Assembly (NCBI GenBank): GCA_903870905.1
Contig: CAIQEU010000023.1
Coordinates: forward strand, 1 to 64,000
DNA length: 64,000 nucleotides
Source of the DNA: an uncultured Actinomycetes bacterium
GTDB lineage: Bacteria > Actinomycetota > Acidimicrobiia > Acidimicrobiales > RAAP-2
Direction: 5' to 3'
Position numbers and translations under genes: made by a program. Below are positions 1 through 64,000 of this stretch, in pieces (position 1 is the stretch's first letter; each line of letters starts with the position of its first letter). The notes beneath the pieces are model-generated. The model searched no databases. It was not told the origin of the DNA and saw only the letters and a program-made list of their open reading frames with translations.

Positions 1-161
1 CGCAGGACGACGGCAGCGCGAAGTGACGGCGCAGCGCTAACGCCCAGCTCGGGGACCGATACTGCGCTGGTCAAGGCACTTGCGAAACCCATCTCGTCGC
101 CCTCGACTGCCCTGACCCGTTCGCCCTCGCACAGTCCTCCGCAGCCCTCAGCAGAATTCCC

Positions 162-455
162 GTGGAGACGTGGCCAGGGATTGATCCTCAGGAGATGGAG
201 GGCATTGACCTGGTGCACGCCTCACTCCCAGCGCTCAGCTTTCAACGCGTGGAGCACTACGTGCCACCGGTGTGGCCCGACGGCACGGTCCCGAAGCAGA
301 TGCATCTCGATTGCGTCGTGGAGGACCTCGACGAGGGTGAACGCCACGCACTGGACGTCGGAGCAACCAAGGCAGCGGTCCAGCCTGGCGAGACCTTCCG
401 GGTGTTCCTCGATCCCGCAGGTCATCGCTTCTGTTTGATTCTGAGCGATGACTGA
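162..455 (+). CDS. VOC (glyoxalase-like) protein, N-terminus without a normal start
   Basis: Vicinal-oxygen-chelate superfamily, glyoxalase-like branch; substrate unknown. The 97-residue GTG-started reading shows the usual C-terminal half: FQRVEHYVPPVWPD, QMHLD, VEDLDEGE, LGATK-like DVGATK, and the closing DPAGHRFCLI. The same frame stays open upstream to a stop at 24-26. Codons 93-161 read LVALDCPDPFALAQ and then AALSRIPVE, which is the typical first strand and helix of this family. That extension has no ATG, GTG or TTG, so the drawn start truncates the domain. Either the gene has decayed at its 5' end or there is a frameshift near base 90. Bases 1-26 hold nothing I can support. Confidence 0.6.
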   Translation: METWPGIDPQEMEGIDLVHASLPALSFQRVEHYVPPVWPDGTVPKQMHLDCVVEDLDEGERHALDVGATKAAVQPGETFRVFLDPAGHRFCLILSDD

Positions 456-516
456 CGGGTCGCTCTTGCGTTCGAAGAGTGGGCACGTCGCACCCTGGAT
501 ACCAGAGCACCCGAAC

Positions 517-522
517 TACGCT
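517..522 (+). promoter_or_regulatory. Candidate -10 box of the epimerase gene
   Basis: TACGCT fits TANNNT and lies 51 nt before the ATG at 574. The transcript would include the strong ribosome site GGAGGA at about 561-567. No convincing -35 element is visible. Confidence 0.3.
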
Positions 523-573
523 GCTGGGACGCCCGAGCGATCGCTCCGTGGCTAGGAGATTTGGAGGAAGCCC

Positions 574-1467
574 ATGCGGGTGCTCGTTACAGGAGGATCA
601 GGGTTTCTCGGTCACCACGTCGTTCGCCATCTCCTCGCGCGAGGCGACACGCCACTCGTCGCAGATTTGATGCCGTTCCCCTTTGAGCCTCATGACGTGG
701 AGCAGGTGACGGGAGATCTCCGAGATCAATCGACGATCGACGCCTGTTTCGCGACCGGCGTCGATGCGGTGGTGCACCTCGCAGCGATCACCTCGGTACT
801 CAAGAGCATCAACGATCCCGAAGGGGTCTTCCAGTCCAACGTGGTGATGACGCACAACCTGCTCGAAGCATGCCGGAAGCACGACGTTGCTCGCTTCGTC
901 TTCGCCTCGACCAATGCGGTCGTTGGCGATATTGGTTTCGAGACCATTACCGAGAACCTTCCCGTTCGACCCCTCACGCCCTACGGCGCCACGAAGGCAG
1001 CAGCGGAGATGCTGCTGTCTGCCTCCGGTGCGTCGTACGGCATCTGCACGGTGTCGAATCGATTCACCAACATCTACGGCGCCGAGATGCAGCTGAAGGA
1101 CTCCATCATCGCCCGCATGATGAAGGCAGCACTCGCAGGCACGGGCATTGAGATCTACGGCGACGGCACCCAGGTGCGTGACTACGTCTACGTCGATGAC
1201 GCCGTTGCGTCACTGCTCCTCGGTCTCTCCCTCGAACACCCCGAGACCTTCATCGTTGGCGCTGGCCGCTCGGTCTCCATCACCGAACTCCACCAGATGA
1301 CCTGTGTCGCAACGGGTATCGACATCCCGTCGAGCCACGTCGCCCCGAAGCCCGGCGAGATGCCAGCGGTGATCGTCGACATCACGAAGGGCGGCACCTT
1401 GGGCTACGCCCCGAGTCGGACCTTGGAGCAGGGCCTACTCGACACCTGGGCGAGCTTTACTGCCTAG
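574..1467 (+). CDS. NAD-dependent epimerase/dehydratase (extended SDR)
   Basis: An extended short-chain dehydrogenase of 297 residues that probably acts on a nucleotide sugar. The Rossmann motif is GGSGFLG (7-13), the NNAG-type loop is LAAI (69-72), the catalytic Ser/Thr region is ASTNAV (111-116), and the YxxxK pair is Tyr137 and Lys141 in PYGATK. The ATG at 574 follows a good GGAGGA site. UDP-glucose or UDP-galacturonate 4-epimerases and dTDP-glucose dehydratases share this layout, so the exact sugar cannot be assigned. The gene converges on a glycosyltransferase, and the two stop codons overlap in CTAG at 1464-1467. Confidence 0.85.
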   Translation: MRVLVTGGSGFLGHHVVRHLLARGDTPLVADLMPFPFEPHDVEQVTGDLRDQSTIDACFATGVDAVVHLAAITSVLKSINDPEGVFQSNVVMTHNLLEACRKHDVARFVFASTNAVVGDIGFETITENLPVRPLTPYGATKAAAEMLLSASGASYGICTVSNRFTNIYGAEMQLKDSIIARMMKAALAGTGIEIYGDGTQVRDYVYVDDAVASLLLGLSLEHPETFIVGAGRSVSITELHQMTCVATGIDIPSSHVAPKPGEMPAVIVDITKGGTLGYAPSRTLEQGLLDTWASFTA

Positions 1468-2255
1468 CGGCGGCGTTCACGCAGCCAGGTTCGGATGACG
1501 ACTCGGCTGTAGTTGCGGCCGTAGGAGAAGTTGCCGCCCTTCTTCGAGTGCCCGACGACTCTGGCCTTCATCGTGACGGGGCGTTCGGTGAAGCGAACGC
1601 CGGACATGATGGCCGAGATCAGCAGTTCTGAGGCTTGGAACTGTGGCTCGTCGAGTTGCAGCGTGGCGGCGAAGTCGGCTCGGAACGCCCGGATGGGATT
1701 GGCGGTGTCGGTCACCTTCGTCCTCGTGAACAGCGAAATCAGGTGTGCGAACACGAAGATTCCGGTGTTGCGGGCAGCCGAGTGCACTTCGGTCTTACCC
1801 AAGCGTCGCGATCCATTAGAGAAATCCGCCACGCCGTCGACGACGGGTTGCAGGACGACGCCGAGGTCGCTCGGGAGCACTTGTCCGTCAGCATCCGCGG
1901 TCACGATGAACGTGGCCCCTCGCTCTCGAGCGATGGCGTAGCCGAGGCGGAGGGCAGCCCCTTGGCCGCGGTTGACGGGGGCCACGGCCACGAGGGCTCC
2001 GGCAGCTCGAGCAAGGGCGGCAGTCCCGTCGTCATCGCCGTCGACGACGACGAGGGCTTGGGCGGATCGACCGCAGAGGACTTCTGGGAGCGCAGTGATC
2101 ACCGAGGCGATGTTGTCGCGCTCTTTGTAGGCAGCGATCACGATGGCTACCTCAGGAAGGGTGGCACCGGGGTGGGCGAGGTCGAAGTCGGCCTTGGCCA
2201 ACTCATCGACGAGTGCATCGACCTGAGCGGCGCGTCGTTGCGCTCTGTCGTTCAC
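1464..2255 (-). CDS. Glycosyltransferase family 2
   Basis: A GT-A fold transferase resembling dolichyl/polyprenyl-phosphate sugar synthases. Near the N-terminus it has VAIVIAAYKERDNI, then a nucleotide-binding acidic stretch (VVVDGDDDGT), NRGQGAALRLGY, and the metal-binding DADGQ. No C-terminal membrane segments are seen, unlike many bacterial homologues. I chose the GTG at 2255 because it overlaps the stop of a short leader reading frame in GTGA. The same frame opens to a TTG at 2360, but that adds a low-complexity Arg/His-rich stretch. The probable role is transfer of a sugar to a lipid carrier or glycan in the inner membrane; the sugar is unknown. Confidence 0.8.
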   Translation of the reverse strand: MNDRAQRRAAQVDALVDELAKADFDLAHPGATLPEVAIVIAAYKERDNIASVITALPEVLCGRSAQALVVVDGDDDGTAALARAAGALVAVAPVNRGQGAALRLGYAIARERGATFIVTADADGQVLPSDLGVVLQPVVDGVADFSNGSRRLGKTEVHSAARNTGIFVFAHLISLFTRTKVTDTANPIRAFRADFAATLQLDEPQFQASELLISAIMSGVRFTERPVTMKARVVGHSKKGGNFSYGRNYSRVVIRTWLRERRR

Positions 2256-2302
2256 GTCGCAACCGATCGGGGCGCGAGCACGGTGTCGATGCTGCGGCTC
2301 AT
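2252..2302 (-). other. Possible 16-codon leader ORF coupled to the glycosyltransferase
   Basis: An ATG at 2302 with purine-rich AGAAGG just upstream opens a 16-residue frame (MSRSIDTVLAPRSVAT). Its TGA overlaps the GTG start of the glycosyltransferase gene. This geometry would allow translational coupling. Nothing in the peptide suggests attenuation, and it may be chance. Confidence 0.25.
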
Positions 2303-2439
2303 GACCTTCTCGATCCCCCTGCAACCGAGATGGCTGCCTCGTCGCGATGCTCCTCGTCAAGGTTAGAACGGATCAATGGTCTGACTGTGCACAGGAACGG
2401 CCGTCGATCGCCGCTCCCGGCTGGAGGCGATGACCTCGG

Positions 2440-2445
2440 TAGTGT
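2440..2445 (+). promoter_or_regulatory. Candidate -10 box of the dienelactone hydrolase gene
   Basis: TAGTGT lies 20 nt before the ATG at 2466, with the ribosome site GAGGAGGGGA between. This is a sequence match only. Confidence 0.35.
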
Positions 2446-2465
2446 GTGGCGGACGAGGAGGGGAC

Positions 2466-3212
2466 ATGCGGGGCGACTTGACGGCGGCAACCATCACCAT
2501 TCCCGGCGCAAATGGGGACGAGATTGAGGCCTACTACGCGGCCCCCAGTGACGGCGGACCTCGAGGAAGCGTGGTGGTCCTGCACCACCTTCCCGGGTAT
2601 GACGCAGCGACCAAGGAGATCACCCGGCGATTCGCGGCTGAAGGGTTCGCGGCAATCTGCCCCAATCTGTACTCCAGAGAGGCTCCGGGTGCTGATCCTG
2701 ATGATGCGGCGGCAACCGCTCGTGCCCTTGGGGGTGTTCCCGATGAACGCCTTGTCGGCGACGTCGCTGGTGCAGCGGCATTCCTCCGTGCCCAACCGGC
2801 ATCGAACGGGGCAGTTGGGGTCATTGGGTACTGCTCAGGGGGTCGCCAGAGCGTGTTGGCCGCCTGCAACCTCGACCTTCAAGCGGCCGTCGATTGCTAC
2901 GGCGCCTTCGTGGTCGCCGATGTCCCCGACGGATTCCCGTTCGCGTTCACCTCGCTCCGGCCGCTTCTCGAGAACCTCTCCTGCCCACTCCTCGGCCTCT
3001 TCGGCGCCGAGGATCAATTCCCATCACCAGAGCAGAACGTCGAGATGGCGATCCTGCTCGAGGGGCACGGCAAGTCCTTCACCTCCCACACCTTCGAGGG
3101 TGCCGGCCACGCCTTCTTCGCCACCGATCGGCCGAGCTACCGTCCCGAGGTGGCCACGAAAGCGTGGGGCATCGTGCTCGACTTCTTCACGACCCACCTC
3201 GCCGAGGCCTGA
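2466..3212 (+). CDS. Dienelactone hydrolase family protein
   Basis: An alpha/beta hydrolase of 248 residues, the family that opens dienelactones in chlorocatechol breakdown, though most members have unknown substrates. The nucleophile elbow GYCSGG carries a cysteine (Cys123), typical of the family. The acid is probably Asp183 in GAEDQF and the base His215 in GAGHAFF. The start is the ATG preceded by GAGGAGGGGA; an upstream in-frame ATG at 2430 has no ribosome site. It is followed after one base by a small DUF6295-like gene. It is probably a cytosolic hydrolase, substrate not predictable. Confidence 0.85.
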   Translation: MRGDLTAATITIPGANGDEIEAYYAAPSDGGPRGSVVVLHHLPGYDAATKEITRRFAAEGFAAICPNLYSREAPGADPDDAAATARALGGVPDERLVGDVAGAAAFLRAQPASNGAVGVIGYCSGGRQSVLAACNLDLQAAVDCYGAFVVADVPDGFPFAFTSLRPLLENLSCPLLGLFGAEDQFPSPEQNVEMAILLEGHGKSFTSHTFEGAGHAFFATDRPSYRPEVATKAWGIVLDFFTTHLAEA

Positions 3213-3213
3213 C

Positions 3214-3495
3214 GTGTGCACCTACGCCACCACCGTGCTCACCATCGACGGGAGCGCCAAGGGCAAGATTGGTTGGTTCTCCGCTAACCAGGCCACCGTG
3301 TACTTCGACCACCCGGTGCACTTCGCCCGACGACACGCCCTCATGGTGGATCTCGCGAATCCTTCGGAGGGTCCATCGGCTCGCGTTGGCCTCGAGCTCA
3401 GTCCTGAATCTGCCCGGGCGTTGGCCGTGGCGATCTTGGACGCCCTCGACGCGGTGCCCCCGGCCCTCTTTGAAGCAGACGGCGGCACTCGATGA
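3214..3495 (+). CDS. Small conserved protein, DUF6295-like
   Basis: A 93-residue protein starting at a GTG one base after the dienelactone hydrolase stop. I recognise the pattern CTYATTVLTIDGSAKG, the WFSANQATVYFDHP stretch and the ending LSPESARALAVAIL, typical of a widespread actinobacterial family of unknown function (DUF6295, from memory). It has no signal peptide or membrane segment. The spacing implies co-transcription with the hydrolase. Confidence 0.75.
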   Translation: MCTYATTVLTIDGSAKGKIGWFSANQATVYFDHPVHFARRHALMVDLANPSEGPSARVGLELSPESARALAVAILDALDAVPPALFEADGGTR

Positions 3496-3525
3496 CGAGC
3501 TGGCCCCGGCGAGACCTGCGCCGAC

Positions 3526-4164
3526 GTGCTGGCGAAGGTCACGGTGGCTGAATCGCTCGCGAGGGTCACCCTCGCCTCTGCAACGGTGACGCTTGTTCCC
3601 TTGGAGCTCCACCACGTCGATGACCTGTTCGCTGCGGCGTCGATCGACCGGTCGACCTACGGCTTCACTCCGGTCCCCGACACTCGAGCAGCGATGGCTG
3701 CCCACGTTGGTCGCCTCCTCGACGGGCACGCCGCTGGCGAGAACCTCCCGTTCGCGATTGCCGATGCAGCATCGGGTGCACTGCTCGGCCAGACGATGCT
3801 CTTCACGTTTCGGTCCTTCCCAGGGCACCCTTCCCCAACGGCACTGGAGATTGGCGGCACGTGGTTGGCAGCACCAGCGCAGCGGACAGGTGTCAACACG
3901 GCCGCGAAGCGCCTGCTGCTCGGGCACGCCTTCGACACCCTCGGTGCTCAGCGCGTCGAGCTCCGCACCGACGCGCGAAATGCCAGGTCGCATGCAGCGA
4001 TTCTGCGCATTGGCGCCCAGTTCGAAGGAGTCCTTCGGGCATGGCAGCCGTCGTTCGTTCCCGGAGAGGAGACGATGCTCCGAGATTCAGCGATGTTCTC
4101 GATTCTCGCGGCGGAGTGGCCACGCGTGCGGGCGCACCTCGATGCGCTGCTCGAGCGACGGTGA
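3526..4164 (+). CDS. GNAT acetyltransferase, RimJ/RimL-like
   Basis: An N-acetyltransferase of about 212 residues. It opens with VTLVPLELHHVDDLF, the usual RimJ/RimL beginning, has EIGGTWLAAPAQRTGVNTAAKRLLL as the acetyl-CoA binding region, and ends with the familiar RVELRTDARNARS and IGAQFEGVLR segments. Such proteins acetylate protein N-termini, amino acids or small molecules; the substrate is not evident. The start is uncertain: the GTG at 3526 is used, but the GTG at codon 7 is equally possible. It converges on hutH with a 4-base gap. Confidence 0.8.
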   Translation: MLAKVTVAESLARVTLASATVTLVPLELHHVDDLFAAASIDRSTYGFTPVPDTRAAMAAHVGRLLDGHAAGENLPFAIADAASGALLGQTMLFTFRSFPGHPSPTALEIGGTWLAAPAQRTGVNTAAKRLLLGHAFDTLGAQRVELRTDARNARSHAAILRIGAQFEGVLRAWQPSFVPGEETMLRDSAMFSILAAEWPRVRAHLDALLERR

Positions 4165-4168
4165 CGCC

Positions 4169-5728
4169 CTAGCGAAGACCGGCGAGGAGTGGATCGTCGA
4201 GCGTCCGCCACCCGCTGCCCGTGCAGAACGATTCAGCGAGCGCAATTTCTGGCGCCATGAATCGGTCGTGGCCAGCGGTGATGCCGAGCCCGACGAAGTG
4301 GTTGAGCACGGCTTCGGTTGCTCGTGAGGGGGCGAGTGGTCCTCGAAGTTCGAGCCCCCGAACGGCCGTGAGGAGCTCAATGGCGAGCACACGGGTGAGG
4401 CCATCGATGCTGCGACGGAGCTTGCGGGCTGCGTGCCAGCCCATCGAGACGTGGTCTTCTTGCATGGCTGATGAGGGAATGGACTGCACCGATGCCGGAG
4501 TGGCGTTGCGTTGGAGCTCGGCCACAATTGCGGCCTGGGTGTACTGGGCGATCATGAGACCCGAATCGACACCTGGCTGGTGGGCCAAGAACGCTGGTAA
4601 GCCGTGGCTTCGCGCGGGATCGAGGAGGCGGTCGGTCCGCCGTTCGGCCATGGAGGCGACGTCGGCAATGGGGATAGCGAGGAAGTCGAGGACGTAGGCG
4701 ATCGGGGCGCCGTGGAAGTTGCCGTTGGAGGAGAGCCGACCATCGGGGAGTACCGACGGGTTGTCGATGGCTGAGGCCAATTCCACGCCTGCGACGTGGG
4801 CCGCATGGGTCATGGTGTCGCGCAGCCCACCGTGGACCTGGGGAGCACAGCGCAGCGAGTAGGCGTCTTGGACCTGAGTGGTGTCTTCAGCGTGGCTGGT
4901 GACGATGGGGGAGTTCGCGAGTAGCGCCAAGAGGTTGGCAGCGCTCACCGCCTGCCCAGCATGTGGCCGCAGGGCATGGAGCTCAGGCAAAAAGACCCGG
5001 TCCGTGCCGCGTAAGGCCTGGATGGAACATGCAGCGGTGAGGTCGGCGAGCGCGACGAGTTCACCGAGGTCGGCGAGCGCCATGACCAACATGCCGAGCA
5101 TGCCGTCGGTGCCGTTGATGAGCGCGAGGCCCTCTTTCTCGGCGAGGACCACGGGCTCGAGGCCAGCATCGTCGAGTGCCGTTGCCGCATCGATCACCGC
5201 GCCGGTTGGTGTCCGCACGCTCCCTTCACCCATGAGGGCGAGGGCCACATGGCTGAGCGGTGCGAGGTCGCCGGAGCAGCCCAAGGAGCCGAACTCATGG
5301 ACCACCGGGGTGATGCCGGCGTTCAACAGTGCTGCGTAGGCGAGGGCAGTGCTCGGACGGACCCCCGTCACTCCCTTGGCCATCGTGGCGAGGCGGCACA
5401 CCATCATCGCCCGAACGACCTCATCTTCGACGAGTGGCCCTGAACCTGCAGCGTGGCTGCGGATGAGCGAACGCTGGAGCTGGGTGCGATCGTCGGGAGC
5501 GATGAAGGTGGTCGCCAAGGCGCCGAATCCGGTGGAGACGCCGTAGACCGGCCGGCCGCTCGTGACGAAGCCGTCAATGGATGCTCGCGTCGCCTCGAGT
5601 GCAGCCAACACGGTTGGGGACAGCTCGACTCGAGTTCCGAAACGAGCAACGGCGATGAGGTCATCGGCGGGAAGCGGTCCACCGGTCAAGGTGATGGTCG
5701 GGCGGTCGTCGGTTCGCAGCGCAGGCAC
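4169..5728 (-). CDS. hutH: Histidine ammonia-lyase (aromatic ammonia-lyase family)
   Basis: Removes ammonia from L-histidine to give urocanate, using a self-formed methylidene-imidazolone (MIO) group. The 519-residue length is normal. The catalytic Tyr62 sits in YGVSTGFG. The MIO triad reads Cys151-Ser152-Gly153 in GSLGCSGDLAPLSH rather than Ala-Ser-Gly; the Cys form is known in actinobacterial HutH enzymes. Other expected segments are NGTDGM, SSNGNFHG, QEDHVSM. The start is a GTG only 6 nt after a TAGGCT box, so the message is probably leaderless. No hutU, hutI or hutG lies nearby, so activity on tyrosine or phenylalanine cannot be excluded. Confidence 0.88.
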   Translation of the reverse strand: MPALRTDDRPTITLTGGPLPADDLIAVARFGTRVELSPTVLAALEATRASIDGFVTSGRPVYGVSTGFGALATTFIAPDDRTQLQRSLIRSHAAGSGPLVEDEVVRAMMVCRLATMAKGVTGVRPSTALAYAALLNAGITPVVHEFGSLGCSGDLAPLSHVALALMGEGSVRTPTGAVIDAATALDDAGLEPVVLAEKEGLALINGTDGMLGMLVMALADLGELVALADLTAACSIQALRGTDRVFLPELHALRPHAGQAVSAANLLALLANSPIVTSHAEDTTQVQDAYSLRCAPQVHGGLRDTMTHAAHVAGVELASAIDNPSVLPDGRLSSNGNFHGAPIAYVLDFLAIPIADVASMAERRTDRLLDPARSHGLPAFLAHQPGVDSGLMIAQYTQAAIVAELQRNATPASVQSIPSSAMQEDHVSMGWHAARKLRRSIDGLTRVLAIELLTAVRGLELRGPLAPSRATEAVLNHFVGLGITAGHDRFMAPEIALAESFCTGSGWRTLDDPLLAGLR

Positions 5729-5734
5729 CGCAGC

Positions 5735-5740
5735 AGCCTA
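5735..5740 (-). promoter_or_regulatory. -10 box of hutH (leaderless type)
   Basis: TAGGCT on the minus strand ends exactly 6 nt before the GTG of hutH, so transcription should begin at or next to the start codon. GTGACC lies 18 nt further upstream as a weak -35. Confidence 0.55.
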
Positions 5741-5769
5741 GGCAGGGCGTTGCGCCCCGGTCACGACCC

Positions 5770-6576
5770 TCAGCCCTGATGGGGGTTGGCGAGGAAGGCC
5801 TGGAGGCCTCCCTTGCGTCGATCCGCGAGGCGAAGTGCACCGCGGTAGCCGACGAACAACATTGCACCGGCCATGACGATCGAGCCAACCATCACGAGCC
5901 AGAAGTAGGCAATGCGGTGCCCGAGCACCCGGTGGCTGTCGCCGGGGAGCCCCCAGGTGTGGAGCGGGTAGAGGCAGAACATGCCGAGCGCTGGCACCAC
6001 GACGTAGGGCGCAGTGATGGCCAGGGTCCAACGGAGCATCCGCATCGGCGCCTCACGCACTTGGCGCTGGCGCTCGCGGAGGGGGAGTGGCTTGTAGGGG
6101 AGGATGAGCCCAACCCACGTCGCCATCCCCAAGGTGGCAACCGGCACCGTCAAGATGATCCCCGTCGTCAGCGATGCGGTGACGACATCGGTTCGATCGG
6201 CTGCGATGGCGACATCGACGATGGCGCAGAACGGTGCGGTCAAGAGCCACAGCACGATGCCCTTGGCGAGGAGCAGCTGCAGGAGCTGTGCCCGACTGTT
6301 GAGGGCCACCGCCATGCGCCTGGCGTCGCCGCCAACGACGTTGGTGGCGGGAACGTCAGCCACCATCCAACTGAGCAGCGTGAGGGGAAGCGCGTGGGCG
6401 CCGTGGTAGCCGAAGAGCCACGAGGTGATCGACGCAGGAAGCAGCCACCAGCCGAGGAGGACCAAGACGGCGTTCGCACCCACGCAGATCGGCGCTTCGT
6501 AGGGAGCATGGAACGCTCGGGCGAATTCTGCCCGCACCGCTGCGCCGAGAGAGGTCGGGAGGCTGACGGCGGTCAC
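5770..6576 (-). CDS. Multi-pass membrane protein, function unknown
   Basis: About 268 residues with some six hydrophobic segments (for example ANAVLVLLGWWLLP, LLLAKGIVLWLLTAPF, IAYFWLVMVGSIVMAGAML) and an Arg-rich stretch near the middle (PLPLRERQRQVREAPMRMLR). The pattern recalls ABC-2 type permeases, but there is no ATPase gene beside it and I do not recognise the family. The frame runs further upstream to 6831, but the GTG at 6576 sits 6 nt after a TACGCT box and begins the plausible protein. It is 41 nt upstream of hutH's start on the same strand, though hutH has its own promoter. Confidence 0.7.
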   Translation of the reverse strand: MTAVSLPTSLGAAVRAEFARAFHAPYEAPICVGANAVLVLLGWWLLPASITSWLFGYHGAHALPLTLLSWMVADVPATNVVGGDARRMAVALNSRAQLLQLLLAKGIVLWLLTAPFCAIVDVAIAADRTDVVTASLTTGIILTVPVATLGMATWVGLILPYKPLPLRERQRQVREAPMRMLRWTLAITAPYVVVPALGMFCLYPLHTWGLPGDSHRVLGHRIAYFWLVMVGSIVMAGAMLFVGYRGALRLADRRKGGLQAFLANPHQG

Positions 6577-6582
6577 GACGAA

Positions 6583-6588
6583 AGCGTA
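6583..6588 (-). promoter_or_regulatory. -10 box of the membrane protein gene (leaderless type)
   Basis: TACGCT on the minus strand, 6 nt before the GTG at 6576. It is divergent from the TACGGT box at 6657-6662. Confidence 0.5.
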
Positions 6589-6656
6589 CCGATCAGGTGA
6601 CCGTGTCTCGGAGATCAACGGTCCCGAGCGCCTCACCGCTCGCATGGCGCATCTTG

Positions 6657-6662
6657 TACGGT
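6657..6662 (+). promoter_or_regulatory. -10 box of the membrane-anchored protein gene (leaderless type)
   Basis: TACGGT ends 6 nt before the GTG at 6669. No ribosome site lies between. Confidence 0.5.
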
Positions 6663-6668
6663 GGCGGA

Positions 6669-7208
6669 GTGACCACCTCGACGTCCTCTGCAGCCGAACG
6701 GACGCCGGACTACCTCCGTCGCGCCGCGATCGTCCGGCGATCAATGGCGGCCATCGTCGCAGTCGTCGTTCTCGCCGCCGTCGTGCATCCGCTGCTCCAG
6801 AAGACGCCGAAAATGCTCGACGTGTCGACATTGCCCGTCACCTCGGTCTCCCTCGGCCATCGCCTTGTGCTCGAGAATCCGCTGGATCCCTCGATCGCAT
6901 CAGCCACCGTCACGGCCATCACCCTCTCCCGCACCACTGCCACGGTGCGCCTTTCGGTGTGCCCGAAGGGCACGTGGTCGCCCAATGGCGTTGCCGGCTT
7001 TGCCCTGATTCTCAAGCACCACGAAGCCCTCCTCCCCGAACAGGCGTCACCCCTGCTCTCGGTTGCCGCGCACACGTGCACTGCGAGCTCGCTGGTGTTC
7101 TCGGTGCCCCGAGATGTCGAGATCCGGGGCGTCGCCTACGTGCAGGTCCCCTACGTGAACGCTGCGTGGATGCTGGCACGACCGCTGCACGTTGCACGAA
7201 ATAGTTAG
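6669..7208 (+). CDS. Membrane-anchored extracytoplasmic protein, unknown
   Basis: About 179 residues. A basic N-terminus (YLRRAAIVRRS) precedes one hydrophobic segment, MAAIVAVVVLAAVVHPLL, at about residues 27-44, so the rest should be outside the membrane. The exported part includes two cysteines (CPKGTW and HTCTAS) that could pair. I do not recognise a domain. The start is chosen as the GTG 6 nt after a TACGGT box; a longer frame to 6597 is less likely. The stop codon lies inside the iron box that controls the following FTR1 gene. Confidence 0.65.
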   Translation: MTTSTSSAAERTPDYLRRAAIVRRSMAAIVAVVVLAAVVHPLLQKTPKMLDVSTLPVTSVSLGHRLVLENPLDPSIASATVTAITLSRTTATVRLSVCPKGTWSPNGVAGFALILKHHEALLPEQASPLLSVAAHTCTASSLVFSVPRDVEIRGVAYVQVPYVNAAWMLARPLHVARNS

Positions 7209-7221
7209 GGCACCCTAAACT
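7192..7221 (+). promoter_or_regulatory. FTR1 promoter with overlapping DtxR/IdeR-type iron box
   Basis: TTGCAC (7192-7197), an 18-nt spacer and TAAACT (7216-7221) form a promoter. The inverted repeat TTAGG-N4-CCTAA at 7205-7218 fits the half-sites and spacing inside the DtxR/IdeR consensus and covers the spacer and part of the -10. An iron-loaded repressor here would block transcription. The gene downstream is an iron permease, which supports the reading. Confidence 0.6.
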
Positions 7222-7260
7222 CTGATCACGGCGGCAGCCCCGTCGATGTGAGGAGCATGT

Positions 7261-8091
7261 GTGATCGCCACCTTCATCATCTTCATGCGAGAGGGCATCG
7301 AGGCATCGATGATCGCGGCCATCTTGTCGGCCTACCTCACCAAGATCGGGCAGCGTGGCGCCATTCGGTACGTTCTCGCCGGAATGGGGAGTGCCGTCAT
7401 CCTCGCTGGGATCCTCGGTGCCGGCATCTACGCAGCGGTCCACAACTGGGCCAATACGAGGGCCCAGACAATCTTCGAGTCCTTCACCTACCTCCTCGCT
7501 GCCGGTCTCCTCATCTACATGGCCCTGTGGATGGGACGCCACGCCCGCAGCCTGAGCAGTGAACTGCGCAGCCAAGCCGATGGCGCGTTGAGCACGGGGG
7601 AGCGTCGTGGTTTCTTCCTGATTGCTTTCCAGGCGACGCTCAGGGAGGGCGTTGAGGCTGCCGTCTTCACGCTGGCCATCGTCTTCGGTCCAGCCGGAAA
7701 GGGTGCGCTCGTGGGCGCTGCAGTTGGACTCTTGGTCGCAGCGATCGTCGCCTTTGCGATCTTCAAGATGGGCAAGGCCATCAACATCAAGCTGTTCTTC
7801 TCTGTGGTTGGGCAGATCCTGATCGTGTTCGGAGCAGGACTGTTCGCCGATGCCATCAGCGGGTTCCAACAGCTCGGGTGGATCTCGTTCCTCGACCAAC
7901 CCATGTGGAATTCGAGTGGAGCGATTGCCGATTCATCGACCGTTGGGGATCTCCTCCACTCCTTCCTCGGATACTCCGCTGCCCCGACGCCATTGCAGGC
8001 ACTCGGCTGGGTGGTCTACCTCGGGACGGCGTTCGTGGCGCTGCACCACCAGCGCGTGCGCCTCAGTGCCCCAGCAATGGCCAAGGGGTAG
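7261..8091 (+). CDS. efeU: FTR1-family iron permease (EfeU-like)
   Basis: An inner-membrane iron importer of 276 residues. The two diagnostic motifs are REGIE at residues 10-14 and REGVE at 128-132, each in a hydrophobic helix; the paired Glu residues coordinate iron in this family. About seven membrane segments are visible. The start is the GTG at 7261 after GAGGAG. No EfeO or EfeB gene follows, so it may work with partners elsewhere or as a stand-alone permease. A probable DtxR/IdeR site overlaps its promoter, implying repression when iron is plentiful. Confidence 0.88.
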   Translation: MIATFIIFMREGIEASMIAAILSAYLTKIGQRGAIRYVLAGMGSAVILAGILGAGIYAAVHNWANTRAQTIFESFTYLLAAGLLIYMALWMGRHARSLSSELRSQADGALSTGERRGFFLIAFQATLREGVEAAVFTLAIVFGPAGKGALVGAAVGLLVAAIVAFAIFKMGKAINIKLFFSVVGQILIVFGAGLFADAISGFQQLGWISFLDQPMWNSSGAIADSSTVGDLLHSFLGYSAAPTPLQALGWVVYLGTAFVALHHQRVRLSAPAMAKG

Positions 8092-8120
8092 CAATCGAGC
8101 GAGGCGCCATGCCAACCGGA

Positions 8121-8135
8121 CCGGCACGGTGCCGG
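8121..8135. repeat. Perfect 7-1-7 dyad just before a start codon
   Basis: CCGGCAC-G-GTGCCGG ends one base before the ATG at 8137. With a single-base centre it is a better operator than hairpin, but a slightly opened hairpin could also hide the start. It may be a site for autoregulation. Confidence 0.4.
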
Positions 8136-8136
8136 A

Positions 8137-8457
8137 ATGGATATCACTGCAGATCAGCTACCAAACCCCACGTTCCCGCTCTCGCTCGGGCAGGTCGTGG
8201 TCACGAAATCGTTGTGGTGCACGTTGGCGAGTGCTGCTGACGATGCGACCACCCTCCGGCGAATCGCTGCGCTCCTCGAACAGCACCGACGCGGCGACTG
8301 GGGCGACCTCGATCCGGACGACGTTGCCTCCAACGACCGAGCAGCCGTTGACGGTGGGCGACTCCTGTCGGTGTACGTCTGCCACGGCACACGAGTCTGG
8401 ATCATCACCGAAGCGGACCGGAGCGTCACGACGGTGCTCCTTCCCGAGGATTACTGA
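8137..8457 (+). CDS. Small conserved 'plasmid-related' type protein
   Basis: A 106-residue protein. The segment GDWGDLDPDDVASNDRA, then GGRLLSVY, and the ending VWIITEADRSVTTVLLPEDY match a small family found on chromosomes and plasmids, often mislabelled in databases as a restriction subunit. Its function is unknown to me. It is acidic, without membrane segments. It begins one base after a perfect dyad, and acs follows 45 nt downstream with its own promoter. Confidence 0.7.
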   Translation: MDITADQLPNPTFPLSLGQVVVTKSLWCTLASAADDATTLRRIAALLEQHRRGDWGDLDPDDVASNDRAAVDGGRLLSVYVCHGTRVWIITEADRSVTTVLLPEDY

Positions 8458-8479
8458 GAATCCGCCACCTCTTCTCGCG

Positions 8480-8485
8480 TAGCGT
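8480..8485 (+). promoter_or_regulatory. Candidate -10 box of acs
   Basis: TAGCGT lies 17 nt before the ATG of acs, leaving a short leader that carries GGAGGAGGGG. Confidence 0.4.
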
Positions 8486-8502
8486 GGGCAGGAGGAGGGG
8501 AC

Positions 8503-10464
8503 ATGACTGACCACCGAGATGAAATTGAAGCGTTGCTCCACGAGGATCGGACGTTCGCACCGTCTCCAGCCTTCGTCGCGCAGGCCAACGTCGATGCCTC
8601 GATCTACGACGCCGCAGCAGCTGATCCCGTTGCCTACTGGGCGGAGCAGGCAGAGCGGCTGACCTGGGGTGTTCCCTTCACCTCGACCCTTGAGTGGAAC
8701 CGACCGGTTGCCACGTGGTTCGGAGATGGCCAGCTGAACGCTGCGGTCAACTGCGTCGATCGCCACGTTGCCGTTGGCAATGGGGACAAGGTTGCCTACT
8801 ACTTCGTCGGCGAACCCGATGGAGACACGCGGACGATCACCTACGCCGACCTCGCGCGTGAGGTCGCCAAGGCAGCAAACGCGTTGACCGAGCTCGGGGT
8901 CTCGGCTGGAGATCGGGTGGCGATCTACATGCCGATGATCCCCGAAGCGGTGGTGGCCATGCTGGCGTGTGCTCGCATCGGGGCACCTCACTCGGTGGTC
9001 TTCGGTGGCTTCTCTGCTGATGCCCTTGCCAGCCGCATCCTCGACGCCGACTGTCGGGTGGTGATCACCGCCGATGGTGGCTACCGGCGCGGAGCAGCAT
9101 CGGGCCTCAAGGTGAACGTGGACGCAGCGCTCGAGCAGTGTCCGCTGGTCACGAGCGTGCTCGTCGTGCGACGGACCGGGCAAGAGGTGTCGTTCACCGC
9201 CGGACGCGATCACTGGTGGCACGATCTGGTGGATCGTCAGTCGAGCACCCACGCAGCCCAACTCTTCCCTGCCGAGCATCCGCTCTACGTGATGTACACG
9301 AGTGGAACGACGGCGAAGCCCAAGGGCATTTTGCACACCACCGGTGGCTACCTCACCCATGTGGCGACCACCCACTCCATGGTGTTCGATCTGAAGCCTG
9401 CAACCGATGTCGTGTGGACGGCAGCCGACATTGGCTGGGTGACGGGCCACAGCTACATCGTCTACGGCCCGCTCTGCAACGGGGCAACCTCAGTGCTTTA
9501 CGAGGGCGTGCCGGACGCTGGTGGGCGTGACCGGTGGTGGCGCATTGTGGAGGAGTACGGCGTCACCATCCTCTACACCGCACCGACCACGATTCGGACC
9601 CTCATGAAGTGGGGAGAGGAGCATCCCGAGCGCCATGACCTCAGTTCACTCAGGCTGCTTGGCTCCGTTGGTGAGCCCATCAACCCTGAAGCGTGGATGT
9701 GGTACCGGCGAGTGATCGGCGGTGACCGGTGCCCAATCGTCGATACGTGGTGGCAGACCGAGACCGGCGGGATTATGGCGTCGCCGCTCCCAGGAGTCAC
9801 GGCGACCAAGCCAGGAGCTGCGATGCGAGCACTCCCCGGTATCAGCATCGACGTCGTCGACGACGACGGTCGCTCCGTTGGCAATGGTGAAGGTGGATTC
9901 CTCGTGGTGCGCGAGCCGTGGCCCGGGATGACCCGAGGTATCTGGGGTGATCCCGCTCGATTCGTCGAGACGTACTTCTCTCAGCTCCCCGGGGTCTACT
10001 TCGCTGGCGATGGTGCCAAGCGAGACGACGACGGCGATCTGTGGGTCCTTGGACGGATTGACGACGTGATGAACGTGTCGGGTCACCGGCTCTCAACAGC
10101 CGAGGTCGAGCACGCGCTCGTCGCCCACCCAGCCGTCGCCGAAGCGGCTGTGGTCGGAGCTAGTGACGCCACCACGGGTCAGGCCATCGTGGCGTTCGTC
10201 ACCCTTCGCCTCGACGCTGTTGTTGACGACGATCTCGTCGAGTCCCTCCGTCTCCACGTCGGCCAGATGATCGGACCAATTGCCAAGCCTCGACAGGTGC
10301 TCATCACTCCCGAACTGCCGAAGACCCGCAGCGGGAAGATCATGCGGCGCCTCCTCCGTGACGTGGCCGAGCAGCGAACACTTGGAGATACGACAACGCT
10401 GGTTGATCCTGCAGTGGTGGCAATGATCGACGAATTGATGCGGTCTGCACCTGCTGATGACTGA
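8503..10464 (+). CDS. acs: Acetyl-CoA synthetase (AMP-forming)
   Basis: Activates acetate to acetyl-CoA through acetyl-AMP, letting the cell use or salvage acetate. At 653 residues it is full length. The ATP-binding loop is YTSGTTAKPKG (from Tyr265), the A5 region is WWQTETGG (from Trp416), the hinge region is GRIDDVMNVSGHRLS, and the C-terminal PKTRSGK carries Lys612, the residue acetylated to switch off this enzyme in other bacteria. The ATG follows GGAGGAGGGG. The next gene, a GNAT acetyltransferase, overlaps its 3' end by 8 bases; that context would suit control of Acs by lysine acetylation, but this is inference. Confidence 0.95.
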   Translation: MTDHRDEIEALLHEDRTFAPSPAFVAQANVDASIYDAAAADPVAYWAEQAERLTWGVPFTSTLEWNRPVATWFGDGQLNAAVNCVDRHVAVGNGDKVAYYFVGEPDGDTRTITYADLAREVAKAANALTELGVSAGDRVAIYMPMIPEAVVAMLACARIGAPHSVVFGGFSADALASRILDADCRVVITADGGYRRGAASGLKVNVDAALEQCPLVTSVLVVRRTGQEVSFTAGRDHWWHDLVDRQSSTHAAQLFPAEHPLYVMYTSGTTAKPKGILHTTGGYLTHVATTHSMVFDLKPATDVVWTAADIGWVTGHSYIVYGPLCNGATSVLYEGVPDAGGRDRWWRIVEEYGVTILYTAPTTIRTLMKWGEEHPERHDLSSLRLLGSVGEPINPEAWMWYRRVIGGDRCPIVDTWWQTETGGIMASPLPGVTATKPGAAMRALPGISIDVVDDDGRSVGNGEGGFLVVREPWPGMTRGIWGDPARFVETYFSQLPGVYFAGDGAKRDDDGDLWVLGRIDDVMNVSGHRLSTAEVEHALVAHPAVAEAAVVGASDATTGQAIVAFVTLRLDAVVDDDLVESLRLHVGQMIGPIAKPRQVLITPELPKTRSGKIMRRLLRDVAEQRTLGDTTTLVDPAVVAMIDELMRSAPADD

Positions 10465-10927
10465 GTCGCCTTCAGTCCTCATCAGAGAGGCGTTGATCGA
10501 CGACGTCGAGGCACTCGTCGCTCTGCTCGTTGGAGGGACGCTCAACCCTGAACACGAAGACCCCGAGCATCTCGCGCCCTACCGCGCTGCACTCGCTGCA
10601 ATTGAGGAAGACGAGCACTCGATGATTCTGGTTGCCGAGCTCGACGGCGCCGTGGTCGGCATGGGGCAGGTGATCTTCTTCCGTCACCTCCAGCACCGTG
10701 GTGGTCTCTGCGCGGAGCTCGAATCACTGCACGTCGCCTCGGCGCTCCGCGGGAAGGGAATTGGCAGGGAACTCCTCACTCGAGCCACGGCCATCGCAGC
10801 GGAGCGAGGTGCGTACCGGCTGCAGTTGACGTCGAATCTCCAGCGGACAAATGCCCACCGTTTCTACGTCCGGGAAGGATTCCTCGGGAGTCACCTCGGT
10901 TTCAAACGTCTGCTCCCGTTCACCTAG
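10457..10927 (+). CDS. GNAT acetyltransferase
   Basis: A 156-residue N-acetyltransferase. The acetyl-CoA loop is LRGKGIGRELL and the C-terminal half reads RGAYRLQLTSN and then AHRFYVREGF, typical of the amino-acid or aminoglycoside-like GNAT branch. Its start overlaps acs in ATGACTGA, so the two are translated together. Some bacteria regulate Acs with a partner GNAT, so Acs is a candidate substrate. However, free-standing GNATs of this shape often act on small molecules, and nothing here settles it. Confidence 0.82.
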   Translation: MTESPSVLIREALIDDVEALVALLVGGTLNPEHEDPEHLAPYRAALAAIEEDEHSMILVAELDGAVVGMGQVIFFRHLQHRGGLCAELESLHVASALRGKGIGRELLTRATAIAAERGAYRLQLTSNLQRTNAHRFYVREGFLGSHLGFKRLLPFT

Positions 10928-10949
10928 GGGTCGCAAGACTTTGGCGGAA

Positions 10950-11010
10950 GTTCACCTTGGGGCCACTCGCGCGACAGGGTCCGTTTACCTACCCCCCGTA
11001 CCGTAACGAT
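10950..11010 (+). promoter_or_regulatory. Candidate PHO box and promoter of pstSCAB
   Basis: GTTCACC at 10950 and GTTTACC at 10983 resemble the 11-bp PHO box repeat unit of actinobacterial PhoP and are exactly 33 bp (three periods) apart; the units between are poor matches. TAACGAT at 11004-11010 can serve as -10, placing the second unit at the -35 position as expected for an activator. The leader would be about 80 nt. Confidence 0.4.
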
Positions 11011-11099
11011 GTGCTCAGGAACCCACTCCCACCGATCCGGCGGGAATGGTGCGTGGGCCGGAGTACATCAACCCCAACCTGCCGAGGAGGCAACCTGTA

Positions 11100-12284
11100 A
11101 TGAAGAACATCCGTAGCGTGGCTGCACGTGCAGCTGCCGGTGCCGCCGCAGTGTCGGTGCTTCTTGGTTCAGTGGCCGGTGCCGCTGCAACCCAGGGTTC
11201 CGGCGCCAAGGGCGACATCGACCTTGCAGTCCCAGCTGGTGCGACCCTCGCCGTTGGCGGTTCGTCGTTCTCCGCTCCGCTCTACACCTACTTCACGACC
11301 TCGTCGTCGGCTGGTGCCTACAAGCCCACCCACTCGGTCACCTTCGGCACGGACTCCGCTGCCGGTTCCGGTGACGGTCGCACCAAGGTGACCGCTGGTA
11401 CGTACACCATTGGTTTCTCTGACCAGCCCATGGACGCCACCGCTGGCACCTTGCCGACCGGAACCCACGCTGGCGACCTCGCCAACTACGTGCAGGTTCC
11501 CTGGGCCCTTGGTGGCGCAGTGGTCGGCTACCACTTGGCCGGTGTTTCCAACCTGAAGCTCTCGGCCAGCGTGATCACTCAGATTTACAACGGCAAGATC
11601 ACCTCGTGGAACGACGACCAGATCGCCGCGCTCAACCACGGTGTGACGCTGCCGAACAAGACGATCCTTGTCTGCTACCGCAACGCCTCATCGGGCACCA
11701 CCTACCTCTTCACCGACTACCTCGCCAAGGCCACCCAAGGTCGCACCCCTTCCGGTGCGAGCGGCAGTGTCATGGAAGGCACCGGCAAGCTCTGGGGCGC
11801 CACCAACGTCAGCGGTGAGTCCAACAACGCGGCCATGGCCAACGACCTCGCCAACACCGACGGTTCGATTGGATACCTCGAGTACTCCTACGTGCTCGCC
11901 AACCCTGGCAAGATCCAGGCTGCCAAGCTCCAGGACGCTGCTGGTACCTACATTGCTCCTTCGTTGACGAACATCGCTGCTGCAGCCACCGCTGCCGCCA
12001 AGACGATCTCGGCATCGAACTTCTCCATCACCTACCTGGCATCGGGTAAGACCGCTGTGTGGCCGCTCGCGACCTACACCTGGGCGATCCTTGCGAAGAA
12101 CCAGACCAACGCTGCCAACGGCGAGCTTGCGGTCAAGTTCCTCGACTACGCCACCCAAGGTGGCCAGAAGTTCGCTGGCGCCAACGGTTTCGTTGCCCTG
12201 CCAACGGCAGTGCAGAAGGCTGACCGTGTGGCCCTCTTGACGGTCAAGAGCGGCACCAAGGTCCTCCTGACCCAGAAGGCCTAG
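11100..12284 (+). CDS. pstS: Phosphate-binding protein PstS
   Basis: The extracytoplasmic phosphate receptor of the high-affinity Pst ABC importer. A Sec signal (KNIRSVAARAAAGAAAVSVLLG) ends near Ala28; no lipobox cysteine follows, so the anchoring is unusual or absent. The mature part shows VGGSSFSAPLY, IGFSDQPMD, ITSWND and the phosphate-contacting RNASSGTTYLFTDYL. The ATG at 11100 follows GAGGAGG; the longer in-frame start at 11046 is rejected. It heads pstSCAB. Only 11 bases separate it from pstC, and a strong hairpin sits inside pstC, which may raise PstS output over the permease. Confidence 0.93.
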   Translation: MKNIRSVAARAAAGAAAVSVLLGSVAGAAATQGSGAKGDIDLAVPAGATLAVGGSSFSAPLYTYFTTSSSAGAYKPTHSVTFGTDSAAGSGDGRTKVTAGTYTIGFSDQPMDATAGTLPTGTHAGDLANYVQVPWALGGAVVGYHLAGVSNLKLSASVITQIYNGKITSWNDDQIAALNHGVTLPNKTILVCYRNASSGTTYLFTDYLAKATQGRTPSGASGSVMEGTGKLWGATNVSGESNNAAMANDLANTDGSIGYLEYSYVLANPGKIQAAKLQDAAGTYIAPSLTNIAAAATAAAKTISASNFSITYLASGKTAVWPLATYTWAILAKNQTNAANGELAVKFLDYATQGGQKFAGANGFVALPTAVQKADRVALLTVKSGTKVLLTQKA

Positions 12285-12295
12285 GCTTCAGCATC

Positions 12296-13294
12296 ATGGC
12301 TGATGCTACGACGACCATCACGGCGCCAGCCGATCAGCCTGCGGTTCGAGTGGAGGGGCGGAAATGCCCCTCCACTCGGTCGCGTGGGCCCTACGAGTGG
12401 ACGCTCATCGTTCTGAGCACCCTCTTCGCCGCCATTGCCTTCTGGTTCGTGGGCTCGATTTTTTTCAAGTCCCTCCCCGCCTTCCACCAACAAGGTCTGA
12501 GTCTGATCACCGGTGTGGGCTGGAACCCCACTGATGGGACGGCCCCAAGCCAATACGGCTTGTTGACCATGATCATCGGAACGGTTGAGACCTCGGCGAT
12601 CGCCATTATCTTCGCCGTCATCATTGGGACAGGCACGTCCCTCGCCATCAACTTCTTCCTCCCGGCCCGCCTGCGTACCGTTGTCGCCACAATGGTCGAG
12701 TTGCTCGCCGCAATACCTTCAGTCGTCTACGGCATCTGGGGCATCTTGGTGCTCGCCCCCTGGGTGCTCAACACCTTCGGCCCCTGGCTCTCGAGCCTCC
12801 CGGGTGGAACCGCCGTGTTCGGCACCACCTTGGCCGGAAAGAGCTTGTTGCTCGCCGCCATTGTCTTGGCGGTCATGATTCTCCCGACCTACGTCGCCAT
12901 CAGCCGAGAGGTCATTGGTGCTGTTCCTCACGAGCTCGTTGAAGCGAGTTTGTCCCTCGGTGCCACCAAGTGGCAGACCTTGTGGAGGACGGTGCTCCCG
13001 ACCGGGCGCATTGGTCTCTTCGGAGCAACCTCGCTGGCGCTCGGTCGTGCCTTCGGTGAGACAATTGCCGTTTCGCTCCTCGCTGGTGGAGTGGTGCAGA
13101 CCAACTACCACCCACTCGCTGAAGGAACCTCGCTGGCAGCGTTCATCGCCAACCAGTTCGGTGAGGCGCAAGGATCCGATCAGATTCCCGCCCTCTTCGC
13201 TGCAGGTCTCGTTCTCATGCTGATGTCCTTTGCGATGTCGATCTTGTCCACTCGGCTCGTCGCTCGACAGCGGAAGGCGGCAATGGCATCATGA
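12296..13294 (+). CDS. pstC: Phosphate ABC transporter permease PstC
   Basis: Inner-membrane permease of 332 residues with about six segments. The permease signature EVIGAVPHELVEASLSLGATKWQT (the EAA loop that touches PstB) sits at about residues 205-225. The cytoplasmic N-terminus is long (about 40 residues) and its codons include a perfect 13-bp inverted repeat. The stop overlaps the pstA start in ATGA. The start is the ATG at 12296; no alternative start exists between the hairpin and the first membrane segment. Confidence 0.93.
   Translation: MADATTTITAPADQPAVRVEGRKCPSTRSRGPYEWTLIVLSTLFAAIAFWFVGSIFFKSLPAFHQQGLSLITGVGWNPTDGTAPSQYGLLTMIIGTVETSAIAIIFAVIIGTGTSLAINFFLPARLRTVVATMVELLAAIPSVVYGIWGILVLAPWVLNTFGPWLSSLPGGTAVFGTTLAGKSLLLAAIVLAVMILPTYVAISREVIGAVPHELVEASLSLGATKWQTLWRTVLPTGRIGLFGATSLALGRAFGETIAVSLLAGGVVQTNYHPLAEGTSLAAFIANQFGEAQGSDQIPALFAAGLVLMLMSFAMSILSTRLVARQRKAAMAS
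12347..12378 (+). repeat. Perfect 13-bp hairpin inside the 5' end of pstC
   Basis: CGAGTGGAGGGGC, a 6-base loop (GGAAAT) and GCCCCTCCACTCG. The hairpin starts 62 nt after the pstS stop. No T-run follows, so it is not a plain terminator. It could protect the pstS message from 3' exonucleases or slow pstC translation. Confidence 0.8.
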
Positions 13295-14214
13295 CCGATC
13301 TCCTCTCACCTGTCGACAGCGAGGTTCGGGCCCACGTTCGCGAGCGTGCGGAAGCGACTCGAGCCCGTCGTCAAGCAGTCTCGAGCATCATGACCGCCCT
13401 GTGCTGGGCTGCAATTGCCGTGGCCGCAGTTCCGCTCGTCATGATTTTGGTCGAGTTGTTCTCCAAGGGCTGGTCGTACATCTCGACCTCGTCGTTCTAC
13501 ACCCAGCTCCCGCAAGCCCCCACGCTGTTCTCTCAGAATCAGCTCGGTGGCATCTCCAACTCTCTCATTGGATCCCTGGTGCTCATCGTCTACGCCTGCC
13601 TCGCTGCGGTGCCGATCGGCATCGGAATCGGCGTCTACTTGGCTGAGCATGACACGAAGCCGGCTGCAGTGCTCCGGACTGTCACGGCCACCATGATCGG
13701 AGCGCCCTCGATCCTCATGGGACTCTTCGCGTACAGCGTGATCGTGATTCAGTTCGGTGTTGGCTTCTCCATTCTCGCTGGATCGTTCGGCCTCGCAGTG
13801 CTCATGCTCCCGCTCATTGCCAGTACGACGGAGCTCTCGGTCCGAAATGTTCCCCACACGCTGCGAGAGGCTGGGCTCGCCCTCGGCGCTCGTCCCTCAA
13901 CGACGTCGCTCCGCATCGTCATTCCCGCAGCGTTGACTGGAATCGTGACCGGCTGCATCCTCGCCATCTCTCGAGCAGTCGGGGAGACCGCCGTCATCTA
14001 CCTCGTGATCGGTGGCACCGCGTCGGCAATTACTTGGAAGCCATTGGACTTCGGGAACGGATTGCCCTCCACGATCTACACCGACGTTCAGTCGAGCTAC
14101 AGCTCACAGCACGACCAAGCATGGGGCATCGCCTTGTTCTTGGTGCTCGTGATCTTTGTCCTCAGTCTTGCTGCCAGAATCTGGTCAGCCCGAAAGCAGA
14201 AGGTGCGTCGATGA
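13291..14214 (+). CDS. pstA: Phosphate ABC transporter permease PstA
   Basis: The second Pst permease, 307 residues, about six membrane segments. The EAA-loop region reads [25 protein letters not shown]. The start overlaps the pstC stop in ATGA, and its stop overlaps the pstB start in the same way, so pstC, pstA and pstB are coupled. A long charged N-terminus ([15 protein letters not shown]-like, residues 10-28) precedes the first segment. Confidence 0.93.
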
Positions 14215-15068
14215 CCGACACTCAGCCCTCAATGAATGGTGGCGTTTCCATCGCCCACGGACTCGTGGACCCTGACGTGGAAGACCCGCGCACCGGGCCG
14301 ACGGCGATGTCGTTGTCCAACGTCGCGGTGTCCTTCAACGGCCGCACCGCGGTTCGAGACGTGACCTTCGACGTGCCCGCGAACAAGGTGACTGCCCTCA
14401 TCGGGCCTTCGGGATCAGGCAAGACGACGCTGCTCCGCTCGCTCAACCGTCTCCACGATCTCACCAAGGGTGCCCAAGTCACCGGATCGATCAGCCTGCA
14501 CGGTGTGGACATCTACAACGGCGGCATCCCAACGACGGTGCTGCGCAGCCGCATCGGCATGGTGTTCCAGCGGCCGAACCCCTTCCCCACAATGTCCATC
14601 TACGACAACGTGGTCTCCGGTCTCCGGTTCAACGGGGTGAAGAAGAAGACGATCCTCGATGAAGCAGCTGAGAGCGCCCTCCAAGCAGCAGCGCTCTTCG
14701 ATGAGATCAAGGACCGGATGAAGGCCCACGCTTCGACCTTGTCGGGTGGACAGCAGCAGCGCCTCTGCATCGCCCGAGCCCTCGCTGTTGAGCCTGAAGT
14801 CCTCCTCATGGACGAGCCCACCTCTGCGCTCGACCCCATTTCGACCAAGAAGATCGAAGAGTTGATGGTGGAGCTGAAGAAGCGCGTCACCATCGTCATC
14901 GTGACCCACAACATGCAGCAAGCCGCTCGTGCGTCTGATGTGACGGCCTTCTTGCTCATGGGCGAAGACGGCGCTGGTGAGCAGATTGAGGTGGACGCCA
15001 CCTTGAAGCTCTTCTCCCAGCCGAGTGATCCCCGGACCCTCGACTACATCCAAGGTCGCTTCGGCTGA
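14211..15068 (+). CDS. pstB: Phosphate ABC transporter ATPase PstB
   Basis: The ATPase that powers phosphate import. It is 285 residues: Walker A GPSGSGKT at 65-72, Q-loop VFQRPNPFP at about 118, ABC signature LSGGQQQR at about 177, and Walker B with DEPTSALDP from 201. An N-terminal extension of about 30 residues is longer than in enterobacterial PstB. No phoU follows; the next gene is on the other strand and its stop abuts this one in TGATCA. Confidence 0.95.
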
Positions 15069-15959
15069 TCAACGCTCGACGGATTCGTCCCGCAGGCTCC
15101 TCGGCCAGGTATGGCGGCACAACACGACGTTGAGCTCAGTGGCGTAGAGGAAGAGGCGAGTTCCGAGGTTGATCCAGAACACGAGTGCGAGCACGACGGC
15201 GAAGACGCCGTAGAGTGCCCCTCCTCGGTGCAGGTGATGCGCCACGAGTGATGTGCCGATGGCCTGGAGGAGTGCCCAGCCGCAGCCGCCGAGGATCGCT
15301 CCGGGGAGGATGGTTCGCCACGGGGTAACCGTCGGGCTCAAGATCCTGAGCGCCACCGCGTACCCGCCGAGGTTGAGCGCCATCGCGGCGACGAGTTCGA
15401 GACCGTGGAACCACGTCGTGGCGGCGAACCCAGCCGTGAAGCGGTTAGCCAAGAGGCCGGTGAGTGCCGTGCTCAGCACGATGGTCGAAGCGACCACCGA
15501 GATGATCTGCACGTTGCGCAGCATCCGGTGCCAGAAGTCCGGCTCGGCTCGTCGATCCACACCCCATGCAGCGCTGCTCGCTTGCTGGAGCGCGGAGGCA
15601 ATGCCGAGGCCACCGAAGAACAGGGTGAGCGCGGTGATGGCAAAGACTGCTGGTGAGTTGGAACGAAGCGCATGGATCTGGTTTGAGAGGTGGCTCCCGA
15701 GATCGGGAAATTCCGAGAGGGCAGCGTTGATGAGGCGCTCTTGGAGTGCCGGATGGCCTGAGAGCACGAGCGCAACGACGGTGAAGAAGAGCAGGAGCAG
15801 GGGGAAGACTGCAACGAATCCGTAGAAGGTGATCGCTGCGGTCAGCATGCCCCCACGGTGATCGCCGTAGGCCTTCTGGACCGCCACGATCACTGCGGTC
15901 GTCCGGTGGGACTGCTGAAAGCGATTGATCCGATCAATCGCTCCGTCGATGACCTTCAC
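15069..15959 (-). CDS. YihY/BrkB-family membrane protein
   Basis: An inner-membrane protein of 296 residues with about six segments. The early signature GDHRGGMLTAAITFYGFVAVFPLLL is diagnostic for the YihY/BrkB family, once called ribonuclease BN in error. The molecular role is unsettled. The GTG start lies 5 nt after the P450 stop, so the two genes share a message. The C-terminus is short and basic. Confidence 0.85.
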   Translation of the reverse strand: MKVIDGAIDRINRFQQSHRTTAVIVAVQKAYGDHRGGMLTAAITFYGFVAVFPLLLLFFTVVALVLSGHPALQERLINAALSEFPDLGSHLSNQIHALRSNSPAVFAITALTLFFGGLGIASALQQASSAAWGVDRRAEPDFWHRMLRNVQIISVVASTIVLSTALTGLLANRFTAGFAATTWFHGLELVAAMALNLGGYAVALRILSPTVTPWRTILPGAILGGCGWALLQAIGTSLVAHHLHRGGALYGVFAVVLALVFWINLGTRLFLYATELNVVLCRHTWPRSLRDESVER

Positions 15960-15964
15960 GACGC

Positions 15965-17248
15965 TCAGCGAGGTCGCGTTGGCGTGAACTCCGCGGTCAG
16001 GTGCTTGATGCCGTTGACGAAGTTGGACTGGAGGCGATCGGGTTCACCAACTGCTCGCAGGTCGGGCAGGCGACGGAAGAGCTCTCGGAACATCACGGTG
16101 ACCTCTCGACGGGCGAGGTGGGCACCGAGGCAGAAGTGCGGCCCGGCAGCGCCGAATCCGAGGTGCGGGTTGGGGTTGCGGCGAACGTCGAAGGCGAAGG
16201 GGTTCTCGAACACCGACTCGTCACGGTTGGCCGAGGCGTAGTAGAGCAGGACCTTGTCGCCCTCGTGGTAGTCGTAGCCGTTGACGGTGGCGTCCTGCGT
16301 GGCGGTCCGACGCATCCAGATCACCGGAGAACCCCAGCGCACGATCTCATCGACCGCAGTCGCACTCACGCCGTCGACATCAGCCATCCAGATCGCCTTC
16401 TGGTCCGGGTGCTCGGTGAGGGCCAGCACGCCGTGGGTGATGGCGTTTCTGGTGGTCTCGTTTCCAGCCACGACGAGCAAGATGAAGAACGACGCCAATT
16501 CGCTGTGCGTGAGGGCTTCGCCGTCAACGTTGGTGGTGATCAGCGCGGTGGTGAGGTCGTCGCCCGGGTGCTCGAGTTTGTGCTTGGCAATGTCCTCCAT
16601 GAGGGCGGTGAGCTCCATCCCTGCGGTGATGAAGGCCATCATTGGATGGACATCACCGGAGACGTACTCAGGGTCGCCCATCGACAAGATGATGTTGGAG
16701 TTTCGGAACACATCGTCGTAGTGCGATGCCGGAACACCCATCATGTCGCAGATGATCTTGAGCGGCAGGGGGGCGGAGAGATCGACGGTCACGTCGATGG
16801 TGCCCCGCTCACAGATGCCGTCGATGACGTCGTTGGCAACCCCTTCAATGGAGTCCTCAATGGCCTGAATGCGCCGAGGGTTGAACGCCTGGCTCACGAT
16901 CCGTCGAAGGCGAGCATGACGGGGGTTGTCGGTATTGATCATCCCAGCGAAGTACTCGACCATCTCTTCAGGAAGGTCGAGGACCGAGGTGGCGCCCTTG
17001 GAGGAACAGAAGAGTTCGGGGTGTCGAGACATCTCGGAAATGTCGGCGTGCCGGGTAATGGCGTAGTAGCCATTGCCAGCGGGGACGGGGAACGGCGCAT
17101 CGAGGATTTCGGGCTCAGGGAAGAACGCAACGGGTCGTTCTCGGCGCAAGGTGGCGAAGGCACCCTCGCGCTCATCCCACGGCAGGGTCCAGAACCCCAT
17201 GTCGTTCAGGTCAATGTCGTCAACGGCGAGCGTGAACTTTGGTTCCAT
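15965..17248 (-). CDS. Cytochrome P450 (CYP124/125/142-like)
   Basis: A soluble P450 monooxygenase of 427 residues. The I-helix oxygen-activation motif is AGNETT (261-266), the K-helix ExxR is EIVR (301-304), and the heme ligand is Cys373 in GFGAAGPHFCLGAHLAR. MINTDNPRHARLRR near residue 105 is typical of the actinobacterial groups that hydroxylate sterol side chains or methyl-branched lipids; that placement is by resemblance only. No ferredoxin or reductase gene is adjacent. The ATG is 6 nt after TAGGGT, so leaderless transcription is likely. Confidence 0.9.
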   Translation of the reverse strand: MEPKFTLAVDDIDLNDMGFWTLPWDEREGAFATLRRERPVAFFPEPEILDAPFPVPAGNGYYAITRHADISEMSRHPELFCSSKGATSVLDLPEEMVEYFAGMINTDNPRHARLRRIVSQAFNPRRIQAIEDSIEGVANDVIDGICERGTIDVTVDLSAPLPLKIICDMMGVPASHYDDVFRNSNIILSMGDPEYVSGDVHPMMAFITAGMELTALMEDIAKHKLEHPGDDLTTALITTNVDGEALTHSELASFFILLVVAGNETTRNAITHGVLALTEHPDQKAIWMADVDGVSATAVDEIVRWGSPVIWMRRTATQDATVNGYDYHEGDKVLLYYASANRDESVFENPFAFDVRRNPNPHLGFGAAGPHFCLGAHLARREVTVMFRELFRRLPDLRAVGEPDRLQSNFVNGIKHLTAEFTPTRPR

Positions 17249-17254
17249 GCTCTC

Positions 17255-17260
17255 ACCCTA
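17255..17260 (-). promoter_or_regulatory. -10 box of the P450-yihY operon (leaderless type)
   Basis: TAGGGT on the minus strand, ending 6 nt before the P450 ATG. Confidence 0.5.
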
Positions 17261-17286
17261 GTGAGCGAGGGTGCCGAGTGTCTGAA

Positions 17287-17940
17287 CTAGGACGAGCGGG
17301 GGAGTCGGGTCATTGCCCACATGGTGGGTTCACCGTTGGTGCCGCCAATCGTGGCGGTCACGGTGAATCCGAAACGGGCGTAGAACGCGAGGTTGTCGTG
17401 GCGCTGGGTCTCCAAGTAGCAGGGGAGCCCATCGTGATCGGCTCGGTCGAGGCCGGGTTGCATGAGGAGTGTGCCGAGCCCAGTTCCCTGTGCGTCTCGG
17501 TCGACCATGAGGAGTTGCAAGTAGTAGTGCGGGCTTCGGAGATGCTCGGCAACGACTTTGCGCATGAAGGTCCCGCCTGGTCCGAGCGCCATGCCTGCAC
17601 GCCATGACAGGGTCAGGGCTTGGAATCCCGTCCGCACCTCAACGCGGGGTGGGTAGGGGTAGTTGCCTGGGGGAACCCACATCGACACGCCAGTGAGCAC
17701 GCCATGGTGCGCCGACGTCGACACCATCGCCACCTTGGGTGCAACGGTGAGGAGTCCACGGTGGAGTCGACCGACGCCAAATGTTCGCCGTTCGGCGTTC
17801 GGGAACAAGAACTGGAACAGTCCGTCACGGGTGAACACATCTGAAGCGATCCGTTCGGCACTGCGCAGCTCTCCGCGCGAGAGTCGACCGCGGTCAACGG
17901 CAAGTTCGCGATGTGGGGTGTTGGCTGCTGCGTCCGCCAT
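17287..17940 (-). CDS. GNAT acetyltransferase
   Basis: A 217-residue acetyltransferase. After a variable N-terminus it has the segment SMWVPPGNYPYPP, then HYYLQLLMVDRDAQGTGLGTLLM with the acetyl-CoA loop, and finishes with YLETQRHDNLAFYARFGF. This arrangement is common in actinobacteria in proteins of unknown substrate. The ATG lies 6 nt after TAATCT. The gene is separate from the P450 operon, which begins 39 nt downstream with its own -10. Confidence 0.85.
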   Translation of the reverse strand: MADAAANTPHRELAVDRGRLSRGELRSAERIASDVFTRDGLFQFLFPNAERRTFGVGRLHRGLLTVAPKVAMVSTSAHHGVLTGVSMWVPPGNYPYPPRVEVRTGFQALTLSWRAGMALGPGGTFMRKVVAEHLRSPHYYLQLLMVDRDAQGTGLGTLLMQPGLDRADHDGLPCYLETQRHDNLAFYARFGFTVTATIGGTNGEPTMWAMTRLPRSS

Positions 17941-17946
17941 AGGGCG

Positions 17947-17952
17947 AGATTA
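17947..17952 (-). promoter_or_regulatory. -10 box of the GNAT gene (leaderless type)
   Basis: TAATCT on the minus strand, ending 6 nt before the ATG at 17940. Confidence 0.5.
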
Positions 17953-18024
17953 GGAGGTGAACTGAGGACACCGACACGGGAGCGGCTCCTCCACGGCAGA
18001 ATGGAGGAGATCAAAGGAGTCGGC

Positions 18025-18366
18025 GTGGCCGAGGACGTGAACGTGAGTGACCTGAGCGATGAAGAGCGCAGTGAGCGCTTGGCCAAGTTGCTCAGCTTGA
18101 TTGAGCTCATGCGGCCGAGCGTCCAAGCTGACGGTGGCGATCTCGTCCTCATCTCGGCCGATGTAGCGGCCGGTGTCATTGAGGTGCAGCTCCAAGGAGC
18201 GTGCAGCTCCTGCGCGGTCTCGTCCTCCACCCTCCAAGGTGGCGTCGAGCGCATTCTGAAGGGTCGTCTCGACTGGGTGACCGAAGTGATTGGCTCCCTC
18301 GACGATGAGATCGACTTCGAGTCGAGCGCAGCCCTCGGTCACGGCGGGTACGTTCCTCGCCAGTGA
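18025..18366 (+). CDS. NifU C-terminal-domain Fe-S carrier (NfuA-like)
   Basis: A 113-residue iron-sulfur carrier. The NifU-like domain begins at LIELMRPSVQADGGDLVLI and carries the cluster-binding CxxC in GACSSCAVSSSTLQGGVERILK. The GTG at 18025 is chosen because AAAGGAG stands at 18013-18019; an in-frame ATG at 18001 would add eight residues. Such proteins hand 4Fe-4S clusters to target enzymes. The stop overlaps the start of the MFS gene. Confidence 0.87.
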   Translation: MAEDVNVSDLSDEERSERLAKLLSLIELMRPSVQADGGDLVLISADVAAGVIEVQLQGACSSCAVSSSTLQGGVERILKGRLDWVTEVIGSLDDEIDFESSAALGHGGYVPRQ

Positions 18367-19619
18367 ATCGATCGGGAGTACGCACCGGATTTCAGCGAAC
18401 CTTCAAAGCGCTGGAAGTACGAAATTTCCGGTTGTACTTCATTGGCCAGTTGGTGTCGGTGTCTGGCACGTGGCTGCAATCGTTCGCTCTTGGATTACTG
18501 GTCCTCCACCTCAGTCACAACTTCACCGACGTCGGATACTCAACTGCGCTGCAGTTCACCCCCATGCTGCTCCTCGGCTCATGGGCCGGCCTCGTCGTCG
18601 ATCGGTCGCGAAAACGCCCCATCTTGTTCGCCACGCAGGCCGCTGCGCTCATCCAAGCGCTCCTCCTCGGTATCTTGGTGTCGACGCATCACGTGGCCCT
18701 GCTCGCAGTCTTCGGCCTCTCGCTCGTCACGGGATTCGTCAACCTCTTCGACAACCCGACCCGACAGACCTTCGTCCAAGAGATGGTTGGCCACGAATTG
18801 CTCCCGAACGCGGTGAGTCTCAACTCGGTCCTCATGAATTTGGCCAGGGTGGTTGGCCCCGGCCTCGGTGGCATCTTCGTCGCCACCGTTGGCCTCGCAG
18901 GGTGCTTCTTCATCAACGCCGGTTCCTACGTGGCGGTCATCATCGCCTTGGCAGCAATGCGCGGCAGAGACCTCCACCGCATCACTCCGGTTGCACCAGA
19001 GAAGGGCCAGGTGCGCGCTGGGCTTTCGTACGTGGCATCAGAACCCAAGCTCCTCGGCCCCCTGCTCGCAATGACGATCATTGGAATCTTGGCCTTCAAC
19101 TTCAACATCACCCTGCTCGCGCTCGCCGAGGGAACCTTCCACGGCTCAGCGTCGACGGTCTCGCACTTTATGGTGGCCATGGGCATTGGGGCGGTGGTTG
19201 GCGGCCTCCGAGTGGCGCACCACGGCAAGCCAACGCAGACCCGCTTGGCTGAACTGGGCTTCTTCTTCGGGACGGCAATGGTTGCGGTGGCCGTCAGTCC
19301 AACCGTCCTCGTCGCCGTGCTGTGTACGGTGCTCGTCGGCTACGGCTCCATTGCCTTCGTGGCGACGGCCAACGGCGTGCTGCAGGTGAACTCGGATCCG
19401 CAGATGCGCGGCCGGGTGATGGCGCTCTACGCCATTGCGTTCCTCGGCTCCAGCCCAATTGGCGGTCCGCTGATTGGTTGGATTGCCCAGATTTCCTCGC
19501 CGAGGGTGGCGCTCATCGTTGGCGCAGTCGCCACGCTCGCTTCGGCCGCGCTGCTCGTTGGTCACGGCAAGCGAACGGCGCTCCACCACGGCCACGAACG
19601 AAATCCCGGCAGAACCTGA
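18363..19619 (+). CDS. MFS exporter (EntS-like)
   Basis: A 418-residue major facilitator with about twelve segments. It begins with FKALEVRNFRLYFIGQLVSVSGTWLQ, characteristic of the EntS/MFS_3 group that exports siderophores or drugs. The loop after segment two has GLVVDRSRKRPIL, and FDNPTRQTFVQEMV follows segment four, both usual for the group. The GTG start overlaps the NifU-like gene stop. Substrate unknown; no siderophore genes are in view. Confidence 0.87.
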   Translation: MNRSGVRTGFQRTFKALEVRNFRLYFIGQLVSVSGTWLQSFALGLLVLHLSHNFTDVGYSTALQFTPMLLLGSWAGLVVDRSRKRPILFATQAAALIQALLLGILVSTHHVALLAVFGLSLVTGFVNLFDNPTRQTFVQEMVGHELLPNAVSLNSVLMNLARVVGPGLGGIFVATVGLAGCFFINAGSYVAVIIALAAMRGRDLHRITPVAPEKGQVRAGLSYVASEPKLLGPLLAMTIIGILAFNFNITLLALAEGTFHGSASTVSHFMVAMGIGAVVGGLRVAHHGKPTQTRLAELGFFFGTAMVAVAVSPTVLVAVLCTVLVGYGSIAFVATANGVLQVNSDPQMRGRVMALYAIAFLGSSPIGGPLIGWIAQISSPRVALIVGAVATLASAALLVGHGKRTALHHGHERNPGRT

Positions 19620-19696
19620 GGCGTCGGCGTTCTGAGGTTGTGATGGGGCTGATTTCGCGGGAGAATGGACAACCCAACCCCTGAGGAAGGCCACCT

Positions 19697-21070
19697 ATGC
19701 CCAGATCACCGCGACGCGTCGTTCAGGACTTCCGTGCGTCGGCTGCACGATCGAGGACGATCGTCACCCCGGGCCACGTTCCTGCACGTCCGGCTGCGCC
19801 TGGCAAGTTGCGCATTGCGTTCCTCATCTACCGCGGGAATCCAACCTGCGGTGGACAGGGTGTCTACACCCGACACCTCACCCGTGAACTCGTCAATCTC
19901 GGCCACAGCGTGGAGGTGTTCGCTGGACAGCCGTGGCCTGAACTCGACGAGGGCGTTGGGTTCACTGCCGTTCCCGGTCTCGACCTCTACCGAGACCCTG
20001 ACCCATTCCGCGTGCCGCACCCGAGGGAGTTCCACTCGAAAGCGGACGTCGCAGAGTTCGCCATCATGTGTGCAGCAGGGTTCGGTGAGCCCTACGCCTA
20101 CTCCAAGCGCATCGTCGACGTCCTCGCCGCCCGAAAGGGCGATTTCGATATCGTCCATGACAACCAGTGTCTCGGGACGGGGATGCTGGAGCTCGTCGCC
20201 CAAGGCTGGCCACTGCTCACGACCTTGCACCACCCGATCACGGTGGACCGCGAGATCAAGCTCGCTCACGACACGACGGCGTGGCAGCGCTTCACCACCA
20301 AGCGGTGGTTCGGGTTCCTCGGCATGCAGAAGCGCGTCGCTGCTGCTCTGCCCGCCATCTTGACGGTCTCACGATCATCCCGGAAGGACATCGCTGCCCA
20401 GATGGGCGTGGATCCAAAGAAGATGACGGTCGTTCCGGTCGGTGTCGACCACGAGGTCTTCCGACCCTTCGACGACGTTGCCCCAGTCCCTGGACGACTC
20501 ATGGTGACCACATCATCAGATGTGCCGATGAAGGGACTCGTCCCGCTGCTTGAGGCCGTCGCGAAGTTGCGTACCGAGCGAGAGGTCACCTTGACCGTCA
20601 TCGGACGCCCGAAGAAGGGTGGCCGCGTCGATCAAGCCCTCGATCGCCTCAACCTTCGAGAGATCGTGACCTGTGTGAGCGGTATCTCCGACGATGCCCT
20701 CGCCCGTCTCTACGGCGAGGCAGAGGTTGCGGTCGTCCCATCGCTCTACGAAGGGTTCTCCTTGCCCGCTATTGAGGCCATGGCCTGTGGCCGAGCGGTC
20801 GTGGCGACGACCGGTGGTGCCCTGCCCGAGGTCGTTGGTACGGATGGGACCACCGCACTGCTCGTCACCCCCGATGACCCTGAAGCCCTGGCTGCAGGTA
20901 TCCGCACCCTCCTCGACGACCCTGCTCGCCGCTCGTCGATGGGTGTTGCTGCACGGGAACGAGTGATGGAGAAGTTCACGTGGGTGGTGACTGCGATCGG
21001 TACCGCTGCCGCCTACGGCGCCTTGCTCGCTGGGGACCCGCTTCCTGGGACGGATGAGCCAGCATGCTGA
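19697..21070 (+). CDS. Glycosyltransferase family 4
   Basis: A GT-B fold retaining transferase of 457 residues. A basic extension of about 35 residues precedes the first strand, LRIAFLIYRGNPTCGGQGVYTRHL. The donor-binding half has TSSDVPMKGLVPLLEA, then VVPSLYEGFSLPAIEAMACG with the paired glutamates Glu352 and Glu360. The ATG follows GAGGAAGG. It heads an operon with a methyltransferase and a toroid-fold protein, both joined by overlapping codons. The donor and acceptor are not predictable; methylated polysaccharide synthesis is a reasonable guess. Confidence 0.87.
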   Translation: MPRSPRRVVQDFRASAARSRTIVTPGHVPARPAAPGKLRIAFLIYRGNPTCGGQGVYTRHLTRELVNLGHSVEVFAGQPWPELDEGVGFTAVPGLDLYRDPDPFRVPHPREFHSKADVAEFAIMCAAGFGEPYAYSKRIVDVLAARKGDFDIVHDNQCLGTGMLELVAQGWPLLTTLHHPITVDREIKLAHDTTAWQRFTTKRWFGFLGMQKRVAAALPAILTVSRSSRKDIAAQMGVDPKKMTVVPVGVDHEVFRPFDDVAPVPGRLMVTTSSDVPMKGLVPLLEAVAKLRTEREVTLTVIGRPKKGGRVDQALDRLNLREIVTCVSGISDDALARLYGEAEVAVVPSLYEGFSLPAIEAMACGRAVVATTGGALPEVVGTDGTTALLVTPDDPEALAAGIRTLLDDPARRSSMGVAARERVMEKFTWVVTAIGTAAAYGALLAGDPLPGTDEPAC

Positions 21071-21819
21071 CCGCTCGCTACGAGCTCTTGGAGATGGGTC
21101 CAGGTGATGTGCTGCTCGACATGGGTTGCGGATTCGGTCGCCACGCCTACGAGGCCGCCCGCCGCGGCGCTCAAGTGGTGGCACTCGACTTTGGTGCCGC
21201 CGAAGTAGAAGGCGTACTCGGCACGGTCACTGCCATGCGTGACGCTGGTGAGTTGACCGCTGAGGCCCACGTGGGCGTCACTCGTGGCGACGCGTTCGCC
21301 CTTCCCTTCGCTGACGGCACCTTCGACCGCATCATCGCATCGGAGATTTTGGAGCATCTCGTCACCGACACGGTGGCAATGGCCGAACTCGCACGGGTGC
21401 TCCGCCCTGGTGGCACCATCGCGATCACCGTGCCGAGATTTGGGCCAGAGCTCATCAACTGGGCGCTGTCAGATGAGTACCACAGCGTCGAGGGTGGCCA
21501 CGTGCGGATCTACCGGAAGAACGTCCTCCTCGAGCGGCTGACGGCGACCGGGCTCGTCCCCTACGGCCACCACCATGCCCACGCGCTGCACGCCCCCTAC
21601 TGGTGGCTGAAGTGCGCGGTAGGGACCACGAACGACGAGCACCCGGCGGTCAAGGCCTACCACCGACTCCTCGTGTGGGACATCATGAAGGCCCCCAAGC
21701 TCACTCGCTACGCAGAGCGGGTCCTCAACCCCCTCATCGGCAAGAGCATGATCATCTACCTGCGCAAGCCCGTGGTCGCAGTGCCTGCGCGAGCAGCGAA
21801 GCACCTGGAGAACGCATGA
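21064..21819 (+). CDS. Class I SAM-dependent methyltransferase
   Basis: A 251-residue methyltransferase. Motif I is LLDMGCGFGRHA (from residue 17), followed by VVALDFG, the acidic loop FALPFADGTFDRIIASEILEHL, and ARVLRPGGTIAITVPR. The start overlaps the end of the GT4 gene by seven bases and its stop overlaps the next start in ATGA. A C-terminal region of about 90 residues after the core is rich in aromatic residues (HAPYWWLKCAVG) and may bind a glycan. The methyl acceptor is unknown. Confidence 0.87.
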   Translation: MLTARYELLEMGPGDVLLDMGCGFGRHAYEAARRGAQVVALDFGAAEVEGVLGTVTAMRDAGELTAEAHVGVTRGDAFALPFADGTFDRIIASEILEHLVTDTVAMAELARVLRPGGTIAITVPRFGPELINWALSDEYHSVEGGHVRIYRKNVLLERLTATGLVPYGHHHAHALHAPYWWLKCAVGTTNDEHPAVKAYHRLLVWDIMKAPKLTRYAERVLNPLIGKSMIIYLRKPVVAVPARAAKHLENA

Positions 21820-22916
21820 GTACGCCCCTCACCGACTGCTTACCCGAGGTTCCCGGCATCCTCACCGCCGATGAAGTCCTCGCCACTGCGCATTCCATTG
21901 CCGAACTCCAGCAGCCAAACGGCATGATCCTGTGGTTACCTGGTGGGCACTGTGACCCTTGGAACCACGTCGAAGCGGCCATGGCGCTCGGAATCTGCGG
22001 TCTCACTGAGGAGATGGAGCGAGCCCACGACTGGCTCGAGGCTACCCAACTGCGCGATGGATCCTGGTTCAACTACTACCTCGCCACCTCAGTCAAAGAC
22101 CCTCGCCTCGACACCAATGTGGTCGCCTACGTGGCCGCTGGTGTCTGGCACGCCTACCTCTTGACCGGTGACCGAGCCACGCTCGAGCGCCGATTCCCGA
22201 TGGTGGAGCGTGCGGTCGACTTCGTGCTGCGCCACCAAGAGGCCGATGGGCCCATCACCTGGTCGCGCGACCAAGCGGGTCGCCGGGAGGGCTACGCCCT
22301 CCTCACAGGATCGAGTTCGATCTACCACTCGCTCCGCTGTGCCAACGCCATTGCTGAAACTCTCGAACGACCGAACCCTCAGTGGGAACTGTCGGCGGGT
22401 CGCCTCGGTCACGCCGTCGCTCACCATGCCGGATCCTTCGCGCCGAAGTACGAGTTCGCCATGGACTGGTACTACCCAATGCTGTCGGGCGCCCTCGAGG
22501 GAGCGCGCGCCCATGCTCGGCTCGAGGAGATGTGGGACACCTTCGTCATCCCCGGCAAAGGCGTGCGGTGCGTGTCTACCGGTGACTGGGTGACTGCAGC
22601 GGAGACCGCTGAGTGTGTCATGACCCTCGATGCACTCGGACTGCGAGACCGTGCGCTGGAGCTCCTCAGCTGCACCGCAGCGCATCGTCGTCCCGACGGG
22701 AGCTACTTCACCGGCATTGCCTACCCTGAACTCGTCACCTATCCCGACAACGAGGCCACCACCTACACCGCAGCGGCCATCGTGATGGCGGCCGACGCGC
22801 TGTCCAACACCACCGCAGCAGCCGGGCTCTTCCGTGGTGAGACCTTGGGTGAGGCGCTCGATCTTGCCGGCGTGGCCTGTGATGGTGCTGCTGGTGACGA
22901 CTGCACCGGGCGCTAG
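21816..22916 (+). CDS. Alpha/alpha-toroid protein (prenyltransferase/glycosidase-like)
   Basis: A 366-residue all-helical protein. Repeated segments such as QPNGMILWLPGGHCDPWNHVEAAM, DGSWFNYY, DTNVVAYVAAGVWHAYLLTGD and LRHQEADGPITWSRD give the look of an alpha/alpha barrel as in glucoamylases, trehalases and terpene cyclases; databases often name relatives prenyltransferases. The acidic residues beside aromatic patches (DPW, TNVVAY, WSRD) would suit sugar binding. There is no signal peptide, so it is probably cytosolic. The start is fused to the methyltransferase stop. I cannot say whether it cleaves, transfers or only binds a glycan or isoprenoid. Confidence 0.75.
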   Translation: MSTPLTDCLPEVPGILTADEVLATAHSIAELQQPNGMILWLPGGHCDPWNHVEAAMALGICGLTEEMERAHDWLEATQLRDGSWFNYYLATSVKDPRLDTNVVAYVAAGVWHAYLLTGDRATLERRFPMVERAVDFVLRHQEADGPITWSRDQAGRREGYALLTGSSSIYHSLRCANAIAETLERPNPQWELSAGRLGHAVAHHAGSFAPKYEFAMDWYYPMLSGALEGARAHARLEEMWDTFVIPGKGVRCVSTGDWVTAAETAECVMTLDALGLRDRALELLSCTAAHRRPDGSYFTGIAYPELVTYPDNEATTYTAAAIVMAADALSNTTAAAGLFRGETLGEALDLAGVACDGAAGDDCTGR

Positions 22917-22918
22917 GA

Positions 22919-23569
22919 CTACCGCAGTTTCTTGAGCACTCGCAAGGAGCCACACGCGTTGACCTCGGTGTAGTCACCGGACTGCGTTGCGTGGCAGTAG
23001 AGATCATAGGGCGGCCGTCCACCGTCAGCGGGGTTCTCGAAGACGTCGTGGATGGCCAAGATGCCACCGACGACGAGGTGTGGCGTCCATCCTCGAAAGT
23101 CCGCCCAGGCAGGCTCTTCGCCGTGACCCCCGTCGATGAACAAGAAGCTGAGCGGTGTCCGCCACCACGCAGCGACTGCTGGTGAGTGGCCCACCACGCC
23201 GACGACCACGCCTTCGAGGCCTGCGCTGGCGATCTGGCGTTGGAAGTGGGGGAGCGTGTTGAGGCGTCCGTCGGTCGGGTCGACGAGGTCGGCTTCGAAG
23301 TAGTCCCACCCTGCTTGGTTCTCCTCGCTGCCGTGGTGGTGGTCAACGGAGATCACCGTCGCCCCAGTTTCCAGTGCTGCAGCGCCGAGGTAGGTCGCCG
23401 ACTTTCCACACCACGAACCAACTTCGAGGAGCACCGCGGGCTGGGCGGCTGGTGCGCTCCCGGCGGCGAGGGCCGCCTCGAAGAGGGCGTAGCCCTCATC
23501 ATCTGGCATGAACCCTCTCGCCGATCGGGCAGAGGCGATGAGGTGGTCGTGGTGGTTGGAGGTCGTCAT
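22919..23569 (-). CDS. Class I methyltransferase (Methyltransf_24 type)
   Basis: A 216-residue SAM-dependent methyltransferase. Motif I is LLEVGSWCGKSATYL (from residue 47), followed by ISVDHHHGSEENQ and the later FLFIDGGH with GGILAIHDVF, typical of the Methyltransf_24 group that acts on sugars and small natural products. The ATG overlaps the stop of the TMEM165-like gene in ATGA, so it is last in the pepN operon. It faces the glycan operon tail to tail with a 2-base gap, which suggests a functional link with GT4, MT and toroid. Cephalosporin-hydroxylase-like proteins share this fold. Confidence 0.8.
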   Translation of the reverse strand: MTTSNHHDHLIASARSARGFMPDDEGYALFEAALAAGSAPAAQPAVLLEVGSWCGKSATYLGAAALETGATVISVDHHHGSEENQAGWDYFEADLVDPTDGRLNTLPHFQRQIASAGLEGVVVGVVGHSPAVAAWWRTPLSFLFIDGGHGEEPAWADFRGWTPHLVVGGILAIHDVFENPADGGRPPYDLYCHATQSGDYTEVNACGSLRVLKKLR

Positions 23570-24153
23570 AAGAGGTTCACCAGTGAGTAGATGCCGAGGC
23601 CGAGGAGGAGGACCCCTCCGGCACGTCGGATGAGGGAGAGGGGGAGGACGCGGAGCAGGGCGGTTCCTGAGAAGGCGCCGAGTGCGGCGACCGAGACGAG
23701 GCCGATGGATGCACCGAGGAAGGTCTCGAGGGGGAGGTGGCTCTTGGCCGTGAAGTTGGCGACCAAGATCTGCGAGAGATCGCCGAATTCGGCCAAGAAG
23801 ATCACCGAGAATGCACCGAAGATCACCCGCAGGGCTGATCCGGGTTTCTCCGCAGCTGCCTCTTCAGCCCCCTTCTCCTCCTCAGCCTCTTCGGGGACGA
23901 AGAGGAGGTAGGCCGCCCCGCCTAAGAACAAGAGGGTGACGACACCCTCCACGATTCGGTGGGGGAGGAGCAGGAGCAACCGACCAGCCAGGACAGCAAT
24001 CGCCATCTGCACGATGAAGCCGAGGCTCGCTCCAATCCAGACGAAGAGTGGTCGCACCTTGGTGCCCATGATCAAGGTGGCGATCATGGTCTTGTCGGGG
24101 AGTTCGGCGAGCGCGACCGTGACGAGCACGGTCAGCAGTTCGCCGAAGTGCAT
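23566..24153 (-). CDS. TMEM165/GDT1 (UPF0016) family cation transporter
   Basis: A membrane protein of 195 residues with two copies of a three-helix unit joined by an acidic loop (EEAEEEKGAEEAAAE). The family moves Mn2+ or Ca2+ using two E-x-G-D-[KR]-[TS] motifs. Here they read ELPDKT (residues about 17-22) and EFGDLS, each departing from consensus at one position. The ATG at 24153 is chosen; the frame opens much further upstream inside pepN but that part is not protein-like. Mn2+ supply would suit glycosyltransferases nearby. Confidence 0.85.
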   Translation of the reverse strand: MHFGELLTVLVTVALAELPDKTMIATLIMGTKVRPLFVWIGASLGFIVQMAIAVLAGRLLLLLPHRIVEGVVTLLFLGGAAYLLFVPEEAEEEKGAEEAAAEKPGSALRVIFGAFSVIFLAEFGDLSQILVANFTAKSHLPLETFLGASIGLVSVAALGAFSGTALLRVLPLSLIRRAGGVLLLGLGIYSLVNLL

Positions 24154-24158
24154 CTCCG

Positions 24159-26693
24159 TCAGCCGCCGAACGGAGCGAGCGTCTCGGTCAACGTGCCCCG
24201 GAGGCGAGCAGCAACGCCGGCGTTGTTGGCGAGCCGCTCGAGTGCCTGGCGGACCGTCAACTGTCCCGTCTTGATGGGGTTTGCCGTGAGGAACGCTGTC
24301 GCCCGGGCTGCGGTTGCTTGGTCGTGGGCCAGCATCGACACCGACGAGACCATTCTCGAGTGGCTGTTCTCGGGGAACTTCGCCAAGAGGTCGGCGAAGT
24401 TGGCTTCGACCAGGCTCCAAACCGTCGCACTCCCCGTCCGGTTGGCGATGAGTTGGGCGATGAGGAATGGGGCGTTCTGGGTGCGGACGGTGGTCCGGGC
24501 CATCTCGAAGGTTGCCGCCACGTGGTTGTCGAACGCAGCGAGCGCCATGAGGTAAGTGACCTCTTCTTGGGGGTTCGACGGGTTCTCGTAGCGAGCGAGG
24601 ATGCGGTTGTAGTCGCCGGGCCGGTTGGCAGACGCCACGATGTCCAAGATCGCCGCTTCGAGGTCACGGTTGAGGGGGGCGTCGCCGTCGAAGCGCTCGA
24701 GGGCACCGGCGATCGTCGGTGCGTGCTCCCCAACGGTGCCGAGGGTCTGCAGCAACGTCGAGCGCAGCCCGGGAACGCGCTCGCCTTCGCCGGCGATGGG
24801 CTCCCATCCGAGTGTTGCAGCCTTCGTGGCCAAGAGGTGGACTGCTGCTGCGGCAACCGCTGGCCGCTCAGCATCGGTGGCAATCCGGGACAGGAAACCG
24901 AGGGCACGGCAGACCGCCTGCCAGGTCGCGGGCTCGTCATCGTCCCCGAGGTTGTCGGCCAGGGTCAAGAACGCGCCGAGTTCCATCTTCCCGGCCAAGG
25001 TCGCAGCCCACGCGTCGTTCATGAGCACACCACGCTCCAATGGGAGCAACCGCTCGAGCTCTGCGGCGATCACCGCAGCGTCGGCTGGGGCGTAGGCGAC
25101 GCGGTAGACACCGGAGCCACCCGCATTGGCGACCACGGAACCGGCACCGTCGCCGAGGACGACTGGATCCTTGCCGAGGAGCGTCGCGGTGATGTCGCCA
25201 CCGGCGATGTGTCGAGTGAGGAGCGGCACTTGCCAGGTCGAGCCGATGGCGCTGGTCGCGCCCTCGGGGACTGGTCCGTAGCTGAAGGGGCTCTGGGAGA
25301 CGACGCCACCATCCACCGTGATGATGGGGTGGCCACCTTGGTAGATCCAGGTGTCCATGATCTGGCGCACTGGCTGTCCTGTGGCCTCTTCAATGGCATC
25401 CCACAGGTCCGTCGTCACCGTGTTCTGGTAGGAGTGGCGCTTCAGGTAGAGGCGCACGCCATCACGGAAGGCATCCTCCCCGAGGAACTGCTGCAGCATG
25501 CGGAGGACGGATCCACCCTTCTCGTAGGTCAGGAGGTCGAACATTCCGTTGGCATCTTCGGGTGACAGCACCTCGTATTCAATGGGGCGCGTAGCGTGCA
25601 GGCCGTCGAGCGCGAGGGCCATCTCCTTCTCCAGGCCGAAGCTGACCCACCGTTGCCAGGTGGGCTTGAACGCGTCGGTGCAGAGGATTTCCATGAAGGT
25701 GGCGAAGGCTTCGTTCAGCCAAATGCCTTCCCACCAGCCCATGGTGACGAGGTCGCCGAACCACATGTGGGCAATCTCGTGGGCGACGACGTCGACGATG
25801 CGCTCGAGTGCGATCCGGCTGGTGTTCTCCGGGTCGGCGAGGAGGGCGGTCTCTCGGAAGGTCACGCAACCGAGGTTCTCCATGGCACCGAAGGCGAAGT
25901 CGGGAATGGCCACGAGGTCGAGCTTCTCGCCGGGGTAGGCGATGTCGAAGTACTCCGAGAAGAAGCGCAGGGCGAAGGCCCCGATCTCCAAGGAGAAGGG
26001 GGCGAGGTGTCCCTTGCCCTTCGGGTAGACGACGCGGAGCGGGATGCCGTCGACGTCAACGGCTGCGGTCTCTTCGAAGGGACCGACGACGAAGGCAACG
26101 AGGTAGGTCGACATCTTCATCGTCGGGCCGTAGACAACGGTCCGAGTGCCATCGCCGTTCGACGTCTCAGAAATGACAGGGGAGTTGGAGTACGCGGCCA
26201 AGTGCTCAGGCACGACCAGGGTGATCTCGTAGACGGCCTTGCGGTCGGGCTCGTCCCAGCAGGGGAAGGCCCGACGGGCATCGGTGGCCTCGAACTGCGT
26301 GGTGGCGATGGTGTGCTCCACGCCCTCGGTGTCGGTGAAGGTCGACCGGTAGAAGCCGTGGAGTTGGTCGTTCAAGATGCCGGTGAAGGCGATCTTCAGC
26401 TCGGCGCGCTCAGCGGAGAGGACTTCGGGCAGATGGAAGGTGACCCGCTCGTACTCTTCGTCGAAGGTCCACGTCGCTGACATCTCTTGGCCATCGGCGG
26501 TGGCGAGCACAGCGCTGTGGATGTCGAGTTCGATGGCGTTGCAGGTGATCTCGTTCGTGTGCTCTTCAACGTCGAGGTCAATCTCGACCGTTCCGGTGAA
26601 GGTTGCCGCTTCGAGGTTTGGAGCGAGAGTCAGGCGGTAGACCGTCGGGACAACGGCACGGGGGAGACGGTAGGGATTTGGCGTGGTCGACAT
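24159..26693 (-). CDS. pepN: Aminopeptidase N (M1 family)
   Basis: A zinc aminopeptidase of 844 residues that removes N-terminal amino acids from peptides in the cytosol. The exopeptidase motif GAMEN is at about 269-273, the zinc motif HEIAH at 305-309 with Glu328 (NEAF) as third ligand. The C-terminal half is the ERAP1-like helical domain. The ATG at 26693 sits 7 nt after a TAGCCT box; a GTG two codons earlier would be only one base from it and is rejected. Five bases separate its stop from the TMEM165-like start. Confidence 0.93.
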   Translation of the reverse strand: MSTTPNPYRLPRAVVPTVYRLTLAPNLEAATFTGTVEIDLDVEEHTNEITCNAIELDIHSAVLATADGQEMSATWTFDEEYERVTFHLPEVLSAERAELKIAFTGILNDQLHGFYRSTFTDTEGVEHTIATTQFEATDARRAFPCWDEPDRKAVYEITLVVPEHLAAYSNSPVISETSNGDGTRTVVYGPTMKMSTYLVAFVVGPFEETAAVDVDGIPLRVVYPKGKGHLAPFSLEIGAFALRFFSEYFDIAYPGEKLDLVAIPDFAFGAMENLGCVTFRETALLADPENTSRIALERIVDVVAHEIAHMWFGDLVTMGWWEGIWLNEAFATFMEILCTDAFKPTWQRWVSFGLEKEMALALDGLHATRPIEYEVLSPEDANGMFDLLTYEKGGSVLRMLQQFLGEDAFRDGVRLYLKRHSYQNTVTTDLWDAIEEATGQPVRQIMDTWIYQGGHPIITVDGGVVSQSPFSYGPVPEGATSAIGSTWQVPLLTRHIAGGDITATLLGKDPVVLGDGAGSVVANAGGSGVYRVAYAPADAAVIAAELERLLPLERGVLMNDAWAATLAGKMELGAFLTLADNLGDDDEPATWQAVCRALGFLSRIATDAERPAVAAAAVHLLATKAATLGWEPIAGEGERVPGLRSTLLQTLGTVGEHAPTIAGALERFDGDAPLNRDLEAAILDIVASANRPGDYNRILARYENPSNPQEEVTYLMALAAFDNHVAATFEMARTTVRTQNAPFLIAQLIANRTGSATVWSLVEANFADLLAKFPENSHSRMVSSVSMLAHDQATAARATAFLTANPIKTGQLTVRQALERLANNAGVAARLRGTLTETLAPFGG

Positions 26694-26700
26694 GGCCACG

Positions 26701-26706
26701 AGGCTA
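26701..26706 (-). promoter_or_regulatory. -10 box of pepN (leaderless type)
   Basis: TAGCCT on the minus strand, 7 nt before the pepN ATG. It is back to back with the kinase promoter. Confidence 0.5.
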
Positions 26707-26722
26707 CCGCGCTGACCTCGGT

Positions 26723-26728
26723 TAGCCT
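26723..26728 (+). promoter_or_regulatory. -10 box of the PfkB kinase gene (leaderless type)
   Basis: TAGCCT ends exactly 6 nt before the GTG at 26735, favouring that GTG over the ATG at 26738. Confidence 0.5.
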
Positions 26729-26734
26729 TCCTCG

Positions 26735-27790
26735 GTGATGGTTGACCGAACCCCAGTCCAGTTATCGACCCGAGCCGAACGCGACGCCCTCGACGTCGTC
26801 GGCATTGGATTCCCCCTCGTCGACGTGCTCGCGGTTGTGCCCGACCACCACCTCGCCGAGTTGGGCCTCGTCAAGGGTTCGATGACCCTGATCGACCACA
26901 GCACGTCGCAGTCGATCTTCACCACGCTGCCTGACCCCATTGAGGTGTCGGGTGGCTCTGCTGCCAACACCTTGGCGGGCATCGCCTCGCTCGGTGGTTC
27001 GGCGGGGTTCATTGGCCGTATCGCCGACGACATGGCCGGACACCGATTCGCCGAAGTGATCGCAGACGCCGGGATCATCTTCGAGCCGATGTTCGTGGAC
27101 GTCGAGGTCGACGACGCTGGTGAGCCCGATGGCACGGGCAGGTGCCTCGTGCTCGTGACCGATGATGCCGAGCGCACGATGCTCACGCACCTCGGTTCAG
27201 GAGCACACCTCACGCCGGGCCATATCGACGAGGCGTTCGTGCAACGTGGACAGATCCTCTACGTCGAGGGCTACCAGTACGACCTCCCCATGGCCAAGGC
27301 GGCCATCGCGAAGGCGATTGCTGCTGCCCACGATGGCGGTGGATCGGTGGCGATCTCGCTGTCGGACTCGTTCTGCGTAGAGCGCCACCGGAGTGACTTC
27401 TTGGATCTGGTCGAGGGCGAGATCGAGATTTTGTTCGGTAACCGCGATGAGGTTTTGGCCTTGTTCGGCACCGACGACTTCGACCACGCCCTCGCCTCGC
27501 TCGAAGAGACGGGCGTCCTGGCCGCGGTGACCTGTGGAGCCGAGGGTTCCATCATCGTGACGCCGCAGGGGCGAATCGCCGTTGCGGCACACCCCGTCGA
27601 TGCGGTGGTGGAGACCACCGGTGCCGGCGATCTCTACGCCGCAGGTTTTCTCTACGGACTCTCCGTTGGCCTCGACTTGGAGGCGTGCGGCCAACTCGGT
27701 GGCCTGTGCGCCGCCGAGGTGATCTCCCACATGGGTGCGCGGCCAGAACGCGACCTCGCCGAGTTGGCGATGGATGCGGGAATTCTCTGA
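26735..27790 (+). CDS. PfkB-family sugar/nucleoside kinase
   Basis: A 351-residue ribokinase-fold enzyme close to adenosine kinases. Substrate-side motif VSGGSAANTLAGIASLGG appears near residue 70, and the C-terminal TTGAGDLYAAGFLYGL holds the catalytic Asp and anion hole. The pattern GFIGRIADDMAG and the acid-rich lid (VDVEVDDAGEPDGTG) fit the adenosine/ribokinase group found across bacteria. The phosphate acceptor is probably a nucleoside or a sugar. It diverges from pepN across a 41-base gap holding both promoters. Confidence 0.85.
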   Translation: MMVDRTPVQLSTRAERDALDVVGIGFPLVDVLAVVPDHHLAELGLVKGSMTLIDHSTSQSIFTTLPDPIEVSGGSAANTLAGIASLGGSAGFIGRIADDMAGHRFAEVIADAGIIFEPMFVDVEVDDAGEPDGTGRCLVLVTDDAERTMLTHLGSGAHLTPGHIDEAFVQRGQILYVEGYQYDLPMAKAAIAKAIAAAHDGGGSVAISLSDSFCVERHRSDFLDLVEGEIEILFGNRDEVLALFGTDDFDHALASLEETGVLAAVTCGAEGSIIVTPQGRIAVAAHPVDAVVETTGAGDLYAAGFLYGLSVGLDLEACGQLGGLCAAEVISHMGARPERDLAELAMDAGIL

Positions 27791-27810
27791 GCGGAGTGGC
27801 TCGAACTCAC

Positions 27811-27816
27811 TAGGCT
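27811..27816 (+). promoter_or_regulatory. -10 box of the small membrane protein operon (leaderless type)
   Basis: TAGGCT ends 6 nt before the GTG at 27823. Confidence 0.5.
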
Positions 27817-27822
27817 GAACTC

Positions 27823-28191
27823 GTGCGCTCTCGCTGGCTGTCGCCGAAGGCCATCGTCCTCCACCTCGCGCTCGTTGCGTGGTTGCCGGGATGCCTGTGG
27901 CTCACGAGCTGGCAACTCGGCCGAGCAAGCAGTGGCAATTCGCTCTCGTACGTCTACGTCGTCGAGTGGCCAGCGCTCGCAGCATTCGGTGTGTGGGGCT
28001 GGTGGATGCTGCTCCACACCGAGAAGCCAACCGAGGAGCAAATCGCGGAGCGAGCCGCCATTGAGCGCGCCGCTCGAGAAGCAGCTCGCGCCGCAGCGGC
28101 AATCGCCGCAGCAACCACCGCCGACGACCCCGCCATGGTTGCCTACAACGAACACTTGCGAGTACTCGCAGAGAAAGACCAGGACCAATGA
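27823..28191 (+). CDS. Small two-TM membrane protein, actinobacterial conserved
   Basis: A 122-residue protein. Two hydrophobic segments (AIVLHLALVAWLPGCLWL and ALAAFGVWGWWMLL) bracket the conserved WQLGRASSGNSLSYVYVVEWP. The cytosolic tail is Ala/Glu/Arg-rich, probably helical, and ends YNEHLRVLAEKD. I know this pattern from many actinobacteria, usually beside DUF3817 as here, but not its function. A paralogue with the same WQLGRA...GN.LS..YVVEWP core is encoded at 35459-35809. It begins an operon with DUF3817 and a phosphodiesterase. Confidence 0.75.
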   Translation: MRSRWLSPKAIVLHLALVAWLPGCLWLTSWQLGRASSGNSLSYVYVVEWPALAAFGVWGWWMLLHTEKPTEEQIAERAAIERAAREAARAAAAIAAATTADDPAMVAYNEHLRVLAEKDQDQ

Positions 28192-28499
28192 CCGACGCTG
28201 CCACCTCCGCCTTCAAGCGCTACCGAGTCATGGCCCTCGTGGTCGGTCTCGCCCTCGCGATCTTGACGGTACTCATCATCATCTTCGGACTCGGCGCCAC
28301 AGCGCCAAGAACCTTCTCGCCGTTCCACGGTCTGTGCTACGTGATCTACCTCGCCACCTTGCCTGCCATGATGCGGCACTTCGTCCTCTCGAAGAAGCAG
28401 CTCGCGCTGTGCATCTTGTCGGGGATCATTCCTGGCCTCGCGTTCTACGTGGAGCGGGTCACCATGGCCAGCCCTGTTCGCAAGGAGGTCACGCAGTGA
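28188..28499 (+). CDS. DUF3817 membrane protein
   Basis: A 103-residue protein with three hydrophobic segments. The features I recognise as DUF3817 are FKRYRVMALVVG at the start, the central PFHGLCYVIYLA, and the closing IIPGLAFYVERV. Function unknown. The ATG overlaps the stop of the preceding gene, and its stop overlaps the GTG of the phosphodiesterase gene; an AAGGAGG site within its last codons serves that gene. Confidence 0.8.
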   Translation: MTDAATSAFKRYRVMALVVGLALAILTVLIIIFGLGATAPRTFSPFHGLCYVIYLATLPAMMRHFVLSKKQLALCILSGIIPGLAFYVERVTMASPVRKEVTQ

Positions 28500-29353
28500 G
28501 CACGAATCCGTGGATTGATCGTCGAGTCATTGCCTATGCCCACCAGGGCGGTTCCCACGAGGGGCCGAGCTCGTGTCTGGCGACCATTGCTGACGCGTTG
28601 CGTGCTGGGGCAACGGCCATTGAGCTCGACGTCCACATGACGAGGGACGGCGTGCTCATGGTGTGCCACGACGAGACCGTCGATCGGACGACCAACGCAT
28701 CAGGAGCAATCGCCCAGATGACGCTCGACGAACTGAAGGCGCTCGACAACGCCTACTGGTGGGCGCCCGGGGATGCGGTCAGCCCTGGACTCGACCCTTC
28801 GGCGTATCCGTTTCGAGGGAGAGCGCCCGAAGACGTTGCGTTCCAAATTGCGACCCTCGAAGAAGTACTCGAGCGGTTTCCCGACACGGTCCTCAACATG
28901 GACATCAAGCAGACCGCACCAGAGGTCGTTCCCTACGAGCAACCACTGGCCGATCTCCTTCGCCGGTACGACCGCGCAGATTCAGTCATTGTGTCGTCGT
29001 TCTCCGACGCGGCGGTGGCATCGTTCCACGCCATCGCTCCTGAGTTCTCCGTGGGTGCGGCAACCGCAGAAGTCGCAGAGTTCTGGCGGTGCGTGCAGGA
29101 GGGGGAGCGGCCGCCGGCGACACCGTCCGTAGCGCTGCAGGTTCCCGATACCTTCGGTGACCTCGTGGTGGTCGATCGGCGATTCGTCGAGGTCGCCCAC
29201 GAAATGGGGAAAGTCGTCCATGTGTGGACGATCAACGACGCTCCCACAATGGGGCGCCTCCTCGACATGGGCGTTGACGGACTGATCTCTGATTACCCAA
29301 CCGTGATGGTTGCCGAGATCGAGGCACGTGGCCTGACCTGGCGGGGGTACTGA
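28496..29353 (+). CDS. Glycerophosphodiester phosphodiesterase (GDPD)
   Basis: A 285-residue GDPD-fold enzyme that splits glycerophosphodiesters to glycerol-3-phosphate and an alcohol. The catalytic and metal residues lie in AYAHQGG, ATAIELDVHMTRDGVLMVCHDETVDR and NMDIKQ; the barrel closes with VVHVWTINDAPTMGRLLDMGVDGLISDYP. There is no signal peptide, so it is a cytosolic UgpQ-like type. The GTG start is confirmed by AAGGAGG eight bases upstream. Confidence 0.9.
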   Translation: MSTNPWIDRRVIAYAHQGGSHEGPSSCLATIADALRAGATAIELDVHMTRDGVLMVCHDETVDRTTNASGAIAQMTLDELKALDNAYWWAPGDAVSPGLDPSAYPFRGRAPEDVAFQIATLEEVLERFPDTVLNMDIKQTAPEVVPYEQPLADLLRRYDRADSVIVSSFSDAAVASFHAIAPEFSVGAATAEVAEFWRCVQEGERPPATPSVALQVPDTFGDLVVVDRRFVEVAHEMGKVVHVWTINDAPTMGRLLDMGVDGLISDYPTVMVAEIEARGLTWRGY

Positions 29354-29356
29354 GGA

Positions 29357-29440
29357 TCAGCCGCGACCGCAGTTCGGCTTCTTGCCGTGGTTGGCCTTCT
29401 TCTTGGCCCGCAGCTTGCGCTTCACAGTTCGCTTCGACAT
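29357..29440 (-). CDS. Mini ribosomal protein, bL37-like (27 aa)
   Basis: A tiny basic protein (27 residues, 11 of them Lys or Arg): it begins MSKRTVKRKLRAKKKANHG and ends KKPNCGRG. The core AKKKANHGKKPN closely resembles the mycobacterial 50S protein bL37, first seen in cryo-EM maps of those ribosomes. The ATG is 10 nt from a TACGAT box shared with rsmI on the other strand. The stop is three bases from the phosphodiesterase stop. Confidence 0.8.
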   Translation of the reverse strand: MSKRTVKRKLRAKKKANHGKKPNCGRG

Positions 29441-29449
29441 AAGAATGGA

Positions 29450-29456
29450 TATCGTA
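29450..29456. promoter_or_regulatory. Shared bidirectional -10 of bL37 and rsmI
   Basis: TATCGTA reads TATCGT toward rsmI (ATG 5 nt on) and TACGAT toward the bL37 gene (ATG 10 nt on). Both transcripts would have almost no leader and the two polymerases would compete. Confidence 0.4.
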
Positions 29457-29460
29457 GCCG

Positions 29461-30384
29461 ATGAGCAACGAGGTCAAAACCGCCGACCGCGACCCGTCGA
29501 CCACAGCGAGCGGTTGCTTGGTACTCGTGGCAACACCTATCGGGAATTTGGGCGATCTCTCTGATCGAGCGAAAGCCATCTTGAGTGATGCCGCGGTCAT
29601 CTGCTGCGAAGACACCCGACGCACCCGGGCCCTCCTGTCAGCAATTGGTGCCGACACCTCGCCACGGCGCTTGTGGGCCGTACACGACCACAACGAACAG
29701 ACGCAGATCGAGGCGGTCCTCACCCTCGTGGCCTCTGGGAACCTCGTGGCCTTCGTGAGCGACGCCGGCATGCCGGGGATCGCTGATCCAGGGAGTCGAT
29801 TGGTCGACGCTGCGCACCGTGCCGGCCTTGCGGTCTCTATCATCCCCGGGCCAACAGCAGCCCTCTCTGCACTCGTCGTGTCTGGACAGGCGACGGACCG
29901 ATTCACCTTCGTCGGCTTTCCCCCTCGCAAGGGGCGGGAGCGCTCGGCGTGGATGGAGGAGGTCGCTGCGTCCACCGCCACGGTCATCTGCTTCGAATCA
30001 CCGCTTCGCACCGCAGCCACGCTGGCGGATCTCGCAGTCGTCCTCGGAGCACACCGTTCAGTAACCATGGTGCGTGAACTCACGAAGGTGCATGAAGAAG
30101 TCGTTCGAGCTCCCCTCGGTGTACTCGCTGGATCCATCGCCAATCGAGAACTACGCGGCGAAGTTGTCCTCGTCATTGCCGGAGCGAGCCCGCCGCACGT
30201 GATCGATGAGGTGCTCGTCGACGAGGCGCTGTGGGCGGGGCTCGAGGCTGGCGAGAAGCTGAAGTCGGTGGCGGTCGGTGTTGCCAATCAGTTCGGCCTC
30301 GATCACCGGGCGACCTACGACCGTGCGGTGGCGCTCAGAGCAGAACGCCGCACCCTTGAGGGAGGGGCAGGGGGAGCCAACTAA
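29461..30384 (+). CDS. rsmI: 16S rRNA (cytidine(1402)-2'-O)-methyltransferase
   Basis: 2'-O-methylates C1402 in the decoding centre of 16S rRNA. It is 307 residues of the tetrapyrrole-methylase fold: LVLVATPIGNLGDLSDRA at the start, CCEDTRRTRALL, VSDAGMPGIADPGSRLV, IIPGPTAALSALVVSG and FVGFPPRKGRER are all family landmarks. Its stop codon TAA forms the first bases of the metG -10 box. Confidence 0.93.
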   Translation: MSNEVKTADRDPSTTASGCLVLVATPIGNLGDLSDRAKAILSDAAVICCEDTRRTRALLSAIGADTSPRRLWAVHDHNEQTQIEAVLTLVASGNLVAFVSDAGMPGIADPGSRLVDAAHRAGLAVSIIPGPTAALSALVVSGQATDRFTFVGFPPRKGRERSAWMEEVAASTATVICFESPLRTAATLADLAVVLGAHRSVTMVRELTKVHEEVVRAPLGVLAGSIANRELRGEVVLVIAGASPPHVIDEVLVDEALWAGLEAGEKLKSVAVGVANQFGLDHRATYDRAVALRAERRTLEGGAGGAN

Positions 30385-30387
30385 CCT
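30382..30387 (+). promoter_or_regulatory. -10 box of metG overlapping the rsmI stop
   Basis: TAACCT starts with the rsmI stop codon TAA and ends 7 nt before the GTG of metG. Confidence 0.45.
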
Positions 30388-30394
30388 CGCAGCT

Positions 30395-31927
30395 GTGGGC
30401 CGCTTCTACATCACGACACCGATCTACTACGCCAACGACGTTCCGCACGTTGGCAGCGCCTACTGCACGGTGAACGCGGATGCCATCGCGCGATTCCACC
30501 GCCTCATGGGCGACGAGGTCTTCTCCTTGACCGGAACCGACGAACACGGCCAGAAGCTGGCCGATGCTGCGACGAAGAACGGCGTCAGTCCGCAGGCGTG
30601 GGTCGACCAGACCTCCACGGCGTTCAAAGCGGCATGGTCGGCACTCGACGTGGCCAACGACGACTTCATCCGCACAACCGAACCTCGCCATCGAACGACG
30701 GTGCAGAAGTTCCTCGGTGAAATCTACGACCGAGGGTTCATCTACAAGGCGCCCTACTCGGGCCTCTACTGCGTGAGCTGTGAGGACTACTACACCGAGG
30801 ACGCGCTGATCGACGGCAAGTGCCCCGTGCACATGAAGCCAGCCGTTTCGATGTCTGAAGACAACTACTTCTTCAAGTTGTCGGCCTTCGAAGACCAACT
30901 CCTCGAGTGGTACGAGGCCAACCCGACCGCGATTCAACCAGCAACCAAGCGCAACGAGGCGTTGAGCTTCATCAAAGGTGGCCTGAAAGACATCTCCATC
31001 ACCCGCACGTCGCTCAGCTGGGGGGTGCCGGTTCCATGGGACAGCGACCACGTCTTCTACGTCTGGTACGACGCGCTGATCAACTACCTGACCGCCATTG
31101 GCTACGGCACCGACCCTGAGCGGTTCGAGCAGTGGTGGCCCTCGGTCCACCACCTCATCGGCAAAGAGATCATCCGGTTCCACTGCGTGTGGTGGCCAGC
31201 GATGTGCATGGCGGCTGGGATTGCTCCTCCGGCGAACATTTTCGTGCACGGATGGCTGCTCGTTGGGGGGAAGAAGCTGAGCAAGTCCATGGCGGACGAT
31301 GACTCGGCGCCGGTGAAGTTGACCGACATCGCTCCCGAGCAACTGACGGCGGAGTTCGGCGTCGACCCCATTCGCTACCACCTCCTTCGAGAAGTCCCGC
31401 TCGGTGGTGACGGAGATTTCTCCATTGAAGGCATCATCACTCGCTACAACGCTGATCTCGCCAACAACCTCGGCAACCTCGTCGCTCGAGTGGCCACGGT
31501 CGTTGGATCCAAGTGCGGTGGCATCGGTCCCCGACCGATGCCGGACAGCCCGATTGCCGACCTCGCGGCCACCGTCGTCGCCGACACGGTGGCGGCGTGG
31601 ACGAGGTTCCAACCGAACGCAGGACTTGAAGCAACGTGGCGCCTCATCGGTGCTGCCAACGCAGCTCTCGAGCAGGCTGAACCGTGGAAGAAGGATCCTG
31701 GTGCAGCGGTCGATGCTGTGCTCGGTGATGCGCTCGAAGTGCTCCGACTGGTCTGCATTCTGGCGAGTCCTGCCATGCCGAGTGTCACGGCGGAAATCTG
31801 GCGACGACTCGGGCTGTCTGGTTCGCCAGCCGATGGACCCTTCGACGAGGTGACGACCTGGGGTCACTACCCCGGTGGCGTGCCCGTGGAGAAGGGCGAC
31901 CCCCTCTTCCCCCGCAAGAAGGCCTAA
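30395..31927 (+). CDS. metG: Methionyl-tRNA synthetase
   Basis: Charges tRNA-Met. It is 510 residues, the short class I form without the C-terminal dimer domain. The HIGH box is HVGS near residue 14, the KMSKS box is KLSKS at 294-298, and the connective domain holds a zinc-type pattern CVSCEDYYTED then CPVHMK. The GTG at 30395 starts exactly at the conserved GRFYITTPIYYANDVPH; longer in-frame starts at 30278 would overlap rsmI. tatD follows after two bases. Confidence 0.95.
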   Translation: MGRFYITTPIYYANDVPHVGSAYCTVNADAIARFHRLMGDEVFSLTGTDEHGQKLADAATKNGVSPQAWVDQTSTAFKAAWSALDVANDDFIRTTEPRHRTTVQKFLGEIYDRGFIYKAPYSGLYCVSCEDYYTEDALIDGKCPVHMKPAVSMSEDNYFFKLSAFEDQLLEWYEANPTAIQPATKRNEALSFIKGGLKDISITRTSLSWGVPVPWDSDHVFYVWYDALINYLTAIGYGTDPERFEQWWPSVHHLIGKEIIRFHCVWWPAMCMAAGIAPPANIFVHGWLLVGGKKLSKSMADDDSAPVKLTDIAPEQLTAEFGVDPIRYHLLREVPLGGDGDFSIEGIITRYNADLANNLGNLVARVATVVGSKCGGIGPRPMPDSPIADLAATVVADTVAAWTRFQPNAGLEATWRLIGAANAALEQAEPWKKDPGAAVDAVLGDALEVLRLVCILASPAMPSVTAEIWRRLGLSGSPADGPFDEVTTWGHYPGGVPVEKGDPLFPRKKA

Positions 31928-31929
31928 CC

Positions 31930-32739
31930 ATGGTCTGGGTCGACGCGCACTGCCACCTCCAAGAGCGCTATCGCGACGACGATGCCGGCATCGCTGCACT
32001 CTTCGCCCGTGCTCGCGAGGCGGGAACTGCTGCGCTCGTGGTGGTTGGAACTGACGCTCAGACCTCTGAAGAGGCCATCGACCTCGCGGCAGAGGCTGCC
32101 GCTGGTCGATTCGGTGCAGAGGCTCCACTCGTCCGAGCTGTCGTTGGTCTCCACCCCCACGAGGCAACGTCGGGGACGGCACCGATCAAGGCACTCCTCG
32201 ACCGGCACAGTCCCCACGTCGCTGGTGTCGGCGAAGCTGGGCTCGACTACTACTACGAGCACAGTCCACGAGCGGTGCAGCGGGTGGCCTTCGCTGAGCA
32301 AGTGGGCTTCGCCCACGCCTTCAACCTTCCCCTCGTCATCCACGCTCGGGACGCCTGGGATGACCTCTTCGACGTCCTTCGCAGCGAAGGGGTCCCGACG
32401 GAGACCGTCCTGCATTGCTTCACGGGCGGCCCTGAGGAAGCTGAGCGGTGTTTGGCCGCTGGAATGACGGTCTCGTTCTCGGGAATCGCCAGTTTTCCGA
32501 AGGCGCCAGAGGTGCGTGAGGCTGCTGCCCTCGTCCCGCTAGAGCGTCTCCTCGTCGAGACCGATAGTCCGTTCCTCGCCCCTGTTCCGCACCGAGGCAA
32601 GAAGAATGAGCCCTCGTTCGTGCACCTCGTGGGTGCGGTCATCGCTGGGGCGAAGGGGTGCACTCCCGATGAGGTGGCCCGAGCGTCCACGGCCAACGCC
32701 GAACGAATCTTCAAATTCACGCTCGACCCGTTGGTCTGA
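31930..32739 (+). CDS. tatD: TatD-family metal-dependent DNase
   Basis: A 269-residue TIM-barrel hydrolase that acts as a 3'-5' exonuclease on DNA and RNA in other bacteria. Metal ligands lie in WVDAHCHL (His7, His9), GVGEAGLDYYY, VIHARDA, HCFTGG and LLVETDSPFLAP. The order metG-tatD-(RlpA/Rpf-type protein)-rsmA-ispE is a common actinobacterial arrangement, kept here. Confidence 0.92.
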   Translation: MVWVDAHCHLQERYRDDDAGIAALFARAREAGTAALVVVGTDAQTSEEAIDLAAEAAAGRFGAEAPLVRAVVGLHPHEATSGTAPIKALLDRHSPHVAGVGEAGLDYYYEHSPRAVQRVAFAEQVGFAHAFNLPLVIHARDAWDDLFDVLRSEGVPTETVLHCFTGGPEEAERCLAAGMTVSFSGIASFPKAPEVREAAALVPLERLLVETDSPFLAPVPHRGKKNEPSFVHLVGAVIAGAKGCTPDEVARASTANAERIFKFTLDPLV

Positions 32740-32787
32740 ACGAGCCCAACCGGCGCTGCTCAGGTTGACCACCGTCTCGTTGTTCCC

Positions 32788-32793
32788 TAGCGT
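32788..32793 (+). promoter_or_regulatory. Candidate -10 box before the RlpA-like gene
   Basis: TAGCGT in the 106-base gap after tatD. The leader to the ATG at 32846 would be about 45 nt. Confidence 0.3.
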
Positions 32794-32845
32794 GGTGCAC
32801 CCGGGTCGGCTGCGCCGCCCCACCACCTCGTCAGTGAGCGTTGCC

Positions 32846-33214
32846 ATGTCCCCAGTTGTCCTCCAGGTGAAACGTCGAATGCTCGTCACTGCGGTGGGCA
32901 TCTTCGCCATTTCACTGAGTGCGGTGAGCGGGGTCACCGGAGCAGCTCCCGCGCATCGAGCAACCGGTCAAGCCACGTGGTACGTCGCCCCAGCGCATGG
33001 GCAGTACCCCGCTTCTCGGGTGTGCTCGTCGGCCACACTCCGCTTCGGCACCGTCGTCACGATTCGCAACCTCCATAACGGTCGAGTGGCCACCTGTGTG
33101 GTCGGTGATCGCAAGCCTTTCAACGCGGTACGTCTGGTCGACCTGTCGACGGGGGTGTTCACCAAGTTGGCACCGCTCGATGCCGGAGTCATTCCTGTTT
33201 CGCTGTCCTGGTGA
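32846..33214 (+). CDS. Exported RlpA-like double-psi beta-barrel protein
   Basis: A secreted protein of 122 residues. The signal region (VKRRMLVTAVGIFAISLSAVSG) ends near AAPA. The mature part is one RlpA-like barrel: ATWYVAPAHGQYPASRVCSSATLRFGT, then VTIRNLHNGR and the closing DLSTGVFTKLAPLDAGVIPVSLSW; the two cysteines may pair. RlpA proteins cut or bind naked glycan strands in peptidoglycan. Other actinobacteria place an Rpf resuscitation factor at this locus, so this may be its replacement. The stop overlaps the rsmA start in GTGA. Confidence 0.82.
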   Translation: MSPVVLQVKRRMLVTAVGIFAISLSAVSGVTGAAPAHRATGQATWYVAPAHGQYPASRVCSSATLRFGTVVTIRNLHNGRVATCVVGDRKPFNAVRLVDLSTGVFTKLAPLDAGVIPVSLSW

Positions 33215-34035
33215 CCCACTCTCGCCCCGGGATCCTCGAACTCCTCGACCGCCACGGCCTCTCGCCGAGTCGGGCGCTCGGGCAGAACTTCGTCGCTGAT
33301 CCCAACACCGTTCGCCGGATCGTGCGGTTCGCTGAGGTGACGAGCGACACCACCGTCATCGAGATCGGCCCTGGTCTTGGAAGCCTGACCTTGGCGCTGG
33401 CCGAGACGGGAGCGACCGTCGTCGCCGTCGAGATCGACCGACACCTCATTCCCGTGCTCACCGACGTCCTCGCCGGCACGGCTGCGACCGTGGTGCACGC
33501 AGATGCGCTCGAGGTGGACTTTCGATCGTTGATCGGCGCTGGCCCAGCGACGCTGGTGGCGAACCTCCCCTACAACGTCTCGGTCCCGCTCGTGATGCGC
33601 ATCCTCGAGGAGTTTCCCGAGATCACCTCCCTCCTCGTGATGGTCCAACGAGAGGTGGGGGAGCGCCTGGTTGCTCCTCCGCGCAGTGAGGCCTACGGAG
33701 CGGTCTCGGTCAAGGTGGCCTACTTCGCTCATGGCTCGGTGGTGGCGCGTGTTCCCGCATCAGTGTTCGTCCCAAGGCCGAACGTTGAATCCGTCCTCGT
33801 TCGCCTCATCCGCCATGAGGTTCCCGCCGCAGCGCAGGGTGTAGCGCCGAGTCGGCTCTTCGATCTCATCAAGCAGGCCTTCGGCCAACGGCGCAAGATG
33901 CTGCGGTCCACCTTGAAGGGGCTCCTCGACGACGCGGCGTTCGACCGGGCAGGCGTTGCTGGAACACGCCGGGCTGAAGAACTCGGGCTCGATGAATTCG
34001 CTGCGCTGGCCCGGGAGGCGACGTGGACCGGGTAG
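33211..34035 (+). CDS. rsmA: 16S rRNA dimethyladenosine transferase
   Basis: Dimethylates A1518 and A1519 of 16S rRNA (KsgA). It is 274 residues: ALGQNFVADPNTVRRIV, motif I VIEIGPGLGSLTLAL, and the catalytic NLPYNVSVPL, then VQREVGERLVAPPRSEAYG. The C-terminal helical domain includes AFGQRRKMLRSTL. The GTG start overlaps the RlpA-like gene and its end overlaps ispE by 13 bases. Confidence 0.95.
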   Translation: MTHSRPGILELLDRHGLSPSRALGQNFVADPNTVRRIVRFAEVTSDTTVIEIGPGLGSLTLALAETGATVVAVEIDRHLIPVLTDVLAGTAATVVHADALEVDFRSLIGAGPATLVANLPYNVSVPLVMRILEEFPEITSLLVMVQREVGERLVAPPRSEAYGAVSVKVAYFAHGSVVARVPASVFVPRPNVESVLVRLIRHEVPAAAQGVAPSRLFDLIKQAFGQRRKMLRSTLKGLLDDAAFDRAGVAGTRRAEELGLDEFAALAREATWTG

Positions 34036-34805
34036 TCGCACCAGCCAAGCTCACGACCTCGCTCGCCATGGTGGGCCTGCGCGGTGATGGCTACCACCTC
34101 CTCGACGCAGAGATGGTGACGATCTCCTTGGCGGACACGTTGACGATCACGCCGGAGGATTCAGGGTTCACCATGACCGCGAGCCGTGCGTCGCGCGCCG
34201 AAGGTCTGATCGACCCGACGCAGAACCTCTGCCTCGACGCACTGGCACTCGTTGGTCGCCAGGCCGCCATTGCCCTCGAGAAGGTGATCCCTGTCGGGGG
34301 CGGTTTGGGTGGAGGCTCGGCGGACGCCGCAGCAGTGCTCCGGTGGGCAGGCTGTGCGGATCTCACCCTCGCAGCGCAACTCGGGAGCGACGTCCCGTTC
34401 TGCGTCCTCGGTGGGCGAGCAGCGGTGTCGGGCGTTGGGGAGATCGTGACGCCACTCCACCATGAGGAGCGATCCTTCTGCCTGATCGTCCCTGACTGTG
34501 CAGTGTCGACGCCCGCGGTCTACCGAGCCTTCGATGCGGTTGGCGAAGAAGATTTCGGACAGGCCCACCGAAACGACCTCTACAAGGCGGCACTCACGGT
34601 CTCTCCAGCGCTCGCAACGGTCGTGGCGGCACTACGGACGCGAACCGGCCTGACACCATCGCTCGCAGGGAGCGGGTCAACGCTGTTCTATGAGGGCACG
34701 AGTGCGCAGATAGCGCTCGACCAGCCGTTGGCGGTCGACGGCATTAGCCTCGAGGTGTACGACGTCGTCACCGTGCCACCGGGGTGGAACGGCGAGGAAA
34801 AGTAG
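34023..34805 (+). CDS. ispE: 4-diphosphocytidyl-2-C-methylerythritol kinase
   Basis: A GHMP-fold kinase of 260 residues in the non-mevalonate isoprenoid pathway. Substrate motif VVAPAKLTTSLAMVGLRGDGYH, ATP loop IPVGGGLGGGSADAAA and late GSGSTLFY. Canonical IspE begins PAKINL; here the Ile-Asn-Leu is replaced by Leu-Thr-Thr, a small deviation. The GTG start lies within rsmA. The stop codon forms part of a terminator hairpin shared with the bS22 gene. Confidence 0.92.
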   Translation: MDRVVAPAKLTTSLAMVGLRGDGYHLLDAEMVTISLADTLTITPEDSGFTMTASRASRAEGLIDPTQNLCLDALALVGRQAAIALEKVIPVGGGLGGGSADAAAVLRWAGCADLTLAAQLGSDVPFCVLGGRAAVSGVGEIVTPLHHEERSFCLIVPDCAVSTPAVYRAFDAVGEEDFGQAHRNDLYKAALTVSPALATVVAALRTRTGLTPSLAGSGSTLFYEGTSAQIALDQPLAVDGISLEVYDVVTVPPGWNGEEK

Positions 34806-34820
34806 CCTTCGCTACTTTCC
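34796..34820. terminator. Bidirectional hairpin between ispE and bS22 stops
   Basis: GGAAAAGTAGC, loop CTTC and GCTACTTTCC pair over 10 bp with one bulged A. The arms contain both genes' stop codons. Short U-runs occur in either direction but inside the stem, so it is a weak intrinsic terminator. Confidence 0.5.
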
Positions 34821-34913
34821 GGCACGACGACGCTGGTGCCTCGTGGCCTTCAGCATCTTCTTGTGCTTCTTCTTACGCATGCGCTTACGGCGCTTCTTGA
34901 TGAGAGAACCCAT
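34812..34913 (-). CDS. Mini ribosomal protein bS22-like (33 aa, AURKAIP1/COX24 domain)
   Basis: A 33-residue, extremely basic protein beginning MGSLIKKRRKRMRKKKHKKM and ending KATRHQRRRAGK. This matches the actinobacterial small-subunit protein bS22, related to the AURKAIP1/COX24 domain of mitochondrial ribosomes. The ATG lies 10 nt after a TAGGGT box. It converges on ispE. Confidence 0.88.
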   Translation of the reverse strand: MGSLIKKRRKRMRKKKHKKMLKATRHQRRRAGK

Positions 34914-34923
34914 GAGGGTCGCT

Positions 34924-34929
34924 ACCCTA
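34924..34929 (-). promoter_or_regulatory. -10 box of the bS22 gene
   Basis: TAGGGT on the minus strand ends 10 nt before the ATG. Confidence 0.45.
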
Positions 34930-35004
34930 GCCTCTCTGGAGGGGTGCCTCAAACCACGGAGGTTCGCTCGTGCGCACCACCCAATCCTCTGGCACACTGC
35001 AGAC

Positions 35005-35370
35005 GTGGTACCAGTCATCCTCGCCCTCGACCACGTGCAAGTGGCAATCCCTGCGGGAGGAGAGGATCTGGCGCGGTCGTTCTACGTTGACCTCCTCGAA
35101 TTCACCGAAGTCGACAAGCCCGCAGCGCTCGCCGGACGCGGTGGCCTGTGGTTGTCCGCAGGACCGGTTCGGCTCCACCTCGGCGTCGACGACACCTTCC
35201 GCCCAGCCACCAAGGCCCACCCGGCATTCGTCGTCGGTGGCTTCGATGCCCTGCTCGATCGACTCGCGGCAACCGGGGTTTCGGCGCGGCCGGCCGAGGA
35301 GATTCCTGGCCTTCGTCGCGTCCACGTTTCTGACCCATTCGGGAATCGCATCGAGCTCATCTGTCCCTGA
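35005..35370 (+). CDS. VOC (glyoxalase/bleomycin-resistance) protein
   Basis: A 121-residue VOC protein. It begins ILALDHVQVAIPAGGEDLARSFYVDLLEFTEVDKP and ends RVHVSDPFGNRIEL, the two halves of the beta-alpha-beta-beta-beta metal cup. His9 and Glu near the C-terminus are the expected metal ligands. The GTG at 35005 is 6 nt after CACACT, a weak -10. The substrate is not predictable. tRNA-Gln follows. Confidence 0.8.
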   Translation: MVPVILALDHVQVAIPAGGEDLARSFYVDLLEFTEVDKPAALAGRGGLWLSAGPVRLHLGVDDTFRPATKAHPAFVVGGFDALLDRLAATGVSARPAEEIPGLRRVHVSDPFGNRIELICP

Positions 35371-35393
35371 GCCGCGAACCGCCACGCATGGCC

Positions 35394-35399
35394 TAGGCT
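35394..35399 (+). promoter_or_regulatory. -10 box of tRNA-Gln
   Basis: TAGGCT 13 nt before the mature 5' end, leaving about a 7-nt 5' leader for RNase P. Confidence 0.45.
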
Positions 35400-35412
35400 G
35401 AGGTCGTAGCAG

Positions 35413-35485
35413 TGGCGGGTAGTTCAGTTGGCAGAACGCCGGGTTTTGGTCCCGGATGTCAGGGGTTCGAATCCTCTCCCGCCAG
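35413..35485 (+). tRNA. tRNA-Gln (UUG)
   Basis: A 73-nt cloverleaf: acceptor TGGCGGG/CCCGCCA, D stem GTTC/GAAC, anticodon stem CCGGG/CCCGG around TTTTGGT with anticodon TTG, T arm AGGGG-TTCGAAT-CCTCT. CCA is not encoded; the bases after the discriminator G are CAA. Confidence 0.93.
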
Positions 35486-35809
35486 CAAGGTTGGGCCACG
35501 GTCGTGCAGCGACGCGAGATAGGCGTTGTAGGCGCTCAGGTCGTCTGCGGTTGCCTCGTCCTCATCGGTGGCACACGTTCGACGCGGTAACCGTCGCCGA
35601 CCATCTCTGCCCGTGAGGTCGCAGTAGGCGAACCACACCGCGTAGCAACAGAACACCGGCCACTCAACGACGTAGGCCCAACTGAGCCCGTTGCCGCCGA
35701 GGGCTCGGCCGAGTTGCCAGAAGAACGCCCAGATGAAGAGTCCGTTGAGGGCGAGCAGGGTGGTGATCGTGGCGACGATCCGCTTCGTGCTCGGACGCGT
35801 GGGCGTCAC
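35459..35809 (-). CDS. Small membrane protein, paralogue of the 27.8 kb gene
   Basis: A 116-residue protein with two hydrophobic segments (IVATITTLLALNGLFIWAFFW and WPVFCCYAVWFAYC) around WQLGRALGGNGLSWAYVVEWP, the same core as the protein at 27823-28191. The tail is hydrophilic and ends YNAYLASLHDRG, again like the paralogue. The last nine codons run antisense into the 3' half of tRNA-Gln, so the present C-terminus is tRNA-derived. The GTG overlaps the hydrolase stop. Confidence 0.72.
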   Translation of the reverse strand: MTPTRPSTKRIVATITTLLALNGLFIWAFFWQLGRALGGNGLSWAYVVEWPVFCCYAVWFAYCDLTGRDGRRRLPRRTCATDEDEATADDLSAYNAYLASLHDRGPTLLAGEDSNP

Positions 35810-36705
35810 GGACGGTGAATGAGGTCGTCGAGAAGGGCAGCGAGCTCGAGGGGGCGATCGCCCTGGACCGAGTGTCCAGCGCCATCGATTCGCACCACGC
35901 TGCCGGACGCTGCTGTTGCTTCAAACCTCGCTTCATCGTCGTCGTCGACGACCGACCCAGCCGCCATGCCTCGCACGAGGGTCACCGGTACCGTGAGTGA
36001 CCCGAGGGCCTCCCAGAGGAATCCGGGCTCGATCGATCGAGATGCCGCGACATCTCGGTGTCTGGCGTAGCGCCACTGCCAGCTCCCGTCGGGGAGCTGC
36101 TCAGCGTTGTGGAGGATCCCGCGTCGCAGCGACGCCACCGATCGCGATGGGTTGAACGCCCTCGTGCGTTCGAGGAGGTCGTCGAAACTGTCGAAGGTAG
36201 CGGGGCCCTGCACGAAATCGGTGATGTGCTTGGCCTTCTCGCCGTTTACCCCTGGGGTGATGTCGATGAGCACGAGGGACCGGACGAGGGTTGGGTGCGC
36301 GGCGGCGAGTGCGATGGCGGTGAGGCCGCCGAGCGACATGCCAACGAGGAGGGTTGGGGTAGGAGCGAGTTGTCGGATCGCCTCGGCGAGATCTGCAGCG
36401 TTGCTCACGGGGTCAAGCGCACCTCCTGCACCACCGTCGGAGTGACCGTGGCCGGGAAGGTCAATGCACAGCACTGGTCGGCTGAGGGCCAAGACGACGG
36501 TGTCGTAGGTATGCGCGTTCTGTGCTCCACCGTGGAGCAGCACGAGTGCTGGGGGTTCGCTCCCGAATCGAAGCGCCGAAATCCTCCTCCCGTCAGGCAT
36601 CGTCGCTGCGACGCGCTCGACCACTGGCGGACCAGTGAAAGGGATGCCGAATTCTTCGGCATTTTCGTGGAACAGCCCGAACTCGTCGTAGGGGAGACGC
36701 GTCAT
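35806..36705 (-). CDS. Alpha/beta hydrolase
   Basis: A 299-residue hydrolase. The oxyanion region is LVLLHGGAQNAHTYD, the nucleophile elbow GMSLGG (Ser), the acid is probably the Asp in the DDDDEA stretch or near SVVDD, and the base is His in DGAGHSVQGDRP. Closest in feel to haloalkane-dehalogenase-like or Est/PHB-type esterases. The ATG lies 6 nt after TAGGGT. It leads a two-gene operon with the small membrane protein. Confidence 0.85.
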   Translation of the reverse strand: MTRLPYDEFGLFHENAEEFGIPFTGPPVVERVAATMPDGRRISALRFGSEPPALVLLHGGAQNAHTYDTVVLALSRPVLCIDLPGHGHSDGGAGGALDPVSNAADLAEAIRQLAPTPTLLVGMSLGGLTAIALAAAHPTLVRSLVLIDITPGVNGEKAKHITDFVQGPATFDSFDDLLERTRAFNPSRSVASLRRGILHNAEQLPDGSWQWRYARHRDVAASRSIEPGFLWEALGSLTVPVTLVRGMAAGSVVDDDDEARFEATAASGSVVRIDGAGHSVQGDRPLELAALLDDLIHRP

Positions 36706-36711
36706 GAACTC

Positions 36712-36717
36712 ACCCTA
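36712..36717 (-). promoter_or_regulatory. -10 box of the hydrolase operon (leaderless type)
   Basis: TAGGGT on the minus strand, ending 6 nt before the ATG at 36705. Confidence 0.5.
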
Positions 36718-36733
36718 GAGGAGGTCACCGTGC

Positions 36734-36739
36734 TAGAGA
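36734..36739 (+). promoter_or_regulatory. Candidate -10 box of glmU
   Basis: TAGAGA ends 6 nt before the ATG at 36746. The last base departs from TANNNT, but the position matches the other leaderless genes. Confidence 0.35.
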
Positions 36740-36745
36740 AGAGCC

Positions 36746-37858
36746 ATGGCAGATAGCCCCCTCTCAGTGATCATTCTCGCGGCCGGAGAGGGTTCTCGGA
36801 TGCGCTCCAGCAGACCGAAACCACTCCACCACCTGTGTGGTCGGCCAATGATCGAGCACGTGGTCAACGCTGCTGCGGGAACCAGTCCAGACCGGGTCGT
36901 CGTCGTTGTTGGCCATCGCGGCGATTGGGTGTCAAAGGCGCTGATCGATCGATCGCCGAGCGGTGTCGAGCTCACCTTCGTCGAGCAGCCCGAGCAGCTC
37001 GGGACTGGGGACGCGGCGGCGGTCGGGCTGACTGGAGTTGCTGATCCGGAAGCCGATGTTCTGGTCCTCCCCGGCGACGCGCCGCTCCTTCGCCCAGAGA
37101 CGCTGCGTGACCTCGTGGCGACGCACCGATCGAGCGGTGCGGCAGCCACCCTCTTGACCGCAGTTGTCGACGACCCCACGGGATACGGACGCATTCTCCG
37201 CCGCAAAGACGGCGGTGTGGCCAGCATCGTCGAGGAACGTGATGCGAGCGCTGAGGAACGCGCCGTCACCGAAGTCAACACCTCGGTGTACTGCTTCAAG
37301 CGGAGTCTGCTCGCACCAGCGCTGCGGCGACTGCATCCGACGAACGCGCAGGGCGAGTACTACCTCACCGACGTGATCTCGGTCTTGGCGAGCGCTGGGC
37401 ACCTCGTGGCCGCGATCACCGTGGTGGACCCGACCGAAGTGGCAGGCGTGAACGACCGATCACAGTTAGCCGACGCCGAGCGCCATATGCGTCGCCGAAT
37501 CAACGCCGTATGGATGGGACGAGGGGTGACGATGTGGAGCCCCGAGCACACCTACATCGACTGCGACGTTCAACTCGACCCCGATGTGGTCTTGATGCCG
37601 GGAGTGATCCTCCAGGGTGCCACCACGGTTGCGAGCGGCGCGGAACTCGGACCCGACGTCGTGCTGCGTGACTGCGTCGTCGGTCGAGGTGCCGTCATCA
37701 CCTCCTCGACTGCTGAGTTCGCCACCATTGGCGAGCACGCCAATGTTGGCCCCTACGTGCACCTGACCGGCGACGATGAGGTACCCGCCCACGGCCGTGT
37801 CCGCCCGCAACGTCCAGCGATCACTTCACCACCGGAAGGCTCGCGCTCGGCGCGGTAG
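36746..37858 (+). CDS. glmU: GlmU-type UDP-GlcNAc pyrophosphorylase, acetyltransferase part cut short
   Basis: Makes UDP-GlcNAc from UTP and GlcNAc-1-P for the cell wall. The uridyltransferase domain is intact: LAAGEGSRMRSSRPKPLH, EQLGTGDAAA, LPGDAPLLRP, GYGRI, EVNTSVYCF and NDRSQLADAE. The C-terminal left-handed beta-helix starts normally (YIDCDVQLDPDVVLMPGVIL) but stops after the GPYVHL turn. The following 34 residues are unlike GlmU, and the residues that acetylate glucosamine-1-P (equivalents of E. coli Arg333, Lys351, His363, Asn386) are absent. The protein is 370 residues against the usual 450-490. No alternative frame supplies the missing part before prs. Confidence 0.85.
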   Translation: MADSPLSVIILAAGEGSRMRSSRPKPLHHLCGRPMIEHVVNAAAGTSPDRVVVVVGHRGDWVSKALIDRSPSGVELTFVEQPEQLGTGDAAAVGLTGVADPEADVLVLPGDAPLLRPETLRDLVATHRSSGAAATLLTAVVDDPTGYGRILRRKDGGVASIVEERDASAEERAVTEVNTSVYCFKRSLLAPALRRLHPTNAQGEYYLTDVISVLASAGHLVAAITVVDPTEVAGVNDRSQLADAERHMRRRINAVWMGRGVTMWSPEHTYIDCDVQLDPDVVLMPGVILQGATTVASGAELGPDVVLRDCVVGRGAVITSSTAEFATIGEHANVGPYVHLTGDDEVPAHGRVRPQRPAITSPPEGSRSAR

Positions 37859-37861
37859 CGT
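37856..37861 (+). promoter_or_regulatory. -10 box of prs overlapping the glmU stop
   Basis: TAGCGT begins with the glmU stop codon TAG and ends 7 nt before the prs ATG. Confidence 0.45.
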
Positions 37862-37868
37862 GACGCCC

Positions 37869-38843
37869 ATGGACCTCGTTCCCCGCCGCCACCTCCAGAT
37901 CGTCTCGGGACGATCGCACCCCGCGCTCACTGAAGCCATTGCTGGCCACCTCGGGGTGACGCCGAGTGAAGCCAACGTGCGGACCTTCGCCAACGGCGAG
38001 ATTCACTGCAGGTTTGACGCGTCGATCCGAGGCGCCGACGTGTTCATCATCCAAACCCACTGTGGCCCGGTGAACGAAACCGTGATGGAGCACCTGATCA
38101 TGATCGACGCGGCGAAGCGGGCGTCTGCGAAACGGATCACGGCCGTCATCCCGTACTACGGCTACTCCCGCCAAGATCGCAAGGCAACGGGTCGCGAGCC
38201 CATCACCGCCAAGTTGGTGGCCGACATGCTCACCGCAGCTGGCGTGAACCGCATCCTCTCCGTCGACCTCCACTCAGGTCAGATCCAGGGCTTCTTCGAC
38301 TGCCCCTTCGACCACGTCACCGCTGCTCCCGTGCTCATCGACTACCTGCGAGACCGCATGGGCGACAACGCCGTCATCGTGACGCCTGATGCTGGCCGCG
38401 CCAAGGTTGCCGAGCGCTACGCCAACCACCTCGGCGTCGACATGGCCCTCGTGCACAAGACGAGGCCCAAGGGCACGGCGAACCAGGTCCAAGCCCTTCA
38501 GGTCGTCGGCGATATTGAGGGCAAGCGCTGCATCTTGATTGACGACATGATCGACACTGCGGGCACCATCTGCGCAGCAGCTGATCTCCTCGTCGAGGCA
38601 GGAGCTGCGGAGGTCTGGGCGTTGGCCACACACGGCGTGCTCTCGAACCCAGCAACGGAGCGCCTCAGCAACTCGACGTCTATTTCCAAGGTGGTCATCA
38701 CCGACACCCTGCCGATTCCGTCAGGTCGCCACTTCGACAAACTCGAGATCCTCTCGGTTTCTCGGCTCATCGCCGACACCATTGGTGCCGTGTTCGAAGA
38801 GACCAGCGTGTCGGAAATCTTCGGCGGCGAGAACCTCGCCTAA
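37869..38843 (+). CDS. prs: Ribose-phosphate pyrophosphokinase
   Basis: Makes PRPP from ribose-5-phosphate and ATP. It is 324 residues. The landmarks are RTFANGEIHCRF, the flexible loop PYYGYSRQDRK, SVDLHSGQIQGFF, PDAGRAKVAERYA, and the PRPP loop ILIDDMIDTAGTICAAADLL. The start is the ATG at 37869, 10 bases after glmU. The glmU-prs pairing is widespread in bacteria. Confidence 0.95.
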   Translation: MDLVPRRHLQIVSGRSHPALTEAIAGHLGVTPSEANVRTFANGEIHCRFDASIRGADVFIIQTHCGPVNETVMEHLIMIDAAKRASAKRITAVIPYYGYSRQDRKATGREPITAKLVADMLTAAGVNRILSVDLHSGQIQGFFDCPFDHVTAAPVLIDYLRDRMGDNAVIVTPDAGRAKVAERYANHLGVDMALVHKTRPKGTANQVQALQVVGDIEGKRCILIDDMIDTAGTICAAADLLVEAGAAEVWALATHGVLSNPATERLSNSTSISKVVITDTLPIPSGRHFDKLEILSVSRLIADTIGAVFEETSVSEIFGGENLA

Positions 38844-38858
38844 GTCGACACGGTCGAG

Positions 38859-38887
38859 TTGGAGGTTGGCTGAACTCCGGCTAGGCT
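38859..38887 (+). promoter_or_regulatory. Promoter of rplY
   Basis: TTGGAG at 38859-38864, a 17-nt spacer and TAGGCT at 38882-38887. Transcription should start near 38894, giving a leader of about 48 nt with GAAGGAG at 38929-38935. Confidence 0.5.
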
Positions 38888-38941
38888 TGCACAGCCCGAG
38901 TGGACCTCGTCCGTCGGCGGAATCGCTCGAAGGAGTCTGAA

Positions 38942-39526
38942 ATGCCCGAGTTCACCCTGAACGCCGAGATTGGTCGCACGACTGGGTCAGCCGAGTCGCG
39001 CCGTCTCCGCACCGCTGGTCAAATTCCCGGTGTGCTCTACGGCCACGGGATTGCGCCGATTGCCATTGCCGTTGAAGGCAAGGCCCTTCGCAGTGCGCTG
39101 ACCACTGAGGCCGGCCTCAACCAACTGCTCGAGCTGAAGGCGGGCAACCAGACCTACCTCGCCATGGCCCGAGAGCTCCAGCGCCACCCCGTGCGCAACA
39201 CGGTCACCCACGTTGACTTCCAGATTGTGCAGCGTGACGAGCTCATGACCGCTGACGTTGCCCTGACCATCGTGGGCGACGCGGTGGATGTCCGCCACGC
39301 CGGTGGCAGCGTTGACCAGCAGCTCTTCACGTTGCACGTCTCAGCCAAGCCTTCTGACATTCCGACCTCGTGGGAAGTGGACATCACCGCCCTCCAGCCT
39401 GGTGGCGCAATTCGTGTCGCCGACCTGAAGCTCCCCGCTGGTGTGGCCGCAACGACCGACGGCGACGTCGTGATCGTGGCTGGCCACGCAGGTCGTGCAG
39501 GAGCTGACGCACCGGCTGAGGCCTAG
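38942..39526 (+). CDS. rplY: 50S ribosomal protein L25 (CTC form)
   Basis: A 5S-rRNA-binding protein of 194 residues: an N-terminal L25 domain (FTLNAEIGRTTGSAESRRLRTAGQIPGVLYGHG) followed by a TL5/CTC-type beta domain after about residue 95, which ends in an Ala/Gly-rich tail. The ATG follows GAAGGAG. The gene order prs-rplY-pth-mfd is standard in actinobacteria. Confidence 0.93.
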   Translation: MPEFTLNAEIGRTTGSAESRRLRTAGQIPGVLYGHGIAPIAIAVEGKALRSALTTEAGLNQLLELKAGNQTYLAMARELQRHPVRNTVTHVDFQIVQRDELMTADVALTIVGDAVDVRHAGGSVDQQLFTLHVSAKPSDIPTSWEVDITALQPGGAIRVADLKLPAGVAATTDGDVVIVAGHAGRAGADAPAEA

Positions 39527-39538
39527 TCCACCGTCGCG

Positions 39539-40150
39539 GTGCCGAGGGGCGACGAGTCCGTCCGGACTGGCACACGCGCTGACTTCCTCATCGTTGGTCT
39601 CGGGAATCCGGGCGCCGAGTACGACGGCACGCGCCACAACGTCGGCGCCGATGCCGTCCGCTTGGTCGCTGCTCGATTTGGACAGACCCTCCGGGTGGAG
39701 TCCTCGCTGAGGGCCTCCCACGCCACCGCGATGATCGGGGACGCTCGGTGCCTCTTGGCGGTCCCAACGACCTACATGAACGAGTCCGGAGCTGCCGTGA
39801 AGCCGCTGCTGCGACGTGCCGGAATCGAGACGATGGCGAACCTGATCATCGTCCACGATGAACTCGACCTCGACCCTGGTGTCGTGCGGGTGAAAGTGGG
39901 TGGTGGTCTCGCTGGTCACAACGGACTCCGGTCCATCACCGGGGTGCTCGCAACCCAGGACTACCTCCGTGTGCGCCTCGGCATCGGCAAGCCACCGAGT
40001 AAGGACCACGGAGCGAAGCACGTCTTGACCAAGGTCTCCAAGGCGGCGCGTGTCGACCTCGACCTCGCCACTGCGCTCGCTGCCGATGCGGTCGAAGCGG
40101 TGGTCGCGGCAGGGGTGGAGGCGGCCATGGGGACCTTCAACGCTCGATGA
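39539..40150 (+). CDS. pth: Peptidyl-tRNA hydrolase
   Basis: Recycles tRNA from prematurely released peptidyl-tRNA. It is 203 residues: LIVGLGNPGAEY with Asn23, GTRHNVG with catalytic His33, YMNESG with Asn81, and HDELDL with Asp107. The start is a GTG 13 bases after rplY; the first 14 residues before the fold are extra. The stop overlaps the mfd ATG. Confidence 0.94.
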   Translation: MPRGDESVRTGTRADFLIVGLGNPGAEYDGTRHNVGADAVRLVAARFGQTLRVESSLRASHATAMIGDARCLLAVPTTYMNESGAAVKPLLRRAGIETMANLIIVHDELDLDPGVVRVKVGGGLAGHNGLRSITGVLATQDYLRVRLGIGKPPSKDHGAKHVLTKVSKAARVDLDLATALAADAVEAVVAAGVEAAMGTFNAR

Positions 40151-43100
40151 CGACGCCCCCCATCCTCTCGGCCCCCCTCGGAGCCCTTGCAGAACGGCTC
40201 CTCGACGACGACGACCTCGCCGACACGCTCGCCTCCAACGGTGGACAACTCTGCGCGCCAGCCAGCCTCCACCCGGCCCTGATCGCCGGACTGGCGCGAC
40301 GCGGCAGTGCGTCGCCGATTTTCGTGGTGACCGCAACTGCGCTCGAGGCTGATCGCCTCGGACAGGACCTCCTCGCCTTCTGTGATCAACCGGACCGCTC
40401 ACGGACGGTGGGGGCACCGACCGCACCGGTCGTGGTGCTGCGTCCGTGGGATACCTTGCCGCTCGAGCGAGTCAGTCCTGACGTTGAGACCATGGGTGCC
40501 CGGACCGAAGTTCGGTGGCGCATGGCGAAGCCCGAATTCATGCCGCACATCGTGGTGACCAGCGTTCGTGCAGCGCTGCAGCATCTCGGTGACGACGACG
40601 GCCTCGAGCCCGTCGTGGTCCGCACGGGTGCACAGGTTGACCAGGAGCACCTCGTCGAGCGCTTGGTGGAGCTCGGCTACCGACGTGAGCACCGCACCGA
40701 GGCCAGGGGTGAGTTCTCGGTGCGTGGTGGCATCATCGACCTCTACCCCGCAACGGCAGAGCTGCCCGTTCGCCTCGACCTCTTCGGTGACGAACTCGAG
40801 CGATGCTCCGTCTTCGATCCGACCGACCAGCGGTCTCGCTTCGACGTCGATGAGGTGTGGTGCTTCCCGTGTCGAGAGATCTTGCTGACCGAATCGATCA
40901 GGGAGAACGCCAGAGCGCTCGCCCCGGAGGCGGGACTCGGATCGGGCCTGCTCGAGCGCGTCGGCGATGGGCAGTTCGTCGATGGCATGGAGGGCTGGCT
41001 GCCGTGGCTCGCTCCGCAGCGTCGCCTCGTCACTGACTCCTTGGATCGCGCCTCAGCCGTGGTCCTCATTGAACCCCGCAAGATCCGCGATCGAGCGGTC
41101 GAGCTCAACGACGAAGAAGCGGCCCTCGTGGCCACGTTGCTCGAGACCTGGAATCTGGAAGATCTCGCACCGAGCACGCACGGCCCGGCGCACCTCCACG
41201 CAGATTTCGAGCGCCTGCTCGAGCACTCGTCGGCCTCGCTGCACTCCCTCCTGCCCGTTGCCGACAGTCCGACGACGCCGACGGTCGTCGTGCGCCAACT
41301 CGGCGCCGTCCTCGGCGATGACGAGAAGTTGGCCGATCAGATTGCGACGCTGCTCCGTGGTGGCATCGCCGTCACGGTGGCGGCGTCAACCCCGGCGGCA
41401 CTCGAGCGCCTGACGGCCGTGCTCGTCGGCCAACGTCTCGACCCGCTCGAGCGACCGATCGCCCTCGCCGAGAGCGGTCTCGAAATCGTCCAGGCCACGG
41501 TCAGCCACGGGTTCATCGTCCCGAGTGCCAAGGTCGCCCTCATCACCGAGTCGGATCTGACTGGGCGTCGGGTTGGTCACAAGGCAGCCCGACGACGGCC
41601 GAAGACCGTCGAAGGGTTCTTCGACGACCTCGCCATTGGGAGCTTCGTCGTGCACCGTCAGCACGGGATCGCTCGTTTCAACGGCGTGGTGACGAAGACC
41701 ATGGGAGGTGCCACTCGGGACTACCTCCAACTGGAGTTCAAGGGCAACGACCGCATCTACCTTCCCGTCGAGCAGATCGATGCGGTGACGCCGTACTCAG
41801 GTGGTGAGTCCCCGTCGCTGTCGAAGATGGGTGGCGCCGATTGGACGAAGACGCGCTCGAAGGCCCGTGCAACCGCCGCAGCAGTCGCCGCAGAACTCGT
41901 GGAGCTCTACCGCAACCGCCTCACCGCCACGGGGTTCGCCTTCGACCCGGACACGCCGTGGCAGGCAGAGCTCGAGGCCAGTTTCCCCTTCATCGAAACC
42001 CACGATCAGCTGCGAGCCATTGAGGACGTGAAAGCCGACATGGAGTCTGAGCGTCCCATGGACCGGCTCATCTGCGCCGACGTGGGGTTCGGCAAGACCG
42101 AGATCGCGGTTCGAGCGGTGATGAAGGCCGTCCAGAGCGGCAAGCAGGCAGCGGTCCTCGTCCCGACGACCTTGCTCGCCTCGCAGCACCACCAGACCTT
42201 TACCGAGCGGATGAGTGGTTTTCCCATCACCGTCGCACTCCTCAGTCGGTTCCTCACCGATGCCGCAGCAACAGCGGTGCTGGCCGGTCTCGCCGATGGC
42301 TCCATCGACGTCGTCGTTGGCACCCATCGCCTCTTGTCGCCGTCGCTCACTTTCAAGGACCTCGGCCTCCTCGTGGTCGACGAAGAGCAGCGGTTCGGGG
42401 TCACGCACAAAGAAGCCATCAAGCACCTCGCCAATGGCGTCGACGTCTTGACCCTGTCGGCGAGCCCCATTCCCCGCACGCTTGAGATGGCGTTGTCCGG
42501 TATTCGCGACCTCTCCATGGTGACGACGCCACCAGTCGAGCGCCGCCCCATCCTCACCTACGTCGGCGAGTACGACGAGGCGGCGGTGCGAGAAGCGATC
42601 CGCCGGGAGCTGCTGCGCGAGGGTCAGGTCTTCTACGTCCACAACCGGGTCGCTGACATCGACCAAGTGGCCCGACGAATCCGTGAGATCGTGCCCGAAG
42701 CGAAAGTGGCGGTTGCCCACGGCCAGATGGATGAGGGCACCCTCGAGCAGATCGTTCAAGACTTCTTCGACCGCTCCTTCGACGTGCTCGTGTGCACCAC
42801 CATCGTGGAGTCGGGCATCGACATGCCATCAGTCAACACCTTGATCTGCGATCGAGCAGATCTCTTAGGGCTCGGCCAGCTCCACCAACTCCGTGGACGG
42901 GTTGGCCGTGGCGGGCAGCGGGCCTACGCCTACCTCTTCCACCCCGCCGACAAGGTGCTCTCGGAGAAGGCCTACGAGCGCCTCCGCACGATTGGCGAAC
43001 ACACCGAGCTCGGCTCTGGGTTCAAGATTGCGATGCGTGACCTCGAAATTCGCGGGGCGGGCAACATCCTCGGCGAGCAGCAGTCCGGCGACGTCGCCGC

Positions 43101-43629
43101 CATTGGCTACGACCTCTACGTGCAACTCGTGGCCGAAGCGGTGGCGGCCGCCAAGGGTGAGCCCATCCCGGTCCCAAGCCACGTGAAGATCGACGTGCCC
43201 GATACCGCCAGCCTCCCTGAGGCCTACGTCCCAGCCGAAGATGACCGGCTCGAGGCCTACCGGCGTCTGGCAGCGACGACGACCCACGAGGAAGTCGACG
43301 ACGTGGCTGCAGAGTGGGTCGACCGGTATGGACCGATTCCCGATGCTGCCACCGGACTCCTCGACGTAGCCCACCTCCGAGTTGAAGCGCTCCGCATTGG
43401 TATCGATGAGGTGCTCGTGAGCTCGCAACGCACCGCTCGCGGTCAGACCCGCTCGGCTCGCATTCAGCCCATTGCGCTGCGAGCATCGAGTCAGATGAAG
43501 CTCCGACGGGTCATGCCGGGATCAACGTATCGAGAGACCCAGCAGCAGCTCCTCGTGGACATTCCCCAGGGCGTTCTCGCAGCGCGATTCCTCGCCGATG
43601 CGCTCGCCGAACTCGTCCCCGTTGACTGA
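40147..43629 (+). CDS. mfd: Transcription-repair coupling factor
   Basis: Removes RNA polymerase stalled at DNA damage and recruits the UvrABC system. Full length at 1160 residues: the UvrB-homology region at the N-terminus (VLRPWDTLPLERVSPDVETMGAR), the RNA-polymerase interaction domain near FVVHRQHGIARFNG (about 500), then the RecG-like translocase with Walker A DVGFGKT (Lys650) and DEEQ box Asp745-Gln748, VGRGGQRAYAYL and the C-terminal D7 domain. The start overlaps pth in ATGA. Confidence 0.96.
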   Translation: MTTPPILSAPLGALAERLLDDDDLADTLASNGGQLCAPASLHPALIAGLARRGSASPIFVVTATALEADRLGQDLLAFCDQPDRSRTVGAPTAPVVVLRPWDTLPLERVSPDVETMGARTEVRWRMAKPEFMPHIVVTSVRAALQHLGDDDGLEPVVVRTGAQVDQEHLVERLVELGYRREHRTEARGEFSVRGGIIDLYPATAELPVRLDLFGDELERCSVFDPTDQRSRFDVDEVWCFPCREILLTESIRENARALAPEAGLGSGLLERVGDGQFVDGMEGWLPWLAPQRRLVTDSLDRASAVVLIEPRKIRDRAVELNDEEAALVATLLETWNLEDLAPSTHGPAHLHADFERLLEHSSASLHSLLPVADSPTTPTVVVRQLGAVLGDDEKLADQIATLLRGGIAVTVAASTPAALERLTAVLVGQRLDPLERPIALAESGLEIVQATVSHGFIVPSAKVALITESDLTGRRVGHKAARRRPKTVEGFFDDLAIGSFVVHRQHGIARFNGVVTKTMGGATRDYLQLEFKGNDRIYLPVEQIDAVTPYSGGESPSLSKMGGADWTKTRSKARATAAAVAAELVELYRNRLTATGFAFDPDTPWQAELEASFPFIETHDQLRAIEDVKADMESERPMDRLICADVGFGKTEIAVRAVMKAVQSGKQAAVLVPTTLLASQHHQTFTERMSGFPITVALLSRFLTDAAATAVLAGLADGSIDVVVGTHRLLSPSLTFKDLGLLVVDEEQRFGVTHKEAIKHLANGVDVLTLSASPIPRTLEMALSGIRDLSMVTTPPVERRPILTYVGEYDEAAVREAIRRELLREGQVFYVHNRVADIDQVARRIREIVPEAKVAVAHGQMDEGTLEQIVQDFFDRSFDVLVCTTIVESGIDMPSVNTLICDRADLLGLGQLHQLRGRVGRGGQRAYAYLFHPADKVLSEKAYERLRTIGEHTELGSGFKIAMRDLEIRGAGNILGEQQSGDVAAIGYDLYVQLVAEAVAAAKGEPIPVPSHVKIDVPDTASLPEAYVPAEDDRLEAYRRLAATTTHEEVDDVAAEWVDRYGPIPDAATGLLDVAHLRVEALRIGIDEVLVSSQRTARGQTRSARIQPIALRASSQMKLRRVMPGSTYRETQQQLLVDIPQGVLAARFLADALAELVPVD

Positions 43630-43653
43630 TCGAGCGGTGCAGCCGGCGTTGGT

Positions 43654-43659
43654 TAGCAT
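43654..43659 (+). promoter_or_regulatory. -10 box of the PpiC-like gene (leaderless type)
   Basis: TAGCAT ends 7 nt before the GTG at 43667. Confidence 0.45.
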
Positions 43660-43666
43660 CTCCAGC

Positions 43667-44707
43667 GTGAAGAAACTCCTCTCTGTCGTCGTCGTCGCAG
43701 CGCTCGCCATTGGTGGCGTGACCCTCTGCTTCCCCGACTCTCCGTCGAATGCCGCCACGGTAGGGAGCGAACACGTCACCCGTGCCTCGCTCAATGCAGA
43801 CCTCGCAGCGATAGCCGCCAGTCCGGGATTCACCTGCTACGTCAACGCTGCCCTCGTCGAATCGGGGAGTTCGAACACCCGAGGCATCGTCGGTCAGACT
43901 CCGGGGAGCTACAACCCCGTCTACGCCGCCTACTGGCTCACCCAGCGCATGACCGGGATCGCAGCGTGGCAGTACGTGGGTTCGCACCACCTCGAGGTCA
44001 CTCCGAAGGATCTCATTGCAGCGAAGACGTCGTTCGAGACGTCGATTTCCCAAGTGCTCGCCCAGGCGGCCTCAAGCGGCGGCGGGTGTAGCCAGTCAAC
44101 GCAGCAGATCGTCGCCTCCATGCCGGCGTCCTTCATCGCTCGCCAAGTTGGGATCCAGGCTGCCTTCGAGGCGGTCTTGCGCTCGCAAGGCGCCCCGACA
44201 TCGCCCGCAGCAATCCGCTCCTACTTCGACGCCAACCCAGCGCGCTTTGACACCATCTGTCTCTCGGCGATCGTTGCCTCTGCGAGCAGCATCAACCAAG
44301 CCGTCTCCGCACTCCGTCAAGGGATGCCCTTTGCCCAAGCGGTGAAGCTGTTCTCTCAATCTGGATCCAACAGCAACGGTTCGATTGGCTGCTTCGCCCC
44401 GAGCGGTGCGAACTACGCCCAAGTGTCCTCCATTGTCGGGAGCGCCGGCGTCGGCCAGCTCGTGCCCCCGTTCGCAGCCTCGAGCACGCTCTTCGCGTTG
44501 CTGCGGGTGGACGCCAGGATTCCGAACGCGTTTGCGTCGGTGAAGAACCTCGTGGCCACGGTCGCGCGGGCGAGTAGCCAAGCCGCTGCCACCGCCAGTA
44601 TTCGCAACCAGCTCTCAAGCGACACGGTCATCGTTAACTCGAGCTACGGAACCTGGACGAACACCCAGTCCCAGCTCAAGGTCACCCCGCCGACCGTCCC
44701 CGCGTGA
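43667..44707 (+). CDS. Exported PpiC/SurA-like peptidyl-prolyl isomerase
   Basis: A 346-residue secreted protein. The signal (VKKLLSVVVVAALAIGGVTLC) ends before DSPSNA; the cysteine is not in a convincing lipobox. The middle is SurA-like helical, and residues about 180-280 form a weak PpiC domain (AAIRSYFDANPARFD, then ALRQGMPFAQAVKLFSQSG, GSIGCFAPSG and VGQLVPPF). Five cysteines make disulfides likely. It may fold exported proteins. The stop overlaps the mazG start in GTGA. The GTG at 43667 is chosen because the longer frame (43598) lies inside mfd. Confidence 0.8.
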   Translation: MKKLLSVVVVAALAIGGVTLCFPDSPSNAATVGSEHVTRASLNADLAAIAASPGFTCYVNAALVESGSSNTRGIVGQTPGSYNPVYAAYWLTQRMTGIAAWQYVGSHHLEVTPKDLIAAKTSFETSISQVLAQAASSGGGCSQSTQQIVASMPASFIARQVGIQAAFEAVLRSQGAPTSPAAIRSYFDANPARFDTICLSAIVASASSINQAVSALRQGMPFAQAVKLFSQSGSNSNGSIGCFAPSGANYAQVSSIVGSAGVGQLVPPFAASSTLFALLRVDARIPNAFASVKNLVATVARASSQAAATASIRNQLSSDTVIVNSSYGTWTNTQSQLKVTPPTVPA

Positions 44708-46074
44708 GCCACGTCGGCACCGTCACCGTCGTCGGTCTCGGACCGGCAGGACCTGAGTACCTCTCGGCCAAGACCGTCGATCTGCTCGAGTCGGGCTCGG
44801 CCATCTTGCGGACCCACGTCCACCCCGCTGCAGCGCCGTTCTCTGATCTGCCGTCCTACGACGCGTTCTACGAGGACGCCGACGACTTCGAATCGCTCTA
44901 CCGAGCAATCGTCGAAGATGTGGTCGCTCGGGCAGGTGCAGGCCCCGTGGTCTACGCCGTTCCTGGTTCCCCCATGATCGCCGAGCACACGGTCGAACTC
45001 CTCCTCGCTGATCCTCGGGTGGAGGTGCGCGTCGAGCCAGCGCTCAGCTTCTGCGATCTCGCCTGGGCGGCCCTCGGGATCGACCCCGTCGCCAAGGCGG
45101 TGACGGTGTGTGACCTCGTGGATCTCCTCGAACGGCGAGACCTCTCTGGTCCGCTCCTCATCGCCCAGGCCTGGTCGGATCACCTGATCGCTGAACTCAT
45201 GGTGCAACGCGAGTGGTTGTCGCGCTCTGGTCCAGCAACCGTGACCGTGCTCCACCACCTCGGCCTCGACGACGAACTCGTTGCGACGGTGCCCTTCGCC
45301 GATCTGTCGACCGTGGTCGAGGTCGACCACCTCACCAGCCTCTACGTGGAGTCCTGGAACACCCCTGGTTCCGCCTTCGGCGAACTCATGGTGCTCGCCG
45401 AACGCCTTCGAGCAGAGTGCCCGTGGGACCAGGAGCAGACGCACGCGTCCTTGGCCCGTCATCTCTTAGAAGAGGCCTACGAAGCCCTCGATGCCCTCGA
45501 TGCCCTCGCAACGGCGGAGGATCCCATCGCCGCAGCGTCGCACCTCGAAGAGGAGTTGGGTGACGTGCTGTTCCAGGTGTGTTTCCACGCGGTGCTCGGA
45601 GCAGAAGACGGCGACTTCTCGGCCGCCGATATCGCCGATTCAGTGCGGACCAAGTTGATCTCTCGTCACCCCCACGTCTTTGGTGACGTGGTGGCGACGA
45701 CGCCCGATGCTGTGGCGGCGAACTGGGAGACGATCAAGAAGGCCGAGAAGGGTCGGGAGAGCATCACCGAGGGAATTCCGCAGTCCCTTCCGGCGCTCGC
45801 CCTCATGACCAAGTTGCAGCGCAAGGCACGTGCGCTGGGCATGGCCCAGATGAGCATCGACGACGCCGTGGAGTACCTCGCGATCACACTCCGAGTCATC
45901 GCCGCTGCAGATCTCCCCGCGGCACGGACCGAGGACAACGAGGAACTCCTCGGGACCATGCTCGCCGCGATCTGTCAGATTGCGGTGTCCTGCGGTGCAG
46001 ACCTCGAAGCAGCGCTCCGGTTGGCGGCTGGACAACAGCGTGCCGCCATCATCGCCTTCGAGCAACGCGCTTGA
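44704..46074 (+). CDS. mazG: YabN-type MazG nucleotide pyrophosphohydrolase with methylase-fold domain
   Basis: A two-domain 456-residue protein. Residues 1-210 have the tetrapyrrole-methylase fold (VTVVGLGPAGPEYLSAKTV, VYAVPGSPMIAEHTVELL). The MazG part follows with ECPWDQEQTHASLARHLLEEAYEALDAL and HLEEELGDVLFQVCFHA, the EExxE/ExxD metal-binding pattern; a second helical MazG-like half follows (QSLPALALMTKLQRKARALG). It probably hydrolyses abnormal NTPs. It precedes eno with its own intervening hairpin. Confidence 0.9.
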   Translation: MSHVGTVTVVGLGPAGPEYLSAKTVDLLESGSAILRTHVHPAAAPFSDLPSYDAFYEDADDFESLYRAIVEDVVARAGAGPVVYAVPGSPMIAEHTVELLLADPRVEVRVEPALSFCDLAWAALGIDPVAKAVTVCDLVDLLERRDLSGPLLIAQAWSDHLIAELMVQREWLSRSGPATVTVLHHLGLDDELVATVPFADLSTVVEVDHLTSLYVESWNTPGSAFGELMVLAERLRAECPWDQEQTHASLARHLLEEAYEALDALDALATAEDPIAAASHLEEELGDVLFQVCFHAVLGAEDGDFSAADIADSVRTKLISRHPHVFGDVVATTPDAVAANWETIKKAEKGRESITEGIPQSLPALALMTKLQRKARALGMAQMSIDDAVEYLAITLRVIAAADLPAARTEDNEELLGTMLAAICQIAVSCGADLEAALRLAAGQQRAAIIAFEQRA

Positions 46075-46079
46075 GCGTT

Positions 46080-46103
46080 CCCCCGGCGAGCAGCGCCGAG
46101 GGG
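46080..46103 (+). terminator. Hairpin between mazG and eno
   Basis: CCCCCGGCG, loop AGCAG and CGCCGAGGGG pair over 9 bp with one bulged A. No T-run follows; the eno -10 box begins on the next base. It may stop or slow mazG transcription. Confidence 0.4.
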
Positions 46104-46109
46104 TAGCCT
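46104..46109 (+). promoter_or_regulatory. -10 box of eno
   Basis: TAGCCT begins right after the hairpin. The leader to the GTG at 46138 is about 21 nt and carries CTGAGGGAG. Confidence 0.45.
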
Positions 46110-46128
46110 TGGAGCCATCAACTGCTGA

Positions 46129-47925
<1,797 letters not shown>

Positions 47926-47929
<4 letters not shown>

Positions 47930-48414
47930 ACCCTCCAACCCCAGAGGAGGTCGCGCAGGTCACCGAGTTCCTCGGCCGCGCTCCAGAAGGTGACTTCACC
48001 ATCGTCGTGCGCCGACCGAATGGTGATCCGGTGGTCGTGGAGAACGCTCCGTACCTTCGAGACGGACGTCCCATGCCCACTCGCCACTGGCTGGTTGACC
48101 CAGAGCTCCGCGCTGCAGTGGCGCGCCTCGAATCCGCAGGTGGCGTCAACCGCGCCGAAGCCGAGGTTGATCCCGACGAACTGGCCCGTGCCCATGCGGC
48201 AATGGAAACCTCACGGGCCGCGCTCCTCGGGCCCGATGACGGACGTCCGCGCCCGAGTGGGGGAGTGGCTGGAACCCGCGTGGGCGTCAAGTGCCTCCAC
48301 GCGCACTTGGCCCAGTACCTCGTCGACGACGTTGACCCGGTGGGGCGGTGGACTGATGCGGCGCTCGCTGAGCATGGTTGCAACCTGAGCAGCCTCGGTC
48401 TCCGTCGTGGCTAG
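47926..48414 (+). CDS. DUF501 protein
   Basis: A 162-residue soluble protein. I recognise DUF501 by VTEFLGRAPEGDFTIVVRRPNGDPVVVENAP, the middle MPTRHWLVDP, and the end GVKCLHAHLAQYLVDDVDPVGRW. Function unknown, but it is nearly always between ftsB and ppx in actinobacteria, as here. The conserved Cys-Leu-His-Ala-His could bind metal. Start and stop both overlap the neighbours. Confidence 0.88.
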
Positions 48415-49384
48415 TGCTGCGCCCGTCGTCGCGGCCCTTGACTGCGGGTCGAACTCCACCCGTCTCCTGATCGTCGACGGCGACGGCAACCACGTGGCGC
48501 GCGAGATGCAGATCACCCGACTCGGTCAAGGCGTTGACGCCACCGGCGCCCTCGACCGTGCGGCGATCGACCGAGTACTCGCCACGGTGTCGACCTACGC
48601 CGAGCTCCTCACCCTCCACGGCGCCGAGCGAGCGGTGATGACCGCGACCTCGGCGGTGCGAGATGCGAGCAACGGGGCATCGTTCTTGGCCGAGGCCAGC
48701 GCAGTGCTCGGGGCGCCGTGCGTCGTGCTGTCCGGCGAGGATGAGGCCCAGTTCTCCTACCTCGGCGCAACCGCAGATCTCGACCTCGACGGACGACACC
48801 CCGTCGTGCTCGACATCGGTGGAGGTTCAACCGAGATCATCACCGAAGGTGTGGGGGGTCTCGAAGCCATCTCCCTCCAGCTCGGCTGCGTCCGAAACAC
48901 CGAACGGTTCCTCAAGACCATGCCGCCGACGAGTGGCGAACTCGAGCGACTCCTTGCGGCGGTCGACCTGCAGCTCGATCGAGCGATGGCGGCGCTCCCG
49001 TCGCTGTCGGCGGGTGCACCCCGTGAACTCGTCGGTCTCGCCGGAACCGTCGCCGCCCTCGTCATGGTGGACCAAGGGTTGACCCACTACGACCGAGCGC
49101 TCGTCCACCACGCCCGCCTCTCGGTGCGAGACGTCGCCGCCTGGACTGCGCAGTTGAGTCGGGAGACCACGGCAGAACGACTGGCCCACCCCGGCATGGA
49201 GCCCGGGAGAGCCGATGTGCTCGTCGGTGGCCTCGTGGTGCTCCTCGCCGTGATGGAACGCATTGGCGCGACCTCAGTGCTCCACTCTGAAGCCGACATC
49301 TTGGACGGCGTCGCCAGTGCCCTCCAACGAAGCAACGATGTTGCGGGCGTGGAGACGACCATCGCAGGAGGGCGTCACCAATGA
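48407..49384 (+). CDS. ppx: Ppx/GppA-family phosphatase
   Basis: A 325-residue exopolyphosphatase or pppGpp phosphatase of the ASKHA fold: ALDCGSNSTRLLIVDGDG, TSAVRDASNG, LDIGGGSTEII and GLAGTVAALVMV are the phosphate-binding loops. It lacks the C-terminal HD-like extension of E. coli Ppx, as in most actinobacterial forms. The GTG start lies within DUF501. Confidence 0.88.
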   Translation: MASAAPVVAALDCGSNSTRLLIVDGDGNHVAREMQITRLGQGVDATGALDRAAIDRVLATVSTYAELLTLHGAERAVMTATSAVRDASNGASFLAEASAVLGAPCVVLSGEDEAQFSYLGATADLDLDGRHPVVLDIGGGSTEIITEGVGGLEAISLQLGCVRNTERFLKTMPPTSGELERLLAAVDLQLDRAMAALPSLSAGAPRELVGLAGTVAALVMVDQGLTHYDRALVHHARLSVRDVAAWTAQLSRETTAERLAHPGMEPGRADVLVGGLVVLLAVMERIGATSVLHSEADILDGVASALQRSNDVAGVETTIAGGRHQ

Positions 49385-50043
49385 CGGCATCGAATACCCC
49401 GAAGCGTCGGTGGTCGCTCCTGCACGGAACCCGCCCCGAGACGTCGTTCACCGTTGGGGGTCCATCGCTTCGCGGGGCACGCGTCCTGTTGCGACCACTC
49501 GTGGCCGACGACTACGACGCCTGGCTCGCCGTGCGGTCGTCGTGTCGACGGTGGCTCCAGGTTTGGGAGCCTCGACCTGCTGGCGGGAAGCACTTGGCAG
49601 AGGATCGGTCGAGCTTCGTGAGCCGCTGCCTCGGCCGTGAGCGGGAGCGACAACTCGGCTACGGCTTCGGGTTTGGCATCTTCGCCGACGAGGTGTTCTG
49701 CGGCGAGATCACGCTGTCGAGTATCCAGCGTGGTCCCTTCCAAAGTGGGGTGATTGGCTACTGGATCGACGAAGCCAAGGCTGGACGAGGACTCATGCCC
49801 GAGTCCGTCGTGGTGGTGCTGGCGTTCGCCTTCGACTCGCTGGCGCTCCACCGAGTGGAGATCAATATCGTGCCGAGAAATGCAGCGAGTCGCCGGGTGG
49901 TCGAGAAGCTCGACCTGCGCAGTGAAGGCGTGTCGCTGCGCATGCTGGAGATCGACGGTGTGTGGGAAGACCACATGCGCTTCGCGATCACGGCCGAAGA
50001 GTGGAGCGAGCGGGGCGCAGTGCTGAAGGCCGAGTGGTGCTGA
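49381..50043 (+). CDS. GNAT acetyltransferase (RimJ-like)
   Basis: A 220-residue RimJ/RimL-type acetyltransferase. It has LRGARVLLRPLVADDYDAWLAVRSS at the start, a lid region, GVIGYWIDEAKAGRGLMPESVVVVLAFAF (acetyl-CoA loop) and HRVEINIVPRNAASRRVVEKLDLRSEG. Probable targets are protein N-termini, such as ribosomal proteins. The start overlaps ppx in ATGA. It converges on a glycosyltransferase after a 3-base gap. Confidence 0.88.
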   Translation: MTASNTPKRRWSLLHGTRPETSFTVGGPSLRGARVLLRPLVADDYDAWLAVRSSCRRWLQVWEPRPAGGKHLAEDRSSFVSRCLGRERERQLGYGFGFGIFADEVFCGEITLSSIQRGPFQSGVIGYWIDEAKAGRGLMPESVVVVLAFAFDSLALHRVEINIVPRNAASRRVVEKLDLRSEGVSLRMLEIDGVWEDHMRFAITAEEWSERGAVLKAEWC

Positions 50044-50046
50044 ACC

Positions 50047-51036
50047 TCAGCGAACGAGGGTAATCGGCGCCCATCGAGCGAGGTCGGCCATGGTCACGTT
50101 GACCGTCGAGGGCTGGAGAGGTGCGAGCACCCTGGTCACTGTTACGTGGGCGTCGGCGAGCGCAGCACCGTGGGCGAAGGGGAAGAGGACGAGGCACTGC
50201 GCGCCACGGTCGACCACGGTTGCGCCGAGGAGCGCTGCGTGCTCGCGAAGGGAATCCCAGAGCGCGTCGGCGCTCGTACCGGTGACGCTCAATCCCTCGA
50301 ACGTGGTGTCGTGTCGACGCCATCGACTCCGGGCCAGGTCGACCACCATGGACATGGGATCGGCCAGAGGGCGGATTGACGAACCGGCGATCTCGGTCCA
50401 GTGGACCGGCACCTCAGTGATCTCGAGGCCGAGCCGACGTGCCGTAGCCAGCAGCTCCACGTCGAAGGCGAACCCGTCGATGGAGGTGGCGGCGAAGAGG
50501 AGCCGAGCGACGGGCAGGGAGAATCCCTTGAGGCCGCACTGGGTGTCGCCGAGGTTGAGGCCAGTGAGGGAGTTCACGAGTCGGTTGAAGGCTCGTCCGC
50601 CGAGTGTGCGGAGCCGACTGCCGTAGTTGATGGTGCCCCCGAGCGCCGTGCGTGAGCCGATCGCAATGGGGGCGTCTGTCAGCGCGAGGACGAGGTCGGC
50701 GAGGTGGTGGGGGTCGATACTGCAGTCCGCATCGATGAAGGCAACGGCTTGCCCGCGCGCGGCGGCGACCCCAGCTCGGACCGCTCCCCCCTTGCCTCGA
50801 TTGTGCTCGAGCCGGAGCACGGAGGCGTGCGGAAACGTCGCCGCCACCGATGCTGCGACCTCGGCAGTGGCATCGGTCGATCCATCGTCAACCCACAGCA
50901 GTTCGGTGGTCAAGAGGTCAATCGCTCCATCATCGGCGGCGCGCCGCAGGCGATCGGCACCGTGGGTGATGCGATCGGCTTCGTTGTAGGCGGGGATGAT
51001 GATCGTGAGCAGCGGGTGCTCAAGGGGAGTGGTCAC
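50047..51036 (-). CDS. Dolichyl-phosphate glucosyltransferase-like GT2
   Basis: A 329-residue GT-A transferase. The core reads LLTIIIPAYNEADRITHGADRLR, VDDGSTDATAEV, LEHNRGKGGAVRAGVAAARG and FIDADCSI, very like dolichyl/polyprenyl-phosphate beta-glucosyltransferases, and then DTQCGLKGFSLPVAR and FDVELLATARRLGL. After the usual end there is an extra domain of about 90 residues. The GTG at 51036 is chosen; it is 7 bases after the NlpC/P60 stop, with a poor ribosome site, so translation is probably coupled. Confidence 0.85.
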   Translation of the reverse strand: MTTPLEHPLLTIIIPAYNEADRITHGADRLRRAADDGAIDLLTTELLWVDDGSTDATAEVAASVAATFPHASVLRLEHNRGKGGAVRAGVAAARGQAVAFIDADCSIDPHHLADLVLALTDAPIAIGSRTALGGTINYGSRLRTLGGRAFNRLVNSLTGLNLGDTQCGLKGFSLPVARLLFAATSIDGFAFDVELLATARRLGLEITEVPVHWTEIAGSSIRPLADPMSMVVDLARSRWRRHDTTFEGLSVTGTSADALWDSLREHAALLGATVVDRGAQCLVLFPFAHGAALADAHVTVTRVLAPLQPSTVNVTMADLARWAPITLVR

Positions 51037-51043
51037 GAGAGCG

Positions 51044-52192
51044 TTAGGGGCGAGCGGCGCCGATGAGGCCGAAGAACCACACCGGCGAGTAGGACACCGT
51101 CGCTCCGGTATGGGGTGCCTGAATGACCGTCGGCACACCGTTGATCGTCCCGGCGTACATCACGACGTGGTCGACTTGGAAGTCGCCGTCGAGGTTGAAG
51201 TAGAAGAGCAGATCTCCTGGCTCGAGTTTCTGCACCGAGACGTGGGGGAGTGCTTGCCACTGTGCGGCAGCGACCCGAGGGATCGAAATCCCTGCTTGGC
51301 CCCACGCCCATTGGGTGAGCCCCGAGCAGTCGAACCCCTGGCCAGGGGTCTCGCCCCCCCAGACGTAGGGGACACCGAGTTGACTCTGTGCTGCGTGGAG
51401 GGCAGTGCCACCTTGACCACTCGGCGAGGAGGAGCCACCAACTGAGGTGTAGGAGCCTGAACCGCCGCCTCCACCGGTGGGTGTGGATCCTCCAGCCGCA
51501 GCCTTGGCAGCAGCTGCTGCGCGTGCTTGGGCAATCTGCTCGGCCTGCACGGCGAGCGCCGTTCGCAGCCGAGTGCTCACCGTGGCGTAGATGGCGTTTG
51601 CTGCGGCCTCAGCTTGGGCGTTTTGGACGGCGAGGTCTTTGATCGCTGCCGCGTTGGCCAGCGCTGCGGTCCGTTCGGTCGTCAAAGCGGCGAGGTTTGC
51701 CGTGAGCTGATCCTTACTCGCGCTGTAGGCAGCGGACTCGGCGGCGAGATCGCCAGCTGCGGTGATCTCGTAGGTGCGTCGTACCTCTGTTGCGAGGGAA
51801 TTTCCCGAGAACGCCGCGGTCGGTCCGTTGTCACCTTGACCGAGGACGTAGGCGTTGACGGCATCGGTGACGAGTTTGGCCTTGTCGGCTGCCACTTCGA
51901 GCGTCAACACGTTGACTTTGGCCGTGGTCGCTTTGATGCTCTTCTTCAGCTCCTGGGCTGCACCGATGGCGGTGTCGTACCGATTCGACAGTCGTTCGGA
52001 TCGTTGCAGCAAGGCGGCGAGCTGCTCTGCGGCGACTCGTCGTTCGTGCTGGAGGTTGGCAATTTGGCCAGGGGTGACCTTGGGTGCTGCCCCCGCTACC
52101 TGCCCTGCTCCCGCGAGCAGTGCGCACGCAATCACCACCGAGAGTGCTCGCCGGGAATGGCCGAACCACGCAGTGCGAGACGAGGTGATCAC
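51044..52192 (-). CDS. Secreted NlpC/P60 peptidoglycan endopeptidase
   Basis: A 382-residue RipA/Cwp-type cell-wall hydrolase. The signal (RRALSVVIACALLAGAGQVAG) ends near residue 35. A long coiled coil follows (residues 40-225, with Ala- and Gln-rich heptads), then a Gly/Ser linker and the NlpC/P60 domain: Cys289 in GFDCSGL, His342 in DHVVMYAG and His361 in QAPHTG form the triad. It should cut D-Glu-diaminopimelate bonds in the wall. The GTG follows AAGGAG. The coiled coil resembles domains that control such enzymes during division. Confidence 0.9.
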   Translation of the reverse strand: MITSSRTAWFGHSRRALSVVIACALLAGAGQVAGAAPKVTPGQIANLQHERRVAAEQLAALLQRSERLSNRYDTAIGAAQELKKSIKATTAKVNVLTLEVAADKAKLVTDAVNAYVLGQGDNGPTAAFSGNSLATEVRRTYEITAAGDLAAESAAYSASKDQLTANLAALTTERTAALANAAAIKDLAVQNAQAEAAANAIYATVSTRLRTALAVQAEQIAQARAAAAAKAAAGGSTPTGGGGGSGSYTSVGGSSSPSGQGGTALHAAQSQLGVPYVWGGETPGQGFDCSGLTQWAWGQAGISIPRVAAAQWQALPHVSVQKLEPGDLLFYFNLDGDFQVDHVVMYAGTINGVPTVIQAPHTGATVSYSPVWFFGLIGAARP

Positions 52193-52198
52193 TCCTTC

Positions 52199-52204
52199 AG
52201 CGTA
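52199..52204 (-). promoter_or_regulatory. -10 box of the NlpC/P60 operon
   Basis: TACGCT on the minus strand just ahead of GAAGGAG; the leader is at most a few nucleotides. Confidence 0.35.
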
Positions 52205-52229
52205 GTGGTGGGCCCATGGACATTGTGGG

Positions 52230-52264
52230 CATGGAGGGTGCTGCTCGTGTCACCATGGAGGGTG
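52230..52264 (+). repeat. 11-bp direct repeat abutting a tRNA gene
   Basis: CATGGAGGGTG occurs at 52230-52240 and again at 52254-52264, a 24-bp period. The second copy ends on the base before the mature tRNA 5' end. Confidence 0.6.
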
Positions 52265-52340
52265 GGGGACGTAGCCCAACGGCAGAGGCAGGGCGCTTAA
52301 ACCGCCTTCAGTGAGGGTTCGAATCCCTCCGTCCCCACCA
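52265..52340 (+). tRNA. Class I tRNA with UAA anticodon (nominal tRNA-Leu)
   Basis: A 76-nt cloverleaf with CCA encoded: acceptor GGGGACG/CGTCCCC, D stem GCC/GGC, anticodon stem GGGCG/CGCCT around CTTAAAC (anticodon TAA, U33, A37), variable loop TCAGT of five bases, T arm GAGGG-TTCGAAT-CCCTC, discriminator A. The anticodon reads UUA (Leu). Bacterial tRNA-Leu normally has a long class II variable arm, absent here, so its charging is open to question. tRNA-Gln in this window has no encoded CCA. Confidence 0.85.
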
Positions 52341-52523
52341 CGTGGTCCCTTGATGGCTCGCCGTCATCGCCACTGCATCGCAACGTCGACCATCGGCGAG
52401 ACAAAGCGGCGCTCGTGCTGCCCGGCGTCGACGAGCCACACGGTCGAACGAGGCCGCAGCTCATCGACTGGGGCGTTTCGTCGCCGATGGTTACCGAGCC
52501 CCGATCGGCCGACCGTTGTGTGC
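52341..52523. other. Intergenic stretch with an 11-bp long-range inverted repeat
   Basis: No convincing gene. ACCATCGGCGA at 52389-52399 pairs with TCGCCGATGGT at 52481-52491, and smaller complements lie between. This could fold as a structured leader for the BTAD gene or a small RNA. I see no -10 box of the usual type. Confidence 0.4.
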
Positions 52524-53306
52524 ATGACTCCTGCACCCGAGATACCTGAAGCTCCCCGCCACACTGGCGCCGTCACCGTGTCCGTCTTCGGACCGGTCAC
52601 CGTCGACGGTGCCGCTCGACCGTTCACGCGGGCGTTCGCGCTCGACCTCGTGACCTACCTCGTGCTCCACCCGCACGGAGCGGGGACGGATCAGTGGGTC
52701 ACTGCGCTGTGGCCCGATCGGGTGATGGCACCCGCCACCATCCACTCCACCTCGTCGGCTGCCCGACGAGCCCTTGGAACGAGCACCGATGGACGCGACC
52801 TCCTCCCGCATGGACACGCTCGCCTGCGCATGAGTGATGCGGTGCGGTGTGATGTGGATCTCGTGACCGAACTCCTCAACGCGGATCGGTTGGCCCGCCG
52901 GGCGGCAATGGCCGTGCTCCGCGGGAGGCCGTTCGACGGGCTCCGTCGCTACGAGTGGGTGATCAGTGAGGGCCACCTCGCCCGTGCTGAATCGGTGGCA
53001 TCGAGGCTCACGGCCTCGGTGGCCAGCGATTTCTTGAGCGACGGCGATGCCGTCGGCGCCCAAACTGCGCTTCGTCGAGGGCTCGCGGTCACACCCTACG
53101 ACGAAGGACTCTGGAGACTGCTCCTCGACGCCACCTACGCCACCGGCTCTGCGTCTGGTCTCGACCAGGTCATCGCCGAACTCGCAGTCGTGCTCGGCGC
53201 CTCCCCAGTCCTCCAGCGACTCTCGCCGGCGCTCGACCTCGCCGACCTCGTCCACCCAGCAACCTGGGACCACTACGTCGATCTCCGAAAGCGCGGTCGT
53301 TCGTAA
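52524..53306 (+). CDS. Stand-alone winged-helix/BTAD regulator
   Basis: A 260-residue SARP/EmbR-like protein. Residues 12-95 form the OmpR-type DNA-binding domain (VTVSVFGPVTVDGAARPFTRAFALDLVTYLVLHP, DQWVTALWPDRVMAPATIHSTSSAARRALG). The rest is the bacterial transcriptional activator (BTAD) TPR-like domain (ESVASRLTASVASDFLSDGDAVGAQTALRRGLAVTPYDEGLWRLL). There is no ATPase, FHA or LysM part, so it is the minimal form. The following gene, with its own -10, is a membrane-anchored protein of unknown function. Confidence 0.82.
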   Translation: MTPAPEIPEAPRHTGAVTVSVFGPVTVDGAARPFTRAFALDLVTYLVLHPHGAGTDQWVTALWPDRVMAPATIHSTSSAARRALGTSTDGRDLLPHGHARLRMSDAVRCDVDLVTELLNADRLARRAAMAVLRGRPFDGLRRYEWVISEGHLARAESVASRLTASVASDFLSDGDAVGAQTALRRGLAVTPYDEGLWRLLLDATYATGSASGLDQVIAELAVVLGASPVLQRLSPALDLADLVHPATWDHYVDLRKRGRS

Positions 53307-53327
53307 CCTCAAGGCCGTCTCCTTGGG

Positions 53328-53333
53328 TAAGGT
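53328..53333 (+). promoter_or_regulatory. -10 box of the membrane-anchored protein gene
   Basis: TAAGGT ends 8 nt before the GTG at 53342. Confidence 0.4.
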
Positions 53334-53341
53334 ATCGAATC

Positions 53342-54067
53342 GTGGCAAAGACCAAGACCGGATCAGTCGTTTCTCGTGCAGCAGCTACCGGCGGATCGCG
53401 CCGTCGAGCCTCGAGTGGGCAAGGGCCCTCTCGGTTCACGCTGGCCATCGTGGCCATCGTGGTGATTGGCACGCTGTCCATCGTGCTCGCTCGGCTCAAC
53501 TACACGTCGTCGAGTTCGGCATCGAGTGTCCCGCCGACGATTGGGACCACCTGGTACGCCGGGTACACGATTTCGGTGTGCGGCACCGATAAGGGCTCAC
53601 TCACGCCATCGACGTCGTTGCAGCGTGGTGGCCTCCTCTCACTCGGCAGTGGTGTCGTCAAGGTCGCCCCGACGAGTGCGTCGGATTCGGGGAACAACGC
53701 GAACTTCGACACCTTCCAGAATGAGTTCGGCTCCAACCCTGGTGTTGGGAACTTCCTCGTCACCTCGTCGAGTATCAGCCTGGGTCTGAAGACCTACTCA
53801 AACGGGGAGGCATGCCCCAAGGGCACCCCAGATGCCGGCCAGAAGGGCGACGAGAAGATTGCGGTCTGGCCGAGCTACGCGGCGTTCTCCACGGGCAAGG
53901 CACCGATCATCGTGACGGATCCGAAGAAGGCGCGCTTCACGGCCAACTCTTTCATGTCCATCGTCTTCCAACCATCTGGTGCGGCAATTCCGAAGCCGAG
54001 CGCAGCAACGGTCAAGGCAGTGCTGTCTGGTGGTGCAGGTCTCTCAACGGTGCAGGCGAAAGGCTAG
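53342..54067 (+). CDS. Membrane-anchored protein, unknown
   Basis: A 241-residue protein: basic Ser/Ala/Arg N-terminus, one segment (FTLAIVAIVVIGTLSIVLA, about 32-50), then an exported Ser/Thr/Gly-rich domain with VPPTIGTTWYAGYTISVCG, GVVKVAP and KAPIIVTDPKKARFTANSFMSIVF. Two cysteines (about 80 and 158) could bond. I do not recognise the fold. It sits 2 bases before the nucleotidyltransferase gene, so both may be in one operon. Confidence 0.7.
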   Translation: MAKTKTGSVVSRAAATGGSRRRASSGQGPSRFTLAIVAIVVIGTLSIVLARLNYTSSSSASSVPPTIGTTWYAGYTISVCGTDKGSLTPSTSLQRGGLLSLGSGVVKVAPTSASDSGNNANFDTFQNEFGSNPGVGNFLVTSSSISLGLKTYSNGEACPKGTPDAGQKGDEKIAVWPSYAAFSTGKAPIIVTDPKKARFTANSFMSIVFQPSGAAIPKPSAATVKAVLSGGAGLSTVQAKG

Positions 54068-54069
54068 CG

Positions 54070-55140
54070 ATGCAAGCGATCATCTTGGTGGGAGGCGAAG
54101 GGACGCGACTTCGGCCGCTGACCTACACCGCACCAAAGCAGATGGTTCCGATTCTCGGACGACCCATGCTCGAGTGGGTCATCGCCAACCTCAAGATGCA
54201 CGGTATTGATGACGTCACGCTGTCGCTCGGCTACCTGCCTGATGCGTTCATGGACGCCTATCCAGCGGGAGAGGTCCTCGGCGTTCGCCTCCACTACGCG
54301 GTCGAACCGGAGCGTCTCGACACCGCTGGCGCGATTCGATTCGCCGCAGAAGCCGCCAACGTGACGGACACCTTCATCGTGCTGAACGGCGACGTCATGA
54401 CTGATCTCAACGTGACCGCCCTGATTGACTTCCACCGAGCTCGCGGCGCAGAGGCGACGATTGCGCTCCACCGAGTTGAGGATCCGTCGGCGTTTGGCGT
54501 CGTGCCGACCGAACTCGATGGTCGGGTCATCGCCTTCGTTGAGAAGCCGCCACGCGACGAGGCGCCGACCAATTTGATCAACGCCGGAACCTACGTCTTT
54601 GAACCCTCGGTCCTCGACCTCATTCCGAGTGGGCGAAAGGTGTCGGTCGAGCGAGAGACCTTCCCTGTCCTCGTTGAGCGCGGCGCCCTCTACGCAATGC
54701 CTGGAGAGTGCTACTGGATTGATGCGGGAACGCCTCCGGCGTTGTTGAAGGCGCACTTCGACTTGATGGATGGGGCTCGCGAGATCTCGCTCGAGGGTGT
54801 GGTGAACCACGGCGACTACTACCAAGAGTCTGACGTGGTGCTCCACGGCGCAGCCTCTGAACAAGCGTTCCTCGGAGCCGGTTCGATCATTGAAGCCGGC
54901 GCGCACGTCCGGCACTCCATGATTGGGGCTGGCGCCTGTATCGGCGCCGGCGCAGTGATCGCCGACTCGATCGTGCTCCCCGGGGCCACCGTTGAGGCCA
55001 ACGCCATGGTTGAACGCTCCATCGTTGGTCCGGGCGGCCGAATTGGTGAGGGCGCTCGCTTGTCGGAGTACTCGGTGACCGGTGCTGGTGTTGAAGTCGC
55101 ACCTGCGAGTTCACTCGTGGGCGAACGACTACCGGTCTAG
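54070..55140 (+). CDS. NDP-sugar pyrophosphorylase (mannose-1-P guanylyltransferase-like)
   Basis: A 356-residue enzyme that activates a sugar-1-phosphate. The N-terminal GT-A fold shows ILVGGEGTRLRPLTYTAPKQMVPILGRPMLEWV, then VLNGDVMTD and FVEKPPRDEA with INAGTYVF. The C-terminal third is a left-handed beta-helix of hexapeptides (GAGSIIEAGAHVRHSMIGAG). This layout is that of actinobacterial GDP-mannose pyrophosphorylases, but UDP- or dTDP-glucose enzymes look alike. The ATG is 3 bases after the previous stop; GalE follows. Confidence 0.85.
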   Translation: MQAIILVGGEGTRLRPLTYTAPKQMVPILGRPMLEWVIANLKMHGIDDVTLSLGYLPDAFMDAYPAGEVLGVRLHYAVEPERLDTAGAIRFAAEAANVTDTFIVLNGDVMTDLNVTALIDFHRARGAEATIALHRVEDPSAFGVVPTELDGRVIAFVEKPPRDEAPTNLINAGTYVFEPSVLDLIPSGRKVSVERETFPVLVERGALYAMPGECYWIDAGTPPALLKAHFDLMDGAREISLEGVVNHGDYYQESDVVLHGAASEQAFLGAGSIIEAGAHVRHSMIGAGACIGAGAVIADSIVLPGATVEANAMVERSIVGPGGRIGEGARLSEYSVTGAGVEVAPASSLVGERLPV

Positions 55141-55145
55141 GGCAA

Positions 55146-56117
55146 ATGCACATCCTCGTCACCGGCGGTGCTGGATTCATTGGGGGCGTGACGACAGAGA
55201 TGCTCTGCTCGGCTGGGCACTCGGTAACGGTCCTCGACGACCTGTCGACCGGCGATCGAGCCAACCTCGATGCGAGAGCGCTCTTCCTTGAAGGAGACGT
55301 CGGCGACGCAGCTTTCCTCGACGTGCTCTTCGCCGAGCACTCGATCGACGCTGTGGTGCACTTCGCAGGGTTCATTGCTGCCGGCGAGTCGATGCGTGTG
55401 CCATCGCACTACCTCGAGGTCAATACCGGACGGTCGCTCACGCTGTTCGCAGCGATGGCGCGTCACGGTGTACGAAAGGTCGTCTTCTCCTCATCGGCTG
55501 GCGTCTATGGCGAGCCACACTTCACACCGATGACCGAAACCCACCCCACGGTTCCGACCAGCGTCTACGGACTCTCAAAGCTTCTGGTCGAGCAAGCGCT
55601 CGTTGCCATTGCCGCCCAGGGGCAACTCGATTTCGTGGCCTTGCGGTACTTCAACGCTGCTGGGGGAACCCAAGGTCACGTCGAGTGCCATCAACCCGAG
55701 AGCCACCTGATTCCCCTGGCACTCGCTGCTGCTGCCGGGCACGGCCCAGCGCTGTTGATCTTCGGGACGGACTACCCAACCCCCGATGGCACCTGCATTC
55801 GCGACTACGTCCACGTCGAGGATCTCGCTCGAGCACACTTGTTGGCCCTCAGCGCGCTCGATCAGGGAACGACGGCGCTCGTCTGCAACCTCGGGACCGG
55901 GCAGGGGTACTCCGTGACTGAGGTCATCTCAACGATTGAACGGGTGACGGGTCGCACCGTCCCGGCCGGAGTTGCCCCTCGGCGCCCCGGAGACCCTGCG
56001 GAACTCGTTGCGGCGTCGGATCTGGCGCGTGAGGTCCTCGGATGGGTTCCCGAGCGCTCCTCGCTCGAGCAGCTCGTTACCGATGCCTGGGATGGGTACC
56101 AAACGCTGCACGGTTGA
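55146..56117 (+). CDS. galE: UDP-glucose 4-epimerase
   Basis: A 323-residue extended SDR: ILVTGGAGFIGGVTTEML binds NAD, HFAGFIAAGESMRVP is typical of GalE, the catalytic Ser-Ser and YGLSK lie in FSSSAGVYG and SVYGLSKLLVEQ, and RYFNAAGG and GTDYPTPDGTCIRDYVHVEDLARAHL are GalE landmarks. Supplies UDP-galactose (or a C4 epimer of UDP-GlcNAc) for envelope glycans. It starts 5 bases after the pyrophosphorylase. Converges on cofE. Confidence 0.93.
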   Translation: MHILVTGGAGFIGGVTTEMLCSAGHSVTVLDDLSTGDRANLDARALFLEGDVGDAAFLDVLFAEHSIDAVVHFAGFIAAGESMRVPSHYLEVNTGRSLTLFAAMARHGVRKVVFSSSAGVYGEPHFTPMTETHPTVPTSVYGLSKLLVEQALVAIAAQGQLDFVALRYFNAAGGTQGHVECHQPESHLIPLALAAAAGHGPALLIFGTDYPTPDGTCIRDYVHVEDLARAHLLALSALDQGTTALVCNLGTGQGYSVTEVISTIERVTGRTVPAGVAPRRPGDPAELVAASDLAREVLGWVPERSSLEQLVTDAWDGYQTLHG

Positions 56118-56137
56118 GCGCTGGCGGCGCGACGCGG

Positions 56138-56854
56138 CTAGCGGAAGAGATCCTCGGCGACTGCTCGGACCACCTCGTCCTTGACGCTGCCATCACGGAA
56201 CCACGCAGCGGGAACGCCCCGCACGATGGCTACCGGAACTCCTCGGTCCTTGCCCATCACGAGTTCCGCGGCTGCGCAGAGTTCGTCGACGATGCACACC
56301 TCGGTGGCGGCCAGGATTCGCCCCGTCGCATCGGGCGTCCCGCGGAGGTCGATCACGGCGGCAATTCCTGCGCATCCAAGGGCGATATCGGTGACGCCTC
56401 GGCGCCAGGGGCGCCCGAAGGTATCGGAGATGATGACGGCCACGTCGACGCCGAGCAGTCGCCGAAGGTCGGCTCGGATGCGACGGGCTGAGCGATCCGG
56501 GTCAACGGGGAGGAGTGCGGCGGTCCCAGCCTCGACGTTGGAGAGATCGACCCCACTGTTGGCACAGATGAAGCCATGCGTCGTCTCGGTGATTCTCAGG
56601 TCACCTCGGCGACGGAGCACGCGCACGGCCTCAGATTCAACGAGCGCCACTTTGGCCTGGGGGTCGTCGACGTCGATGGCGACCATCCGTCCCTCAGCCT
56701 TGGACACCACCTTCTGTGTCACGACGACGACGTCGCCATCGTGGAGATGCACGGCAGCAGACGGGCCAGTCGCTTCGGCAATGACTGCAGCCAGATTGGT
56801 GCCGTTGGTGATCTCGCCGATGCCGACAATGGGGTGGAGTTCCATGGCGCTCAT
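56138..56854 (-). CDS. cofE: Coenzyme F420-0:L-glutamate ligase
   Basis: Adds gamma-linked glutamates to F420-0 with GTP. It is 238 residues, the CofE/FbiB N-terminal domain only: GIGEITNGTNLAAVIAE, GDVVVVTQKVVSKAEG, GFICANSGVDLSN, VIISDTFGRPWRRGVTDIALGCAG. The nitroreductase-like C-terminal half found in mycobacterial FbiB is missing, so dehydro-F420-0 would be reduced by another protein. The start overlaps the cofD stop in ATGA. Confidence 0.92.
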   Translation of the reverse strand: MSAMELHPIVGIGEITNGTNLAAVIAEATGPSAAVHLHDGDVVVVTQKVVSKAEGRMVAIDVDDPQAKVALVESEAVRVLRRRGDLRITETTHGFICANSGVDLSNVEAGTAALLPVDPDRSARRIRADLRRLLGVDVAVIISDTFGRPWRRGVTDIALGCAGIAAVIDLRGTPDATGRILAATEVCIVDELCAAAELVMGKDRGVPVAIVRGVPAAWFRDGSVKDEVVRAVAEDLFR

Positions 56855-57777
56855 GGCAAGACGGCGAGGACAGCGCGGGCGAGGTCGGCGGCTGCAGCAG
56901 GGGTCTCCATGATGGTGTTCGTGACGACGGGCACCATGCCTGCTTCACCGACTGCGCCGGCGAGGTGTGCGTCAGCGGTGTCGATGACCAACGTCGACGC
57001 CAGCGTTCGATACCGCTCGGCGATGGTCACGACCGACGAGCTTCCATCGAGGGCCTGCAGCATGTCAGCTGCTGGACCTTTGATGGCCGCGCCGCCCACG
57101 ATGGGCGAGATGGCAACGGTGTGGTCTCGCCGGGCGATGACGGCTTCGGTCACCCCGGCGACGCCGAGGAGCGGTCCGAGCGAGACGACGGGGTTCGACG
57201 GAGCGATGATGATGCCACGTGCTTCGCCGAGCACCTTGAGCACCTGTGGTCCCGGGTGCGCAACGTCGAGCCCTTCGACGTGCACCGCGGTGACGGGCAG
57301 TGCGTGTCGGTGCTTGACGAAGTACTCCTGGAAGTCGAGCACCCGGCCGTCGGCGACGGTCACCTTGGTGGCGATGGGATCATCGGTGACGGGGAGAAGT
57401 CGAACGGGGACGTCGAGCGCTGCGGTGAGCGCTGCGGTTGCCGCGGTCAAGGTGGCACCTCCTCGGCGAAGTTCGGTCCGGAAGAGGTGCGTGGCGAGGT
57501 CGAGGTCTCCAAGGGAGAACCACGATGCACCGCCGAGTTGTCCGAGGCGCTCCATCGTCCGCCAGGTCTCTCCAACGATGCCCCAGCCCGTCTCGGTGTT
57601 GTTGATGCCAGCCAAGGTGTAGGTCACCGTGTCGAGATCAGGGGAGATCATGAGCCCATGGAGGACCAGGTCATCACCGGTGTTGACGATGGCGGTCACA
57701 GATGGTGGATCGACGACAGCGACGAGTCCCTGGAGGAACTTCGCAGCGCCGACGCCGCCACAGAGGGTCACGAGCAC
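56851..57777 (-). CDS. cofD: 2-phospho-L-lactate (phosphoenolpyruvate) transferase
   Basis: Joins the PEP or phospholactate unit to the deazaflavin FO to make (dehydro-)F420-0; FbiA in mycobacteria. It is 308 residues: LCGGVGAAKFLQGL, VNTGDDLVLHGLMISPDLDTVTYTLAG, FSLGDLDLATHLFRTE, IIIAPSNPVVSLGPLL and SPIVGGAAIKGPA. The GTG is 6 nt after TAGGAT. The cofD-cofE operon lacks fbiC, which must be elsewhere. The organism therefore should use F420. Confidence 0.93.
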   Translation of the reverse strand: MLVTLCGGVGAAKFLQGLVAVVDPPSVTAIVNTGDDLVLHGLMISPDLDTVTYTLAGINNTETGWGIVGETWRTMERLGQLGGASWFSLGDLDLATHLFRTELRRGGATLTAATAALTAALDVPVRLLPVTDDPIATKVTVADGRVLDFQEYFVKHRHALPVTAVHVEGLDVAHPGPQVLKVLGEARGIIIAPSNPVVSLGPLLGVAGVTEAVIARRDHTVAISPIVGGAAIKGPAADMLQALDGSSSVVTIAERYRTLASTLVIDTADAHLAGAVGEAGMVPVVTNTIMETPAAAADLARAVLAVLP

Positions 57778-57783
57778 GCAGGG

Positions 57784-57789
57784 ATCCTA
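57784..57789 (-). promoter_or_regulatory. -10 box of cofDE (leaderless type)
   Basis: TAGGAT on the minus strand, 6 nt before the cofD GTG. Confidence 0.5.
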
Positions 57790-57825
57790 CCGGTGCACCA
57801 GCCTGAACCGCCGAAGCGTCGCTGC

Positions 57826-57831
57826 TAGGTT
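57826..57831 (+). promoter_or_regulatory. -10 box of the acyl-CoA ligase gene
   Basis: TAGGTT ends 8 nt before the GTG at 57840. It is divergent from cofDE. Confidence 0.45.
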
Positions 57832-57839
57832 CGCCATCT

Positions 57840-59390
57840 GTGACGCCACCGGTCAGAACACTCCCCGAACTCGTCGCCTTCGCAGCCGAAACCTTCGGCG
57901 AGCGCGAGGCCTACGTCCAACCTGCAACGGCGGAACGCCCTCGGCAGATCGTGACCTTCGCTGCCCTCGCTGACCAGATCCACGATCGAGCGACCGCGTT
58001 GGCTGAACTCGGTGTCGAGCGCGGTGACGTCGTGGCGCTGGTGATGGCGTCGTCGATCGAGTACGCAACGACCTACCTCGCTGCTGCGCACCTCGGTGCA
58101 GTCACGAGCGGCATCAACCCACGCCTCGGTGCGCTGCAGCAGCGTGAGCTCGTCGAACGGGTTGCTCCGGCCATCGTCGTCGTCGATTCGGGAATGACCG
58201 TGGAGGCATCGTGCCCTGTTCGTGTGCCTGAAGCGCTCCAGCCCACCTCGAGCCACCGGGTCGATGCGGTACACGTCCACGACGACGAACCAGTGGCCAT
58301 CGTCTGGACGAGCGGGACGACTGCTCGCCCCAAGGGTGCGCTGTTCACGACGGCGTGCCTCGATGCCGTTTCCCGTGGGGTCGACGTGCTCGGGGTAACT
58401 GGTGATCGCCGACTCTCCCCGCTCCCGTTCGCACACGTTGGCTACATGACCCGGGTGGCGAGTGAACTGCAGCTCGGCATCACGACGGTCATCACCCCGA
58501 CACCGTGGTCAGCTGCTGAGGCCGTGGCAATCATGAGCACCGAGCGGATCACCGTTGCCCAAGGCGTCCCAACGCAGTGGGCGCTCGTCCTCGCTCAGCC
58601 GGCGTTGGTCACCGCTGATCTGACGTCGTTGCGTATTGCTGGGACCGGGGCTGCCAAGATGCCCGCCACTCGGGTCGCGGCGCTACGCGCTGCGCTCGGC
58701 GTGCCAGTCGTCGTTCGCTACACCTCGACCGAGTCGAGCCTCGGCTGCGGGACCACGCCTGGTGATCCCGATGCCGTCGTCGCTCGGACCGTCGGAAGGC
58801 CGGTCGCTGGCGTTGAGCGAGTGGTGGTGAACGACGATGGGGTTCCGTGCCCTCCAGGCGTCGTCGGCCAGGTATGGCTCCGCTCTTCGGCATCGATGGT
58901 TGGCTACATCGACGTCGTCGAGCGTGTGAACGGCCGGACGGTCATCCACATCGATCACGAGTTGACCGCCACCACCAAGGACGCCGAGGGGTGGATCCAC
59001 ACGAGCGACCTCGGACGTGTGGACGAGGAGGGCAATCTCGAACTCGTCGGACGCCTCCAAGAGCTGTACCAACGCGGTGGCTACAACGTGTACCCCGCTG
59101 AAGTTGAAGAGGCGCTCCGAACCATGGAGATCGTGGCAGACGCCTGCGTGCTCGGCGTCGATGACGACGTGCTCGGTGAAGTTGGGGTGGCCTGTGTCGT
59201 TCTCACCTCAGGAGCGGTGGCACCGACGCTCGCCGAGATTCGCGAGGCGCTCTCGCCGCTCGTCGCTGACTACAAGCGACCTGATGCCGTCGTCGTGGTC
59301 GACGCCCTGCCCCTCACGGCGATGTCGAAGGTCGATCGAGCCGCGCTTCGCCCACTCGCGCAAACAGCGGCGGATCGTCGTCGGAGGTGA
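57840..59390 (+). CDS. Class I adenylate-forming acyl-CoA ligase
   Basis: A 516-residue ANL-superfamily enzyme. P-loop WTSGTTARPKGALFTT at about 158, A5-like YTSTESSLGCGTT, A7 TSDLGRVDEEGNLELVGRLQELYQRGGYNVYPAEVEE and C-terminal MSKVDRAALRPL with the catalytic Lys. These features fit long- or medium-chain fatty-acyl or aryl-CoA ligases; substrate unknown. It diverges from cofDE and is followed by an SDR with its own ribosome site. The pairing would fit degradation of a lipid or aromatic compound. Confidence 0.88.
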   Translation: MTPPVRTLPELVAFAAETFGEREAYVQPATAERPRQIVTFAALADQIHDRATALAELGVERGDVVALVMASSIEYATTYLAAAHLGAVTSGINPRLGALQQRELVERVAPAIVVVDSGMTVEASCPVRVPEALQPTSSHRVDAVHVHDDEPVAIVWTSGTTARPKGALFTTACLDAVSRGVDVLGVTGDRRLSPLPFAHVGYMTRVASELQLGITTVITPTPWSAAEAVAIMSTERITVAQGVPTQWALVLAQPALVTADLTSLRIAGTGAAKMPATRVAALRAALGVPVVVRYTSTESSLGCGTTPGDPDAVVARTVGRPVAGVERVVVNDDGVPCPPGVVGQVWLRSSASMVGYIDVVERVNGRTVIHIDHELTATTKDAEGWIHTSDLGRVDEEGNLELVGRLQELYQRGGYNVYPAEVEEALRTMEIVADACVLGVDDDVLGEVGVACVVLTSGAVAPTLAEIREALSPLVADYKRPDAVVVVDALPLTAMSKVDRAALRPLAQTAADRRRR

Positions 59391-59459
59391 ATCGCAGGGG
59401 TCGGCCGGAACGGACTAGAACAGGGGCCGAGATCGCGATCGCTTCGGCGAGGAGGAACC

Positions 59460-60275
59460 ATGACGCCCATCGACAACCTCGGTGCACCAGACCCTGAGCG
59501 CGGGACCGACGCAGCATTCTGCTTCCCGGGTCGATTCGCTGGAAAGGTAGCGATCGTCACTGGTGCAGGGTCAGGTATCGGCCGGGCAACTGCTCGGCGC
59601 CTCGGGAGCGAAGGTGCCGCCGTCGCCTGCCTCGACATCCAAGCCGATCAGGTTCAAGTAACCGCAGCGGAGATCACTGAAGCCGGGGGAACCGCCCTCG
59701 CGCTCACCTGCGACATCACGAGTGAGCAGTCCGTCATTGATGCGGTGAAGTCCGCTGCAGACACGCTCGGTCGCCTCACCGTGGTGTGCAACGTGGCGGG
59801 CATCGGGGGTTTCTCTCACGCTGCCGAGCAGTCGCTCGACGGGTGGAACAGAATCATCGCCGTCAACCTGACCGGCACGTTCCTCGTCTGCCGAGAGGCG
59901 CTGCCCTACCTGCTGAACGGGGGTGGGGTCATCATCAACACCATCTCCACTGCAGGCCTCATGGGACAGGCCTACTCGGCCGCCTACTGCGCCTCGAAGG
60001 GCGGGGTCACCCAACTCACGCGTGCGCTAGCCGTCGAGTACATCGACAAGGGCGTCCGGGTGAACGGCGTCGCTCCCGGTGGCGTCGACACACCACTCGT
60101 GTGGAACTTCGGTCTCCCCGACGGAGCGAACCCCAAGCAACTCGATCGTCTGATGACCCCCATGGGCTTCTGCACACCTGCAGAGATCGCTGGAGCGATT
60201 TGCTACATGGCATCAGATGAAGCCGCGTATGCCAGCGGTGCGATTCTGTCGGTCGACGGAGGTCTGACCGCGTAG
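59460..60275 (+). CDS. Short-chain dehydrogenase/reductase
   Basis: A 271-residue classical SDR. TGAGSGIGRATARRL is the cofactor site, VCNVAGIGGF the NNAG-type loop, NTISTAGL carries the catalytic Ser region, and YCASK the Tyr-Lys pair; GVRVNGVAPGGVDTPL and the closing SGAILSVDGGLTA are typical. An N-terminal stretch of about 25 residues precedes the fold. The ATG follows GAGGAGGAA. Alcohol or 3-oxoacyl substrates are possible. Confidence 0.9.
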   Translation: MTPIDNLGAPDPERGTDAAFCFPGRFAGKVAIVTGAGSGIGRATARRLGSEGAAVACLDIQADQVQVTAAEITEAGGTALALTCDITSEQSVIDAVKSAADTLGRLTVVCNVAGIGGFSHAAEQSLDGWNRIIAVNLTGTFLVCREALPYLLNGGGVIINTISTAGLMGQAYSAAYCASKGGVTQLTRALAVEYIDKGVRVNGVAPGGVDTPLVWNFGLPDGANPKQLDRLMTPMGFCTPAEIAGAICYMASDEAAYASGAILSVDGGLTA

Positions 60276-60278
60276 CCT
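60273..60278 (+). promoter_or_regulatory. -10 box of the second GT4 gene (leaderless type)
   Basis: TAGCCT starts with the SDR stop codon TAG and ends 6 nt before the GTG at 60285. Confidence 0.5.
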
Positions 60279-60284
60279 CGGAGT

Positions 60285-61424
60285 GTGGCTGGACCTGAGG
60301 CAGAACCGCAGCACCGGCGGATCCGCATCGCCGTGGATGCCTCCACGCTGATCGGTCCGCTCGCCGGTCCCGGGGTGGCGACGACGCACCTCCTCGATGG
60401 CTTATCCGCGATCGAGGCACTCGAGGTATCGGTCTTCGCCAAGGGTCTCGCAGCGCACGATCTCGATGCTCGCCTCCCAAAGGGCGTGGCCCACCGTCAA
60501 CATCGCCTCCCTCCCCGACTCGTCGATCGCGCCTGGCGGTCGTTCGGGTGGCCTCCCATCGATCGAGCAATCGGGCGGCCAGATGTCGTCCACAGCCTCG
60601 GAGATCTCGTGCCCCCGGTGCGCCACGCGGCGCAGATCATCACGATTCACGACGCAGCACCCCTGGTCGCGCCATCCTTGGCTGATGCTTCAGCACTCCG
60701 TGGTTGGTCGAGCATCGTTCGAGCGATCCGTCGAGGGGCAACCGTGCACTGCACCACCGCTGCAGTAGCCGACGTTGTGGCAGAGGGGTTGCACGTCCCC
60801 CGAGCGCGCATTGCGGTCATTCCATGGGGCATTCCTCCACTGTTGACCCGCGAGCCGGTGGAGGTCGATGACCTCGTGCCCCGCAGCGTCGAGCGCTCCA
60901 TCGTGGCCCTCGGGGTCGATGGGCCCCGGAAGGGAATCTCCGATCTCCTCGCCGCCTTCGACCAGCTCGCTGACGATGACCCGAACCTCGGGCTGGTGAT
61001 CATCGGGCGGAACGGCGAAGGGGCTCCACGGACCGCCGTGCGCCACGCCGACCGGGTGGTCAGGACGGGACCTCTCTCCGCAGGAGCGACGCGGACGCTG
61101 CTCGCCAACGCCCACGTGCTCGCGGTTCCCTCGCTGCTCGAGGGCTTCGGGTTCCCTCCTCTGCAGGCCATGACCCTGCGGGTGCCGGTGGTCGCCAGCA
61201 ATCTCGCTCCGCTGCGGGAAGTCCTCGGTGATGCTGCGCTCTACACCGAGGTGGCGAGCCCTTCCTCGCTGGCCCACGCGCTCGACGCCGTGCTCTCCAA
61301 CGAAGCGCTCCGACGTGACCTGACCATCAGGGGTCGAGCACGAGCGCTGCAATTCTCCTGGACGACAACGGCCACTGCGATGGCCGAACTCTACGCACGG
61401 GTGGCAGCGTCCCCGGCGGGGTAG
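60285..61424 (+). CDS. Glycosyltransferase family 4
   Basis: A 379-residue GT-B transferase: IRIAVDASTLIGPLAGPGVATTHLL at the start, VHSLGDLVPP, VIPWGIPP in the linker, and the donor half VALGVDGPRKGISDLLAAF with AVPSLLEGFGFPPLQAMTLRVPVV. The usual E-x7-E pair reads Glu286 and Gln294, a change in the second position. That is seen in some GT4 members such as mannosyltransferases. The start is a GTG 6 nt after a -10 box. It should build part of an envelope polysaccharide. Confidence 0.87.
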   Translation: MAGPEAEPQHRRIRIAVDASTLIGPLAGPGVATTHLLDGLSAIEALEVSVFAKGLAAHDLDARLPKGVAHRQHRLPPRLVDRAWRSFGWPPIDRAIGRPDVVHSLGDLVPPVRHAAQIITIHDAAPLVAPSLADASALRGWSSIVRAIRRGATVHCTTAAVADVVAEGLHVPRARIAVIPWGIPPLLTREPVEVDDLVPRSVERSIVALGVDGPRKGISDLLAAFDQLADDDPNLGLVIIGRNGEGAPRTAVRHADRVVRTGPLSAGATRTLLANAHVLAVPSLLEGFGFPPLQAMTLRVPVVASNLAPLREVLGDAALYTEVASPSSLAHALDAVLSNEALRRDLTIRGRARALQFSWTTTATAMAELYARVAASPAG

Positions 61425-61433
61425 TGCGCTCAC

Positions 61434-61439
61434 TACAGT
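61434..61439 (+). promoter_or_regulatory. -10 box of the epimerase gene (leaderless type)
   Basis: TACAGT ends 6 nt before the GTG at 61446. Confidence 0.5.
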
Positions 61440-61445
61440 GGCGAT

Positions 61446-62342
61446 GTGCGAGCGCTGATCACTGGAGGCAATGGCTTCGTCGGGCGTCACCTCGCTGCAC
61501 ACCTCTCGGCCCATGGCGATGACGTCACTGTGACCGACACAGAGGTGGACGTGACTGACGTCACGAGTGTGGCAGCGGCGCTTGAGGCTGCACAGCCTGA
61601 GGTGATCTTCCACCTGGCTGCACTCAGCCATGTCGGCGAATCGTGGGGCGATCCGAGCACCGTCTTGACCGTCAACGTCGTCGGCACGGGCGTCGTGCTC
61701 GCTGCTGCCCGTGCCGTCGTTCCAACTGCACGCGTGCTCGTCATTTCCTCCGCTGAGGTCTACGGGGTGGTCCACGAAGACGATCTCCCCCTCACCGAAT
61801 CTCGGACGGTCGCTCCAGCGTCGCCCTACGCAGCATCGAAGGCTGCTGCGGAGCAGATCGCCCTCCAAGGATTCAGGGGATTTGGCCAAGACGTCTTGGT
61901 CGTCCGACCCTTCAACCACATTGGGCCCGGCCAGAGTCCAGCGTTCGCCGTAGCGGCGTTCGCCAAGCGCATCGTCGATGCCGAACGCAGCGGTGCGACG
62001 AGGTTGACGGTTGGCAACCTGTCGACCCGACGGGACTTCACTGATGTGCGTGACGTGGTGGCCGCGTATCGGATGCTGGCCATCGACGGTCGCCCCGGTG
62101 AGATCTCCAACGTGTGCTCCGGCGTCGATGTCTCGATGCAGGCAGTGGTTGATGCGTTGTGCGACCTGAGCGGACGGTCCATCACGCTCGAGGTTGACCC
62201 TGCCCTCTTCCGACCCGTCGATGTTCCAGTGCTCCGGGGGAGCGCGGAGTTCCTCTACGCCACCACCGGTTGGGAGCCGACGATCACGCTCGCCACCACG
62301 CTGGCTGACGTGCTCTCGGACTGGCGGGAACGGGAGTCCTGA
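61446..62342 (+). CDS. GDP-mannose 4,6-dehydratase/reductase-like SDR
   Basis: A 298-residue extended SDR: ALITGGNGFVGRHLAAHL, HLAALSHVGESWGDP, ISSAEVYG and PYAASKAAAEQIAL (YxxxK), then RPFNHIGPGQSPAFAVAAFAKRI and RRDFTDVRDVVAAY. The HLAA(L/Q)SHV and FNHIGPGQ pairs are typical of GDP-4-keto-6-deoxymannose reductase (Rmd) and GMD relatives, so a GDP-deoxymannose such as GDP-rhamnose is a plausible product. Ends before a terminator. Confidence 0.87.
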   Translation: MRALITGGNGFVGRHLAAHLSAHGDDVTVTDTEVDVTDVTSVAAALEAAQPEVIFHLAALSHVGESWGDPSTVLTVNVVGTGVVLAAARAVVPTARVLVISSAEVYGVVHEDDLPLTESRTVAPASPYAASKAAAEQIALQGFRGFGQDVLVVRPFNHIGPGQSPAFAVAAFAKRIVDAERSGATRLTVGNLSTRRDFTDVRDVVAAYRMLAIDGRPGEISNVCSGVDVSMQAVVDALCDLSGRSITLEVDPALFRPVDVPVLRGSAEFLYATTGWEPTITLATTLADVLSDWRERES

Positions 62343-62348
62343 CGCGAA

Positions 62349-62374
62349 ACAGCCACCGCCTGAGCGGTGGCTGT
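62349..62374. terminator. Strong 11-bp hairpin between convergent genes
   Basis: ACAGCCACCGC, loop CTGA and GCGGTGGCTGT pair perfectly. The minus-strand RNA continues with TTTCG, the plus-strand with GTGCAG. It probably ends the minus-strand gene and helps stop plus-strand transcription. Confidence 0.7.
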
Positions 62375-62398
62375 GTGCAGCGTGAGCGTGGGTGCGCC

Positions 62399-62920
62399 TC
62401 AGGCGTTGGCGACCTTCTCCAGGACTGACGTCCGGAACTGCTGGCGGAGGCCCTTGGCCGTCGTGCGTGCCTTGGTGACCGCCGAGCGAAGCTCCTCGGG
62501 CAACTTGGCTTCAATCGGGGCAACGGCGTGCTCGACCGTCTCGGTGACCTTGGTCACCGCGGTGTCGATCTTGATGGCCTCACGAGCCGATGCCTTCACG
62601 ATGGTGTGGAGCTGCGTCTTGGCGGCGGCGAGGTTCTCTTCAACCTTGAACTCGGCCGGTGCCGCTTCGATGATGGCCTTGCCCTGCGCCATCAACTTCT
62701 GGGCACCCATGAGGCCAAGGCCGAGTGCGGTGTAGGCAGCGGACTTCGCCTGCTCGCCCTGAGGGGTCTCGGCAGTTGCCTTGGCCGTCGCGGTGGCTTT
62801 AGCGGCAGTTGCCTTTGCCGTCTTTGCTGCAGTGCCCGCAGCCTTGGTGGCAGTGGCCTTGGCGGCGCCGGTGGCCTTCTTGGCGGTGGTGGTGGCCTTC
62901 GTGGTCTTCGACGTGGTCAT
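62399..62920 (-). CDS. Lys/Ala/Thr-tailed protein, histone- or HBHA-like
   Basis: A 173-residue protein. Residues 1-55 are almost only Lys, Ala and Thr in irregular repeats (KATGAAKATATKAAG), as in histone H1-like tails, HU tails of actinobacteria and the heparin-binding HBHA. Residues 60-90 hold a hydrophobic patch (ALGLGLMGAQKLM), and the remainder is amphipathic helix with ETPQGEQ and LPEELRSAVTKARTT. The tail is N-terminal, opposite to HU and HBHA. DNA, polyphosphate, or polymer-granule binding (phasin-like) are all possible. It has a good promoter and the site AGGAGC. Confidence 0.75.
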   Translation of the reverse strand: MTTSKTTKATTTAKKATGAAKATATKAAGTAAKTAKATAAKATATAKATAETPQGEQAKSAAYTALGLGLMGAQKLMAQGKAIIEAAPAEFKVEENLAAAKTQLHTIVKASAREAIKIDTAVTKVTETVEHAVAPIEAKLPEELRSAVTKARTTAKGLRQQFRTSVLEKVANA

Positions 62921-62954
62921 GGTTGCTCCTCTGTTTGGAAGTCCTACGCTCACT

Positions 62955-62983
62955 AGTGTAGTCACTCTGCATAACAGTTGCAA
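62955..62983 (-). promoter_or_regulatory. Promoter of the Lys/Ala/Thr-tailed protein gene
   Basis: On the minus strand: TTGCAA, 17-nt spacer, TACACT. The leader is about 28 nt with AGGAGC before the ATG. Confidence 0.55.
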
Positions 62984-63008
62984 GCAGGGGAGTGCACTGG
63001 GTCCCGAG

Positions 63009-63014
63009 TAGCCT
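63009..63014 (+). promoter_or_regulatory. -10 box of the last GT2 gene
   Basis: TAGCCT ends 10 nt before the ATG at 63025. Confidence 0.45.
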
Positions 63015-63024
63015 CGGTGTTCTC

Positions 63025-64000
63025 ATGACTGGATCCACCCCTCTGCCGCCATCAGTGGTCGCCGTTGTGGTGAGCCGCGAGGGTGGCAGTCACGCTCGAG
63101 CGGCCTTGGCGTCGTTGGCAGCCCAGGACTACGACGATCTCTCAGTGCTCTTCCTCACGGCCAACCCGGATCAGCGCGTTGCCGCCATGGTCGCCGAAGC
63201 GTGCCCGAGTGCGTACGTTCGCGTGGTCGGTGATCGAGTGGGGTACGGATCGATGACCAACCTCGCGCTCGAGATGGTGGACGGTGCCTCGTACTTCCTC
63301 TGCTGTCACGATGACGTCGAGCTCGCTCCGTCGGCGGTGCGACTGCTCGTTGAGACCGCACTTCGAGAGAACGCCGGCCTGGTGACGCCCAAGGTCGTCG
63401 ACACCGAGAACCACCGCCTACTGCTCCACGTGGGCCAAAACGCTGACAAGACCGGAGCGATCAGCGAGCGCGTCACCCCCGGTGAACTCGATGCTGGCCA
63501 ACACGATGCCGTACGCGAGGTCTTCGTGGCCCCGAGTGGGGTCACGCTCATCCGTGCCGACTTGTTCGCCACCCTCGAGGGATACGACCCCACTATTTCG
63601 GCCATGGGCGAAGACGTCGAGCTTTCCTGGCGGGCCCAGGTCGCTGGGTCACGGGTGGTGCTCGCGCCACTCGCCGTGGTGGCGCACCACCGAATCTGCG
63701 CCGGTGGTTTCGCCGACGCGACTACACCTGAAGAGCAGCAGCGCCTGCAGCGACGACATGAAGTGCGAGCCATGCTCGTCAATTCCAGCGGTTGGACCCT
63801 CGTGCTGTGGTTGCCGATCGCGCTCCTGCTCGCCGTCGTGGAGTGGGTCGTCGCCACCGCCGGTCGAGACAGCGCCCGTGCCGATGCGGTTCGTGGTGCG
63901 TGGGGGTGGAACCTGCGGCAACGCTCGACGCTGCGGACGCGGCGCGCCGTCGTGGCTGCGCAACGAACGATCGCTGATCGAGATCTCCACGATCGAATGG
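63025..64000 (+). CDS. Glycosyltransferase family 2, runs off the window
   Basis: 325 codons are visible without a stop. The start VVAVVVSREGGSHARAALASLAAQDY is a GT-A beginning; the metal-binding region reads FLCCHDDVELAPSAV, and the acceptor side GEDVELSWRAQVAG fits rhamnosyl- and galactosyl-transferases of actinobacterial wall glycans. A hydrophobic segment follows at about 256-275 (WTLVLWLPIALLLAVVEWVV), suggesting a larger membrane protein. The remainder is outside the window. Confidence 0.85.
   Translation, partial: MTGSTPLPPSVVAVVVSREGGSHARAALASLAAQDYDDLSVLFLTANPDQRVAAMVAEACPSAYVRVVGDRVGYGSMTNLALEMVDGASYFLCCHDDVELAPSAVRLLVETALRENAGLVTPKVVDTENHRLLLHVGQNADKTGAISERVTPGELDAGQHDAVREVFVAPSGVTLIRADLFATLEGYDPTISAMGEDVELSWRAQVAGSRVVLAPLAVVAHHRICAGGFADATTPEEQQRLQRRHEVRAMLVNSSGWTLVLWLPIALLLAVVEWVVATAGRDSARADAVRGAWGWNLRQRSTLRTRRAVVAAQRTIADRDLHDRM

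Follow-up and report, generated by a model that had tools for sequence, protein, structure and literature searches.

The gene at positions 52265..52340 (+) of the window, that is, the whole 64,000-nucleotide stretch of DNA that was analysed, is a class I tRNA-Leu(UAA) gene of 76 nt with an encoded CCA. By the textbook rule, tRNA-Leu of bacteria is a class II tRNA with a long variable arm. The gene product is almost certainly an ordinary housekeeping tRNA, which would be charged by leucyl-tRNA synthetase (LeuRS), replace the class II tRNA-Leu(UAA) in the family and read the rare codon UUA as leucine. The assignment draws on ARAGORN, Rfam, conservation in relatives and the stem pairs kept among them.

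ARAGORN called 52265-52340 (+) as tRNA-Leu(taa), and the Rfam tRNA profile matched it with 58.9 bits (gathering score 29; E = 8.5e-12 in the 1.5-kb stretch searched). The acceptor stem is GGGGACG/CGTCCCC and the T arm is GAGGG-TTCGAAT-CCCTC; the partition between acceptor and T stems is 7/5 both in Rfam and in the alignment of relatives. The anticodon TAA, which reads UUA, is located at 52298..52300 (ARAGORN position 34) within the anticodon loop CTTAAAC (52296-52302), all on the + strand. The variable loop TCAGT (52308..52312, +) has 5 nt, while at least 10 nt would be expected of a class II arm. The first-pass annotation, made from the letters alone, had described a sound cloverleaf with a UAA anticodon, an encoded CCA and a five-base variable loop, and this description was correct. 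MFE folding alone did not reproduce the D and anticodon arms of the cloverleaf, to which we give no weight against the comparative evidence. No sigma-70-type promoter match was found upstream of the gene, which says little for an actinobacterium of 64% GC. The neighbouring genes encode an NlpC/P60 protein (51044-52192, -) and a BTAD-domain (SARP-like) regulator (52524-53306, +).

What specifies leucine has been reviewed for several systems. In E. coli the elements are A73, the Levitt pair A15-U48, G18G19 and A20a, and A14 is important for tRNA-Leu of A. aeolicus and of human mitochondria (PMC9976931). Leucylation does not correlate with the sequence or folding of the long arm, and E. coli tRNA-Leu variants without the arm stay active (PMC9976931). 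All of these residues are present in the tRNA at 52265-52340. The D arm GCCCAACGGCAGAGGC (52274..52289, +) is of leucine type, with a 3-bp stem plus C13*A22, and shares A15 and CAG at positions 20/20a/20b with the four class II tRNA-Leu of the same genome. It carries A14 at 52278, A15 at 52279, G18G19 at 52281-52282 and A20a at 52284 (+). T48 at 52312 (+) is able to form the Levitt pair with A15, and the discriminator A73, a major leucine determinant, at 52337 is followed by the encoded CCA at 52338-52340 (52337..52340, +). Of 42 distinct tRNAs in the genome, only five, all of them leucine tRNAs, have the full set including A73: the four of class II and the class I UAA tRNA. Core identity of the latter to other short leucine tRNAs reaches 1.00 with a mean of 0.75, versus a mean of 0.61 to class II tRNA-Leu.

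The assembly of this genome consists of 81 contigs and 2.1 Mb, and is 97.7% complete. Its class II tRNAs are those for Leu (CAA, CAG, UAG and GAG), Ser (UGA, GGA, CGA and GCU) and Tyr, and it encodes one full-length LeuRS of 826 aa. We sought overlooked class II UAA genes with anticodon-specific patterns. The first-pass annotation had named as a check whether a normal class II tRNA-Leu(UAA) exists beside the class I copy; none was detected in the 81 contigs, either with exact patterns or with two mismatches allowed, and the same patterns had no match in G000, G013 or G029. Because no class II tRNA-Leu(UAA) was found, the class I gene is apparently the sole UUA reader of the genome. Two candidates for the missing gene were rejected: contig C34 ends in a truncated tRNA, which is tRNA-Thr(UGU), and a fragment on contig C2 is the 3' half of a tRNA-Arg(ACG). 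The latter fragment (G000:C2:33578-33606, L073) has no 5' half and bears a CCA end, and similar matches occur in G001, G002, G003 and G004; it resembles an attachment site left behind by an integrated element.

It is very unlikely that the class I tRNA has only a supplementary role, with most UUA codons read by a class II tRNA-Leu(UAA) that escaped detection. The fragmented assembly could hide such a gene in a gap, and a few other expected tRNAs, such as Ala UGC, Gly CCC and Arg CCU, were not seen in it. A gap of this kind would concern this genome alone, whereas all 11 family genomes in our sample of the phylum (11/11, at least 95% complete) have a class I match and no class II UAA match; the empty two-mismatch searches also argue against it.

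The first-pass annotation offered two options, that LeuRS accepts a class I body or that the tRNA is not charged with leucine, and saw in the latter a possible recoding element. Such an element would be a tRNA of another class I isotype whose anticodon had become UAA, so that UUA would be translated as an amino acid other than leucine. In favour of this possibility are the class I build itself and one Met tRNA, the nearest body outside leucine, at a core identity of 0.78. Against it, the identity elements match leucine and no other isotype in the genome, and both the use of UUA and the distribution of the body point to leucine as well. To examine codon use, LeuRS, Mfd and RpoB were aligned, each from 30 family genomes. 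UUA fell into leucine-majority columns in 60 of 71 cases (85%), like other leucine codons (TTG 868/967, 90%; CTA 67/76, 88%; CTC 2568/3036, 85%), and the remaining UUA codons were mostly in F or V columns; the alignments gave no sign that UUA stands for a non-standard amino acid. The UUA codons that had been reported in mazG and mfd are real, one TTA in each: codon 255 of the ORF at 44704-46074, which is MazG by Pfam, and codon 907 of mfd (40147-43629), which is in an otherwise all-leucine column. Judging from these alignments, UUA means leucine in the family, with no change of the genetic code.

The distribution of the body was determined with the pattern GCCCAAN{1,3}GGYAGAGGCN{26,28}GTTCRANYC, in which the D arm and the class I spacing are fixed and the anticodon is free. 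In named GTDB genomes at least 119 stretches match this pattern, and among the matches listed all of about 83 matching tRNAs in 80 named loci carry leucine anticodons according to ARAGORN, mostly UAA, then CAA and UAG, with few CAG and GAG. In plasmids, the search for class I tRNA-Leu gave one weak match only. From all loci collected, we obtained 155 distinct short-variable tRNA-Leu (UAA 113, CAA 21, UAG 12, CAG 5, GAG 3 and AAG 1). A73 and U48 are present in 155/155 of them; the pattern preselects A14, A15 and A20a, which leaves no more than the anticodon, A73 and, in part, U48 as independent evidence. The tRNA at 52265-52340 belongs to this group, as it has the body GCCCAA..GGYAGAGGC, a variable loop within 4-6 nt and a leucine anticodon. 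Among the matches listed and the 155 distinct tRNAs, the body was never found with a non-leucine anticodon, and together with the UUA columns this makes a recoding tRNA extremely improbable. The option that LeuRS accepts the class I body is supported by intact identity elements, UUA in leucine columns and the same body under other leucine anticodons; the option of a tRNA not charged with leucine, and with it the proposed recoding element, is not supported.

Several of the loci hold other tRNAs of note. At L122:681-2371 (Asanoa iriomotensis), 17 predicted tRNAs are clustered, with odd D arms and two lacking a clear anticodon, and two short-variable tRNA-Leu are included. A 6.8-kb contig of an Elusimicrobia MAG (L135) and a Cylindrospermum locus (L187) have arrays with several short-variable tRNA-Leu of differing anticodons, some without A20a; these are possibly phage or mobile arrays. 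In an Actinomycetes MAG (L183:4844-5137), two adjacent class I tRNA-Leu have the anticodons GAG and CAG, and therefore the class I body serves CUN codons too.

The alignment of relatives, which the first-pass annotation had asked for, bore out the reality of the tRNA. Of the 60 genomes compared from the host's genus or family, 56 have it at 81-99% identity. Base pairing in the acceptor, anticodon and T stems is conserved in 900 of 901 cases among 53 distinct relatives, and several stem pairs show compensatory, two-sided changes. Conservation in the family and covariation rule out a chance cloverleaf or a pseudogene at 52265-52340. In 20 relatives the gene is about 8-44 kb from mfd on the same contig, and therefore its location is stably inherited. 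Near-identical tRNAs were also found in named Acidimicrobiia loci (L148), from which the host probably belongs to this class. The four genomes without the class I gene (G003, G014, G019 and G059; 84-95% complete) yielded no class II substitute either. In G014 (93% complete) and G019 (95%), a UAA tRNA of neither class was found at the sensitivity used, which may be due to assembly gaps or to loss of the UUA reader. Although the same body occurs in phages and in a mycobacterial tRNA cluster (PMC6582537), a non-functional relic or a passenger of a mobile element is hardly conceivable for a gene with family-wide conservation, compensated stems, a constant position close to mfd in 20 relatives and no other UUA reader found in its genome.

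Class I and class II UAA patterns were then compared over 298 genomes of the phylum, some of which match neither, the patterns not being exhaustive. Class I UAA matches were obtained in 71 genomes and class II UAA matches in 132. Both patterns matched in eight genomes, and in all eight (8/8) the class I match is no tRNA; two further odd class I matches are also no tRNA. A class II UAA match is absent from all of the approximately 61 class I genomes that remain, and ten other class I matches that were checked are all class I tRNA-Leu(UAA) (10/10). Thus, the two classes of tRNA-Leu(UAA) are mutually exclusive over the 298 genomes. Most other families of the same order have the class II UAA tRNA, and one family (f58) has both. 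One genome (G066) combines a class I CAA tRNA with a class II UAA match, which means that isoacceptors within a single genome need not be of the same class. Many actinobacteria, as well as phages and some other bacteria, depart from the first-pass annotation's premise of a class II structure for bacterial leucine tRNAs. By the evidence of these patterns, the short form replaces the usual tRNA-Leu(UAA) in many actinobacteria.

Class I tRNA-Leu with UAA, CAA or UAG anticodons (loci L114-L193) are found in Actinomycetota such as Nocardia, Mycobacterium, Gordonia, Corynebacterium, Microbacterium, Nocardioides and Amycolatopsis. They share with the present tRNA the D arm GCCCAA..GGCAGAGGC, a 5-nt variable loop, A15/U48, A73 and a leucine anticodon, but differ in the sequences of the acceptor and anticodon stems, and many of them start with GCCCC. 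A short-variable-loop tRNA-Leu(TAG) in a tRNA cluster of M. mucogenicum/M. phocaicum has been mentioned in passing (PMC6582537). It likewise lacks the long arm, but belongs to an accessory cluster beside a normal class II isoacceptor (PMC6582537), whereas in the present genome no UAA gene other than the class I copy was found. In M. tuberculosis, a long loop is reported for tRNA-Leu-2, -3 and -5, the short form of the others following by implication only (PMC11541572). Among phages, Streptomyces phage Wakanda has a class I gene with a CAA anticodon, and Erwinia phage Hena2 has two with UAA and AAG, all annotated as tRNA-Leu; they have the same body and leucine anticodons, but are parts of phage tRNA arrays and not a sole housekeeping copy. 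Class II tRNA-Leu(UAA), including bldA of Streptomyces, has the same anticodon, A73, leucine-type D loop and role as UUA reader, but has a long variable arm and the D stem GYGG../..ACRC instead of GCCC../..AGGC. Mammalian mitochondrial tRNA-Leu(UUR) lacks a long arm and is charged with leucine via A73 and A14 (PMC9976931); unlike the present tRNA, it is organellar, with degenerate stems and its own LeuRS. Allo-tRNAs also have unusual bodies, some with leucine anticodons, but their partition is 8/4 or 9/3 and they insert Ser or Ala (PMC7609411), whereas the tRNA here has the 7/5 partition and leucine identity. In the freely accessible literature searched, we found no account of the class I structure as a regular one for tRNA-Leu in Actinomycetota. 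The class I tRNA-Leu(UAA) belongs to a known but little-discussed kind, and what is surprising is that a single isoacceptor has switched class.

The single bacterial-type LeuRS would most likely leucylate the class I tRNA via A73 and the D/T-loop hinge (A14, A15-U48, G18G19 and A20a), and the long variable arm would not be needed for this step. The charged tRNA would stand in for the class II tRNA-Leu(UAA) in the family and decode UUA as leucine. We infer that the gene is expressed and leucylated, and that it shares common descent with the others from one class I tRNA-Leu lineage spread partly by phages. The class switch may have come about through transfer by phages. A broader idea, which we hold tentatively and with slightly less than even confidence, is that one class I lineage, partly carried by phages or mobile arrays, repeatedly displaced class II tRNA-Leu(UAA) in Actinomycetota, so that one isoacceptor switched class and the others did not, with LeuRS handling both.

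The class II rule for bacterial tRNA-Leu fails in a large bacterial group, and the long arm appears to be dispensable in nature, beyond engineered E. coli variants. This matters for the annotation of tRNAs and for tRNA-seq tools that class leucine tRNAs as type II (as in PMC6297222). It also bears on UUA-linked regulation: Streptomyces-like genomes have a class II UUA reader of the bldA type, whereas many other actinobacteria have one with the class I body.
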